Assembly: GCF_020382885.2 (NCBI RefSeq)
Contig: NC_058508.1
Span: forward strand, 9,461,917-9,525,916
Direction of reading: 5' to 3'
Length of the DNA stretch: 64,000 bases
From: Scatophagus argus
Taxonomy: Eukaryota; Chordata; Actinopteri; Scatophagidae
Below the pieces are notes generated by a model, which was given only the letters and a program-made list of their open reading frames with translations, was not told the origin of the DNA and searched no databases. Position numbers and translations under genes: made by a program. Below, piece by piece: positions 1-64,000 of the stretch (positions within the stretch are counted from its first letter, which is position 1; each line of letters begins with the position of its first letter).

Positions 1-3000
1 AGGCTCATGTCCTTCAATTCCCTTTCGCCCAGAATACTTTCATGAGTTTGTGGTGCTGTTTTTCAGGTGCTGAGTTGATTCTTTGTGTAGCTTAGAGTGA
101 GAGCTTCATATTTGCATCTTTTAGCCCTGAGTACCGGAAAAAGAAACTGGAAGCGGTTCCTGTGTTATTGATCCTTCGTGGATCTGACTCTGCAGGCAAC
201 ACAACATTTGTTGTTATGTAACTGATATATTCCTCTATGAATCCTGCACACATCCACAGTTCCACACACCTGGAACTCAAAGCACGGACTAGCTTAACCA
301 TGCCTGCAGTGTTGGATGACATGGAGCCGCAGCAGTGGAGCAAGTTCCTCCCCTGAGCGCTGAAGACTTTAAATATTCTCCACACAAACAGACCAGCATC
401 CTTTGAGCAAGAATAAAATGTCGCTGTCCTTGTAAGTCAGAGTAGAACAGAATTAATTACCTTATGTTAATGGAAAAAACTTGCAAAAGCATCTGACTCA
501 CTGGTTGATGATGACATTTAGTAACTTCCTTATTTTTTTATTTTGTTTTATCCCCAGTTACATCAGTTTAACATAATTCATAAACCTTTATCACTGATCA
601 TAATAATTTGGGTTTATGGCAGCTACTGCTGGTGATTCATCATGTTTCTGGCTGCAGTGTCACCACATTATGTTAATAAACTGCATTCTGGCTGATTGCT
701 GGTCGAGCTCAATCTTTGTACAACCATTAACATCCACAAGAAGTTTACCCCTAACATCAGCTACATAGCACATTCATGCCAAATTTAAAAGTATAGTTTG
801 TATTGCTTGCTTTCTGGTCAGGATTTCATACTGTCATATTTGTACATTAAATATGAAGCTACAGCCAGCCTGGCACTTCCCAAAGCTTGCAAATTCCATC
901 TTCAGCACCCCTAAAGTTCGCTAACTAACAACCTAACAAACTAAGCCGATTATTAGGACCCTTAAAGGTATACTCCAAGAAGTTTTTGTACGTGTTGAAC
1001 AAACAAAATAGACGTGTTAATTTCTTGATTTTTTTTCAACTTCACAAATAGCCAGACCAGCTGTTTCCACTCCATTTCCAGTCACTGTGCCATGCAGACA
1101 TGAGAAAAATGAATAATAAAACTTCCCAAAATATTATTCATTTCTTGTAAAGGTATAATGATACCATAGTTGACCTCTTCAAAGCTAAACAACAGATATC
1201 ACGTAGAGCGCTGTATTGTTGCACCACAATAAATCCCAATTAAATGAACTGTTAAATGTTAAATGGGCAACATTTGAGTGACAGCTTCCTTTAGCTTCTT
1301 TGTTTCACTTTTTTGTTTTAACTTCTTTTTCTTTCTCACCTGTGCTCAGCTCAAACCCCTGCAGACCTTATGTAACCTCAGACAAGCTCTGACTGTTTCC
1401 TGAGCACACAGTGTAGTGTGTACACATACAGAGACATGCACACACACACACCTGTCATTCGTCATAGAGCTGCATGAACACTGACTGGGACATGTCCAGC
1501 TTCACAGCTCTGCTGATTAAAGAAGATTTTTCTCTCATGATGATGGTTTGCTGTCCTGATACAATGTCCTAATATGTCATTTCCAAGCATATTCCTCCTG
1601 CGTCTATCCTCCCATATAACTGCAGAGACTGTGAGAGAAGCAGAGGGAGGAGAAGACTGTATCTTTCCCCTGGGTTTGCACTCAAGAGACTATGCACAGA
1701 AATCCCATAACGTATAGCACTGACGGGAATGATGAGGCTAAAGCAGACTGATGTGATTATGCTAACAAGCGGGGGTCACTTGGGTTGAGGTGAATCTCTA
1801 ATCTGTCACTCACTCTCTTTGCTGGTTGTTATTGCAGGCTTAGTGGCGGGTTCAAAACAGGTTTGGTGGGATTTTATTTATTTATTTATTGTGCACTGAT
1901 TTGTCCTTATGTGCCTCAAGATTTAAAACCATGTTTTAAATCTTGCATGGAAAAAGTATTTATGAATCATCCACCAACCTTTAACTTGACCTCAAGTCAT
2001 CACATCACGATCATGATTGTTTCACAAAGCTGACAGGAGTGGGGTTTAGCAAAAGTCAACAGGGTGCTGACAAAAGGGAGTGAAGCAGATGATGATAATT
2101 TGTCTGCATGTACTGATCATCAACATGTCCACCAGTGGAGATGCTACTTCTAACTAGACTGTTTTGATCTAACCAGGGGAAGAAGGAAAATTCTCCTTCC
2201 TTCACAAAAGCAGTTTGGTTTTACACAGGACAATTAAGACAAAAGAAACAGAGACATGAAAAGGACAACATAATTTGGAAACTCTATGCGTTCTCAACGG
2301 ATGGGAGTCCTGTCAGGGTCTCCCGGGGGTAAAGATGCATGTCGAGGCGAGGCAGATTGTTGTCACTCATCCTCAGTTTGCTCCATGCCTCCCTGCACTG
2401 GACTGACTGAGGCCAAGCCTGCACCTTTTTCAAAGCCTTCTGGAGTACGTGCCAGAACACTCTGTTACCTTTGAAATCACACCTGAGCTAGAGCCAGCTG
2501 GTTCTTGCCTGTTGTCGTATGGATAACATGGGTAACATATGGGTAACATGGTTCTCATTTCTGTTCTCATTTCTGGAGATTTGGCACTCCAGGTGAGGTG
2601 CAGGAAAAAAGCGTCTAAATCAATCATTGTTTCACATCGACTGACTTCACCATGTGCATTTTAAGTTTTGGATAGGAGAGGAGAAAAACATGAGGCTGTT
2701 TACAGAATTCTCTCACATACTTAAGTAAATCCTTCTCTTCAAAGTAAAGAGGAATTATCACTGACAGCTCACACCAGCACTTAAATCAGGAGTCTGTCAG
2801 GAGCACTAAGGAAAGTCAGGGGTAATGTCAGTGCAGCTACCAAAGGGCTTCAGAGTTTAGCAGACTTTCCAAGGGGATGATGATAATATTAGATTTATTA
2901 CATTTTCATGACCTCAGTAACTCCCTTTAGGTTAAGAAAAGAAACAAATACGCCACATGTTGAAAAACAATAATTCCAAACTCAGTTTCTTTGGAGAGTT

Positions 3001-6000
3001 ACCAAAGACTGTATAAATACCTGCATAAAATCCACATGACTTTTGTACATTATGCGGGATATTACATTTGACACCTAATATGAGATAAATTATCAAGAGA
3101 CAGAAGTTAAAAGAAGATTCTCCTTTTAAATTGCACTTTCTTCTTTTCACTTTTATTGTGTGCCAACTGAGGTGAACATTTTAACATTGTTGAACTCATC
3201 ATAACTTGCCCTGGTGTGGGATTCAACCAAATTATAACTCATCCCCAAATTTGTTTTCTCATGTCGGTCAAACGTGAGAATGTTGGTGTATGATGTGTTG
3301 CTGCAAACCCCAAAAATCCAGATCAGTCTATCTGTGACATTACACTGATAATACAGACATATTCAGGAAAAAATGGCAGTTGCAACAGCGTTGAAAATCG
3401 CCTTTCCAAACCATCCCTGATTCCAAACTGACCTGCCCAGCGTCCTCAGAAATGACTCCTTCCTCACCTCTGCACAACTGGCTGGTCACAGTATGTGCAA
3501 ATGTCGGATCATTGGTTTCAGAGTGAACAGTGAAAATATACGAAGCCAGTTGACCGTCCTAGAAGCACTTTGATGGAGTGTACTGGCGTATGAGGTTAGG
3601 CTGGTGGATGAATTTGTATCAAGTCTGACTTTCATGCAAAGAGAAACCAGAGTTCATGTTCACAGACCTGCTACTGTGTCATTAACTGAACGGTTTTTAC
3701 CTCTCCTTAACCAAGTGTTTTATTTGCCTAATCTGAATTATACTTTGAGCAGAGCATATTTGCCATGGCTGGAATCCCTCCCTAACTGTAACTGTGTTGT
3801 AGTTTCCATTTGTTTTGCTGAGAGTGACAATGTTAATATCAGTGAATGTAAACTGCGGGTTTGTTTAATTTTTCCAGTATTGGTGTTCCTGTCTGGTGAT
3901 AGGGTTGAAGTGACACAGCCAAATCGGAAAACCTGTTTCCTGTTGTAATGAAGACGCTTTTTAAGCACTGTCACAGTGGATCCACTTTTTATTGACTGAC
4001 TGTAATGGTGCATCACAAAGGCGATCTGGGATATCAGAATTACAACTGAACAAAGCAGTGAAGTTGGGATTTTTATGGCTCTGGCAACTCAGAGGACCCC
4101 CTGTGGGGCGCTGATCCCTGTTCTTGGATGAAAAGCACTTATTATTAATAATTCAGCACAGGAGCCACTTCATTGTCAGATGCAGTGCTTTGTCCTCCCA
4201 GTGAGTGTGAACCACTGCTTAAACCCTCAATCTTTGTTCTTTATTTCAAATAGGAAATCAAAGTTGTAGCAGGTGCCAGTCACTTCAGAAACTGACACTC
4301 TTTTGCACTTCTCTGTTCAACATAATTTAGTCCTGTGTACTGTATGTGAACCCTGATCAACTTTTTCCATCCATCCACAGAATTTTTAAAATCTAGGGCT
4401 TCATACTTCACAGGCTTTTGTTTTTCAGGTGCAGATGTGGTCCCAAACACGTGCTGCATTTAACAAGCACACACATCAGGCTGGAGTCGCAGTTTGCATG
4501 TCATCTGTGGGAGTGTGCGTCTCTCCCATTGTTGCATCTGCGTTTAAAGGAGGTTAACAGAAGGAGACATGTTAACAGAGGCTGATTAGGTATTCTCTGC
4601 CTCTAAAAAGGGAGTGTAAACACAGTGCAGATGGGATTTACAGAAGCCACACAGATGATTGTAGTGGATAAAGAAACATGTTTTAAATATTGACTTTTAT
4701 CTGTCTTCTATTTCACCCCTTTGTGTTTATTGTTCTGAACGTATTTATTTCCTATGAATATTTTTCATATATTTGTGTGTATATATGGTAAAGGTATGGC
4801 ATGAGCAATTCTGAGATTGCTCAGGTGGAGATATATTTGGCAATCAAGATCAATACCTCATTTCATTTCTTTTCTGAGCTTAGTCATCTTATAGAAGTTC
4901 CACCTCTGATCTGCTCCTGTGAGCTCTCCTTCACTGGCAGTCTGAAGGTTCAGTACCCGGATCAGTCCAGGAGCTGAATGCACAATGAGCTGCTGCCTTA
5001 ATATTATTAGCAATGACTTGTAGTCAGTGCTGAATACATATAGGCTGGGGTCACAAAGTAACTCCAAGCTGTTCCTCTTGGTGCATGTATGTGATGATTT
5101 TGTGTCTTACTTTGGTTTTTTTTGTTTTTGCATGTGAACAACATGTTCACCTGGCCTATTTTTGTGTGTGTTTAATGAGGCTGAAAGCACAATCAGTACA
5201 ATCATCTTTAAATTACAGAAACAGCTCTCAGATTTCTGCTTGTTGGTTCTGATTTCTGCTCTCTTCAACATTGTTTTCACTTCATCATGCAACCACAATT
5301 GGCTGCGTATCATGAATTATTCTGTGAATAAATTCTACTAAATGAAATTTTGATCAAAGACACTGAAATCCAGACTGTCAAACTCAATCTGACAGAGTTT
5401 GGTCTGTCAGACCGATTTTGAAAATGTAGCTCTATCATATCCCAGCTACTGATTAAGCCTTTTGTTTTTTCATTACCACCTTGGAAATACTTAACAAAAT
5501 TACCTCTGTGCTGTTATTGGATATAAAGATATGGCATGAGAAGACAATTATAACCTAAAGGACAGGACACAACGCCTGATCTAACACCATCTCCTTCTAT
5601 GTATCACTGCAAAAACTGGCCTACTGTTCTTGCCTCTGCATTACTTTGCATATATTTTCCCTTGAGTCACTCTGTGTACATGTATTTGGTTTGATATCAC
5701 ACAGCAGATATGAATACAGTGTGCTTAGCTGTTGCTATAATTAAAATCCATAATTGAAACCTGAGGGACTATATCTTTTGTTCTCCACTCTCATCATCTT
5801 TTGCCCCTATACGTCACCCATGTGAATAGGATTGTGCTGCTCTTTTCATTATGCTATGCTGAAAGCTGTGAGAGTGACAGATCTGTGGTAAATGCCAACA
5901 CGTAGCTCCCCTGCAGCAGCCTGGGTGGAGGGGTTTGAGCCACGCACAGCTCTTACAGTATCTTATGCAGTAATTATCAGCTGCACAGCCAGAGGTTGCT

Positions 6001-9000
6001 CCTCCTTTTTAAGATCTTTGTCTTCAGAAATATCTGCTTCAACTCATCTCCCTTCAGCTCAGTGAATCTGCCCAACACTTTTTTAAGCTCAATCTCTTTT
6101 TCTGTTTTCATGTACTTTTTTTTTTTTTTTTTTTTTTACTCTGCAGTATCACAGATAATAAGGCCGCGTGGCAACAGCCGTAGCCATCTGAAATACTGAG
6201 TGCAGATGAATGCACAGCTTTCTATCCAGGGCTATTATGTTCATGCATCAGTCAGGAGGCAATTTTCAGCCCTAACACCCGAAGAGCCTTTTCAGCCCGA
6301 GGTCATCAAAGCTGATGTCAACTCTGTCACTGTTTGTGTCTGTGTGCATCCTGATCACACACAAACACAGGCAGAAACGCAAAGAGATCAGATAAATAGT
6401 CAGACAGGTTTAAATTGTGTGTCTCTCAGCCCTGCATATTTTTTAATTAGGCTTTAAGAAATATAATGTGATGGAAAACGTGCTCACACTGGATTAATTA
6501 GAAGTGAGAAGTGACTGCTGTAATGTTTAGTGGAGGAGCAGGAGCAGGTGATGTGGGTTTTAAGCAGGTACAGCACTCTTTGATAGCACCTAACACATCA
6601 CCAAAGCTGTCAGCCACTGCTCACTCCTTCCTCCGCCTGTTTGGGCAGCCCTTGTTAACTGTTGCAGAGCTCGGATGAGCTAGAGTGGACCAGGATTGTG
6701 ATAAGATGAGCTTGATTTGAGCTGAAAGGGCTTCATGTGTGCCTACACTCCACTGGAAATACTTTTCTCTGTAGTCGCTGGTGATGATTAGCATGAATGA
6801 CAGGAGTGGTGCATTGCAACACTTGAACATAGTAGCTCGCATACTGAAAAGCTTGTTCAGTCATGCTTTTTGTCTTTCTCTAAAGGCTAAAATTAGATCC
6901 ACCGCTACAGAGGGGATTATACACATTTTTATTTCTTCTCACCTCAGCAACTGCAATGTGTTGTTTACGTGCTTTTATCAAAAGGAGGTGAAACTAAGAG
7001 TCAGAGACACTCTCCTGTCTCTCCTGTTTCAAGGATTCCTTAGCTGACTGTTTTGTTGATACATTTGTGTTGCCTGGTCTGGACTTATCTTTGAATTTTG
7101 GATGCCTCTCAAGTCTGTGTGCAACCTGAGATCCAGGCAGAAACCCCCTGCCAGTTCCTGTACCATATGAAGAAGACTGTTACATGGTAACTATGTGTTA
7201 CACATCAGACATTTTTTATTGTTTTTAGCCCAAATTTTCTCACTTTCCTCTTCATGTAAATTAGCACAAGCACAGTGGAGGTAAGTAATGGTTAGATTAT
7301 CTCATAGTGTTGAGATGTTACTGATGTACCACTTTACTTGTGGCACACACAGAGTAAATAGTGATTAAGTAATAATTACTAATTAATAAGTCATTTTGTG
7401 CCTTTCAGCAACTTGTTCAGAGTTAATCAGGCGTGACCCATGAGAGTGGTTGTTATTCCAGTTCACAGGTATTTATGAACTAATCCTTACAGAGTAGTTC
7501 ATTAATAAACTATAGTATCTGTCTGTTCTCTAGTTAGTCATCGCTAGCTGCCATGTAATCCTCAAATCAGAGTTATTCAGAAACTGCTTATTAACATTTC
7601 ATTATCAACTTTTTGTGTCAAATGACCAGCAAACTTTAATCTCTGGTTTCATCATGTAAACATTATATTTTAATTGTAATTTCAAAAATTATCTGCAGCT
7701 ACTACATTAACATGGCAGTAACAGCGTGAGTAAGTGCCTGTGCGTATTTATGTGTGTGACACAACCACACACAACCACACAATGAAAGTGTGTGTGTGTG
7801 CGGGGCTGTGAGCGTGGGTGTGGGAGGGTGTGTATGGGGAGGGGTGGGCAGCTTCAGGGCGGCATGGAGAGAAGTGCCAGTGATTTAAAACAATGAGATT
7901 TTTTCAAGTTAATTGGAAGCCGACGCAGCGTGTCTCTGCCTTGTTCTGCCTCCCTCCCACATCGTGTCCTGTGCCACCAGGCGTCTTTGTGCAGACTAAA
8001 TCTGAGCAGCGTGCGAAGGTCTCTGTGCTTTGCCGCAATTGAAAGACCCTGAGTGAAAGTTTATCCCCGTAGCCCCAGAGGGAGGCCAGCATGAGTCTTC
8101 ACATTTTTTTTAATCTCAGGAAAGATTACATTTTGATATTGATTTGCCCAAATTTCTCTTAAATTTCTCTTCATATTTCTCCTCTTCTTTTCACTGTGAG
8201 TCCACCAGGGCTGGGTGCTTTAAAATACACTAATGGGAAATTTATAATGGCCAACTGGTGTATGTTTTATGACTGCAAATGTGTTTATAGTGAGGAATTT
8301 TTGCAAAATGTGTCTGTTGTTACACTTGGAAAATTTGACGACGCCAGGAGTTTCGCTTATGTCCAGAGATTTGAGTCAGTTAAAAGAAGTAACATGCTGC
8401 ATATTTATGTTTGCAACTAAACATCCTTTGAGAGAACATTTGTTTCTGGAGAAGCTGCTCCAGGCTCCCAGTTTGATTACCCAACAATCTGTGCATTGTG
8501 GCACAGAGAACTTGGCTTTTAAAGGTCTGCTGTGATTGGCCATGGCTGATTCAAAACACCAACAGGCATGATAAAAGTTTCCTGCTCAACCCACTTTTCA
8601 CAGAGGTTGTGATGTGGCACTATGATAAAGTTACTGTCAGCGTATGGCACAGCCTGTGAGTCTTTTTACTCCTGATTTCTGAACAGATTCAAAATGGCAT
8701 TTGCAGACGTGAGCATTATTTAAGTGATACAACACACATTTTTCACAACATAAGAACAACTTAGCTACATTGCTCTCTGTGAACTGTATTTTCATCTTCA
8801 GAGTTGGTTGGATAGACATCTCTTGAGATACATCAGCCACTTGGTTTGTTAAATTTTTCAAAGAGAAGAATTTTTGCAGAGTATGGGAAAGGTTTCTTCC
8901 ATTTAAGTTAATACAAGTCATGAAAACTCAGAGATGGTGCAGGATTTTCTCTGTTCACATGGCTGGATTCCATGTCAGCCATGGTACATTCAGTCCTGCC

Positions 9001-11924
9001 AATGTAAAATTATACTTCACTCATGCTTCAGGTAAAAGTCCTCCATCCAAAATCCTGCTGAAGTTAAAGTACAGAGGTATTACTAGCTAATGTATCCAAA
9101 ACAAATACACTTGTGACTGATGTATCATTACTGAAATGCATTTTTAGCATTAGGTTGTTGATAATAATGCATTGTTGCTTATGCAGAATTTAGCTGCTGT
9201 CCCTGGTTAACATAAAATAAGTTTCTTCACCAAATAAAAGGTCTGTTTGTATATAATGAAGAAAAAAAGGTTCTGCTACCCAAATTTGCACTTTTATTTT
9301 GGAATTTTCTTGCATATTTGCTTTTTTGTGAAATATTCAGTAGAGACTCTTTTTTTTTAGTCTCAAACGATAAAATCTGAAAGTTTAGGTATGAAATGTC
9401 TCTGTGTTTGAAGTGTTAACAACTCATGGTCACAAACCAGGAGAGTTGGAAACCACTGGTTTAATTTTAATCTTTAACAATTTATTGTCTGTTTTATAAG
9501 CTTATTATAGTTTTTTATATATATTTCCCTCAGATGCAGTGGAGTAGAAGTAATAGTAGAAGTAGTAGAAAGGAAAAACTCATTCCACCACTGTATGCAG
9601 TTTTGTTTTATTTAACGTTGCAATAGAGAGTCCAGCCACCAGGGGTGAATGACTGTCCACTGAAGACACAGATGGAGACAGCTGCCAGGAGAGTTGATTT
9701 TCACTGGGGTTTTTTTTTTCATGTGTAAAGTACGACAGGTTGGAGCCCTGGAGGGAACCAGGCCGATGCGACAGATGGGATTGATAATTTTATTCAGTCC
9801 ATTTCCCCTTAACCTAACATTAATGGTCTTAACACCACCCTGACTGACTGGCAGAAAACTTTCTTGCTCAAATTGATAGTTGTCACTTTGACTGGAAATG
9901 AACTGTCTCCCTGTGGAAAGATTCAACATGAAAGGACAGAGTGTGTATCTGCGGGGGTGTCGCCCCCTGCATGCTCCTGAGGCCTAGCCCCCCTCGTCAT
10001 CTTCTCTTTCTTCCTCCATGTGTTACGCAACACAGGTTCGTCCTCTTTTTCCAGTGGTTGGTCCTATTAAACTAGTGAAATCAAAGGAATTCACTCCCAT
10101 CTTTTCATCCTGCTGTCATTCACAGACAAAGGTAGATGGCCCTTCAGAGAGCTTCCTCATTATTAGCAGAGCCATTACTATGGTTACACTTTCATTATAT
10201 TCTAGTCAGAATTTTTCTCTCATCATTCCATAACAAAAATCCCTGTCATTCACAGAATAGTTTCTATGCTTGGATACGTAAAAGCAGCACCAAGGTCACC
10301 TCGTTGCTGGCAGAGATGAATAGATGGAATGCGACCTGTCTCGCTGAAATCATATTTGAATGGCTGGAATAAAGTTTCAAAACCAATAGGTTTCATAATA
10401 TGTTTTATGTTTGAATACCAATACTGCCAAGACCTGGAGTATTTCTATTGTCCTACTGAGTCTTGATTGTTGAGTTTGTTTTACATCGGTCTTTTCATCT
10501 GGTCTGTAATTATTTTCTCAGGTGCAATAAGTCAAGGTAAAGCCATTGTTTAACTCGCTCTTTCTCTTGGTCTGAACTGCGTACCTCTTCGGTTGGGTCT
10601 CATTTCCATGTTGGGGCTGCAAGACGTTCACATCCACCACGTAATCAGTCTCGTCAAGCTGCGCAGACAGCCAAGTGCAGCAGTTCATGTGTTTTCCACC
10701 TCTTTCGTATCTTTTTTTCTCCTCCTTCCAGTTATTCCTCCCTCCAAATGAGTCTTTTCAGTATTGATATTGGCCTCAGGCTTTGCAGGCACATTAGCTG
10801 GATTTTGATTTTTTTCTTTTTTTGTCTATATCAAAGATTTTTTTATCCATTCACTAATACCTGAATTAAGACATATGTTTTTGAGAGTGTGTGTATGTGT
10901 GTGTAGCAGGGTATCCTGATGAGCCTTTCTGTAACTCATTCCACATTTTTAGTTGAACACATTGCACTCTCTGCTTTTATATACCGGTGATGAAATGAAA
11001 AGTAAAAATGATGAAATGGAACAAATATTCTTAACGTGGGTATCCAGAGAAATAGATGGCTGTTAAGTCAAATCAAATTTTATTCAAGCAGGATCTCCTG
11101 CAAGGCTGTGCTGCAGGGTTTCACCAAGGAATGAAAAAAAAAATCAACATAAAGAGATAGAGATTACAAGTGGAAGCAGTGATGTCTGTTCTGTCCTAGC
11201 TTAATCTTTAGCTAACCTAATACTAAACAAAGCAGAGCATGGCTGAGCAGAAGTTTGATACAAGTTCACGACTCATTCATTATTTAGTTCCTTGAAGCTT
11301 GTGTTTCTTTGCAGTGGAACTCTGTGTCCTGCCACAGTAGTTGAGTATGTTTCAACTTGAGCGAGAAAAAGAGGCTACTGAAAGGAGGCAGACTATAAGA
11401 AAATAGCAAAAAGAAGTGGAGTTTAAGGTGAGTCTAGAGATTAGTCAAAGGCAAAGCACATGCAGACACATTACAAAGGCCCACACAAGGTCAGTGCATC
11501 TGTTGTTTAGATGTATAAATAGAATTAGATACCAGACCCAAACATGGTGCCTGTTCAGTGAGACTTGATCACCTGGCGCATACGCCAAAAAAAATACTCT
11601 AGCTTCCTAGCTTTACTTCCTGTATCTGCCACCCAGTGAATATGCAGAGTAGTGTTTCTCCTGCTGGCCCTGCCCATGAGTTCAGTCCATAATGATAAGG
11701 TCACAGAGTTTTATATCACTTCTCTCTGTTCAAGTTACAGTTTTACAAACATAAAACCTCCATGGATCAGACATTAATAATAGAAAACGTCATAATTAAC
11801 CTTGTTTATGTCTATGGGGAAAATGCTTTTTTGGACACAGGATTTTTTGTTTTGTGGCAATACCACCTGTGGCCACTGCGAAAAATTGGAAACAAGACCG
11901 AGCAGCAGTTGTATTCAGGTCTAA
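1..11924. other. Intergenic or intronic DNA, no gene recognised
   Basis: I read both strands for splice-bounded conserved exons and found none. Open frames here are short (up to about 114 codons) and look like chance: they have atypical composition, no recognisable domain and no flanking splice signals in the right phase. The stretch is AT-rich with scattered short repeats: a 22-T run near 6,116, short GT runs near 7,785, and a small tandem of a TAACATGGGTAACATATGGG type near 2,520. A GC-richer patch at about 7,857-8,095 stands out from its surroundings and may be a conserved non-coding element. I cannot say whether this is intergenic or a long intron of a gene lying left of the window. Confidence 0.55.
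6116..6137. repeat. Poly-T run (22 T)
   Basis: An uninterrupted run of 22 T. It could be the A-tail of an old minus-strand retroposed copy, but no recognisable element body adjoins it, so it is recorded only as a simple repeat. Confidence 0.9.
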
Positions 11925-12312
11925 ATACACCAATAAGCCACAACATTAAAACCACTGACAGGTGAAGTGAATAACATTAACATTAATCATCTGTTTACAA
12001 TGCAGTGTTTGGCAGAGAACACTGCAGCTGTTTACAATGCAGTGTTCCCTGCCGAACACTGCATTGTAAACAGATGCACTGCAGTGTTCAGCAGGGAAAC
12101 TTTGTGTTCTGGCAATCATTTGGATGTTCTTTGACTCTTTTGAAAACAGCTTAGGAGTGTCTTAAGGACCACAACAACAGCCTGCAGACTCCCCAGATCC
12201 CAATATGATCAAGAATCTGTGGGATGCACTGGAATTAACCCAATCCACCCTCCCATCTGGAAGCCCCACCCTCAATGCACAGGACCCAAGCTCTGCCAGG
12301 ACCTGCAGTCAA
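11925..12312 (+). mobile_element. Decayed Tc1/mariner-like transposon fossil
   Basis: The left part resembles a dispersed repeat common in fish genomes, reading GCCACAACATTAAAACCACT and then a CAGGTGAAGTGAATAACATT stretch. About 200 bases on, the + strand at 12,190-12,234 translates to SPDPNMIKNLWDALE, close to the SPDLNPIExLWDxLE block around the last catalytic acidic residue of Tc1/mariner transposases. No open frame joins the two parts, and the middle is replaced by nested inverted copies of a 22-bp sequence (entered separately). It is a dead, internally rearranged copy. The family is assigned from remembered motifs and the boundaries are approximate. Confidence 0.6.
11988..12076. repeat. 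Nested inverted repeats (hairpin cluster)
   Basis: The 22-bp block at 11,988-12,009 recurs inverted and exact at 12,055-12,076. Its 20-bp core is also repeated directly at 12,028-12,047, only 6 bases from the inverted copy at 12,054-12,073, giving a perfect 20-bp stem with a 6-base loop. A further GCAGTGTT copy lies at 12,081-12,088. The whole cluster sits inside the mariner-like fossil. Confidence 0.85.
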
Positions 12313-15300
12313 TAAAAACTATTCCATTTTGACAGAGCGTTTCTTTAAGCAACACAGCTTTCCAACCTTTGCAGTAGTCCGAGAAACTTACAGATACATT
12401 GCATCTGTTGTAAATTACAACTAACTGCTCCTCTTTTAATTAAGTATTTTTCTCTGAATTTTGCCCTTCTGTCATTTCTCTTGAATGTATGATATTCACC
12501 AGCTGGCATGGAGGTCCCCTGTTAAAAGATAACAAATGGCCTACTGTTTATACTGAAATGTGGATTGGGATTTGGTTGGTGTGCATGTCCATTAACGTCT
12601 TGAAATTCTTGTCGGTACTTCAGGAATTCAAACACTGCACAAAACATCATTGTTTTCCACATAAACGTCTCTTGGATGTTTAGGAAGACCTATGGACCTT
12701 TTGTTTTTGTTTGCAGTGATATTGTGAAACATGTTTTTACATCTATTCTTAACAGCTTAATTATTTATGGCACTGCGAGGGCTGAGTATTTAATTGTTCC
12801 CCTGCAGTTGGGTAGATGTGACAGAGGCTTGTTGTCAGTAAATAAGAGAATAAAATTTGCATTTCTTTCTGTTGACCCTCCCTTTGCTGCACATTCAAAG
12901 ACAGTTTGACTTGTTTTTAGGCAAGAAATAAAGATTCAGTAAAAGTAAGCCTACTACTTAATGTTTCTTTGAAATAAACACAGACACTTAAAAATCATGA
13001 TGTAATTTTTCAGCATTTAGTTTGCCAAGAGGTGGCAAAGGGCAACTCTGTGCCTAGAACATCCATTTTAACTTAATTTTGTACCACTTTTTTTCCAGCT
13101 AATTAGTGTTCCTCCCAAATGAGATGCATTTTTCTGCTATAAAGGCCAATCCCAGCAAAGGCTTGGAGTTATGTAATGCTCCTCGCTAACGTACTATAAT
13201 AAATTACTATGTCCCCACTTTCTTTTTCTTTTAAGCTACTTTTCACCAACCGCTTCTCTCTTGTGTGTTGATATTTTCCCTCTGTTTAAGGGGGTTGTTA
13301 TTGACATTTACTGAGAAAATAAGCAAAAATGTCAAGCCTTGTACCTCTCACCATATTTCTATTTGTACTGGCAGAGTAGTTTCATGTTGCAGCATCGAAA
13401 AGAAGCTTAAAATGTTTCAGAATTTTCCCACATTTGCAGAATGAAGCATTTCAGTTATCCAGTAACACTGTCGAGTGCTCAGTCACTCTGAGACACTTTG
13501 TGTTAGGCAGGTGTGGAGAGGCACGTTTCTCTCTTCACACAAACACACATATACATAATTCAGAATGAGTCCTGCAGTGTGATTGCATTGAGAATTTGGT
13601 CTTTTGTCTGTAAGTCATGAATTAACATAATGCTCATATTGATTGGGAGTGAATTCTCCCAGATGCCCTTCCCCTGTGAAAGGGGATCTTGGGGTTTCAA
13701 CTGAAGTTAAATGCATGATTTAATCAGAACTATCTGGATTAACTGAGGTAGAACTGCTGTTGTGGAAACTGTGTTCAGAGTGCTCTAGGATCAACTAAAG
13801 TCTAACTAGTAAACAGAATTTCACTTGATGCAAAAACATTTTCTTGTGTCAGCCTCTGAGGTTGGAGCACTGGGCTGCGTGACGGATCGTGAGGCTCCTC
13901 TCCGCCTCCCTCCGTCGCTTGTGCAGAATCTTCTTGACTTTAGTGTGTCAGCACTTTACTTTGAAGACAAACCAGCATCCATCTCATGATGTATGAGAAT
14001 CCAAAGAAAGATTCTGCTCTCTGGAGAGCCTCTGCTCTGAGGAGGCTATTTAGAGCCTTTTCTCTGCCAACGCTCAGACCGCTGTTTCCTTGAGGCTCCT
14101 CGTCGGCACTTTTCCTGTCTGATTCTACATGGCTCTCCAAATGTTTGAGTTTTGGTTCTGACTGTGGTACTGAAAAGCACAAAAAATTAGTGGATGTGAG
14201 TGGGTTTTGCTGTAACTATGAGCCTATAATAAAAACAGTGCATTTACATTCAAGTGCTTTAAAAATGTGTGAAACCTGAGCAAAAATTTCAGAATTTTTA
14301 TTTATTTTTTTTTTTTAAAAGAAAATTTGTGGAAATGTTTGTGCGTCGTATAAAGCAACGTGCAATGGAAGAAGATTGTAATGCTCCTCTAATTAATGTA
14401 TGTAACAATCTTATATGCCGTATTTCATATTCATATTACTTTTTCAACTTTTTTCTTTGTTTCTCATCGTTTGAGGTTTGACTGTCTCTTTTAATTCTGT
14501 CTCTTCTTCTTTGGCAATTTAGTTTATGACACCAGGCTGGAGAATTGTTTTACTCGATTCACCCAACTCCTGATGCTCTACTGCCAGTTTTCTAGAAATT
14601 CGGTTATAATTTGTGTCACATTTGTATGCAAACCTAACTATAGTTTTTAAGATCTCAGCCTCAAAGACCCTTTCATTTTGCCTCTGTAATGAGAGAAAAC
14701 AAGCTGTTTCTGAAGAACTAATTGAATTACATGGCAATCAGTTTTTATGTTCTTTGATGCCTGCATAATAGAATTAGAGAGTCACACAGATGTGATCCTC
14801 TATCTGCCTCTCTCTCTCTCTCTCTCTCACTAGGACCTGCAGCAGAACAGCACGCCTGGAGTGCACTGCTCAAGGACACTTCAGCAGGGTGGATCTAACA
14901 GGGGCCCAACAACAAGAAAAGGGAGTGAGAACAGGAATAAGTATGTTCAAACCCGCATGCGAACACGAGGAGGTCTTGGATCCTGGTTTTTCTGGAGAGT
15001 GAGCACACAGCAGGCACCTCAGAGCAATAGCCCCCTGTGGTATTTCAGATGGAGCTGTCCACATACTGCACACCTTGATACATATGCTATATGAGGAGCG
15101 ACAAGAGGAGGTTTGAAAGCCGGCTGTGCCGCGATGCACACATCCGTTAATGTTCCTCAGTACGGAACAATGAGCATGACTTTTCGTCATGTCACCTTGC
15201 TTCATTGTCCTACTGTAAAGCTGCCACTGTACCAGGACCTGGAGCATTGTCTGTTTCTCCTCAGTAACCCCGAGAGAGTCAATGCAGAGAGCCTGTCACA

Positions 15301-15485
15301 GCCAAGCCTCTGAGATCATTTATTATTGATTCAGCAGGCATGAGGTGGGTGGAACGAAGAGGACAGAAAGAGACACAGGAGAAGACAGTCAGTCAAAAGA
15401 CCTGTTTAGAAAAGAGTGAAGGGGGAGGATAGGAAAGAGACAGCAGGGAAATTGAGCAAGAGTGTGAAGAAGATGAAAGGTAGGA
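12313..15485. other. Gene-free stretch between transposon fossils
   Basis: No coding exon recognised. A GC-richer block at about 13,850-14,110 has a balanced composition unlike its AT-rich flanks and could be a conserved non-coding element. A TC microsatellite lies at 14,808-14,828. The open frames at 14,861-15,313 on both strands overlap one another and have no family features. Confidence 0.5.
14808..14828. repeat. (TC)n microsatellite
   Basis: About ten uninterrupted TC dinucleotides. Confidence 0.9.
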
Positions 15486-16685
15486 ATGAAAAATCATTTA
15501 AATAACAACAACGACTACCGCCCTGTTGCCCTCACCTCGGTGGTAATGAAGTGCTTCGAAAGACTGATAAAGGACTTCATCTGTACTTCATTGCCTGCTT
15601 CTTTTGACCCCCTCCAGTTCGCCTACCGCACGAACAGGAGCACCGATGACGCCATCAATCACGTCCTCCACTCCACCCTCACCCACCTGGACAGCGGTTT
15701 GGGGAACTATGTGCGGCTGCTGTTCATCGACTACAGCTCCGCATTCAACACCATAGTTCCCCACAGACTGGTCTCTAAGCTCAGGGACCTGGGGCTGAAC
15801 TCCTCACTCTGCTCCTGGGTCCAGAGCTTTTTGACTGACAGGTCACAGGTAGTGAGGATTGGTAAACACACCTCCAGCCCACGCACCCTTAACATCGGCA
15901 CCCCCCAAGGATGCGTCCTGAGTCCTCTGCTTTACTCCCTCTACACCCATGACTGTAAAGCCATGCACCCCTCCAACATCATTGTAAAGTTCGCCGACGA
16001 TACAGTGGTGGTAGGTCTGATCTCCAATAACAGGATAACGGCCTACACGGAGGAGGTGGATGCTCTGGCATCATGGTGTCGTATGAACAATCTAGACATG
16101 AACGTCCACAAAACCAAGGAGTTGATTGTGGACTTCAGGAGGGAGAAGCAGAGGAGCCATCATACCCCTCTCAGGATTTATGGGACACTGGTGGAGAGAG
16201 TCAGCAGCTACAGGTACCTCGGCGTCCACATCTCCGAGGACCTGACATGGACCACCCACATTTCCACCCTGGTGAAGAAGGCGAGGCAGCGGCTGTATTA
16301 CCTCAGGCGACTGAGGAAATTCAGGGTCTCCACAGCGCTGCAGAGAACCTTCTTCACTGCAGCCATACAGTCTGTGCTCACTGGGAGCATCACTGCCTGG
16401 TATGGCAACTGTACGGCACAGGACAGGAAAGCTCTGCACAGAGTGATCCGCTGTGCTGAACGGACTACCAAGACAGCATTGCCCTCCATGCAAGAGGTGT
16501 ATGCCAGCAGGTGTACATCCAGTGCACAGAGGATTTTAAAAGACACAAACCACCCGCACAATAGACTCTTTCAGTGGCTGCCATCGGGGAAACGTCTCCG
16601 GTCCCGCATGGCCAAAACTGAAAGACTGAGGAAGAGTTTCTTCCCCCAGGCCATCAGGACACTGAACTCTCTTTCCCCCACTTAA
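15486..16685 (+). pseudogene. LINE reverse transcriptase, N-terminally truncated but open
   Basis: An uninterrupted frame of 399 codons encodes the reverse-transcriptase core and C-terminal part of a LINE ORF2. Visible landmarks in order are YRPVALTS near residue 11, the motif-A region [26 protein letters not shown], the catalytic FADDTVVV, and the thumb-region [14 protein letters not shown]. In an active element this protein copies element RNA at a nicked target. The apurinic endonuclease that normally comes first is missing, so the copy cannot move on its own. The apparent start codon belongs to the junction and is probably not a real start. The absence of stops over 1.2 kb suggests a fairly recent insertion. 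A frame on the opposite strand (133 codons) is a shadow. Confidence 0.9.
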
Positions 16686-16943
16686 CCCACCCTCCCATAC
16701 ACACACATGCATACATGTATACTATGTATACGATATGTATATTTATGTATATTTACATTACTGAGGTTAGATCTCTATCTTTACTTTACTTTATTTTATA
16801 TTTTTATTCTTTATTCTTTATTTTTTATTTTATTCTATTCTCTTGTATTTTTGCACAGTTGTTAAAAGGAGTGTTGTTTTTTTTCATTTCACTGTGGATG
16901 CACATCCACATGTGACAAATAAAGAATTCTGATTCTGATTCTG
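15489..16943 (+). mobile_element. 5'-truncated non-LTR retrotransposon (CR1/L2-like LINE)
   Basis: The copy starts in the middle of an ORF2-type protein, at the reverse-transcriptase core, and has no endonuclease or ORF1. It then carries a long AT-rich 3' UTR and ends in a tandem of ATTCTG units (TTCTGATTCTGATTCTG) next to AATAAAG, the 3' microsatellite style of fish L2/CR1-clade elements. An A-rich tract of about seven bases follows. Truncation at the 5' end is normal for target-primed insertion. The LTR retrotransposon begins only about 36 bases downstream. Family placement is from motif style only; Rex1/Babar is the main alternative. Confidence 0.85.
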
Positions 16944-17404
16944 AAAAAAAATAAATAAGTGAAACAAAACAGTCATGACTGTTGTGCGACTTAGTAGGAG
17001 CAATTTGGTTATTGGCAAAGAGTCAATGATTATGGAAAATAATCATCAAAGTAAAATCAGTGTATGCTTAATACACATAAATATCGGGGCACCACCCTGT
17101 CACCAGGGACCAATAGCCAAATTAATTAATGGGAAAACAGTCTCTTAAAATTGTGAAGGATGATTCCGAGCACTGGCTGTCATGAATTCAGCTGGTATTA
17201 CAAGTACATACACAATAACCACAGACAACGACAGGTTAAACTATAACAGGATTTATTAAACAGCAACAACCATCCATAGATAAGTATCACTTTGTAATAA
17301 ACACTATTATAATCTAAGTTTTATCAACACACATTAACTATTAACTAAGATAATACAGGTACAGTAGCAAGAGTATATCTATATACAGGTGTGCATATAT
17401 ACAG

Positions 17405-17424
17405 GTGTGTGTGTGTGTGTGTGT
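17405..17424. repeat. (GT)n microsatellite inside the LTR
   Basis: About ten GT units, repeated at 23,242-23,261 in the partner LTR. Equal length in both copies supports a recent insertion, since such runs drift quickly. Confidence 0.85.
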
Positions 17425-17491
17425 ACGTATGGGTGTGTGTGAGAGAGAGATGATGACAACAGTATGGAGGCTAACAAGCTAGCCAGGTAGC

Positions 17492-17611
17492 GGCTAACAA
17501 GCTAGTGGCTAAAAACAAACAAAATGGCGGTTAGCAAGCTAGCCAGAGGGTGGCTAACAAGCTACAGGCTAAAAACAAACAAAATGGCGGTTAGCAAGAT
17601 GGCAGCTAACA
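17492..17611. repeat. 60-bp tandem duplication in the LTR
   Basis: Two adjacent 60-bp units start at 17,492 and 17,552. Each begins GGCTAACAAGCTA and each contains AAAACAAACAAAATGGCGG. They carry the first YY1-like motifs. The same pair occurs in the other LTR at 23,329-23,448. Confidence 0.8.
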
Positions 17612-17880
17612 AGATAGCAGCTAACAACAAGCTAGTGGCTGACTATAATTAAGATGGCGGATGGCCACATGAGGGGAGGAGCTACAACCAGAATGGCGAG
17701 TTGGGAAACTACAACCAAAATGGTGGAGGACTACATGAGGAGGGGTCAGCACACCAGGATGAACAACCACATAAAGGATGACTCAGCAAACAAAACTAGT
17801 CACACGCATGTGATGACTCAGCAAAACTCCAAATGACTACCGAGGAATACGCCGGCCGTATTATTCAGAGCCAAGATGGT
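17521..17880 (-). promoter_or_regulatory. Cluster of YY1-like motifs in the LTR
   Basis: Written on the plus strand, ATGGCGG-type cores occur at 17,521-17,530, 17,581-17,590, 17,596-17,605 (GGCAG variant) and 17,651-17,660 (AAGATGGCGG), with weaker forms near 17,691, 17,717 and 17,873. AAGATGGCGGC is the known YY1 consensus. The cluster repeats in the second LTR at +5,837. A role in element transcription is inferred by analogy with YY1 sites in other retroelements. Confidence 0.5.
17779..17823. promoter_or_regulatory. Paired NF-E2/AP-1-like sites
   Basis: Two copies of TGACTCAGCA at 17,779-17,788 and 17,814-17,823, 35 bp apart, match the Maf-recognition/NF-E2 core (TGCTGAGTCA on the other strand). 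Both recur in the other LTR. Confidence 0.5.
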
Positions 17881-18755
17881 GATAACCAACGTGATGTTGC
17901 TTATGTGGTCACAGAAGGGAACAATGGGCGGAAGCCTTTGAGCGCCACGTACCCCTTGGTTACGGTTCGTGATCGCGTGCTCGGACTTTCGCCTCACCGT
18001 TCAGATTAAAGAGTGTGAGGAAAGATAGAAATGAAAATACAAGAAAACACAACCCAATAAAATGATCCACTCTAATTCTTTAGAAACTCGCGTGTCACCA
18101 CACAATAGCGGAGTCAGTAAACCGGAGCTTATCTGCTCAGCTATTGGTCCTTTAACTGGTGACGCGCGGTCTCGCTGAAACGGCGGAAATGACCGACCGG
18201 AAAAAAAATCAATAAATGCAGCACTTAAAAGTTACAGAAAGCATGTGTAAACAACCCTACGTTACACTATCTCTGCCCAGACATAAGCCTCTTACGTTGC
18301 GTTGCTCCGATCATTCGGAGTTGAATTAATGATCCGCTTAAACGTTCGCAGCGTCGTCCTCGGCGGGATGCTGGCGGTCCGTTATTCAGAAGATGCGGAG
18401 TGTTGATCTCTCGGCGGCAGCGGAGAAAATCAGCGGTGAAAAAGTTAACAAACTTTGTTTCGTCCTTAACAAAGTCGGCGCGCGGCTCGTTAACGTGCGA
18501 TCAGCTGATTGTTCAGCGATCCACGTCGGATGAAGAAAAAAAGGAAAAGTTACCGAAAATTACAGCAGTCTGTTTCTCGGCCTGCGAGTTGCAGAACTGT
18601 GACCCGGGATCTAAAATGATGTTAATCAAAACGTTTGATTGTTGCTCCCTTTTGGCGGTTTGGACATTTGGAGAGCCTGGAGAAGCTCTCACTGTCACAG
18701 CACGCACGGGGAAAAAGCGCATGCTGATGGTCGCAGTGACCTTTTATTACCTGAG

Positions 18756-18763
18756 TGACGTCA
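18756..18763. promoter_or_regulatory. CRE palindrome in LTR
   Basis: TGACGTCA, the full CREB/ATF site, lies about 195 bp inside the LTR as read on the minus strand, a typical U3 enhancer position. A second copy is at 24,593-24,600. Confidence 0.5.
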
Positions 18764-18955
18764 CCTCGGACCCCCGTGGAGATGGCTGGCACGCAGCCAA
18801 TGTCCGTGCTGGTTCTGAGTTTAAACTCAGGAATTTATGACTAGTTGCACATCATGAGTGGGGGCTCTAACAGTTGGTCACTCTAACTCAGGCTTTATGG
18901 GTTACATGTAGGCCGCTCTATTGTTCTCCAGAGCGCATGGCCAGAGATCCCAACA

Positions 18956-18965
18956 TCCCCCCTTT
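18956..18965 (-). promoter_or_regulatory. Polypurine tract of the LTR element
   Basis: On the minus strand AAAGGGGGGA abuts the LTR start TGTTGGG. This is the position and composition expected of the plus-strand primer of an LTR retrotransposon, and it fixes the element's direction. Confidence 0.85.
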
Positions 18966-20229
18966 GGTCTGAAGAATGGGGTAGGGGCCACGGTCTTTAG
19001 AGCAACATTCTCTAAGGTCGAATGGTCCATGTGCGCTGAAGGTGGTCATCCTTCTGGCTTCCTTCCTGTTGGCTGATGAGCAGACACAGTGATCAACAGT
19101 TCAAAGTTCAGAGTTCATTGAGGCTTTAGCTCAGAGTTCATTGAGGCTTTAATTCAGAGTTCATTGAGGCTTTAATTCAGAGTTCATTGAGGCTTTAATG
19201 TCTGGACAGAGTTGAGGCACAGTCTGGGCAGATATGAATAATGAGCTAACTAACTCTACTATGATTATTTGGCATTTCAACAACACATTTAACACAATTT
19301 CAAAAGAGCATAGCTCAATGTAGGTACCCAAGGAAAGAAAGAGAGGAGAAAGAAGAGGAGGAGTATCAGTGAATTGGCTATGTATTCTAATGTAGCCAGC
19401 AGCTTAGTGGCTGTATCATGCCGGTCGTAGGCTAATGGGGCTTTGTGGTGACTGTATTCACCAACCATAGGTGGCCAATTCACTCTGCAAGGATCTCACT
19501 TTCCTCTGTTCTTGCAGACACGGTACCCTGGCATTTTTGCTAGGGTGAGTCAACTCTCAAACCACAGAGATCATCCACATCTCTAATCAATGGCTGCTGG
19601 GGCAGACTCAGTGGATATTCCTGGTTCAGGTACATGTGTTAAGGTTCAAAATACAATGAGGAGTCTCTCCTCATAATACACCAATATAAATGACATACGT
19701 GTAGTGTCTTGCCAAAACCAACATTCAAAACAGACTTCAGTTGCTCATTCTGCCAGTCTATAATAGTTATGGTTACAACAGAGCCTAGCTCTAATTTCTA
19801 GAGGTCTATGATAATTATAAGGAGGGATTTATTACCTTCAGTAAATTTAGGGATTGGTTCAATCTAACTGACTTGAAGATTAGAATATAAAAGGGTGACC
19901 CCCCTTTCCCTGAATTTGTGCTCGATTCAGAGGATGGTTGGTTAAAAATGACAGCAGGTAAGGCACCCTTGAATTTAACCTCTGGTGTCGTTGTTCATGG
20001 ATGTCCAATATGCAACCTGCTGAAGTGTCTGGAGAGTGGCTTTGTAACCATGGTGACCACCACAGGTGAGTCAGGGCGTGTGTTAGCATCAACCCCCCTT
20101 CCCTGTGGCTGGTCGGGTTAATCTATCCTATATAGCTGGTGATGCTATAAGAAAATCAAAAGGAAAAATAAAAAGAAGAAAAGCAATCAAAGGAACAGGG
20201 TTTCTGGTGTTAGGAGTATGTTTGAGTTA
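18966..20229 (-). other. Non-coding 3' interior of the LTR element where pol would be expected
   Basis: About 1.26 kb between the gag stop and the polypurine tract. The frames present are under 75 codons, and I see no protease DSG/DTG, no reverse-transcriptase YxDD and no integrase zinc finger on the minus strand. It is too short to have housed a full pol, so pol was deleted or replaced. It holds a four-unit 23-bp tandem repeat. Confidence 0.7.
19108..19199. repeat. 23-bp tandem repeat, four units
   Basis: Units start at 19,108, 19,131, 19,154 and 19,177. Each reads TCAGAGTTCATTGAGGCTTT plus three bases; the first ends AGC and the others AAT. The repeat lies in the non-coding 3' interior of the LTR element. 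Confidence 0.9.
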
Positions 20230-22188
20230 CTAGGCGGCCTGAGTGGTCGATCTGAACGTCTCAGCCACACACTTCCTTATAAGCTCTTTTAAGCTTTCCT
20301 CTTGGAAGTCTTCCTCTTTAAATGGAAGTGGGGCTTTGCCACCATACCTCCTACCCTGTTTGGAGTTGGGTTTAAACCTGCCCTTTCTGTCTGGCTGGGG
20401 AGTGTCTTTTGCCGGTGGGCTCAGGTTTCGTGACCAGTTAGGACTGTTGGTCCTCTGACTGGGGTGTCCACCCTGTGGGCGGAGTGATTGGTATGCCGGG
20501 GGACCTGGTCCCGCTTGCATCTGGGCACGAGGCATCTTGCTGCCTTCCAGTGCCACCTCTGCAGTGGCGGACGGCTGGATCTTCAGTACCCTGGCACTGC
20601 TGTCAGCTGTCCTACCTGGGCGTACTCGTGTTTCCCATGCCAGCTGCGCGTACCGCCTCATCTCCTGCATATTGAGGTTGTTAGTGCGGCAGTGCATGGT
20701 CACGTCGTAGCGTACGCTCTCGTGCAGGTTATGGAGGAAGAGAGATTTGAATGCATGTTCTTCCTCTAATCCAGGTGCATTACGCCCTTGGAAATATGCT
20801 GCTCTGAGCCGCCTGTAATACTCCCAGGGAGGCTCAAGTTTCTTCTGCATGACAGCAAAAGCATCAAGAGTGGCGGAAGCATGGTCTGTGTAGTGGGAGT
20901 ATTCTTCCCGCAGGGCTTGGCAGAGCGCTGAGTAATGGTCTCTGGTTCTTGGTGGGAGAGTCTCCATGAAGACACGGGCACTCCTGGAGGTGGTTTTCCA
21001 GATCAAGCGAAGTTTCTCCCGGGCAGATGCATGGGGAAGATCAAGGAGACAGCGATCTACCTCCCTCAAGTAGTCATCAATGGATGACTCCTGGTTCCTG
21101 GGGTCAAAGCTCTCTATGTCTCTTGCAAGAGATTCAAGCTGACGTATGCGCAGACCCTGTTGATAGTAGGTGCTGGCGTCGTCAGAGTCATCTGAGGGTT
21201 CTGGATTCCTCAAGTCCTGGTGGGAAAGACCATGACTACTCCTTCGTTGCAGAGAAGGGGTTTGGTCAAAGTGAGGGCGTGAGCGGCGCCCTAGATATGG
21301 CATGTCGGCCGGTGTGGGGCCAAAGTCCCTGTCGTCTCTCAAGGAGTATGGCTGATGTCCACCTTTCTCCAGGGAGGTTCTTCCTTTGGCAAAGTCAGGT
21401 ATGGAGCGCTGGAGAGCTGATGAAGTTGCACTTCTTGTGCATGAGGCATTCCCATGCCTATGGTGGACCAGTGGAGGAGTGTACTGGTCAAGAATGATCA
21501 TGTCGGGAATCTCAGTAGGGGCTGCTACCTCTCCACTAACTGTCCTCAGATCAGTGGGTGTGGCTCGAACTGTCTGTCGAGCACCCTCAAGCTCCTGACA
21601 TATGGTGGCTATCCGTGCTCGGGATGCCTGTCGTTCAGCCCGCAGCTTGTCCTCCATGGTGTCCGCCGTTCGCGTTTTAACCATCTCTTCTGGGACAGGG
21701 GCTGCATCTGGGTCAGAAACAATATCAGACGGACCAGGGATCAAGGCTGCTTTCACCTGATCCTCCGTCGTTTGGAGCTGCAAATTTAAATAAGGACAAT
21801 CCTGCTGGATGGTCTCATTTTCCTCCTTAACTTCAATCAGCTGATCCCTAAGGTCCTTAACCTCTTGCTGTAGGATCAAGTTTTTGTGTTGCTCAGCATG
21901 ATAGCTGGTCTGCAACACTGTAATCTGCTCCATATACTCTGCAGCTTGTAACTGGGCTTTACGGTGATAAAGCATTGTTACCTGACTGAGCATCTGAGAA
22001 ATGAGGGACAAGTGACAAGTGACCACTTCCTGTATTTTCTTATCACAGGTGCTAGCGTTGTAGCTGTTCAGGTCACTCATGCCATTAACTGCCAATTTCA
22101 CGAGGCCAGTGACTGTGGCCTGCAGGTTCAGGTCATCTGCCTCTTGGGAGCCTCTAGCTCCTGGGGTGTGGGAATCCCTACTGCTCAT
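20230..22188 (-). CDS. Gag-like protein of the LTR retrotransposon
   Basis: The frame stays open upstream to 22,257, but only through a GTG codon. The first ATG is at 22,188 with A at -3, giving 652 residues. An N-terminal third that should form a coiled coil (roughly residues 60-150, rich in Leu, Gln and Glu) is followed by a charged Arg/Ser/Pro linker. A capsid-like helical domain then spans about residues 350-540, including SIDDYLREVDRCLLDLP, YSALCQALREEY and RRLRAAYFQGRNAPGLEEE. Spacing and style fit Ty3/Gypsy-type retrotransposon Gag. The C-terminus is basic (RKGRFKPNSKQGRRYGG) and has no CCHC zinc knuckle, so RNA packaging may rely on the basic tail. It presumably assembles particles around element RNA. 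It is the only protein of the element. A domesticated gene is unlikely because both LTRs and the target duplication are intact. Confidence 0.85.
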   Translation of the reverse strand: MSSRDSHTPGARGSQEADDLNLQATVTGLVKLAVNGMSDLNSYNASTCDKKIQEVVTCHLSLISQMLSQVTMLYHRKAQLQAAEYMEQITVLQTSYHAEQHKNLILQQEVKDLRDQLIEVKEENETIQQDCPYLNLQLQTTEDQVKAALIPGPSDIVSDPDAAPVPEEMVKTRTADTMEDKLRAERQASRARIATICQELEGARQTVRATPTDLRTVSGEVAAPTEIPDMIILDQYTPPLVHHRHGNASCTRSATSSALQRSIPDFAKGRTSLEKGGHQPYSLRDDRDFGPTPADMPYLGRRSRPHFDQTPSLQRRSSHGLSHQDLRNPEPSDDSDDASTYYQQGLRIRQLESLARDIESFDPRNQESSIDDYLREVDRCLLDLPHASAREKLRLIWKTTSRSARVFMETLPPRTRDHYSALCQALREEYSHYTDHASATLDAFAVMQKKLEPPWEYYRRLRAAYFQGRNAPGLEEEHAFKSLFLHNLHESVRYDVTMHCRTNNLNMQEMRRYAQLAWETRVRPGRTADSSARVLKIQPSATAEVALEGSKMPRAQMQAGPGPPAYQSLRPQGGHPSQRTNSPNWSRNLSPPAKDTPQPDRKGRFKPNSKQGRRYGGKAPLPFKEEDFQEESLKELIRKCVAETFRSTTQAA

Positions 22189-22669
22189 TTTGTCTTTCCA
22201 CTGAACAGACAAAACAAAAATCACAAAACTGCTACGCTGAGCAAGTTTAAGTTGCACAGGTGGGCTTCAACCTGTGGCTTATAAAAACTACACAAATCAA
22301 CAATGTGCTGGGCTAACTATGGCTGCTAAGTAGTTGTAACTGAGGTTACACAGTAGCACTATACCTTATGCTAAAGGAGTTAGTGCACGTCAAAACAGGA
22401 CTCACAGATCCAGGAAAGCAAGAGAACACGGTCTGTGTTCTGCTACTTAACCTATGTAATCCACTATCCAATCTATGGCACCTCTTAGTGCAATCACAAC
22501 ACAACACAACCAATACTCTTAGTACCTGTAATTAATAGTTAACAATTAAAATGCAAGGGACGGCTTCTTCACTCTAATTCTGAGAAAAGAGGAGAATAAG
22601 GAGAATAATAAAACAACACAAAAGAAAAGAAATTCTCTAAACCGTCAGCAGCAGGTTACTGTGGTGATA

Positions 22670-22821
22670 CTGTAACACAGCTGGAATTAGACAAACTCAC
22701 CTGGGACCCCAATTATGTTGGTGGACCCATGGAAAAGTTTGGTTTTGCCTTTTTTGTTATTGTGTTTATACGGTAACACAGCTAGAATAAGACAGCCTCA
22801 CACGGGGCACCAATGATGTTG
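22670..22821 (-). repeat. Duplicated LTR-edge and leader segment (two 51-bp copies)
   Basis: Positions 22,670-22,720 and 22,771-22,821 align without gaps, 41 of 51 identical by my count. The right copy holds the primer site and the LTR edge; the left copy is a diverged second version in which most changes fall in the primer-site part. Confidence 0.75.
22796..22812 (-). promoter_or_regulatory. Primer binding site, tRNA-Met type
   Basis: On the minus strand TGGTGCCCCGTGTGAGG begins four bases after the LTR end. Its complement ends ACGGGGCACCA, matching over all 17 bases the 3' end of an elongator tRNA-Met (CAU) isodecoder as I remember it. The site is where minus-strand cDNA synthesis would start. 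The tRNA match is from memory and not searched. Confidence 0.75.
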
Positions 22822-24792
22822 TGCGACTTAGTAGGAGCAATTTGGTTATTGGCAAAGAGTCAATGATTATGGAAAATAATCATCAAAGTAAAATCAGTGT
22901 ATGCTTAATACACATAAATATCGGGGCACCACCCTGTCACCAGGGACCAATAGCCAAATTAATTAATGGGAAAACAGTCTCTTAAAATTGTGAAGGATGA
23001 TTCCGAGCACTGGCTGTCATGAATTCAGCTGGTATTACAAGTACATACACAATAACCACAGACAACGACAGGTTAAACTATAACAGGATTTATTAAACAG
23101 CAACAACCATCCATAGATAAGTATCACTTTGTAATAAACACTATTATAATCTAAGTTTTATCAACACACATTAACTATTAACTAAGATAATACAGGTACA
23201 GTAGCAAGAGTATATCTATATACAGGTGTGCATATATACAGGTGTGTGTGTGTGTGTGTGTACGTATGGGTGTGTGTGAGAGAGAGATGATGACAACAGT
23301 ATGGAGGCTAACAAGCTAGCCAGGTAGCGGCTAACAAGCTAGTGGCTAAAAACAAACAAAATGGCGGTTAGCAAGCTAGCCAGAGGGTGGCTAACAAGCT
23401 ACAGGCTAAAAACAAACAAAATGGCGGTTAGCAAGATGGCAGCTAACAAGATAGCAGCTAACAACAAGCTAGTGGCTGACTATAATTAAGATGGCGGATG
23501 GCCACATGAGGGGAGGAGCTACAACCAGAATGGCGAGTTGGGAAACTACAACCAAAATGGTGGAGGACTACATGAGGAGGGGTCAGCACACCAGGATGAA
23601 CAACCACATAAAGGATGACTCAGCAAACAAAACTAGTCACACGCATGTGATGACTCAGCAAAACTCCAAATGACTACCGAGGAATACGCCGGCCGTATTA
23701 TTCAGAGCCAAGATGGTGATAACCAACGTGATGTTGCTTATGTGGTCACAGAAGGGAACAATGGGCGGAAGCCTTTGAGCGCCACGTACCCCTTGGTTAC
23801 GGTTCGTGATCGCGTGCTCGGACTTTCGCCTCACCGTTCAGATTAAAGAGTGTGAGGAAAGATAGAAATGAAAATACAAGAAAACACAACCCAATAAAAT
23901 GATCCACTCTAATTCTTTAGAAACTCGCGTGTCACCACACAATAGCGGAGTCAGTAAACCGGAGCTTATCTGCTCAGCTATTGGTCCTTTAACTGGTGAC
24001 GCGCGGTCTCGCTGAAACGGCGGAAATGACCGACCGGAAAAAAAATCAATAAATGCAGCACTTAAAAGTTACAGAAAGCATGTGTAAACAACCCTACGTT
24101 ACACTATCTCTGCCCAGACATAAGCCTCTTACGTTGCGTTGCTCCGATCATTCGGAGTTGAATTAATGATCCGCTTAAACGTTCGCAGCGTCGTCCTCGG
24201 CGGGATGCTGGCGGTCCGTTATTCAGAAGATGCGGAGTGTTGATCTCTCGGCGGCAGCGGAGAAAATCAGCGGTGAAAAAGTTAACAAACTTTGTTTCGT
24301 CCTTAACAAAGTCGGCGCGCGGCTCGTTAACGTGCGATCAGCTGATTGTTCAGCGATCCACGTCGGATGAAGAAAAAAAGGAAAAGTTACCGAAAATTAC
24401 AGCAGTCTGTTTCTCGGCCTGCGAGTTGCAGAACTGTGACCCGGGATCTAAAATGATGTTAATCAAAACGTTTGATTGTTGCTCCCTTTTGGCGGTTTGG
24501 ACATTTGGAGAGCCTGGAGAAGCTCTCACTGTCACAGCACGCACGGGGAAAAAGCGCATGCTGATGGTCGCAGTGACCTTTTATTACCTGAGTGACGTCA
24601 CCTCGGACCCCCGTGGAGATGGCTGGCACGCAGCCAATGTCCGTGCTGGTTCTGAGTTTAAACTCAGGAATTTATGACTAGTTGCACATCATGAGTGGGG
24701 GCTCTAACAGTTGGTCACTCTAACTCAGGCTTTATGGGTTACATGTAGGCCGCTCTATTGTTCTCCAGAGCGCATGGCCAGAGATCCCAACA
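22817..24792 (-). repeat. Long terminal repeat (5' LTR of the minus-strand element)
   Basis: Same length as the other LTR and offset by exactly 5,837 bases: the frames at 17,654 and 18,400 recur at 23,491 and 24,237 with identical translations, so there is no indel between the copies over those parts. In element orientation this is the copy that should drive transcription, because gag lies to its left on the minus strand. The regulatory motifs listed for the other LTR are all present here at +5,837. Confidence 0.95.
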
Positions 24793-27700
24793 TGACACTT
24801 GACCGGACAGATGGAGTTGAGGTTGGGTGCAAGGTTGTGTGGGACAGGTAGCCTCAAAGCTTTGCCTTGTAGCAACACACTCACTGCCTCCTGCAGGCTG
24901 TTGCGCCAGAGGCAGAAACATCTCGATGTCGTCCCTCATCAACAGTGTTCCAGCTCTTGGTTCATCCAGCCTGGTATATGGTGCAGGAGCTCTCAGGGGA
25001 ACCAGCTGGCTGCAAACTGTCAAAACACAACATTCCACAGGAGATGCAGAGTGGCTTTGTAAAGTAAACATTTGGCTGTAGTTGGGCCAGCCACATAGAT
25101 GGGCAGACTGCTTTTTATGCAAGATATTGCCAGTAGGTGCACCTGCACATAAACAAATCTGGATGGAAGGAACATAAGTTTGATTAATTGCTGATGACTA
25201 TCATCCTATCAGTGCATCAGTCATTAGTATGGCATAAGAATGAGCTAAAAGTAGGACTTTGGAATTATGGACTAACAGTGGACTAACATGGGAGACAACT
25301 GTCCTTTTCCTGTTTCCAGCTGAGAGTTTTTTTAAGCGTGATCAATCTCTAACCTTAACAACATGTTTAGGTCAGGTCAGGAATCATTTCCATGTGTCTT
25401 TCTAAAGAGCAGAGACCAACAACGTGTTTTTCCATTTAATGGCTTGTTGGTTTCTGTAAACATGCTGCATAAAAATGCTATAAAGTGTAAAGGAAATAGA
25501 AAGTCAAAGTCTGAACTAAATCTGGCTGTAAACATGGCTACTATCCTACATGCAATTTCTCTTTTTTGATTTGTTAAATTAAACCATTTTCTCCCCATTT
25601 CTGCATCACTGTACGGTCTAGATTTGCTACAGAGTCTGAGCTGATTGCTTGTAATTAGGGCCTGTAGACATTTGCCTTAGAGCAGAAATACATTTCCCAT
25701 TTCATGTCTTTCAGTGGAGGGTTATATTATTTGTTAATATTTCCCATAGGCCTAAATAAAGCAGGAGCCTAGATTAGTTTTTACTTTATCTCCTTATTTT
25801 CTGCTCCTCTTCAGATGTGTAGTATATTAGAATGTCCTTGTGTAATTCAGAGCAACATCAGGACAGTCCATTATGTTCAGTTTGAAAAACATTATGAACA
25901 CTGAATCATTCTTGATTTCTTGCACTTGTTCTCACCTCAAGCATAAGCAGTATTGTTTGTGTTTGAACTGTACCATAACATTTATTTTGTGCTTTTAAAT
26001 TTAAAACTGCATGCAATGAGACTTCCTGTGTGTCTTCTCAATGCTACCCACGCACAGTTTTGTCAATAACAAGTCACCCAAGTACCAATGAAACGAATCT
26101 TGAACACCTCAAGGTTACAGTAAATTGATTGAAGTTAGTGTAGAACTGGGGCTTCTGTCTTCATGGATGGCGTGTATGATTGCAGTGGTTGAATCCATAC
26201 TTGCATCCATATTGCAGTGCAGCAGAGGCCCCAACACCCTGAACCTGTTTGGCAGTCTGAGAGAAATGGTGGAGCTCAGGGCAAAGACATCATTCACACC
26301 AATGCCCTGGACTTACCAACACCTGTGAGAGTGTCAGTGGCGTACTATCATGGCCATCATCAATCACTCTAATCAATGCAGCACACTCTTTACAGTCATG
26401 AAAATGCCAATACAGTAAATGCATGCTGGTGCTCTCCTCTGCCATGCTCGTCCAGCAGAATTTTAGAAGTTGGCTGCTTTTCGAAGGAGAAACCAAGCTA
26501 AAATATCAAAAAGACAAAATTATTGCAGGCCACAATGTCAAGTTTTAAGTCTTTATAACTTTTCTGTACCTAACACAGCCAAACCAGCCTCAAAACTCTG
26601 TTGCACCGCTGAGAGGGTGGCTCCCTGCAGGATTTCCATGTAACCAGTCATGAAGAACACAGATGAACTTAGCATGATATTCTTTGAACATTTGAAGTTG
26701 TTTCATTTGAGTTGTGTGCATGTGTGCGTGTGTGTGTGTGTGTGTGTCTTTAATCAATGATAATTCAGTGGAAATGAGGGGGTGAACATGTTATGGCTAA
26801 GCTGAGCTGTGCACAGCAAGGAGCTACAAAGGTAAGGCTATTTCCTGCAACGGGCTATTTGTAGAATCGCTTTTAAAAACTATCACAGCCATGTCTGACA
26901 CTGTTGGAAGACCACTGACACACTAATAGAGGATAAAGACCAATTGGTGCTGTCATACTGACCAGTGGCTATATACTATATACTATGTACTATACAGACC
27001 CAAGGAATGCTTATTAGGCCAATGCTAGGTTGCCAATCAACACAAACAATAGGAAACAGCCTGAGCAGAGTCTTTGCTCTTACTGATCGGTCAGAAAGGA
27101 CAGTTTGTGTCGAAATAACATGGTGGTTTCCCATCAAGGCCACCCTGGTATCAGCTCTGCAGAAGTTAAAATGCACCCTGTACTGCCTGAAAGCATTTGT
27201 CGCTTATAACATGTGGCACAAATGGAATCAACTGGGATAAATCTGCAGAGCACAGAACATGTGGGTTTTTCAAGCACCTTTTTCCTGTTAGTCTTCAGCA
27301 GCTCTTAGTGGTCATAGTTAAGGATTGCAAGTTGCTGCATGGCATTGCATACTTGCATACATCTGGAATTTGAATACAAATGAAACCCAAAATGAAACCC
27401 TCTCAGCATTAGAATGTTTGCACAGTCATGCACTTGTATCTCTGATATTGGCATTCTACACATATACTGTGCAGATTGGAGCAACTGTCCCCCAGAGCAT
27501 TCCCATAGCTAAAGGCTTTTTATTTGACAGGGAAACACATCCATGGCAGCTACAATATTTGTTATGAGATTAACCTACATTGAATCTGACATTCCCTTAT
27601 GTTGTGTATTTCTCCACAGATTGCCCAAACACTTGATCATATATAAATCATTAATACATGCTGTGCACTTAAAGATCTTAAAGATCATCTCACAGTTTTA

Positions 27701-28100
27701 ACAAGAGAGTACTAATCACCAGAGGACGACCGTGTGGGCTGTGAGCTGATAGGTGGCATCATTGTAATCATGCAAAACATTGTATGATTATAATGATGTG
27801 AAATACATTTAATTTGAGACTGGATCATGACTCAGTGGGAACTGCTTGCAGTCCACTAAAGAAACAGCATATCATTAATTTAGGAAGTGAGATCTGTGGG
27901 CGAGGCAAACTGGAGTGAGGCCTCCAGCACAAGGTTATCTGAAAGCAACACTCCACTCTCTAATATTGCCAAGTGCAAGCACAGAATGTGCATTTAGCTC
28001 CAAATGGCTGTCATTTATATTGAAATGTTGAATTATGTAGGAAACACCTTCCATGCTCAGCTAGAACTGAGGACGACACAAGGTTTCTTCAAGTCTCTGA
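24793..28100. other. Gene-free stretch between the LTR element and pecam1
   Basis: No splice-bounded coding exon recognised. Minus-strand frames at 24,739-25,122 and 26,115-26,496 are the longest; they show no family motif, and the second pair sits in two frames with stops between, so at best it is a fossil I cannot name. A GT microsatellite lies at 26,711-26,747. Confidence 0.5.
26711..26747. repeat. (GT)n microsatellite, imperfect
   Basis: About 17 GT units with two interruptions (GCAT and GC). Confidence 0.85.
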
Positions 28101-28149
28101 CGTTACTGTTGAAATTTCTTTTCTCTCAACACTAATAAAAGAGTGGTGG

Positions 28150-28382
28150 ATTCTTGAGGAAGTAACAGCCATTTCCTTGAGGCAAGCAGCGCAAGGAGCG
28201 TGTATGATAAGAAAAGGAACACCCCCTCACAACCACCACCACTGCCTGAGAGAGTTTGTCTTTCACGCGCTCCACCTCTCCCTTCCTATGTCCCTCCCAT
28301 GTTCTTCTGATTGCCCCTCTGGCCTCCATCACCTTATTCCTCTGTATTTTAATCTTACAGCAGTAAACCACTATCACTCAGG
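28150..28382 (+). promoter_or_regulatory. pecam1: pecam1 promoter and 5' UTR region
   Basis: There is no TATA box near the start. ETS-type cores (GGAAGT at 28,158-28,163 and a reversed TTTCCT near 28,172) and a GATA site (TGATAAG, 28,205-28,211) lie within 230 bp of the ATG. ETS plus GATA without a TATA box is the known design of the mammalian PECAM1 promoter in endothelium and blood cells. The transcription start is not visible. Confidence 0.45.
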
Positions 28383-31300
28383 ATGGACTCCCCCAGACCC
28401 CCCAGCCTGCTGCTGCTGCTGCTCCTCACCTTCGTACACTTCTGTAAGGATCCACCATCATATCGCTATAAGGATTGGATGTTCCTTCAGTTAATCTAAA
28501 GATTCTCACTTTTGTTTTTAATTCCTTTTCTTTGTTTTTCTCCAAATACAGGGCAATGTGCCAGAGGACAGCCATGTAAGTATAACTACAACTGCATATT
28601 TGACTTTTGCTTAATATTCGGTCTTTAGGGCTTGTAGTTTCTCCAGCAATGAGGAAGTTTCAACTTAACCACCATAGTCCTTTCTATCTTAGACAGTAAA
28701 ACTATTTTTACCTCACACAGTTATTTTTGTAGGAAATGAGCATTGTGTCATGCACTCCTGGGCTCCCTGATATTTTCAAGTCTTTTATGAGATTCATTGA
28801 AACTATTTTTAGTTAGAATGAACTTCCCACATTCTGAATAGCTTTCAAACAATTTGAATTTGAATTAAGATGATAATTTCTTCTTGTTTTTTTGTTTGTG
28901 GCAGGGTTTTTCTTTCTTGGCTAGGTGGCTGCACAGACAGCCAGTGCCTGATCAGAATAATTTTACATTTTAGGAAACACCTTCCTGCCAAGAGTTAAAT
29001 GAAAAAAATCATAATGCTGTCATGTCTGCTCAGAATAAGACTACAGACGTTTTAAGGGATTTTATGGTTTAACTTAACATGGAGACATGAAGAAAGTCAA
29101 GGTCTGAAGGTGACAAAACCAGCACCTCTGAAGTTCACCAATAACCTGACTATATGAAGTTACAATACTGCCCTCATAAAATGACAAATTGTTGTTTTCA
29201 AACTTCAGTTTTTGTACAAATAGAGCAAAAGAGATCTGATTTGTTAAACAGTGAACTTCAGAGGCTAGCTGCTTCCCCCGATTCCCATCTTTGTGTTAAG
29301 CTAAGCGACTGCGAGACTGTAGCTTCATGTTTAGAGTACTTTCACTTTTGGCAAGAAAGCGTCTTTCCGAAGATGTTGAACAATTCCTTTAAAATTGCAA
29401 AACCTGAACGTGCTCTTTGACTTAATCAAAAATAAACTTTCTCACACTGTACTATTTCTACAGCAGCAGAGTTAGCACTGTCATTCACTGCCTCAGTCAC
29501 CCTACATCATTGAGACCAAACTAATTTTGTACTTTTAGAATAAGTGATCGTTTCGTAACTGTTGATGTAGGTTACACCCGTCTGTTGCTGAGTGAAAGCA
29601 GAAGTCAGGATAAATCAACACAGCTCTCCCACGGGAGTCAGAGAGGGTAGATGCTGTTTCTTGAAGCTTTTTCCTTCCTTCAGTAGCTTCTGCTTACTCT
29701 GCAGTAGACGGGTGGCCAGAGGCCGCCTTCCTTCAGAGTTCACCTTTATTGTGGAGAGAATAATAGACCCTGAAGACTATGGTGTATTACTGGCACAGTC
29801 CCTGTTGTTGATTTCACAGAAACAAGACATGCAGTTCTGCTGACATTATTTCTTTCTAACACATGTGCAATTTGTTTGTCTGTCTGTGTGACATTTCGAC
29901 CCACAGCATACATTATAGATACAGTTGACCTGGCAGTCCGACCCAGCAGTACAGTTCAGAGCGGGACAACGGTGACTATACAGTGCAGGGTTAGCGTCAG
30001 TCACAACATCCCTCACCTCACACATACTTTCCAGCTCACAAGGGATGAGGTTTTGGTCCACTCTTCTACCACCATAGAAGATTCAATCGTATATGAACTC
30101 AGCACCGCCAGGGCAGCTGACTCTGGTGACTATGAATGTCGGGTCACAGTCAAGGACAAGAAAAAAACCAGCATCATCCAAAAACTCAATGTCACAGGTA
30201 AAGCTGGAGGGGGGGTTATTTGTTTTCAGTTGGCTGGGTTTGTTGGTTATTCCTTCTTTTGTCTCAGGGCAGCATAATGTAATGCAATATGAAAAATGTC
30301 AAAATATACCTGAAATTCTGCCATATATCAGCATATTTGGGAGGAAAAAAGTCAACATGAAATAACTGGACAAAACCAATGGTTTTTTTTCCAGTTGTTA
30401 AATAATTCACATTACTGCCCATCATTTTAGAAGTTATGTCATGAAAAATGCCACGTTTTTAATTTAGAACAACCTTGGGAAATTGTTATCAGGAATGTAA
30501 GTGTACACATTTTCATGTGATTGGGTTAAAAACACAGAAAACCATGGGTTTAGCCTTTCAAATTCTCATTGTCCATAGTGGTGTCCAGTGTTATGTAAAC
30601 ATTCATCATCAAGCTCTAAATCACATGTTCTTTGTTCCAGCTCAAATATGTGCCATTATATGTGAACAGACAATGTAAATAATAATTAACCTATGAGATT
30701 TTCCTTTCCTCAGGCCTGCAGACCCCCATTCTGTATTTGAGTAAGACTAAACCCTATGAGGATGAGGAGTTCATAGCCATCTGCAGCGCTCCAGAGGAGA
30801 AAGGATCCCTCAACTTTCGGTTTTACCAGAGATTTAGGAACGGAGAGTCTTGGATGATAAAGCAGTCTGCACCCACTGGGAACTCCTCACAGACCACACT
30901 GGCCCTGAAGCCGGCTGGAGACAGAGTCCTCTACTGTGATTATGAGATGAGTTTGATTTCTGGGTTCAAACGCTCCAACCGCAGCAATGAGATTACAGTG
31001 ATAGTCAGAGGTGATTAGATCGAATGCTGTCATGTCGCAAAGAAAAGATCAGATTGCTTAAAGAAGGGACATGTGATTGATTATTCTGAGTTGTGTCTTG
31101 CAGGACTTTACATTTCCCCAATCATGAATGTGCTGCCCTCTCCAAATGTCTATGAGGGTGATATATTGGAGGTGGTATGTAAAGTGGTAAGTCCTCCAAA
31201 CAACACTAGAGTATTCCTGACAAAGGACAAGAGGATCCTCAAACAAGCCCCAGTCAGCCTCAGTCATCGATTCACTGTACAAGAAGGCGACTCTGGAGAT

Positions 31301-34300
31301 CTCATGTGCAAGGCAGAATGGGGCAGTGTGCTGCAAAAGAGCAATCAAACAATCACAGTCAAAGGCAAGAACTGGATGAAATCCTCTTTGTTTTGAATTG
31401 TCCTATGCTGTGATATTAAGTAATCTGTTATCTGAAGATTAAAGCCTTTTCTCTTCTCAACGATAAAAAATATACCATATATACATTGCATAATGATTTT
31501 TGCCATTCCTCCCCCAACAGAGGTGTTTTCAAAGCCGCACCTGACTGTGGAGCCGACAGATGTATTTGAGGGGGACAGCTTTAAACTGACCTGCTCTGTG
31601 TCTATTTATATTCCTGAGAGGATCAGCAATAGCTCCATGCAATTTTCCATATACAAAGATGATGTCAAGCTCACCAGTGCGTCGACACACATTATTGTGG
31701 CACATTCTTATAACAACGGCAACTACACCTGTAAAGTCCAGGCTGCTTCTCTTACACAGAGTGTTCTTGAAAAACAAAGTCAAGCGCTTGTTGTTAAAGC
31801 AAAAGGTTAGTCATCAGTTGCATAAAATAACATTAAATTGGCACAATTTTAGCCTTGTTAATCTGAATCCACTTCTGTTGCACTGACTAACTTGTCAATT
31901 ATCTTATCCCCAGTTCCTGTTTCAAAACCTGTGCTGAGTGTGGTAGGAGGTACGCTGGTGTTGGGAAAGCGCTTCCAGCTAGTCTGTCAGAGTGACAGTG
32001 GCACTCTTCCCATCACCTACACCCTTTATGGACCCAACAGGCTGCAGGAAACCCAGGTGGTGAGCGAGCCATGGGAGAAGGCCATCTTTAACTATTCAGC
32101 CATTTACAAATATTCAGATGTAAAAAACTTTCTTTGCCATGCGAATAACAGTCAACACAGGCCAACTAAGACCGCGCAGCTGCATAATTCAACCAACGTC
32201 ATAGGTGTGTTGGATGCAGCGGTTATCACAATGCATTCAGACAAATTTGTGTTAACTTGGTCTAACATACGCTTTCTGTGCAGAACCTGTGTCAAAACCA
32301 GTGTTGAACATGCTCCCCAGCATGGGAGATGTCTCTGAGGGCCAGGACGTGACCCTTGTGTGCTCTGTTCAGAGAGGGTCTTTTCCCATCAGCTTCACCT
32401 GGTACCATGCTGAGAAAGAGGGCGCGCTCACTTCCCAGACCGCCAGGAAACTGGAAGCATCCTACAGGATCACCAATGTCAGAGAAAAGCACAAAGGGAG
32501 ATATTACTGTGTGAGCAACAACCCAGCCAACGAAACCAAACAAAGTCACACCGTCATGATTGGAGGTGGGTTTTCTTGAATACGTGTGATGATGTTTTTG
32601 AGTGTGCTTCCTTTCATCTGTCTTTGTGAGGACCAATCAGAGTTGTTTTTGTTTGTTTTTGAAAAGGGAGAAAATTTGTGTGATTGTGTGGCCCAAAATA
32701 ATCTTTTGATTTAAGTTTCTCATTTTTGACCCAAAACCCACATGTCTACTCAGATTGTCTCTGGACTCTGACATGATTATAAAGGTAAATAACTACATAA
32801 TTAGACCCAGCGGGGAAAGGTAAACTACATTAAACTGAAAGGAGAGAGAGTTGTTGTTTTTTTAATGTTGTGTTTAAGACTAATTTAGAATATAATCATC
32901 ATATCCATCCCTGTATGTACTTCTGTTTTGCAGTGAAGCTTGCAGGCTGGAAGAAAGGCCTTATCACAGTCTTCTGTATTCTGCTCATACTGGCTTTGAT
33001 CCTTGTTATCGCCTTCAGGAAACATCTCCTTCAATTTAAGAGGAAAACAACTTCCAAGCTGTCAGTGTAAGTAACATTCCTCATGCTCTGAGCAAGAGTC
33101 AGTGTTTTCAATCTAATATGAGAAGGTAGGATGGTGACACCCATACAGCTTCCTGTTTCAAAAAGCTGATTGTGTTTTATGACCACCTTGTCACAGGAAG
33201 TCAGCCGGGAGCAAAGTGGAGCGGCTGAGCCTCACCCAAGCAGAGGTCAATAAGGCTGTCAATGGTAAAGTCTATACAAAGTCTGATACAAACACTGAGC
33301 TACCAATTGTACTCTCGAGCACAATAAGTTTTAAACTAATTCAACTAATTCTACAACTGAGACTGTTTCTCTCCTTTCTGTGTAGCCACTCCAGGCATGA
33401 TGGGAAAAAGTGTTTGGAGTGAACCTGTTTCAGGCTCTGGTGAGTAGAGTATATGCACAGGTTTTGGGTTTTTTGTTTTTGGTTTTTTGGGGGGGGGGGT
33501 TTTGGAAGTATTTTCAGCTGCAGATTAATAAACAGTTGGTGCACCAGTGAGTTTTTACCGCAGTAGGTGGGCGTACACGGGACTGAAGAACCAGTGTTGA
33601 TTATAATGAAGAAACATGTCAGGCTGTGCAACTGTTGACTTTTAATAGTTTTTGAACAACAATGGAGCTCTGTTAGAGTAATGAGATATATCAGGCTTAG
33701 CAGACAATACTATGCCTGTAAGCCCAAGTGATGTTTTAACAAAAAAAAATATATGTATAAAATATCAACATCCTTATCCTTTAAACATTACCTGATCTGG
33801 CTGCTGTAACATTTGATTTGAAATAATATGAAATTAAGTTTATCTTTGTTAACGTTTTCTGCTGTATTTTACTGCAGAGTCTGATGACCAGAATAGTGAG
33901 AAGTCTCCAGAAACGGCAGAGCCTCAGTACACTGAGGTGCAGACCAGACAGGCAGATCCTAACAGAGGTGAGACTGTCTCTGACATTTAATACTTTTAGT
34001 GTCAAAATGAAATGTCATCATTGTGATCTGAAAAATACCGTCTCAAAATAAAAAACAAAAACATGTATTTGTTGTGACAGCACCGGTAACAAAGGGCACA
34101 GACACGGTGTACAGCGAAGTGAGGAACTCAAAGGAAGGTATGGCAACTAACATCCTGCTCTTCATTCAAGTCTCCATTTATGTTATGCAGTACAAAAACA
34201 AAAAAAAAAAATCAGGCCACTAAAAAGAAAAAAAGCGCCAGGAAACAGGATCAACTCCAACTGTAAACATCAGCATTGTTAGTGAAAGAATGTCCCATTA

Positions 34301-36328
34301 AAACACAAGCACTGGACCAGGTGTCCACTTTCTGCTTTCGTCAAAGAGAACTTCCTGTTCTAACAATCAGAGCCAAACAGTTTGTACATCCGTTAAGACT
34401 GAGTGTGCAACATGGTCCATTGTTTGATATTCATAAGGAAAACTTTTATCCATTGTTCAGTCGTTGGCTCCTAATAACTAATGGTTTAAATGTCAGCTGT
34501 GTTCATACCAACAATGATGCAGCAGAAGTAAAGGAAAACACAATATCAGCTTCATTTTTCACTCTATAAAGACACTTTGCAGATAAAGACTGTTTTAGCA
34601 TATACATAGAGTGTGAATGTGTGCGATATGATAAGCGACCAGTTTCCTGGGATCTGGGAGCTTGTTCATGGGACTTCTGATGACTATATGAGTCCTCCTT
34701 CAACCATCAGACTCCTCTGTAGTTTCCTGAGCTTGTCCTCCTGCTTTATTTTTGCAGATGTTCCAGAGCAGGCTGATGGTGTAAGTAGAAACACACGCAT
34801 CGCGCACACATCATGCATGCAGTGCATACTCATACCACAAAGAGGCACACACAATGAATCTGTTGTGTCTTTGCTCAGAGAGACCTCTCACCGACAGACA
34901 CAGTGCAATAAATGGAAACCCTGTGGAGTCAGTTTTAATTGTTTGTAGACAGGTAACTGAAACACTTTCCTGGTTCATAAATGTATGATCATTACGTAGG
35001 AAGTGCCCTTGAAAGAACAATGCAGCTTGACACTAATTGTGTTCTGTTTTCACAGTTAATTAACCTAGAGCAGGGGTTTTCAAAGTGTGGCACACAGGCC
35101 AATGGTAGCACTCAGAAACATTTTGTGCAGCGCCCTCACTGACATGAAATTTATCCATTATAGTTTAATTATTCCATTTCAACACTTTGACTTTCAATAG
35201 TGTACATTTTACACACAAATCAGCTACTGCTCAAGCCTTGCCCACCTAACCAGTATCTGTCGTGATAGGAATGACAACTTGCAGAAAGCTTCTGGTTGCA
35301 TGGCAACTAGTGGCATCTTGCGAGTGTTGTAGGAATTACATTTTGTTGTCAAGGTTAGTGCTTTATTTCAGTGGATAATTGAGCAGTTTATTTCAACTCA
35401 ACTACCACAGGGGGATAAAAGCTGTAGTATGTAGAAGGAGGTTTCAGGAAAAATGGATTAACTCTCAACACATCTTAAGGGGCTAATCTTAATAACATAT
35501 AAAGTGATCTGCCCTTTCTTCGAACAGGTGAATTTGGTGCTCAAAAAATTAGAATGTGAAACGTCATGAGATCAATCACAAATCCTGCAACAAGCTCATG
35601 GGATTTTCCGTGCAGGCCTCAGCCAACCGCAGGCCCCCAAAACTGGCACTCAGTCATCTGACCTTTGAGAACCCCTGATCTAGAGTCAGTCATTACACTG
35701 CAGGTCAGCTGAACACGCAGAAAGTGTGCCTACAAAAATTCGTCCACAAATACAGTTGAGCAGATATGAGAAATAAAGTTTCCTACAATAAATGATTGTT
35801 TATACAATTTTACTTGGGCTGGAAGTACATTTCTGTGAAAATCAACATGTGCTCAGCTAACTAAGCTACCTCAAATAACAGTTTCATAACTTTCTCTTTT
35901 TAGCCACACTAACGCAATCTCTTTATTTTTCTGGAAATGTCAGTCCAGGCTGAATTATTTCAGAAACTTTTAGGTGGATTGTGAAGAAATTTTGCACAAA
36001 CATTCATGGCTCCCAGAGAATAACTCCTACTGACTGACTGAAGATCCTAATGGACCATTTATATTATTTGTAATTTTTTTTCACTAAACTTTTTGGAAAT
36101 TATTCGAAAAGTTTAAAGAAGTATCGGACTCTTGTCATCCGACAATTATTTGCATGAATATGTATTTCACAGACAGATAATTACGCAAAGAAGGTCTGTC
36201 TTGCAGCAATCCCTTCTTGTTTTTGCTCCTCTCAGCAGGGGTCAGTGGAGTACGCACAGCTGAATCATGATGCGGATCACCACGGTAACCCCGCTAGCCA
36301 TGATGACCACTGTGTCCGTGAGGAATAA
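28383..36328 (+). CDS. pecam1: Platelet endothelial cell adhesion molecule 1 (CD31), 15 coding exons
   Basis: Exons: 28383-28443, 28552-28575, 29907-30197, 30714-31010, 31104-31364, 31521-31805, 31914-32204, 32284-32565, 32934-33066, 33197-33264, 33386-33439, 33878-33967, 34081-34137, 34758-34780, 36239-36328. They join in phase to 768 residues (human is 738). The order is a Leu-rich signal peptide split by a 24-base mini-exon, six Ig domains of one phase-1 exon each with paired cysteines (such as YTCKV and YYCVS), a membrane span at about residues 606-625, and a cytoplasmic tail. The tail has EPQYTEVQ (Tyr700) and TDTVYSEVRN (Tyr723), which align with the ITIM/ITSM tyrosines of human PECAM1, and a further VEYAQL (Tyr744). 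The protein mediates homophilic contact at endothelial junctions and on leukocytes, and its phosphorylated tyrosines recruit SH2 phosphatases. All introns are GT-AG except the one after exon 5 (GC-AG). Confidence 0.92.
28552..28575 (+). CDS. pecam1: pecam1 exon 2, 24-base mini-exon
   Basis: Bounded by CAG at 28,549-28,551 and GTAAGT at 28,576; phase 1 on both sides. It adds WQCARGQP, the signal-peptide end. A tiny second signal-peptide exon is also found in Fc-receptor-like genes, relatives of PECAM1. It is too short for frame-based gene finding. Confidence 0.8.
29095..29402. repeat. Dispersed teleost repeat in pecam1 intron 2
   Basis: The segment reads CTTTGTGTTAAGCTAAGCGACTG, GTAGCTTCATGTTTA, GGCAAGAAAGCG and ends AACAATTCCTTTAA. 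This succession occurs in a very common interspersed repeat of fish genomes as I remember it. Edges are approximate and no terminal repeats were identified. Confidence 0.45.
32934..33066 (+). CDS. pecam1: pecam1 transmembrane exon
   Basis: Residues about 598-641. Short juxtamembrane VKLAGWKK, a 20-residue hydrophobic span (GLITVFCILLILALILVIAF) and a basic stop-transfer RKHLLQFKRK. Phase 1 in, phase 2 out, as expected where the Ig exon series ends. Confidence 0.9.
33489..33499. repeat. Poly-G run in pecam1 intron 11
   Basis: Eleven consecutive G flanked by T-rich sequence; a plausible assembly-difficult or G-quadruplex-prone spot. Confidence 0.8.
35071..35677. mobile_element. Non-autonomous hAT element (MITE) in pecam1 intron 14
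   Basis: Terminal inverted repeats CAGGGGTTTTCAAAG and CTTTGAGAACCCCTG enclose 607 bp with no transposase frame. The flanking 8-mers ACCTAGAG and ATCTAGAG match at 7 of 8 and fit the hAT 8-bp target duplication with its central CTAGA preference. It lies in the last pecam1 intron, 561 bases before exon 15. Confidence 0.85.
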
Positions 36329-36507
36329 AAACACGACCCAAAGCCAGAGTGTTAATTGACCAACAAGAATGTTTATTCCCTTATTTATCCAGTTCCTTCA
36401 TCTTGCGTGCTGAAAGAAAAAATAGCCCTGAGCAACAATGTACTTTTTGCGTTTTTGTAATTCCACACTGTAAATTCACTTGCTTCGCCTATGAAGTGCA
36501 AATTAAA
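36324..36507 (+). terminator. pecam1: pecam1 3' end, candidate poly(A) signals
   Basis: AATAAA at 36,324-36,329 overlaps the stop codon itself. ATTAAA at 36,502-36,507 is followed by a GT-rich tract (TTTTTGTTGAGTGAAGTGTTT), the more likely working signal, giving a 3' UTR of about 190 bases. Confidence 0.55.
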
Positions 36508-36519
36508 GGTTTTTGTTGA

Positions 36520-39500
36520 GTGAAGTGTTTCTCTTTCCATCATCAGTTGTTTTCTCGCCAAGAGGATGTGTGTTATGGTGCCAAAGGAAAAGACATCAGT
36601 ATATCCTTCCATTAGTGGCAGCTGCGACACAATCTGAAGAGGAAGAGAGGTCTTTGAAGGGAGCCAGGCAGCAGTGTTGTCTCTTGAGTGATGAGGTTGG
36701 GAGTACAGTCATCAGCCCCCTCTGCCGTGTGTGCTTTCTGTTTAAACCAGCAGAGGACAGACTTCAGGCAGCGCTGCATGGAAACTTAGTGCCATCTGGC
36801 TGTGATCTCTCTTTCTGTGAAAAGGGCTCTCGCTGTGATGTCAGGAGATATCAGTTTCTTTTTCCATTAGCTAATGTTTGATTGGATGATATAACATGAA
36901 CTTATTCAAGGTCTCCGGACATGTTTAGTAGCAGTGGTGGTTATCTGTACTTTACTTCTTTTCTGGCCGCTTTAAACTTCTGCTCTTTTCCATTTCAGAG
37001 AGAAATATTGTGCTTTCTACTTTATGTACTTTGCAAAAATTATCCCACAGCTCTAGTTATGGGTTACTTTGCACTTTCTTATGTTTTGGCATACAAAACA
37101 AAGAGAATATTTAATATTTGTTACAAATGTAGCTACTAAGTGCAGCTTGATTCTATGTATTTTAATTTATTTATTTATTGCTTAGTATTAAGTATTATTA
37201 ATCTACAAATTTAATATACATGGCAGCCACAGTGGACATTTTTCTAAATTGAGTGCTTTTATTTTTGATACTTTAAGTTTAATTACCTGATCATATTTGC
37301 ATGCATTTATATATATTTTCCCAAGTGATATTTGTACTTTTAGGTAAACGATGTAAATTCTTCCGCCTCTACTGTATAGAAAATCTCTTGTTCAGAGAAT
37401 AATATGGTATATTAATGAATGCCATGTGCTCAGATTTTGAGCGCTAATATACTTCTAGGAAGCTGCATTCTCACTGATTTTCATGCTTTTTGTTTTATAG
37501 TTTTATATGGTTTAGCCTCTTTCAAACACCTGTGGATGTCATTATTTTCGTAGTGAGGCATTTTGCAAAGAAAAAAGGTTTTCACCTGTTAGCAGGTGTA
37601 AACAGAGCAAATTAGAAAGGTGCTGCACCGGAACTGAATTCAATAATATGCATTGGGTTCACCCGGTTCAAGGCAACTGCTGTCGACAGTCTGGATTATG
37701 AGGATCTGTGTTGCGACAGGAAGCTCTAATAACACTGAAAAGTAAATTGAATCCATGTGGGAGGCCACACCGGACACCAGAGCTAACAGCCTGCCACCAT
37801 TTCACATGCTTTCGGCTCCATTCTTAGCACAGATAAATGTATAGACTAGCCGACATGGGAGATGAAGTGTTCATCTTCATTATCTGACTGTGGGAGTTCG
37901 TCCCTGTGCTTGTGTGTGTGTGTGTCAGTCTGATCTTTGCTGCTGCACCACCTCTGAGCTTTTTTCACAGCTGCGGTTGTGCTAAGTCTTCATGAATGTG
38001 TGTACAATATGTGACACCAGGGTGCGGTACAATATTTCCAGGGTTTGCACCATTCCCCCAGGCCCCACAAAGCTCTCATATGCAGACTGATATGGCCTAC
38101 ATTAAGTCCTCAGAAGCATCTACAAATGGATACGACCTCAGCTCTGAGGTGCCAAAATGAAAATTCACCCCTGCTCTGAGGACAGGATAGTCGACTCATG
38201 GTTTATTAATCATATTACTTAACCGGGAGGCTGGCCTTGACAGGAGGGAACGGCACATACTGAGTACTAGCGAACAGACGCACAGCAACTGATATGGAGT
38301 TACAGGAATATCAGGAGTTATACAGTATCAGTTGTTAAAAATAGGCAATTGCAGTACAGTGATACAGGGTTAACGGAGGAAAGCACAACTTGAATTTGCA
38401 TTGCTTTTATTTTTGGGAACACATGACCAACAGACAAAACCACAAAGTTGTGTAACACCCGTTATAATCAGTGTGTTTTTGCAAGCGCTACAAAACTGTG
38501 TGAGAGGGAAGAAGGGAGTGCTTTGAGTGCATTCTCATCTCTGACACTGTACACTTTGCCCAAGGATGGTGCTGCTGTGCCTTCAGACCATAACTGCCTG
38601 TCAGGGGAGGGGAAGATGGATTTACTACTGTTCCCAAAGTTACCATGAGTCTTAGACCTTTGGGGTTCCTGTTACAAGCAGGCACTCAATACCAACCTCT
38701 GGGAGCAATACACTCACGTGACTCAACGCTTATGGTGGTGATAGTGTGCCAACTAAGGAAAGGGGTTTGGTTATACACATCCATATGGTGACAGATCTTA
38801 AAGGTCCAGTCGAGTCCTCTGTCCCCTCTTTATTGCTGCACGTACGCTGTTCGTGTCTCCGCCAAGTAACCTGATCAGGCCCCTCCTGTGTGTGGAGCAG
38901 AACCCCTGAACTGCCATTGGCTGCTGAGCTAAAATTAGCATATTGACCCCTGTGAAATGCATTCTGGGAATATGCTGTCTTTGACTTGGCCTTATGGGGC
39001 CAGTGCTGTTTGCCATCTTCAGATGCAGGGATGAAGTCATCATGAAGACCCCCATCTTTCTTGTTTTTGCAAAGACACGTTTATGTTCTCAGCCACCAAG
39101 TAATTAGCATAAATTTTTGTGGTTTTATATTTGCGCTTCACATTAAAATCATTGTATATCAGTTCATTTAATTCCTGAAGCACTATAATTCTTTCCTCAT
39201 GCACGTTGTGTGCACATACACTATTAATATATTCCTTTTACAATAGTTGTTATGGGAGTAAAGAAATCATAGTAAAAAGGCCCTTGTTCTTGAAATAAAG
39301 AAATAAAATAATCATTATCTATATGAGGTGATTTGTCGACCCAAGTAACTGAGGTTATGTAAGAATTCTTATTCAGAACCAAAGATGAAGACAAATAAGT
39401 GATAAAGACAAATGAATTGCGTTCAAGTTAGAGTTTTATTATAAACAGATATAGAGTGCATTCATTTCCATAGCTGCAAAAATCAGCAATCCAATCATAC

Positions 39501-42500
39501 ATAATGCAGGAATACAAAGTAAAGTAATATAAGACATATTTTGGTATAATGACCTCCAGTGAAAACCGGTAATCGTGCTTCAACAATGCTTCTAATATTT
39601 ACAGTTTATAGGGGAATATTTGTGTTACTGCTTTGTTGATTCAATGTGCAAACAGTGACCTCAAATCAATTACAAACCTTCCATTTGACATACAGTTAAA
39701 ACTAATTATGAAGCTTGGACCAAACAGATGATATTGTATGGTCCATTTGTCTCCCTACGTACCACTCACTGGTACAAGGTGATGATTTACATAGACCGGT
39801 TTCTTGGAGGGGATTTGTGGAAATAAAGATCAGATAGTGATAGTGCTTTTATTAACATTACAGCATATTTTTACTGCTGTCACTGACAAGCGGCCACATG
39901 TCACTGTCCTGTATAAAGGCCAAAAGCAGCTCAGGCATCCCATTGTTTGAAGGTGTGCTACTCCATTGTCCTTCATGCTGAGTAAAGGTTAGATTTAGTA
40001 AGTCCACCTGTTCAAAGTCCTCTGTCTTTCATTGCTTAAGCTCCCCCAGATCCAGGAAATTAATTCATCATAACCTTGGGCAACCTGGTCAGGGCACATG
40101 GCTGCAGTGACGGAGGTTCACTCCTCTTCACTGATTTCCAGACTGAAGCACACACCCTCATTGTGCAATCAGGCATCAACAAATTAGGCTCACATATGCA
40201 CAACTTTTAACCTCCGACCTCCTTTTCCATGGATGCAGTCTTCGGCTAAGGAAACCCAATCCTCACACAAACAGTCAGTCAGCCTTGATGCTACTCTCAC
40301 TCCCCTCTGTGCTAAGTCTGAGCCCTCTTTCTCTAAGTGTGTCCCAGACAGCTGCAGCACCTGTTTACTGCCTTTACCTTTTTGCAGGGCAGCGTTCTTT
40401 ATTTTGTCAGTGTCAGCAACAGTGTCTCTCAGTGGGGCAGCAGCTTTTTTCTAGTCTATAAAAACTTTGATCCTTCTCATCAGACTATTTATTCAAAGCT
40501 ATACTGGAAGCCTTTTAATTTTGGGTCACTTGGAAAATATCACACGGTAAACTGTTTATGAGGGGATATACAAAGTCAAGAGGTGACCGAGCTCAAATGC
40601 TTTGCCTTCTCTTTTGCCAGCATTAAGACATGGCCTGAGTTGTTATATTTCTGCTAGAACAAAAAACACGTTTACACTCCCAGAAGAGTTCATTCACCTC
40701 CACCACCTGCACCCATTATTGTTTAGGTCTGCATGGGCGCTATGGTATTAATTAATGATTTAAAAATATGTTAAAACCTACATTTGAAGACCAGTTAAGA
40801 GGTAAACAGTGGGAACTCGTATAGTAGTCTGAATGCATATGATCATTTTAGGCTGATCATAACCATATCTCTTTGTGACCAAAACATAAGCCTGCAAATC
40901 TGAAACATTTGAGGTAATTATCAGTCCTTGCTTTATGAAAATAACTTTAAGCCCCAATGGGACAATCTGTCATTATGTGATTGTGGTAATTTTTTCCAAC
41001 TTTTGAAAGCGCCCTCCAGAGCCACAAAGACATTATATCACTGCTTTCACGGGCTAAGAGGAACACCTTTTGACAAATAAACCAAAGTTTATGTGTGAAA
41101 TCGAAAGAGTGCCCCTTAAACTGTCAAGTTTAATTTATAAAAAACATGCATCACTCATTATAATTCTTTTTGCACCACTTTCTGTTAGCTCCAACCATAT
41201 AACAATTAAGTTTTATGTCAAACTAAATCTAAATCTGGGAAGAAAAAAAACATGAGTTCAAACACATAAAATTTGACTACCATTTGAAAATCTCTCTTTT
41301 TTTCTTTATAAATAATGCATATTTATGTTACAGTGGTAATGAATAGCGACCAATTGCCATGGAAACTATGTGCTCATGACTGGGTGGGTTCAGCAACTTA
41401 AGAGTCCAGAGGTATGGGAACCATGAGAGCCATGCCATGTATGTGGGGCGAGATGGCTGTTGGGCTCATTTTCAACACCAAAGGCTCAATTTACTTTTGG
41501 TTGGTGTCTCTTATGTGATGTCCCTTGGCTCAGTGTGGGGAACCCATTCGTCTGTGAATTCACATCACACCAGCTGATCTAGTGGTATACATGCACACGA
41601 GGATCCACCAAAGAGCATGAAGCACAGGAGTAAAAAGTGCGTAGACTTCTACCTCATGAGCAGCTGTTCAGTTTAAATTCCCAGGAAAATATTAAGAGAA
41701 GAATTTGCTCCTCTCAAATACACTAAACAAGGGTGTTGTTACATTCCCAATGTCCATTATGTTATTTGTTCTTCGCCAGATCCACAAAACGAATGCTTAC
41801 GTCACTTTAAATCAGCTTCCAGTGTAGCCATATTTTACATATTTTATATCTTTAATAACTAGGTGAAGAATTTAGTTGCTGTTTTATCAGCGGTATGAAA
41901 GAATGTGCATTTGTCCTCATGTCACATTCAAGTGACAGGGTAACAAGAGTTAATGTTGCTAAAATGACACTTACAGATTTGATTTAAAGACAGTTTGTTC
42001 TGACATTCGGCTTTGACACCAGCTACTTGTTGACTGACATTTAAATATCAGGTATAACTCAACTCAGTTTGGTGTGACTGACTTCACTGTTGGTAAAACA
42101 CAGAAGGGTATGTGATGCACTCCCAGCTGTATCAAGTACTTAATACTGATTTCCCGTTCTGCCATAAGGGGTAGAAAGTACAGTACAGTACGTGATCTTC
42201 TTTTAGAGACCTACTATCACACATCTAATTATTGCCGTGTCTAGCAAATATCTCTTTTACTTTTTAAGAGTTGAGGCTGTATATGAGGGTCAGTGTGCCT
42301 GATTTAACGTGTGAATCTTCGTTTCCCATGATGGAACCATCTCCACGGCCGCAGGTATCATGCTGTCCTTCTTTCTCACTGCATGCTCCTCCTCTTTTCA
42401 GTCCAGTGCGCATGCCGTACCCAGGCAGTCCTCAGACCCAGTTAGTATCTCCCACTGGGCCTGTGGGGATCCAGACAGACTAATCCCTGTGGTATTTACC

Positions 42501-45500
42501 GCCCAGTGATCCAGGTGTGTTCATATGCAGCCTGTTAAGAAACACTGCTCCTGTTGTCCCCCATGGGACAGCATATGCCGGAGACAGCAGTGTGGTTTCT
42601 GAGAAATAGGCTTACAAAGTCTCACAAGAGGGACAGTGGAGATCAGTCTGTGATTTTGTAAAGATACACCTTCCACTTTTCTATCCAGCCGGTGGCCTAG
42701 TTCTATTTAACATTGCTGCCAAGAATCACAACAAAGCTGTGAAATTACAGTATGTTTATGCATGCATATGGATTATTCCAACTGAATTTTCACAGGTACA
42801 TATGACTTGTGTTACATTGACCTTGTTAGATAGCAATGCTTATGAGGATGGCAGCCTGCATTCATAACATGCTAAACACAGGCAGGATGTTTTGCAGCTT
42901 TTATTTTTAGCCAATGCAGTCACCATTTTGCCTCCTACCTGCATCACGTGAGGCAGTGGAGTGTTTAGGAATGCATAACTGGCTTTTTTGTGACATGCAC
43001 AGCCCAGTGGTAAGCCTCTGTGACAGGTCGCTATTAAAATTGTCGTTTTCTTGGCTTCAGCTTCATGCGTTCTCAACTGTCTGTCCCTGAATAGCCTGCA
43101 GTATTGGAATGAGGTACTGTGGCACAGAGTGGATCACTGGTGGTACCAACCAACTGACAGTCAACTGTTTCTTGTTTGCTTGTTTGTTTGTTTTTTGATA
43201 ATAAGTATCAGCATTTGAGTTTGGTTATCTATGCTGTGAGATTAAGGTCAGCTGCAATAACAATAACACCCTGGTTATTATTCAAACATTTTTTTAAACA
43301 GTGTTTTTAACTAATTTAAATGGTTGTTTTTGAATTAAAAGACTCAAGCACACAAAAACATTTTCTACAAATGAATGTTCAATGTATGTACTTGGCAGAT
43401 ATCTCCATCCAAAATATCAAGTAGCTAGTGTGACAGAAAATAACATCAGAATCAATCAATGTTTTTCCTTATGAATTGCAGCTAATGCATCATGTAGGTG
43501 AGAAACGTGTGTCATTATTTAAAAGCGTTAATAGGCTTCTTGTGAATGATGTCTCTGATAGAGAAAGTTCATGAACTGAAGTTGGTTCTGGTAGAGATGG
43601 TTTAATAATTTTAAAGCAGAGCACCACATTACCTACAGATTATTATGCATTTATTTTCTTTTAACATTTATGGTGAAAATCTGTCATATTTACTTCTAAA
43701 TTATTATGTTTGGCCCTACATTTATATTGATAAATCAAAATATAAATTGTGTTGATGATCAGAGTAGAATTCACGTGATGCATGTCCTGTTTTAGCCAAG
43801 TTATACAAGCAAATATATTGCTGTCCCTACCTGCCAATCTTAAAACCAAACCTACAACCTCAATGTTTTGAATGCTTCATGCTACAGAGCTCCAGCTATC
43901 ACTGAGGACACTGAGGTCATGTCCTCTGCGGATATTTTATAAGCTCATTCCTGTGTTGGACTCAGTAAACTTAATTTTAGGCCAATAAAAAAACGAAGAG
44001 AGAATTTTAGTCTTTGCTGATTGAAGAAAGTTTGGAAGCAACATCAAAATTTTTCATCTTAAGAGATAAAATTTATAAACAATACGATTTCACGGGTACC
44101 TGCATTGATATATGAGCTATTCAAATGTGTGAAATGAACACCTTATTCTTGGTGTCTGATCAAACCCTCCATCCAGACACCAAGTCTGAACAGTCCTGAA
44201 CAGAACAATAGCACTGGGTCACTGAGTAGGGTTGAGACTTTAGACTCAAATCACAGTTTTGTTGTGGTAAAGCATTTAATAAAGCGGATACTCTAGTAAT
44301 ACATACTTATGACCATACTGCATCACAGTGAAGGAGTTGATTGTTGTCGTGGCAATGTTCCATACACCTGGGCGTTTTCAACCTTGACTCCTTGGTAATT
44401 TGACAGATCGTAACATGCACCCTAAAGGACTGGTAGGGAGGAGGAAGGGCAGCCTGGGACTATGTATAGCAAAAAGCTGTAACACATGAGGCCTCTCTCT
44501 GGCATTTGTCCAAGAGTAGACCTAACACTGCACTGTAACAAACTAACATTTTCCACAGGCTGAGGTTCTTGTTTCTTCTGGTCAGGAAGTCATCATGCAG
44601 AGGAGCAAGACAAGCTGGAAGGAGTAACACCGTTGCTCAGGGATGCCCCTGCACCCTCTCAATACCGTATAAGAGACTGTGAAACCTGATAGCTGCTGGT
44701 AAATGTCTCTTCCTCAAGCTGTGAACATTCAAATGCTCTCACTTCAATTTGTCTAGACATTAGTTGTAAGCCTATTTCCCTGTTCTCCAGGTTTAGAGGC
44801 CAGTAGTGCAGGGAGGTGTTGAATAATAAATCGTCCTGGCATTCAGAGCTGGGGTCATCTCATACCATGACAGAAATTAATTAAAAATGTCCCGCTGAGA
44901 TAATCTGAGTCATGTGATCTCCCTCCTATGGTTGTCTAACAAAACTTGATATAAAATGTCTCTTTAAAAAAATGCATGAGGCTGTGTTTGATATGAAGGT
45001 GAAGACTGGTGAGCAGATGCCCTTAAAGTGATGAAGTATGTAAATAAAGTAGCCTTTGTGGAAATGCACACATTACAGCAGAGGAGCTCAAGCTCCGCAG
45101 CAAGGTCATTCTTGAAGTGGTTGGCGTCGTGGTGAGAAATAAAAACCTAAGAATGGAAGCTACACTATTTCCTCCATTACATTGGCAGCATCTGTGAAAT
45201 GCCCAAGTCCTCTTCCAAAGGTTTTGGGAACCAGCTGTAACCAGCTCTGCCCGTCTTAGAAGTCTCTCTGGGGACAGCTGGTGCCAGCAGCACAATATAA
45301 CCACGCCATTCAGATGCTTTGTTTGTCACATGTAACATTTTTCCACCAAAATTAGCACACATATGCAGTTTTATTTTTCACTGATAAAAGCTTTTGTTTT
45401 CATTCTTACTCTGTGGAAATCTATTGCTCTATGTACATCAGTCTTATTTAAGAAATTGTCATTTTCTTGTGTTTATTTCAGTCTGTGGTTTAAGTTGCAC

Positions 45501-46200
45501 ATTGCAAACAGTTGGCTTTCTGGCCACCATGTGACTTTTCAGAGGCATTTGAGGGAAAAGGTTAAATTTTGCCCCCTCAGTTGGTCCTGACTACATTCCC
45601 ACACATAAACTTCTCAGAGGGGGGAGTTTATTGGTGTATCTGGGTATGATGAAAAGGGCAAGTGTCACATGAGCAGGTGCAGGTCAATGGGGAACATGAG
45701 AAGGAACGTGAATGAATGGAGCAAAAACATTCTAGAAATTTTACTTAATGATTCACTTGTTATTCCAAAAAAAAAAAGTAAATGTATAAAATATGTTTTT
45801 GAAATCAGTTTCTAATGCCTCTGGCGTAACCTACGTTATATTGCACAATCAGGTATGACGTGAGCAGACAAATCAACAACACATGCCAAAATGAAATCAT
45901 GTGCTAGTGCAGGATACTGTTGTTTATTTGTCTTGCAATAAATATCTCTTATTAATGGCATCAAAACAACATGATTCACAGAACACTGACATATATCATT
46001 GCTTGTAATAGTATAAAATAGGGAAATAAATGAGCTCAAAGTCTCTTATACAATTGAAGTATAGTCTCCCTCTCTCTCTCATATGTAAAACAGATAATAA
46101 TCAGAGTCGCTTGGATGTTTATTTGGGGTGATGTATGTCTCAAGGAAGACTCAGAGGGAACATTTTGGTTGTCAACATTTTTATGATCTCAGGGTGGGTG
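36520..46200. other. 9.7-kb gene-free stretch between pecam1 and ppp1r27
   Basis: No coding exon recognised on either strand. Frames reach 122 codons near 36,513-36,881 but have no domain or splice context. A GC-richer block at 38,798-39,055 carries an inverted CCAAT-type ATTGGCTGC and TGCATTCTGGGAA. T-rich antisense poly(A)-like patches (TTTATT near 39,434) could be 3' ends of a minus-strand transcript, with no supporting exon. Possible old repeat debris lies near 44.2-44.7 kb, family unrecognised. Confidence 0.5.
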
Positions 46201-46307
46201 CAGTATGAGTGAGCATGTGACTGTTCAAGAGGAGGAGCCGGGCAAGGGCCACTCATTTCTGAGCTGAAGTCACTGGATCTTAGGCCCTAAAATAGATCCA
46301 GAGAGGG

Positions 46308-46315
46308 TATATAAG
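46308..46315 (+). promoter_or_regulatory. ppp1r27: TATA box of ppp1r27
   Basis: TATATAAG lies 343 bases before the start codon, in GGGTATATAAGGGCTC. A CATGTG E-box-like site lies upstream near 46,214. A TATA-driven, E-box-bearing promoter is compatible with a tissue-restricted muscle gene. The 5' UTR would be about 315 bases with no intron. Confidence 0.6.
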
Positions 46316-46657
46316 GGCTCCTCTCCCACTTGCCCCATCGGACGACGTTTTTGTACAACGGCAAACATACTGTGCAAAACCAGTTTCAAATTCAGATGGG
46401 GGAGATCCACGGCAGGCAAGAAAAAGAGGACTGTAAAAGCTAAAAGCAGGGGACTGACGCAAAGGATCTGAGAAGTATTTGTATTCGACGGTAACAGCAG
46501 GAGGTATTCCAGCAACTGAAAGGATAATACACAAGCGAGGAGAGGGAAAAGGACCAGAACACGGGATACTGCTCAGACTGGTGTGTTCTTGTGGATTTCT
46601 CACTTCACTCCTCCTGGGCTGACAGTGAAGGGGGAGGCAGAGCTGCAAACTGCAGGG

Positions 46658-48176
46658 ATGAAGTACAACTACCATGTACCAGTGTCAACGTACACGCGCA
46701 GTTCACAGTACACACCAACATACCACACACCTACCTATTACACCCCCTCACATTATACACCAACGCACTACACATCTTCATATACTTCTACAACAAAGTA
46801 TACCCCGACTCAGTACAGCACAACACATTACACCCCATCACATTCACATTACACGTCCTCTTACAAGGCTACTTCAACATATATCCCTTCATACAGCAAA
46901 AGTTCACGGTACAGTTCATCACAGCACACGCAAGCACAAGACCTTCCTGCGCCTGTAATACCTGTCACACCTGCAAAGAGGACTGTGCACTTCCCCAATG
47001 ACATCATCTTCCAGGATATTGTAAGACGAGGAGATCTGGAGCAAATCGGTCGTTTCATGAGAGCGAGGAAGGTTCGTGTCGATACACTCTTCCACTCAGG
47101 TGAGCAAAGTCTCCACAGCTTTTGCATTTTTTTGTCCAGAAATGTTTGCAACAAGGATTCATAACTTTAAACTTTGACGTTTGATTTGAAATGAGAAATT
47201 TAAATTGTGTCAGCCAGTGAGGAGCAAGGCTTCAAAACTGTTTAGCTGTTAATGCCTGGCATGAGCGCTGCTGCAGAGGTCTGATGTAGTCTTATGTGCA
47301 GGTATGGCAGCACTACATGAAGCTGTGCTGACAGGAAATCTGGAGGTAGTGAAGTTGCTGGTAAAATATGGCGCCGATGTTCATCAGAGAGACGAAGATG
47401 GCTGGACGCCACTTCACATGGCCTGCAGTGATGGCTACCCAGAAATTGCCAGGTGACACAATTTTAGTCTTGACTGATCATGCTTGCTTTTTAGAATCAC
47501 AAAATGAGTAATTTTGCTACAAAACAAAAAATATGTCTTTCATTCTTTCAATTGATAGAAACTGGGGGGATGTGAAATAGAAATTTTCCTCATTTTCTAT
47601 GAAATATCCAAACTTCAAATCCCTCAAAGAAAAAGAAGAGGTCACCTACTTACAATGACCTTTGAAAAGACAAACTATCTGGATATGACACTAACGGTTT
47701 GGCTTCAAACACTCAACATAACATAAAACTGCTGCATAATTCCACAATCACAATACACAAACATGACATTTAACATTTATTAGAAGAGAGGGAAAACACA
47801 GGATAGCAGAGAATTTACAATGTCAAAATATTAGTGGGGATGTTTTGTGTTTAATTAAATCCATAAGTAGAAATGAACTGATGTACAAAACACAAAGCTG
47901 AACCAATACTGCTGAATTTTGGCATTTCCCCTTATTCTGAAGTTGAGGCAATGGGGAAAAAAAAGAAAATCAAGCATAGTAATGATAAACTACATCATGT
48001 TTCTTTATGCCTGAAAACTTCAATTTAACAATGTGTTGCTCCATTCCTCACTCAGGTATCTTTTGTCAGTGGGAGCCAGCACAGAGGCAGAAAACGAAAG
48101 TGGAGAGAAGCCTGCAGACCTCATTGATCCAGACTGCAAAGAGCTGGTCAAACTGTTTGAGGCAGGCTGTGTGTGA
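46658..48176 (+). CDS. ppp1r27: Protein phosphatase 1 regulatory subunit 27 (ankyrin-repeat protein), 3 exons
   Basis: Exons 46658-47099, 47302-47452 and 48056-48176 join in phase to 237 residues. The ATG at 46,658 has G at -3 and A at +4; the frame extends upstream only by a GTG. Residues 1-100 are rich in Tyr, Thr, Ser and Pro with YTPT/YTPS repeats. KRTVHF (107-112) is an RVxF-type PP1-docking motif, followed by FPNDIIFQDIVRRGDLEQIGRF. Two to three ankyrin repeats follow, with GMAALHEAVLTGNLEVVKLL, GADVHQRDEDGWTPLHMACSDG and YLLSVGAS, then the ending DPDCKELVKLFEAG. This matches mammalian PPP1R27 (DYSFIP1, about 154 residues), described as a PP1 inhibitor that binds dysferlin, but with a longer N-terminus. 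Relatives such as PPP1R12-type proteins are much longer. Confidence 0.92.
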
Positions 48177-48235
48177 TGGGGCACCAAATGGATCCCTGAG
48201 AGAAAACAGAAAGCTGAGCACTAAGAAAAGAAAAG

Positions 48236-49060
48236 AATAAAAAATGAAACAGATTTAACTGTGTACAATACCAAACAAACTTGTAACAGAGTGGATGAAC
48301 ACAGCCAGAGCTAGGGCCATGTCACTAATCCTGTAGTATGGTAAAATGGTGGTTCTCTTTTTCAAAAGTGCAGCACAAATCGCTATGAGATTATTATTGT
48401 TTTAATTATAACCTTAAAGCAGTACTCAACTGAGCTGTATGTTTTCTTTCTGGTTGTTTTTATTTTATTTTACTTTATTTTGTGCATTTGGGTATTTGTC
48501 ATACTGCCAGTTTCTATACTGCAAATTTTAATCCTCTTTTATTCCCCTGTCTTCACTCTCCGCCCACTCTGATGTAATACAATACCAACAATGTGTCACT
48601 GAATCAATATGCCATTTTCACTTGTTGTGTGTGGCCCATTTCTGAAGAAATTAGGTAAGATGAATGTCTGTCTTCATGGTTTAAGTATTTTTATTTTGTG
48701 TTAGTGTTAAACAATCACTTTTATAAGTGGCTGGTTGCACTCTGCAGACTGTATGTTTAGAAAAAAATTGAACTGATTATAATATATATTTACAACACAG
48801 ACTTTAGCTGAAATGTTGGTGTTTTATCTATCCTCACTGCTGGGCAGAAAGAGGATCAGCCAAATTAATAATTGATACTTCACTGATGGTCAGTAATCAA
48901 AAAAACATTAAGTTTATGGTATACAAGCACTTCTACTGCCACGGTACAGTTCCTTTATATATTGCTATAGTTTTTTGTTGTAGGAATGCAAATGTCAGCA
49001 ATGAAAGTCTTATACTTTTCTCTTCAACAATTATTTTTGTATGTTTTCAGAAATAAAGAG
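48236..49060 (+). other. ppp1r27: ppp1r27 3' UTR with candidate poly(A) signals
   Basis: AATAAA occurs soon after the stop (near 48,236) and again near 49,051 as AAATAAAGAGACC. The distal one is preceded by a long AT-rich UTR. About 500 bases of nondescript AT-rich DNA then run to the mcrip1 promoter. Confidence 0.45.
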
Positions 49061-49579
49061 ACCTTTTATAAATATGACTGAGTTGCTGCTGTGTCGTCTG
49101 TTCAAGAAAATTTTAAATTAAAAGAACTGGAGCAAACACACCTACATTTTCACCACCATCATTTGATGCATTTCATCCACTGTCTCAGCATAAAACCTGT
49201 TACAAGACTAGCTAAAATAAAATTTTATGCGGTTTTGCTGCTCCTGCTGAAGCTTTAGACTTGTGACAGTCACTAAATTGGAAAAAATTATTATAGAACA
49301 TATCCTGGCATGAATGTAAAATGGAAATACAGGGGCAGTTATGAAAAATATAACTGTAACGTTGTATTTTTATGAAATAAGACGCAACATATTTTTAAAG
49401 AAAGCGGTGGGAGAGTCTATGTAAACGAGGCAATGTAAACCAATAAGCATACATATAAGCTTTCTCTTTTTTGAAGAAACTATTGTACTACTATTGGCGT
49501 CGTTATTGTTGGCTGTATATTCACATGGTGCATGATATATAACGTCAATATTTACTTCTGTGAGGACCATAGATGTTGA

Positions 49580-49700
49580 GCGCTTTCACTTCCGTGTCTT
49601 TTCCCGGAAATGATTGGTTGGCATTGGCAACGTTTTAGCCAAGTCTGACGGCGTACACAGTCTCTGAATAAAGAAATCGAAAGGAAGGGCCAGAAAAAAG
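49580..49700 (+). promoter_or_regulatory. mcrip1: mcrip1 promoter and likely non-coding exon 1
   Basis: Two ETS-type sites (CACTTCCGT at 49,587-49,595 and CCCGGAAAT at 49,603-49,611) and inverted CCAAT boxes (ATTGG at 49,613-49,617 and again about 10 bases later), with no TATA: a housekeeping promoter. A donor AAAAAAG/GTTTGT at 49,700/49,701 could end a non-coding first exon that joins an acceptor TTCAG at 50,438-50,442. The exon limits are inference. Confidence 0.45.
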
Positions 49701-50521
49701 GTTTGTTGAGTGTCTTAGCAATGTGTACTTTACTGGTCATCTTGAAACATTTATAACTGTTCTAATGTCTTTCTAATAAATTTTAAGGACCAATAACGCC
49801 TGCAAAATATTAGCTGATTGAAGCTAACGTCACGACAGGACAATGTAACTCAACTAGCGAGCTAGCAGGCTAAAGTTAGCTGAAATTATTGTGTCAGCAA
49901 ATCTATAGTTAGCTGTCCCACAGGACATAGCTATAGGGGGACACGAATCAGATTCAAGCAGAAGCAATTGTAGAACTAATACACATTCTTACTGGTGTGA
50001 AATTTACCAGTGCTTAACTTACTGGCTTTGGTTCTGTAGCCTGCTGCTAACACTATTGAAACCACTGAATTAAAAACGTAAACAATAGCCCCTTGGCTAG
50101 CTAACGTCAATATTTGTTCATGTAGTCGAGACACAGGGCGTACTTTCGGGATAGAGAACAGTGGTTAACGCTAGCGATTATGAGTTAACAAAACTCGTAT
50201 TGCCCCTAATGTTACATTAATCATCAGAACTCTTCAGATAGTAGCGCTGCAGTTTATTGTAAGTGAATAGCAAGTAGCTTTAAAACTTTACTGTGTGATC
50301 TAACTTACAATGTCAATAGTTAACCGTTTCTAATAGGTAGCTTTGGTTTACAGGTAGGTCTGTGTTGTGCCATTTAGAAAATAACTTCTTAGATCGAATG
50401 TGGGTGCTATTGTTGTCACTGTTGTTTACCGATAGAATTCAGCTGAGGACTTCTGATCCTTTGTGTTCTTCAAATCCACTCACCACAGAGGAGCGAAGAG
50501 CGAGTGCAGACTGCAAACAGA

Positions 50522-51383
50522 ATGACCAGGTCTGTAACAAGTTATTCAATTTAGTGCTAATCCGCAAATACAAAAGGGTCAATTGAAAACATTGGTGGTG
50601 TTCTACTAGGTATGTGCTGCTTTGGGCTTGAGACACAGAAGTATTGTATGTGACATTTAGGCTACAGTAAACAGTGATTAAAAGACTTGAATGTCTGCTC
50701 ATTTTGCTGTTTTCATGTTTGTGAAGCTCATCTGCTCCCAGGATGGTGAACAGTTACAAGCGGACTTCAAGCCCTCGGTCCCCGACTAATAGTGGGGAGC
50801 TTTTCACCCCAGCACATGAGGAAAATGTGCGCTTTATACACGATAGTAAGTACTGTTGCTTACATTGACATCTGTTTTCCTTCAGAATGATATAACCATT
50901 TTATTTTGGTAATGATCAGAATAATCAACCTCTGAGAACTGAACATTTCTATAACTTGGATGCAGCAAGACTGAACACTATATTGGTCTCTCCTTCATTA
51001 ATTTGAACTTATTTACTTTTAGTCTACCTTGTCATGCAGTGCTAACAGATGTACAACATGAAATAAGATTTTCTAAATGTAACACAAGCATGGGTGCCCT
51101 TACGCTTTCACAGCCTGGCAGTGTGTGCTCAGAGACATCAGATCAACACAAAATAGTGAACGTAATGACCGTGGACCACAGGAGTATGTGGAGAAGAACC
51201 CAAATCCTAACCTACATTGTAAGTTACATTGTAACTTAATAGTGAAGTGGGCTACATTTCGGGCTTACATTACACAAGTAAAGGCTAGTTAACAACTTGT
51301 TTCTGTCTGGTCTTGCAGCTTTCACACCAGTGGACCTGAGTGACCTCAAGAAACGCAGCACACAGGACTCCAAAAAGTCCTAG
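50522..51383 (+). CDS. mcrip1: MAPK-regulated corepressor-interacting protein 1, 4 coding exons
   Basis: Coding exons 50522-50529, 50727-50845, 51114-51218 and 51319-51383 join to 98 residues (human 97). The first coding exon holds only eight coding bases (ATGACCAG), so the start is easily missed; the ATG inside exon 2 would drop the conserved MTSS start. Conserved blocks are YKRTSSPRSP, GELFTPAHEENVRFI, EYVEKNPNPNL and PVDLSDLKKRSTQDSKKS at the C-terminus, all close to human MCRIP1 (FAM195B). The family protein binds CtBP corepressor and is released when ERK phosphorylates it. It also binds the DDX6 helicase. The segment between the TWQCV tryptophan and EYVEK differs from human. All introns are GT-AG. 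Confidence 0.93.
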
Positions 51384-52067
51384 TCTTTCTCATGATGGTC
51401 CGGTCGCTTTTTTCCACCCATTATCCTCGAGAACTTTTCCTCCATCAGCCAAGTCAGCCCTGTTGGCCCTTCTAGCACAGAATGCCATTTCTGCCTCATT
51501 TCTGATCTCTGGACCATAGCAGCCCCCCATCTTGCTCTTTACCCTTTACAAGTAAGAAGAAAAGAAGTGGGATTTCGGAGGAGCACAAATTCTCCTGTGT
51601 CCTGGTTCATGTTTTTCAAGTCAGAAAATCTTCATATGTAGATTCTTTATGTGGATGGGACTGATGCAAACTTTTATTAAAAATTCCTGACATCTGATGC
51701 AGAGGTACAAACTGTTGACACTCTCCACAGGACACAAAAGACTGCAGTCTTAAATACAAACCCTTTTTCTTCACTACTGCTACTTATATGACTTTGGAAG
51801 AAAATGCAAAAGGGCTGGCTTCTAATTTTTTTTTTTTTTTCTTGTTTTGTTTTGGAAGATAGTTTGATCAGTAAAATGTAGAGGTAATGTAAGGGTCACA
51901 TTGGATACGCAGTTTATGGGCAAGTTTTGGAAGCCAAATCTATGTAGAAGGCCAACATTTTATTACAATTTTTTTTGTCCTCAAATGGACTTAACGAAGT
52001 AGAGACCTCCCCGAATATGCTGTCCTTGGATAACTCCCATCCCCTAAGCCTTGAAACAAAATGTTGA

Positions 52068-52073
52068 ATAAAG
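52068..52073 (+). terminator. mcrip1: mcrip1 poly(A) signal
   Basis: AATAAA followed by a T-rich GGACTTTTACAG stretch, giving a 3' UTR of about 700 bases that includes a T run near 51,826-51,840. Confidence 0.65.
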
Positions 52074-52620
52074 GACTTTTACAGAACTCCTGCTCGTATT
52101 GATCCTACATGAATATGAACATGGTGAAGGGACGTACAGTGAAACATACCCTGAATTTTACACCGGAGGGAATTTCATAAAGCCAGATAATTGGAATAAT
52201 CTATGCTATGTCCTGGCTGTGCTAGTTTTATAGCTGTGAACAATGATTACCTTCATAATCAATTGCTCCAACACTTACCAAATACTGTGTTTATACTAAT
52301 ACTGTTTTGTCTAGCTGGAAATTTAGTGTGATTCTATAGACTAACAAGAAATTGGCAAATATTCATATTTAAGAGGCTGGGAACAAATTTTAAAATGGCT
52401 TCTAAGAATAATTGATGATCAAAATAGTTTCTGATTATTTTTCAATTGATTAATTGACAAATTAATTTAAACTATCGAATTAATTAAATTCAGTTCTAGC
52501 TTTAACTGCATCAATGACTAGAGTCTGTGCAGGAAAACTTAAAACTATTACTGAGTTATTGAGGAACAAGATGACAGCTGTGACGACAGCATGTTTTGTG
52601 TTACAGCTGAATTGTTACAG

Positions 52621-52840
52621 CCAATGACTCACGTTTCTTGGACACGCATATTACGCGATGACGTCACGTGTACGTGCAGGACGCAACGAAGCGGTGTGTC
52701 TACATACGGCGATTGTTTGCTCATTGTGTTTCTCGGTTCAGAGAGCGTCGAGCTGTGCAAGGAGAAAGTGAGGGACCAATCAAGGCTAGGGTGTATTTTT
52801 TTTATACTTTGTTGACAGTTTAGCACTATTGGGGCAGCAT
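52621..52840 (+). promoter_or_regulatory. alyref: alyref promoter with overlapping CRE and E-box
   Basis: CCAAT at 52,621, then TGACGTCA (52,659-52,666) overlapping CACGTG (52,665-52,670): fused ATF/CREB and USF/Myc-type sites about 175 bases before the ATG. The area is CpG-richer than its flanks. Expression is probably broad and responsive to growth signals. Confidence 0.55.
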
Positions 52841-52841
52841 A

Positions 52842-55571
<2,730 letters not shown>

Positions 55572-55843
55572 GGAACGAAGGTCCTCAGTTCTCCCTTCCT
55601 CTCTGCATAGAAGGGTGGTTCTTAGACATTTGCAGAATATTTTACACTTGGTTGTCTTCTAAAGTAATGGAAATTATTGTACCGACCTCTTCTTTTAAAT
55701 GCTCCGAAGTGTTTTTTACCAGTATTTTTATTTTTGTTTTTTGTTTTTTTCCCCTTTTTCTGATGAAAGTGGTTTTGGCTGTAGGTAAATGTGAATTGGG
55801 ATTTCCCAGTTCTTTCTTCTACCCTGTAGTTAATGGAACTTGT

Positions 55844-55849
55844 AATAAA
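55844..55849 (+). terminator. alyref: alyref poly(A) signal
   Basis: AATAAA 273 bases after the stop, in TGTAATAAAACC, preceded by T-rich UTR. Confidence 0.65.
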
Positions 55850-56739
55850 ACCTGCAGTGCATATTAACCAAATTCTGGCTCTGTACTTCTATTTCCTTAA
55901 TCTGCTTGACCATCCATAAAATGCATTTTTATTATTTTTTTTATTTTTTACAAGTCTTTAAAGATCATGGTTTTGTGCTGAAATAAGTGCAGTGATTTTA
56001 TTTTTTCCCCCATTGCCTTGTCTTTTATGCCTGGTCTTAAAATAGTATAAACTCTGCAGAACACTAGTCAAAGTTAAATCGTAAGGATTGTATATATGAA
56101 GCACAGATGGATTTGCCTGATGTGGGTTTTTGACCTTTTGTAACAAACATTTGTAATGTATGACACATTTCAGTAGGGTTTCTGATGAACATTTAATAAT
56201 AGACATTTAAGTTATGTGTGATGCTTTTAGTTTAGCAAAATGACTCACAAGAGAACAACCAACCAATGAAATACGGCTGATCTAGTGACAGAATAAACAT
56301 TCCCAACTCTTCAAATATATAAGTACTCGCGAAGTATGTATAGGTTTGTGACTGTAAGGAGCTATATGTAAATACACGGCTAAATTAATGCAAATCGTTA
56401 AAATTGGTGATGTTGTTCTCGATGTTAGTCCACATGATTTGGCCGGAAAATGATACCTCTCACAGCCGAGCAACCTGGGCGCTGTCATTTTCGCAATTTC
56501 AGGTAAACGTGGTTATGATCCTCATGTCATGCTTGGCCAAAGCATAGCCACTAGATGTCGTGCTGTACCTGTATCAATCATGTGTATTGTATATCTTACC
56601 ATACAACATATATGATATATATAAGTCAACATGAATCTTTGGGATTTGGGGCTTTTAAAATATACTTCTTAGTATGTGCTCGCCGCTACTTTGATATGAA
56701 CAGATGAAGAGCCTCTGTAGTAGCTCATTGGCTGAAGGC

Positions 56740-56812
56740 AGGACGCCTGCTGTGGGAGGGAGCTAAAACTCAAGTGGAAGTGAAGTGAACAAAGTCGAAA
56801 ATGTAAAGGAAG
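56740..56812 (+). other. Candidate non-coding exon (5' UTR) of a downstream gene
   Basis: An inverted CCAAT box (ATTGG, 56,728-56,732) lies just upstream, and GAAG/GTATGTGA gives a good donor at 56,812/56,813. The only ATG is followed at once by TAA. The left end is unknown. It may pair with the exon candidate at 57,265-57,437. Confidence 0.3.
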
Positions 56813-57264
56813 GTATGTGAGTGTGCAGCACAGATCTGCATGCCCACGCGTGTCGCAGAAAAGCCGGAAGCCTATCTACAGACAAGTTTAAATAATGAAC
56901 ATATACAGTTTCCGGTTAGGTCTTCACTATTGAGGCAAGTAGTTTTTCCCATTTTTCCTTTTGTTCTTGGATAAAATAATTGGAAACCCTGACATTATAC
57001 CGTCGTAGAATATAGCACTGTTTATTTTATATAACTGTCAGTGGAGGAAAAAGATCCATTGCTTGCAAGTTGTATCAAAGTGTTAAATTTCATATAAGTT
57101 TCTTCTGACTGTTGCATAAACATCCAAGCAGGATTTTGTAGATGAATAAGATGAAGTTCATTTAAACAAGTTAATATACTACTGGATAATTTAATTAGTA
57201 GGAGTGCCTAGTATTTATAAAATTGATTGACTTACTTGTTGACTTTGTACGTTTTGTTTTCCAG

Positions 57265-57437
57265 ATCTTTCACTGCGTGGCCATCCCCGTACAAACCTGC
57301 TTTTATTTTGGAGGCAGTAAACCGGACGTTGTCTGCTCCGTCTGTCCGTTGGCTCAGATTTTCCTCTCTGCAGCTTCACTTCATTCTCTCTCATCACCAT
57401 TCACAGGAGACTGCCCCAGCCTTCCAGCGGTATAACG
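57265..57437 (+). other. Candidate non-coding exon between strong splice signals
   Basis: TTTTGTTTTCCAG precedes and GTAAGG follows; 173 bases, GC-richer than its flanks. Frames through it have no recognised domain. It is best explained as 5' UTR of a gene whose coding part lies beyond the window. In human ANAPC11 is the next gene beyond ALYREF, but I found no coding exon of it or of ARHGDIA here. Confidence 0.35.
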
Positions 57438-60400
57438 GTAAGGGTTGATTAATTAGTTGATAAACTCCTCTCATAACTCGTTTTAGACGGTAAATATGCA
57501 TATCCGAACTGCTGTAGCCTAGTTAGTAAGTTTTTCGATACTTAACTTGGAAGTATTTTCAACTTACCCCATGAACGTGAATTTATGAAAGGTGGAAATT
57601 TGTTTACCAAAGAGCAACTTCCTGCAGTTACGACCGTGCCTTTGTAGTTTCACTAATCATGTTGTAGTATTAGTGGATGTATCTCTCGACCTGTCAATTT
57701 ACTGCTAAGTCAATATAAACTTATCCGGCGGCAGCGAGTTAAGAGGCAAATACTAGTTTTTCATTTCCGGGTGTTCGGTCTGAACTGAACAGCAAGTCCC
57801 ATCGGTAACGATATTGTCATCTATTTGATTAAATTGCTCACAATGATACACACAATGTGTGGATGCATTGACAAATGGCGCAAAGTGCGAGGTGGGTAAT
57901 TTAGTATGCTTGAAAATGTGTGTGATCCGACTGTCATGTTGTGAAGAGGAACATTTTCTGATACTTCCTGGAACTAATTTGAATTGGCCAGGAGCGCTCA
58001 CACCTTAAGTCAGCCACCATCTTGATTCTTTTTTTTTTCAAGGTTTTCACGGACAAGTGCACATAGAGCACATCTGCTGAGATCAGAAGTGCTTGAAGTC
58101 ACCCTCACTTTTCTTGACTTTTGTGTGACAGTTGCTGTGTACTTAGCTGAATGGCCGATAAGTGATTTTTACCCAAACCAGGAATCCTCCCCTTCCTTCC
58201 TGTGTTTTCAAATGGTTTGGAGGACTTCTTTCTCTCATACGACTTACAGAACTTTCAGAAGATACACAATTGCCTTTTCATATGTAGCATTTGAATTGTA
58301 GGCATTTCCTTGAAGTCTGTATTGAAAAGCTTCAAACATGCAGCAAGCAGGCGTGCAAGGGTTACAACGGCAGGCCTGCCCTGAGCTGTAAAGATGTTGC
58401 ACATGTGAGCTCATATTCAGATGCAAGTGAAGGTGTGTATATAAAGACTATTAGTTGGATTTGCATGAAACATATTCATACCACTTGTCGGAGCTTTGAA
58501 GGAATCCACTGTTCAGCTGTAATTCTGCATTGTGAAGAGTCCATCAACTTCACTGACACGCTGTTTCCCAGGGAGGCAAACTGAATCTGGGCATGTTGCG
58601 GAAACTTCTCAAGAGCAAGGAATAAGCCCTGACCCCTCAGCTGGCACCTTGGCTTTCCCATTCACTCACAGCTTCCTGCTGCTACACACAGGGATTTCTC
58701 ACTAGCTATTTTTAAAGCTTCCTATTTGTTCTGGCTCTTCCTGGGATAGAGTCATGTTTTGTTTCTTCTTCTCTCACAGCCACCTCTCTGTTGCTCATTT
58801 TCTTTGCAGTCAGATTAGTCTTGTCTACAGATAGAACAAATTCTGTGATGGACTTCCTGCAAACGTTGTCTTGGTTCTTAAGAGGCTCTTGGACCAAACT
58901 CTTTTCACTTAATTAAGAACACAAGCTCATAACAAGATTTCTAGCCTGCTCCATCTCTAATTTTCATCTTATTGCATTTCTGTTTTATTCTTAGCTCTTC
59001 TCTGTTTCAGTTGAAGTTATGTTCCTCTATATTGCATCAGTTTTTTAAGAGCTAATGGTGTAACACTTCCTCACAGCTCTGTTATATGTAGAACCGCTTC
59101 TTTAACTTAATGGGATCCAGCATGATTTTATCTACATAATAACATATTGTCATAGAAAGCTTCCTTTTTCATTTATATCACTATGGCATTTTCAAAAAGT
59201 GATTTGATTGGGTAAGCCTCACAGGTAGAACGTTAAGAAGATGAGCTGTGCTTCAGTTTTGCAGCATGTGGTTTAGCGCTCTAAAGGATGTGAATCATCA
59301 AGCTCGCCTGAAAAAGGAAGTTTGCAGTAAATTCTTGACAGACAAAAAAGGTCTGGTTGCAGTCTACTTAGTCACTATTTCATCAAGTATAAGGCTGTGG
59401 TATCCCAACACTGTACTGCACTGTATTCGTTTTTTATTTGGTTCAGTCAATAACCTAATTTTAATCACAGGCGTCATGGCTCTACTATTTGCAGCAGATG
59501 TGCTATTGTCACTGAAATGCTAAATCAACACTAAGGAGATACTAAAAATCGTTTTTAAATGGCTGCTAATGCTGCTCTGCACAAAAGAGAAATGCTTTGT
59601 ATGTAAGTTGCGCAAAACTGCATATGCATTGATGCATTTGCGTTGACGCGTTGCTAGAGGATGTGCTAATTTCAAAAGCCCTGCTTGCATTAGCATTAAC
59701 TGTTGCAGAATCATTTATCTGCAATAACCTGATGTCGGTGTGACCAAAATTTTGATCTGAAATATTCTGTGAAGAAAATTGACTGAGTGTTACACCTTTT
59801 ACGTGATAAGCTTTTATTAAAGCAGCATGATAAGGATATACTGAAATGTAGAGAAATCATGTGTATGAAGGGAATAAATGCAAAGCACCAAAAGAGATTA
59901 AAGCAGCCATAAGTCTGTGGGCAACATCTTCAATAGGGAGGTGAAGCCAAGAGCTGAATGTCACCCCACAAGGGTTGCCAGTTCTCACTCTTAGTGGAGC
60001 AGCAGTCATGTCCTGTTTTTGTGTGTGTGCGTGCCACCTTCCAAGTAACCACAATTATGAGTATTACTCATCAGCTGCAAAACTCTCACTCCTCATATTA
60101 TCAGTAAAGGTACACTGCACTAATATTTCTACTAGGATGATTGTATATGTGAATTTTTGTATATTGTTTGGAGTCAAATCTTTTGTATGTTTGGGTCAAT
60201 AAAAAAACAAACTACAATAACTGCAACGGCTATGATCAACCATGAAGCACCTGTTAGATTTAGTTTTGTTCTGACAGCCACATGACTGCTGCAGTATCGT
60301 GGGAAAACATGGCTAATTTGTGTGTTTCTGTGATGCCAGTAGCCACAGTTTGCTTGATGTGATAGGATTGTTCATCCTTTGCGAGAGTGGAAGTTGTATA

Positions 60401-63400
60401 CTTTGTAGTGTGCAGGGTTGTTTTCAAGGTTTCCAGGTAATAAATGTGTTACATAAGCAAGGCTACTCGTTGCTCTCCCTTTGCCACATTTTTGTTCCTG
60501 AAAAGATTCTGTGTGTCAATCCCGACCTGTAACGCCTATTTTACGACAGTTGGCACCAGACAGGGCTCATAGGACTCCGTGAAAGGGTAGTCCCACATGA
60601 AGATTTTTGATTTTGTGTTCTTCAGCTTTACTTTAATTCTGATCAGGAAGTATTGGCAAAATTAAATATTACAGTCTTTGTGACCAGCTGCGTTCATATT
60701 AAATGTGACATGATTGTCAGTGCTTTCAGAAAATATTTACAAACCAGAACGTTAAGTAAGTAATCAGTCACTGTTTTATTGTATTTTATTGTATTTATTT
60801 ATTTAAGCTTAAGCTTGGTAGGAGAAATTATTAGTTTACTACAAGTGAATTTGTTACTCTAGTACTGTTGTCCATCAGTGATTGCAGTCATGCCGAAGAG
60901 TTCAAATGGATATTTCTAATAATAACCAGATGCTAGGAATGAATCAGTTTCCTCAAGTGTCTGATGACTAATAACTGACTTCTCAAAACACAATAACCAG
61001 TAATCAACAACCAGTCAGCTAATGATGACCAGTTAGTCAAATAATGATTTATTGTTAGTCAGTATTCTAGTCTACTGGAAAAGTCTGAAGTCAAAATATT
61101 GTGTAATGCTGTCTTAAAGATTTGGAAAACACAGGACATACACACACCCCTCCACTTCATAAAGCCAGTGTTATTCCTCAGGGATTCCCTGGTCCTCTGT
61201 GAGCTTGCTGATCAATTATCTTCAGCAGCATTTCAATGATCTTAATGACTTTTGTCAAGAGAATCCTCTTGATGTGTCACCAGTGACACCTCCAAACACT
61301 TTCCTCTCCTGTCCCTCAATGCCTCATTAGCTGTAATCTCACTTTGTATAATCTTACTGTTCAGCAGTGTTGCTAAGGAACGGGACTAATCTGAAGCCTC
61401 AGCTGATGCCAAGCTCAGTATGTTTGTAAAAACTGTGCTGCTTAGCCCTGTAAAGCAAACAGCTTATCCTCCTGTAGCAGAGAGCTGCATGTGGAGGGCT
61501 GTGCAGGTGCAGGTTAGGACACAGAGGTGAAGAGGTTCAGCGGCATGTCCAGCGAGCGTTCGCATGATCTCGTGGCCTGTGTGTTGTCTCCCAGCAAGCT
61601 GAACAATGACGGGGCCTTTTCCTGTCAGCTTAGTATGTATCCAGTTAGCCACAGCCTGTATTGTTTGAGCAGGGTTAGCCAGAAAGAATGTGCATCATTA
61701 TGAGGGTGGTGAATATTGTTAAGACTAATCCATTTTGCTCTTTAATTTGCTGAACCAACAATTTCATACTTGGCTAAGATGGCGTCTCAGAGTGTCGTGG
61801 GTGTGTGCAAAATGCAGACATTGTAAAACTCAATTAGAAATAATTTCTTTTCAGTTTGTTAATGCTTTTCTTGTTAAATGTGATGTTGTTTACCGTGACA
61901 GGCTGCAGGGAAGCAGCACTGGGTGAAATGAGCAATGATGTCCTGTAGCTACACTTTAAAAAGCGCACTTACTGCTGACGTTCCGCTCATAACCGCTTCA
62001 TGAAATCCCCCGTAGTTTTGTATAGTTTCTGCATTTATTTTGGTTATTATGTTGCTGATCTGACAGGTTTACACAGCGATCTAACTCGAAGGCTTCCACA
62101 ATCTAATTTTCAGTCCTCTTACTTCTGTTTCCAAACTTAACATAATCTCATTGACTAGCAGATCTGTGCTATGTGAACAAACCAACAGAGCGATGGCAAG
62201 CTAGATGGCTGCGCTGATTGGATAAATTACTTAAAGTGGCTCTTCAGTGGATGATGTGTTGTAAATAATGCAACATGGGTTATTGCAGGCAGTTTTGTGG
62301 ATAAATTGCTTGTGCCAAAAAAGACCTCTCTTTAATGCAGTATTGTTTGAATGGTGCATACTGAGAAAACAGAAAAGCTGTTTCAAGTCTGGTTATAGTC
62401 TACAGGACATTTAAAAACTGAGGAAAAAAAGACCATTTTGACTATGGATTGTGGTTGCTGTTAAATTATATAATGGTATTTTTTTTTTGGGTTTAGATTT
62501 CTCACACCCAATCCAGGTTAGTCATCGTCACTGTTAGCCACTTTGACCTCTACGGGACTGGACATCTTTTGAATTTTTTTTTGTAATAGTTATGATGCAT
62601 ACAAATTAGATTTTATACTAAAAATATACTTTTTTGATATTTTACTAAGAGAAAATTCTCGAATGCTGTATTTTGTCACTTTATCAGCTGCGCAAGTGCA
62701 TCCCAAATACAGGTGAAATTAAAAACAAAATGAAATCTGCTTCCCAACTCTGCTCCAACACACCGCACTTGCACTACGGAGAGGAGTTGGTCCTTATCTT
62801 GGCCCTTATGCAGGCAAAATAACCAACTATTGAGAGATAATGTACAATATGTTGGAGAAGAGTTCAAGTTTGAATGTTTGAATCCCTGACCTTTTTTTTT
62901 TTTGATAGTATTTATTAAGGACACATATCACATGGTTAGGAAGGAAGTATTGAGGTGTGATCTTCAGTCCTAGCACTCAAAAGAGAAGTCCACTCCTGTA
63001 ACACTGTTTGTCTTACAATGTGCAGGTTAAAAAAAACAAAAGAAAAAAACATAACAATCACTGCTGAGAAAGAAATATCATCTTCCTCCTTCCTTGTCAA
63101 AATATGGCACCTACATTGACCACAATGCAACTTGACTGCCAGCAGTTCAGGTGTTAGTTGCAGCTTATGTTGCTCTGCGCTGCTAACCTCAAAGCAGAGC
63201 TGAGGCGCAGCCTGAAGAGGTCTGGTAACTGTTTAACTTCACACCCACCCCAGATTTTTTTTTTCCTTTTCTTACTTGTAGCCTTCATCCCCAACTGACG
63301 CTAAGTCAAGTGACATCACCTGCGGCCATTTATCAGGCTTTGCAGCTCCCTTTGGAGCCACTAACGGATTTATTCAAGTTTTTAAACATATGCTGTAGTA

Positions 63401-64000
63401 ATCCCTAAGACCTGTATACAGACTTTGCCGTATGTAAAATCAGTGGAGTTCCCCCTAAATCCCAAATGCATGTCTTGCGTAGACTTTCAGTGTCGCGGAA
63501 GCCTCCGGTAACTATAGCTGTGTATCATGCAGCTTACGGCAGGAGACGACTTGCACAGCAAGAACCAACTAGAGGAAGTGAGAAAAACAGTCTGTTCTTT
63601 GATACTTAAAGAATGATATGGCTGCATTGCTGTGTTATCTGGTGTTGTTTTCCTGTGTCACTCTGTGCATGCAACAAGAAGTCTCTCAGTTGCTCTCTCC
63701 GACCCGAAACACTCACTCACAGCTGAGCAGCCAAAAGCATGCTATTGGCAGGCAAGGAATTTGTGCTTTTATGGACACACAGAGGCCCCATTTGGAAAAT
63801 CGGTGCTGTATTCTCAGTTCCTGTTTGGCTAACACCCAGCTGTATATGGCGGACACAACAGAACAGAGACGAGGGTTAGATGGAGGGGCAGAGAGACAAA
63901 CCAGTTTTTTGTGTTGCAACGTGGAGTTTTGTGTTTGCACACGTTTGATTTGTTGTGGTTCGTCAGATTGTATGTCTTGTGTTCACACATTATTTTTGCT
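57438..64000. other. Gene-free stretch to the right edge
   Basis: No coding exon recognised on either strand. It may be the first intron of the gene suggested by the exon candidates upstream. Frames of 60-97 codons are scattered without domain or splice support. A loose cluster of CCAGT-containing motifs lies near 60,985-61,045. Confidence 0.5.

What the first reader, a model, noticed from the sequence alone, without database searches (positions are those of the whole stretch)
16980..24792. Young gag-only LTR retrotransposon with intact ends and no pol
Both LTRs, a 4-bp TGAC duplication, PBS, PPT and a full 652-codon Gag-like frame are present, yet the rest of the interior (about 1.3 kb on one side, 0.6 kb on the other) has no protease, RT or integrase. 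A non-autonomous element that keeps its structural protein suggests selection on Gag in cis, or a family parasitising a pol-bearing partner. The missing zinc knuckle and the long coiled coil make the Gag unusual.
Basis: partly seen in the sequence, partly recalled or inferred. Interest (0 to 1): 0.75.

Follow-up and report, generated by a model that had tools for sequence, protein, structure and literature searches.

The report
Gag-only retroelement family with helper
This is one young copy of a family of retrovirus-like elements in a fish-like genome that kept only the shell-protein gene, apparently borrowing its copying enzymes from a few complete relatives, and that has itself given rise to a smaller set of copies which lost even the core of that shell protein.

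Summary
Window 16980-24792 (minus strand) is an LTR element with identical 1976-bp LTRs, a TGAC duplication, PBS, PPT and an intact 652-codon Gag, and no working pol. It is not a lone deletion. A 49-nt LTR/PBS word (up to 3 mismatches) finds 50 places in the genome: 34 gag-only copies (31 with intact Gag), 14 copies whose Gag lost 232 codons covering the presumed capsid region (13 still open), and 2 elements with gag, pol and env frames. The complete elements show a dual RNase H and, just under Pfam's cut-off, a Mononegavirales-type fusion Env: they look like lokiretroviruses. The window element carries collinear, decayed integrase and env remnants. LTRs of the two kinds are about 77% identical, but the U5 end, PBS and PPT are nearly the same, which points to use of the partner's enzymes in trans. 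Gag has no indel in the 31 intact copies while flanking interior DNA has many; the capsid region is under purifying selection. Closest known: zebrafish BHIKHARI (gag-only lokiretroviruses), so the gag-only state is a new member of a known kind. The capsid-less tier with a kept frame is less expected. Expression, assembly and transposition were not tested.

The parts
16976..16979 (.). target site duplication TGAC, left copy
16980..18955 (-). 3' LTR (element orientation), 1976 bp, TGTTGG...ACAACA
18956..18965 (-). polypurine tract AAAGGGGGGA next to the 3' LTR; the complete partners have the same with one more A
18956..19356 (-). 3' untranslated region with similarity to the partner's (two blocks, 74% and 71%)
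19400..19808 (-). decayed env remnant, 68% identity to partner env DNA
19845..20097 (-). decayed integrase remnant, 79% identity to partner integrase DNA
20230..22188 (-). Gag ORF, 652 codons plus TAG; intact in 31 of 34 full-length gag-only copies
20530..21201 (-). presumed capsid region of Gag (residues 330-553), purifying selection
   Evidence: fold not shown
20521..21216 (-). segment (232 codons, about residues 325-556) absent from the capsid-less copies; borders uncertain by a CCAG microhomology
21745..22047 (-). predicted long helix, probable coiled coil, Gag residues 48-148
   Evidence: block means of pLDDT 56-81 from residue 61 to 150, lower before
22655..22720 (-). tandem, diverged second copy of the LTR-end/PBS stretch inside the leader; also in the gag-only and capsid-less copies whose leader was compared
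22795..22812 (-). primer binding site TGGTGCCCCGTGTGAGGC (tRNA not identified)
22817..24792 (-). 5' LTR (element orientation), 1976 bp
24793..24796 (.). target site duplication TGAC, right copy

Best explanation
The element is a young member of a non-autonomous family derived from a lokiretrovirus-like ancestor by loss of protease, RT, RNase H, most of integrase and most of env. It keeps LTR, PBS, PPT and Gag. Most likely its own Gag makes or co-makes the particle, while reverse transcriptase and integrase come in trans from complete elements (two with open frames in this assembly), whose Gag-Pol joins mixed particles through the conserved capsid region and acts on shared LTR-end, PBS and PPT signals. 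A second deletion, once, removed the capsid region from one copy; that form spread too, so capsid can be supplied in trans, giving three tiers: complete, gag-only, capsid-less gag. Shown from sequence: anatomy, copy census, youth of the copies tested, shared signals, selection on the capsid region, kept reading frames. Inferred: trans use of the partner's enzymes, mixed particles, a partial cis advantage of intact Gag.
For: Census by LTR/PBS word: 50 places, each assigned by position: 31 intact and 3 broken gag-only, 14 capsid-less, 2 complete. LTR pairs differ by 0-0.35% in the 9 gag-only copies compared (6 of 9 without a mismatch) and by 0-0.11% in 5 capsid-less ones (about 0.9 kb each); 4-bp TSD in 8 of 8 copies where both ends were read. 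Complete copies: LTRs 100% and 99.87% identical within the element, gag, pol and env-like frames open. Gag-only and complete LTRs are about 77% identical where they align, but the last 56 nt of the LTR plus the first 28 nt of the interior differ at one place of 84, and the PPT is kept. Gag: 0 gaps in 1959 nt over 31 copies, against 58 distinct gap intervals in the 1274 nt after it and 22 in the 628 nt before it. Capsid region omega 0.40, p 1e-8, within the family; 0.07-0.08 against the partner at dS 0.93-0.97 (3 gag-only copies against C8).
Against: No expression, particle or transposition data. Outside the capsid region omega within the family is not significantly below 1 (0.73-1.20). Capsid-less copies are about as young as the rest, which argues against a strict need for Gag in cis. 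The helper is inferred: its LTR differs by about 23%, a closer helper could be missing from this assembly, and the branch to the partner includes time before pol was lost. The 31 sequences used for the gap and rate counts are the intact ones; the 3 broken ones were left out, so 31 of 34 is the fairer figure. The 49-nt word favours young copies: an 89%-identical broken gag copy on C22 and older ones lack it. Structure predictions were poor.
Confidence: 0.72

Rival explanations
1. Youth alone: the copies are intact only because they inserted recently; nothing selects for Gag.
For: LTR pairs are nearly identical, so little decay after insertion is expected.
Against: Copies differ from each other by 2-4% on average; that divergence carries many indels outside gag and none in it in the 31 intact copies, no stop where about 25 are expected from the synonymous count, and 31 of 34 copies found by a word outside gag are intact. 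Capsid omega 0.40.
Confidence: 0.06
2. Host co-option: Gag is kept because the host needs the protein, as proposed for zebrafish Bik-1 and Bik-2.
For: Those Gags, from gag-only lokiretrovirus relatives, are reported as required for development (PMC10996621: abstract, sections 5 and 11 and search passages read).
Against: Host selection would be expected to protect a few expressed loci rather than 31 dispersed, young, redundant copies. Not tested here.
Confidence: 0.12
3. RNA-level constraint: the 5' part of gag is kept as a packaging signal rather than for its protein.
For: Fourfold-site diversity is low in codons 61-120 and 181-360 (0.005-0.015) against 0.029-0.058 in codons 361-540; the capsid-less copies keep the leader and the first 324 or so codons.
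Against: Codons 121-180 are not low (0.036). Frameshifting indels are absent from the whole frame, also in the six capsid-less copies read (0 per pair against 5.7 per pair in the post-gag DNA), which needs translation. Low diversity may come from recent shared ancestry by recombination, of which there are signs.
Confidence: 0.1

Closest known systems
BHIKHARI families Bik-1 and Bik-2 (crestin) of zebrafish
   Same: LTR families with gag but neither pol nor env, related to lokiretroviruses, very young; Gag with N-terminal coiled coil, capsid domain and a Gly-rich C-terminus, 617 aa for Bik-1 against 652 aa here (PMC10996621: abstract, sections 5 and 11 and search passages read)
   Different: For Bik-1 the paper reports no pol-bearing copy in the reference genome; here two complete elements with open frames sit in the same assembly. 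The text gives eight full-length Gag copies among 25 proviral Bik-1 copies; here 31 of 34. A capsid-less tier is not mentioned in the parts read. Identity to Bik Gag could not be measured (no sequence held).
Lokiretroviruses
   Same: The complete partner has a dual RNase H (tether plus RNase_H) and a Fusion_gly-type Env, the latter just under the Pfam cut-off
   Different: The window element itself lacks pol and env frames; no RT tree was built
TR-GAG elements of plants
   Same: LTRs, PBS, PPT and a single gag frame, dependence on a partner (category recalled; search listing seen, no paper read)
   Different: Plant elements (recalled); here a vertebrate retrovirus-like lineage
Chicken ENS-1 / ENS-3 (ERNI)
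   Same: Non-autonomous gag-coding variant beside a pol-bearing one; coiled coil plus capsid Gag (search passages of PMC10996621)
   Different: Sister group of ERV-L according to those passages, not lokiretroviruses

Membership tests
Lokiretrovirus (complete partner, C8 copy tested) | dual RNase H: degenerate tether plus new RNase H | tested here: met
   RT_RNaseH_2 E 4.5e-24 and RNase_H E 4.7e-23; definition from PMC9040795 (part 1 of 4 and search passages read)
Lokiretrovirus (complete partner, C8 copy tested) | Env similar to Mononegavirales fusion glycoproteins | tested here: met
   PF00523 Fusion_gly E 5.2e-7, 28.8 bits, 1 bit under the family cut-off of 29.8. A single-sequence search of the PDB did not find a viral fusion protein; its only match was Nup62, E 0.01
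Lokiretrovirus (complete partner, C8 copy tested) | RT branches beside retroviruses, outside Ty3/Gypsy | tested here: inconclusive
   PDB matches of RT plus tether: five chains at 187-195 bits (foamy virus Pol as I recall; named Pr125Pol and protease/RT/RNase H), Ty3 at 152 (and a 155-bit chain I recall as Ty3), murine-type RT at 141-146 (recalled), HIV RT at 34 or less; no tree built
Gag-only lokiretrovirus family (BHIKHARI-like) | LTRs, PBS, PPT and gag, no pol or env frame | tested here: met
Gag-only lokiretrovirus family (BHIKHARI-like) | Gag homologous to that of a lokiretrovirus-like complete element | tested here: met
   67% identity to the Gag of C8 and C19 over residues 1-646
BHIKHARI family proper | sequence relationship to Bik-1 to Bik-5 | not testable with these tools
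   no zebrafish sequence is held
Retroviral Gag | capsid fold | tested here: inconclusive
   mean pLDDT 41.9 and 43.6, helical models; Retrotrans_gag sub-threshold
TR-GAG | terminal repeats with gag only, mobilised by a partner | tested here: inconclusive
   anatomy fits; definition recalled, mobilisation not tested

The most novel reading that the evidence does not exclude
A three-tier parasite chain in one genome: complete lokiretrovirus, gag-only satellite, and a satellite of the satellite that codes for a working capsid-less Gag (coiled coil plus basic tail). The capsid-less protein would be functional, entering mixed particles to secure packaging of its own RNA or to modulate assembly.
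Probability: 0.3. Interest if true: 0.75.

Novelty: new variant of a known kind. Interest (0 to 1): 0.56.

Why it matters
Gag-only lokiretrovirus elements are described in zebrafish, where no pol-bearing Bik-1 copy was found in the reference genome (PMC10996621). Here the presumed partner is present, with open frames and near-identical LTR pairs, so trans-mobilisation and the reason why Gag is kept become testable. The capsid-less tier is a natural deletion experiment that separates which parts of Gag are needed in cis.

Tried and rejected
Rejected: one-off deletion (the family has 34 gag-only and 14 capsid-less copies); spliced origin of the capsid-less form (by inspection the deleted piece does not start with GT under any placement of the CCAG microhomology); Gag broken in other copies (31 of 34 intact); gene conversion with the partner as the cause of capsid similarity (dS 0.69-1.18 in all five Gag parts compared).

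Led nowhere: capsid fold (no fold search was made because the models are weak); PDB and Pfam searches of whole Gag and of the capsid region in the PDB; PHROGs; viral contigs (3 pattern stretches, none confirmed); ARAGORN on the window found no tRNA and the tRNA for the PBS was not identified; papers on truncated-gag elements (6 listed, none read). Whether capsid-less copies form one clade in gag codons 1-318 stayed open: the tree needs 6 changes, but the AU test gives p 0.106.

Rows dropped: for gag gap and rate counts the 31 intact copies were used, the 3 broken full-length ones were not; for capsid-less rates 6 of 14; LTR pairs for 9 of 34 gag-only and 5 of 14 capsid-less copies; partner comparison 3 of 31 gag-only copies against C8. 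The C18 tandem pair shares an LTR, is near-identical and is counted as two copies. Searches scored only part of their first-look candidates (68 of 130, 40 of 410, 147 of 393); one search scored 69 of 69.

Full report
OBSERVATION. It runs on the minus strand of window 16980-24792, with two 1976-bp LTRs without a mismatch, a 3861-bp interior, TGAC on both sides and a 652-codon Gag. The window lies in an assembly of 570.7 Mb in 48 contigs.

FAMILY. A search with the Gag protein found 31 full-length matches without a stop, at 95-100% identity (68 of 130 candidates scored). A search with the capsid region alone scored all 69 of its candidates and found the same 31, the two complete elements at 85%, and otherwise partial copies or copies broken in or outside this region. 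To avoid choosing copies by their Gag, I searched a 49-nt word across the 5' LTR end and PBS with up to 3 mismatches: 50 places, none for the reversed control. Assigned by position, they are 34 full-length gag-only copies, of which 31 are intact and 3 broken (C1:1.55 Mb, C19:21.16 Mb, C20:19.79 Mb); 14 capsid-less copies; and 2 complete elements; none is left over. Broken relatives that lack this word exist too, among them one at 89% on C22 and older ones, so the word favours young copies. Two of the 34 stand in tandem on C18 and share an LTR.

CAPSID-LESS TIER. Fourteen copies carry the same junction word (10 exact, 4 with one mismatch; a fifteenth hit with two mismatches on C19 is not near any gag match and is taken as chance). 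Thirteen of the 14 have an open frame across the junction, the one on C18 does not. In six copies read, the protein is 418-420 aa from the same ATG: about Gag residues 1-324, then the C-terminal tail from about residue 557; one copy has a further in-frame 6-nt loss. One origin follows from the shared borders. The five LTR pairs compared have 0 or 1 mismatch in about 0.9 kb. Frameshifting indels: none in the frame, 5.7 per pair in the about equally long post-gag DNA (six copies). Omega over their frame is about 1, so the frame is kept but amino-acid constraint is not shown. Three of the 6 carry a C-terminal variant (NLRPP) seen in none of the 31 intact full-length copies, so recent copying from full-length elements does not explain all of it.

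PARTNER. C8:25.18 Mb and C19:17.69 Mb have LTRs of about 2.15-2.2 kb, 100% and 99.87% identical within each element. Each has an open gag frame, a 1736-codon pol frame and an env-like frame of more than 530 codons; in C8 gag and pol are in one frame, parted by TGA followed by CTA (a read-through context as I recall). Pfam, run on the C8 copy, names RVT_1, RT_RNaseH_2, RNase_H, Integrase_H2C2, rve and, just under its cut-off, Fusion_gly; the presumed protease stretch matched nothing. A PDB search with the env-like piece found no viral fusion protein. Dual RNase H and Mononegavirales-type Env are the features given for lokiretroviruses (PMC9040795). Close RT relatives are few: these 2, and 4 broken or partial ones at 87-95%; the next are at 37% or less.

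ORIGIN OF THE GAG-ONLY FORM. After gag the window is collinear with the C8 partner: integrase remnant, env remnant, 3' untranslated region, PPT. So pol and most of env were deleted from a complete ancestor, and the leftovers have decayed. The leader holds an extra, diverged copy of the LTR-end/PBS stretch; the partners show only one.

SHARED SIGNALS. Over LTR positions 1-1900, identity to the C8 partner is 54-87% per 100 nt, but the last 56 nt of the LTR and the first 28 nt of the interior differ at one place. The PPT is the same apart from one added A before the partner's LTR. This is what one expects if the same primer, RT and integrase serve both.

SELECTION. Among 31 copies mean divergence is 2.0% in gag, 1.9% before it, 3.6% after it and 2.9% in the LTR part examined. 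Gag has no gap at all, the DNA after it 58 distinct gap intervals, that before it 22. Nei-Gojobori dN/dS is 0.42 for gag and 0.22 for the capsid region. A count that allows for transition bias gives 0.66 (p 3e-6) for gag, 0.40 (p 1e-8) for capsid, and 1.20, 1.13 and 0.73, none significant, for residues 1-150, 151-320 and 554-652; no stop against 25 expected. These p-values treat changes as independent, and there are signs of recombination among copies. Against the partner, with dS 0.69-1.18, omega is 0.07-0.08 in residues 361-553, 0.09-0.12 in 331-360 and 0.23-0.41 in the N-terminal and C-terminal parts (three gag-only copies). That branch includes time as a complete element. Because the LTR pairs tested are nearly identical, most differences between copies arose before insertion, in lineages that kept transposing; selection therefore acted through transposition cycles.

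MECHANISM. The simplest reading is a satellite that supplies its own Gag and borrows Pol. The conserved capsid region would let its Gag and the partner's Gag-Pol assemble together (inferred). The capsid-less copies show that capsid can come in trans. Then why is it kept in 31 of 34 full-length copies? A cis advantage, in which Gag prefers the RNA it was made from, is my preferred answer; a host need for Gag is the main alternative.

KNOWN OR NEW. Gag-only lokiretrovirus families are described in zebrafish (PMC10996621). This is another such family, with a visible partner. A capsid-less tier did not come up in the search listings, nor in the parts of papers read; the library holds open-licence papers only.

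Noticed in passing
window 15486-16685: 399-codon open frame with reverse-transcriptase motif FADD, probably the end of a non-LTR retrotransposon whose TTCTGA-type tail ends some 30 bp left of the LTR element (family recalled, not searched).
   Followed up: no
L041/L042, C18:18638000-18649500: Two gag-only copies in tandem sharing a middle LTR, near-identical to each other.
   Followed up: partly
L032:1072-1077: Gag and pol of the complete element are in one frame, separated by TGA CTA, a possible read-through stop (context recalled).
   Followed up: no
window 17458-17665 and 23295-23502: The LTR holds imperfect 60-nt-spaced repeats around AACAAGCTAG and AAATGGCGG beside a GT run; the largest length difference to the partner LTR lies next to them (LTR 1201-1300).
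   Followed up: no
L040, C9:725500-730500: Older relative with a gag frame running into pol remnants, and a piece of a gag-only-type LTR (93%) in opposite orientation.
   Followed up: partly
capsid-less copies: 11 of the 14 lie on the minus strand of their contigs; probably chance.
   Followed up: no
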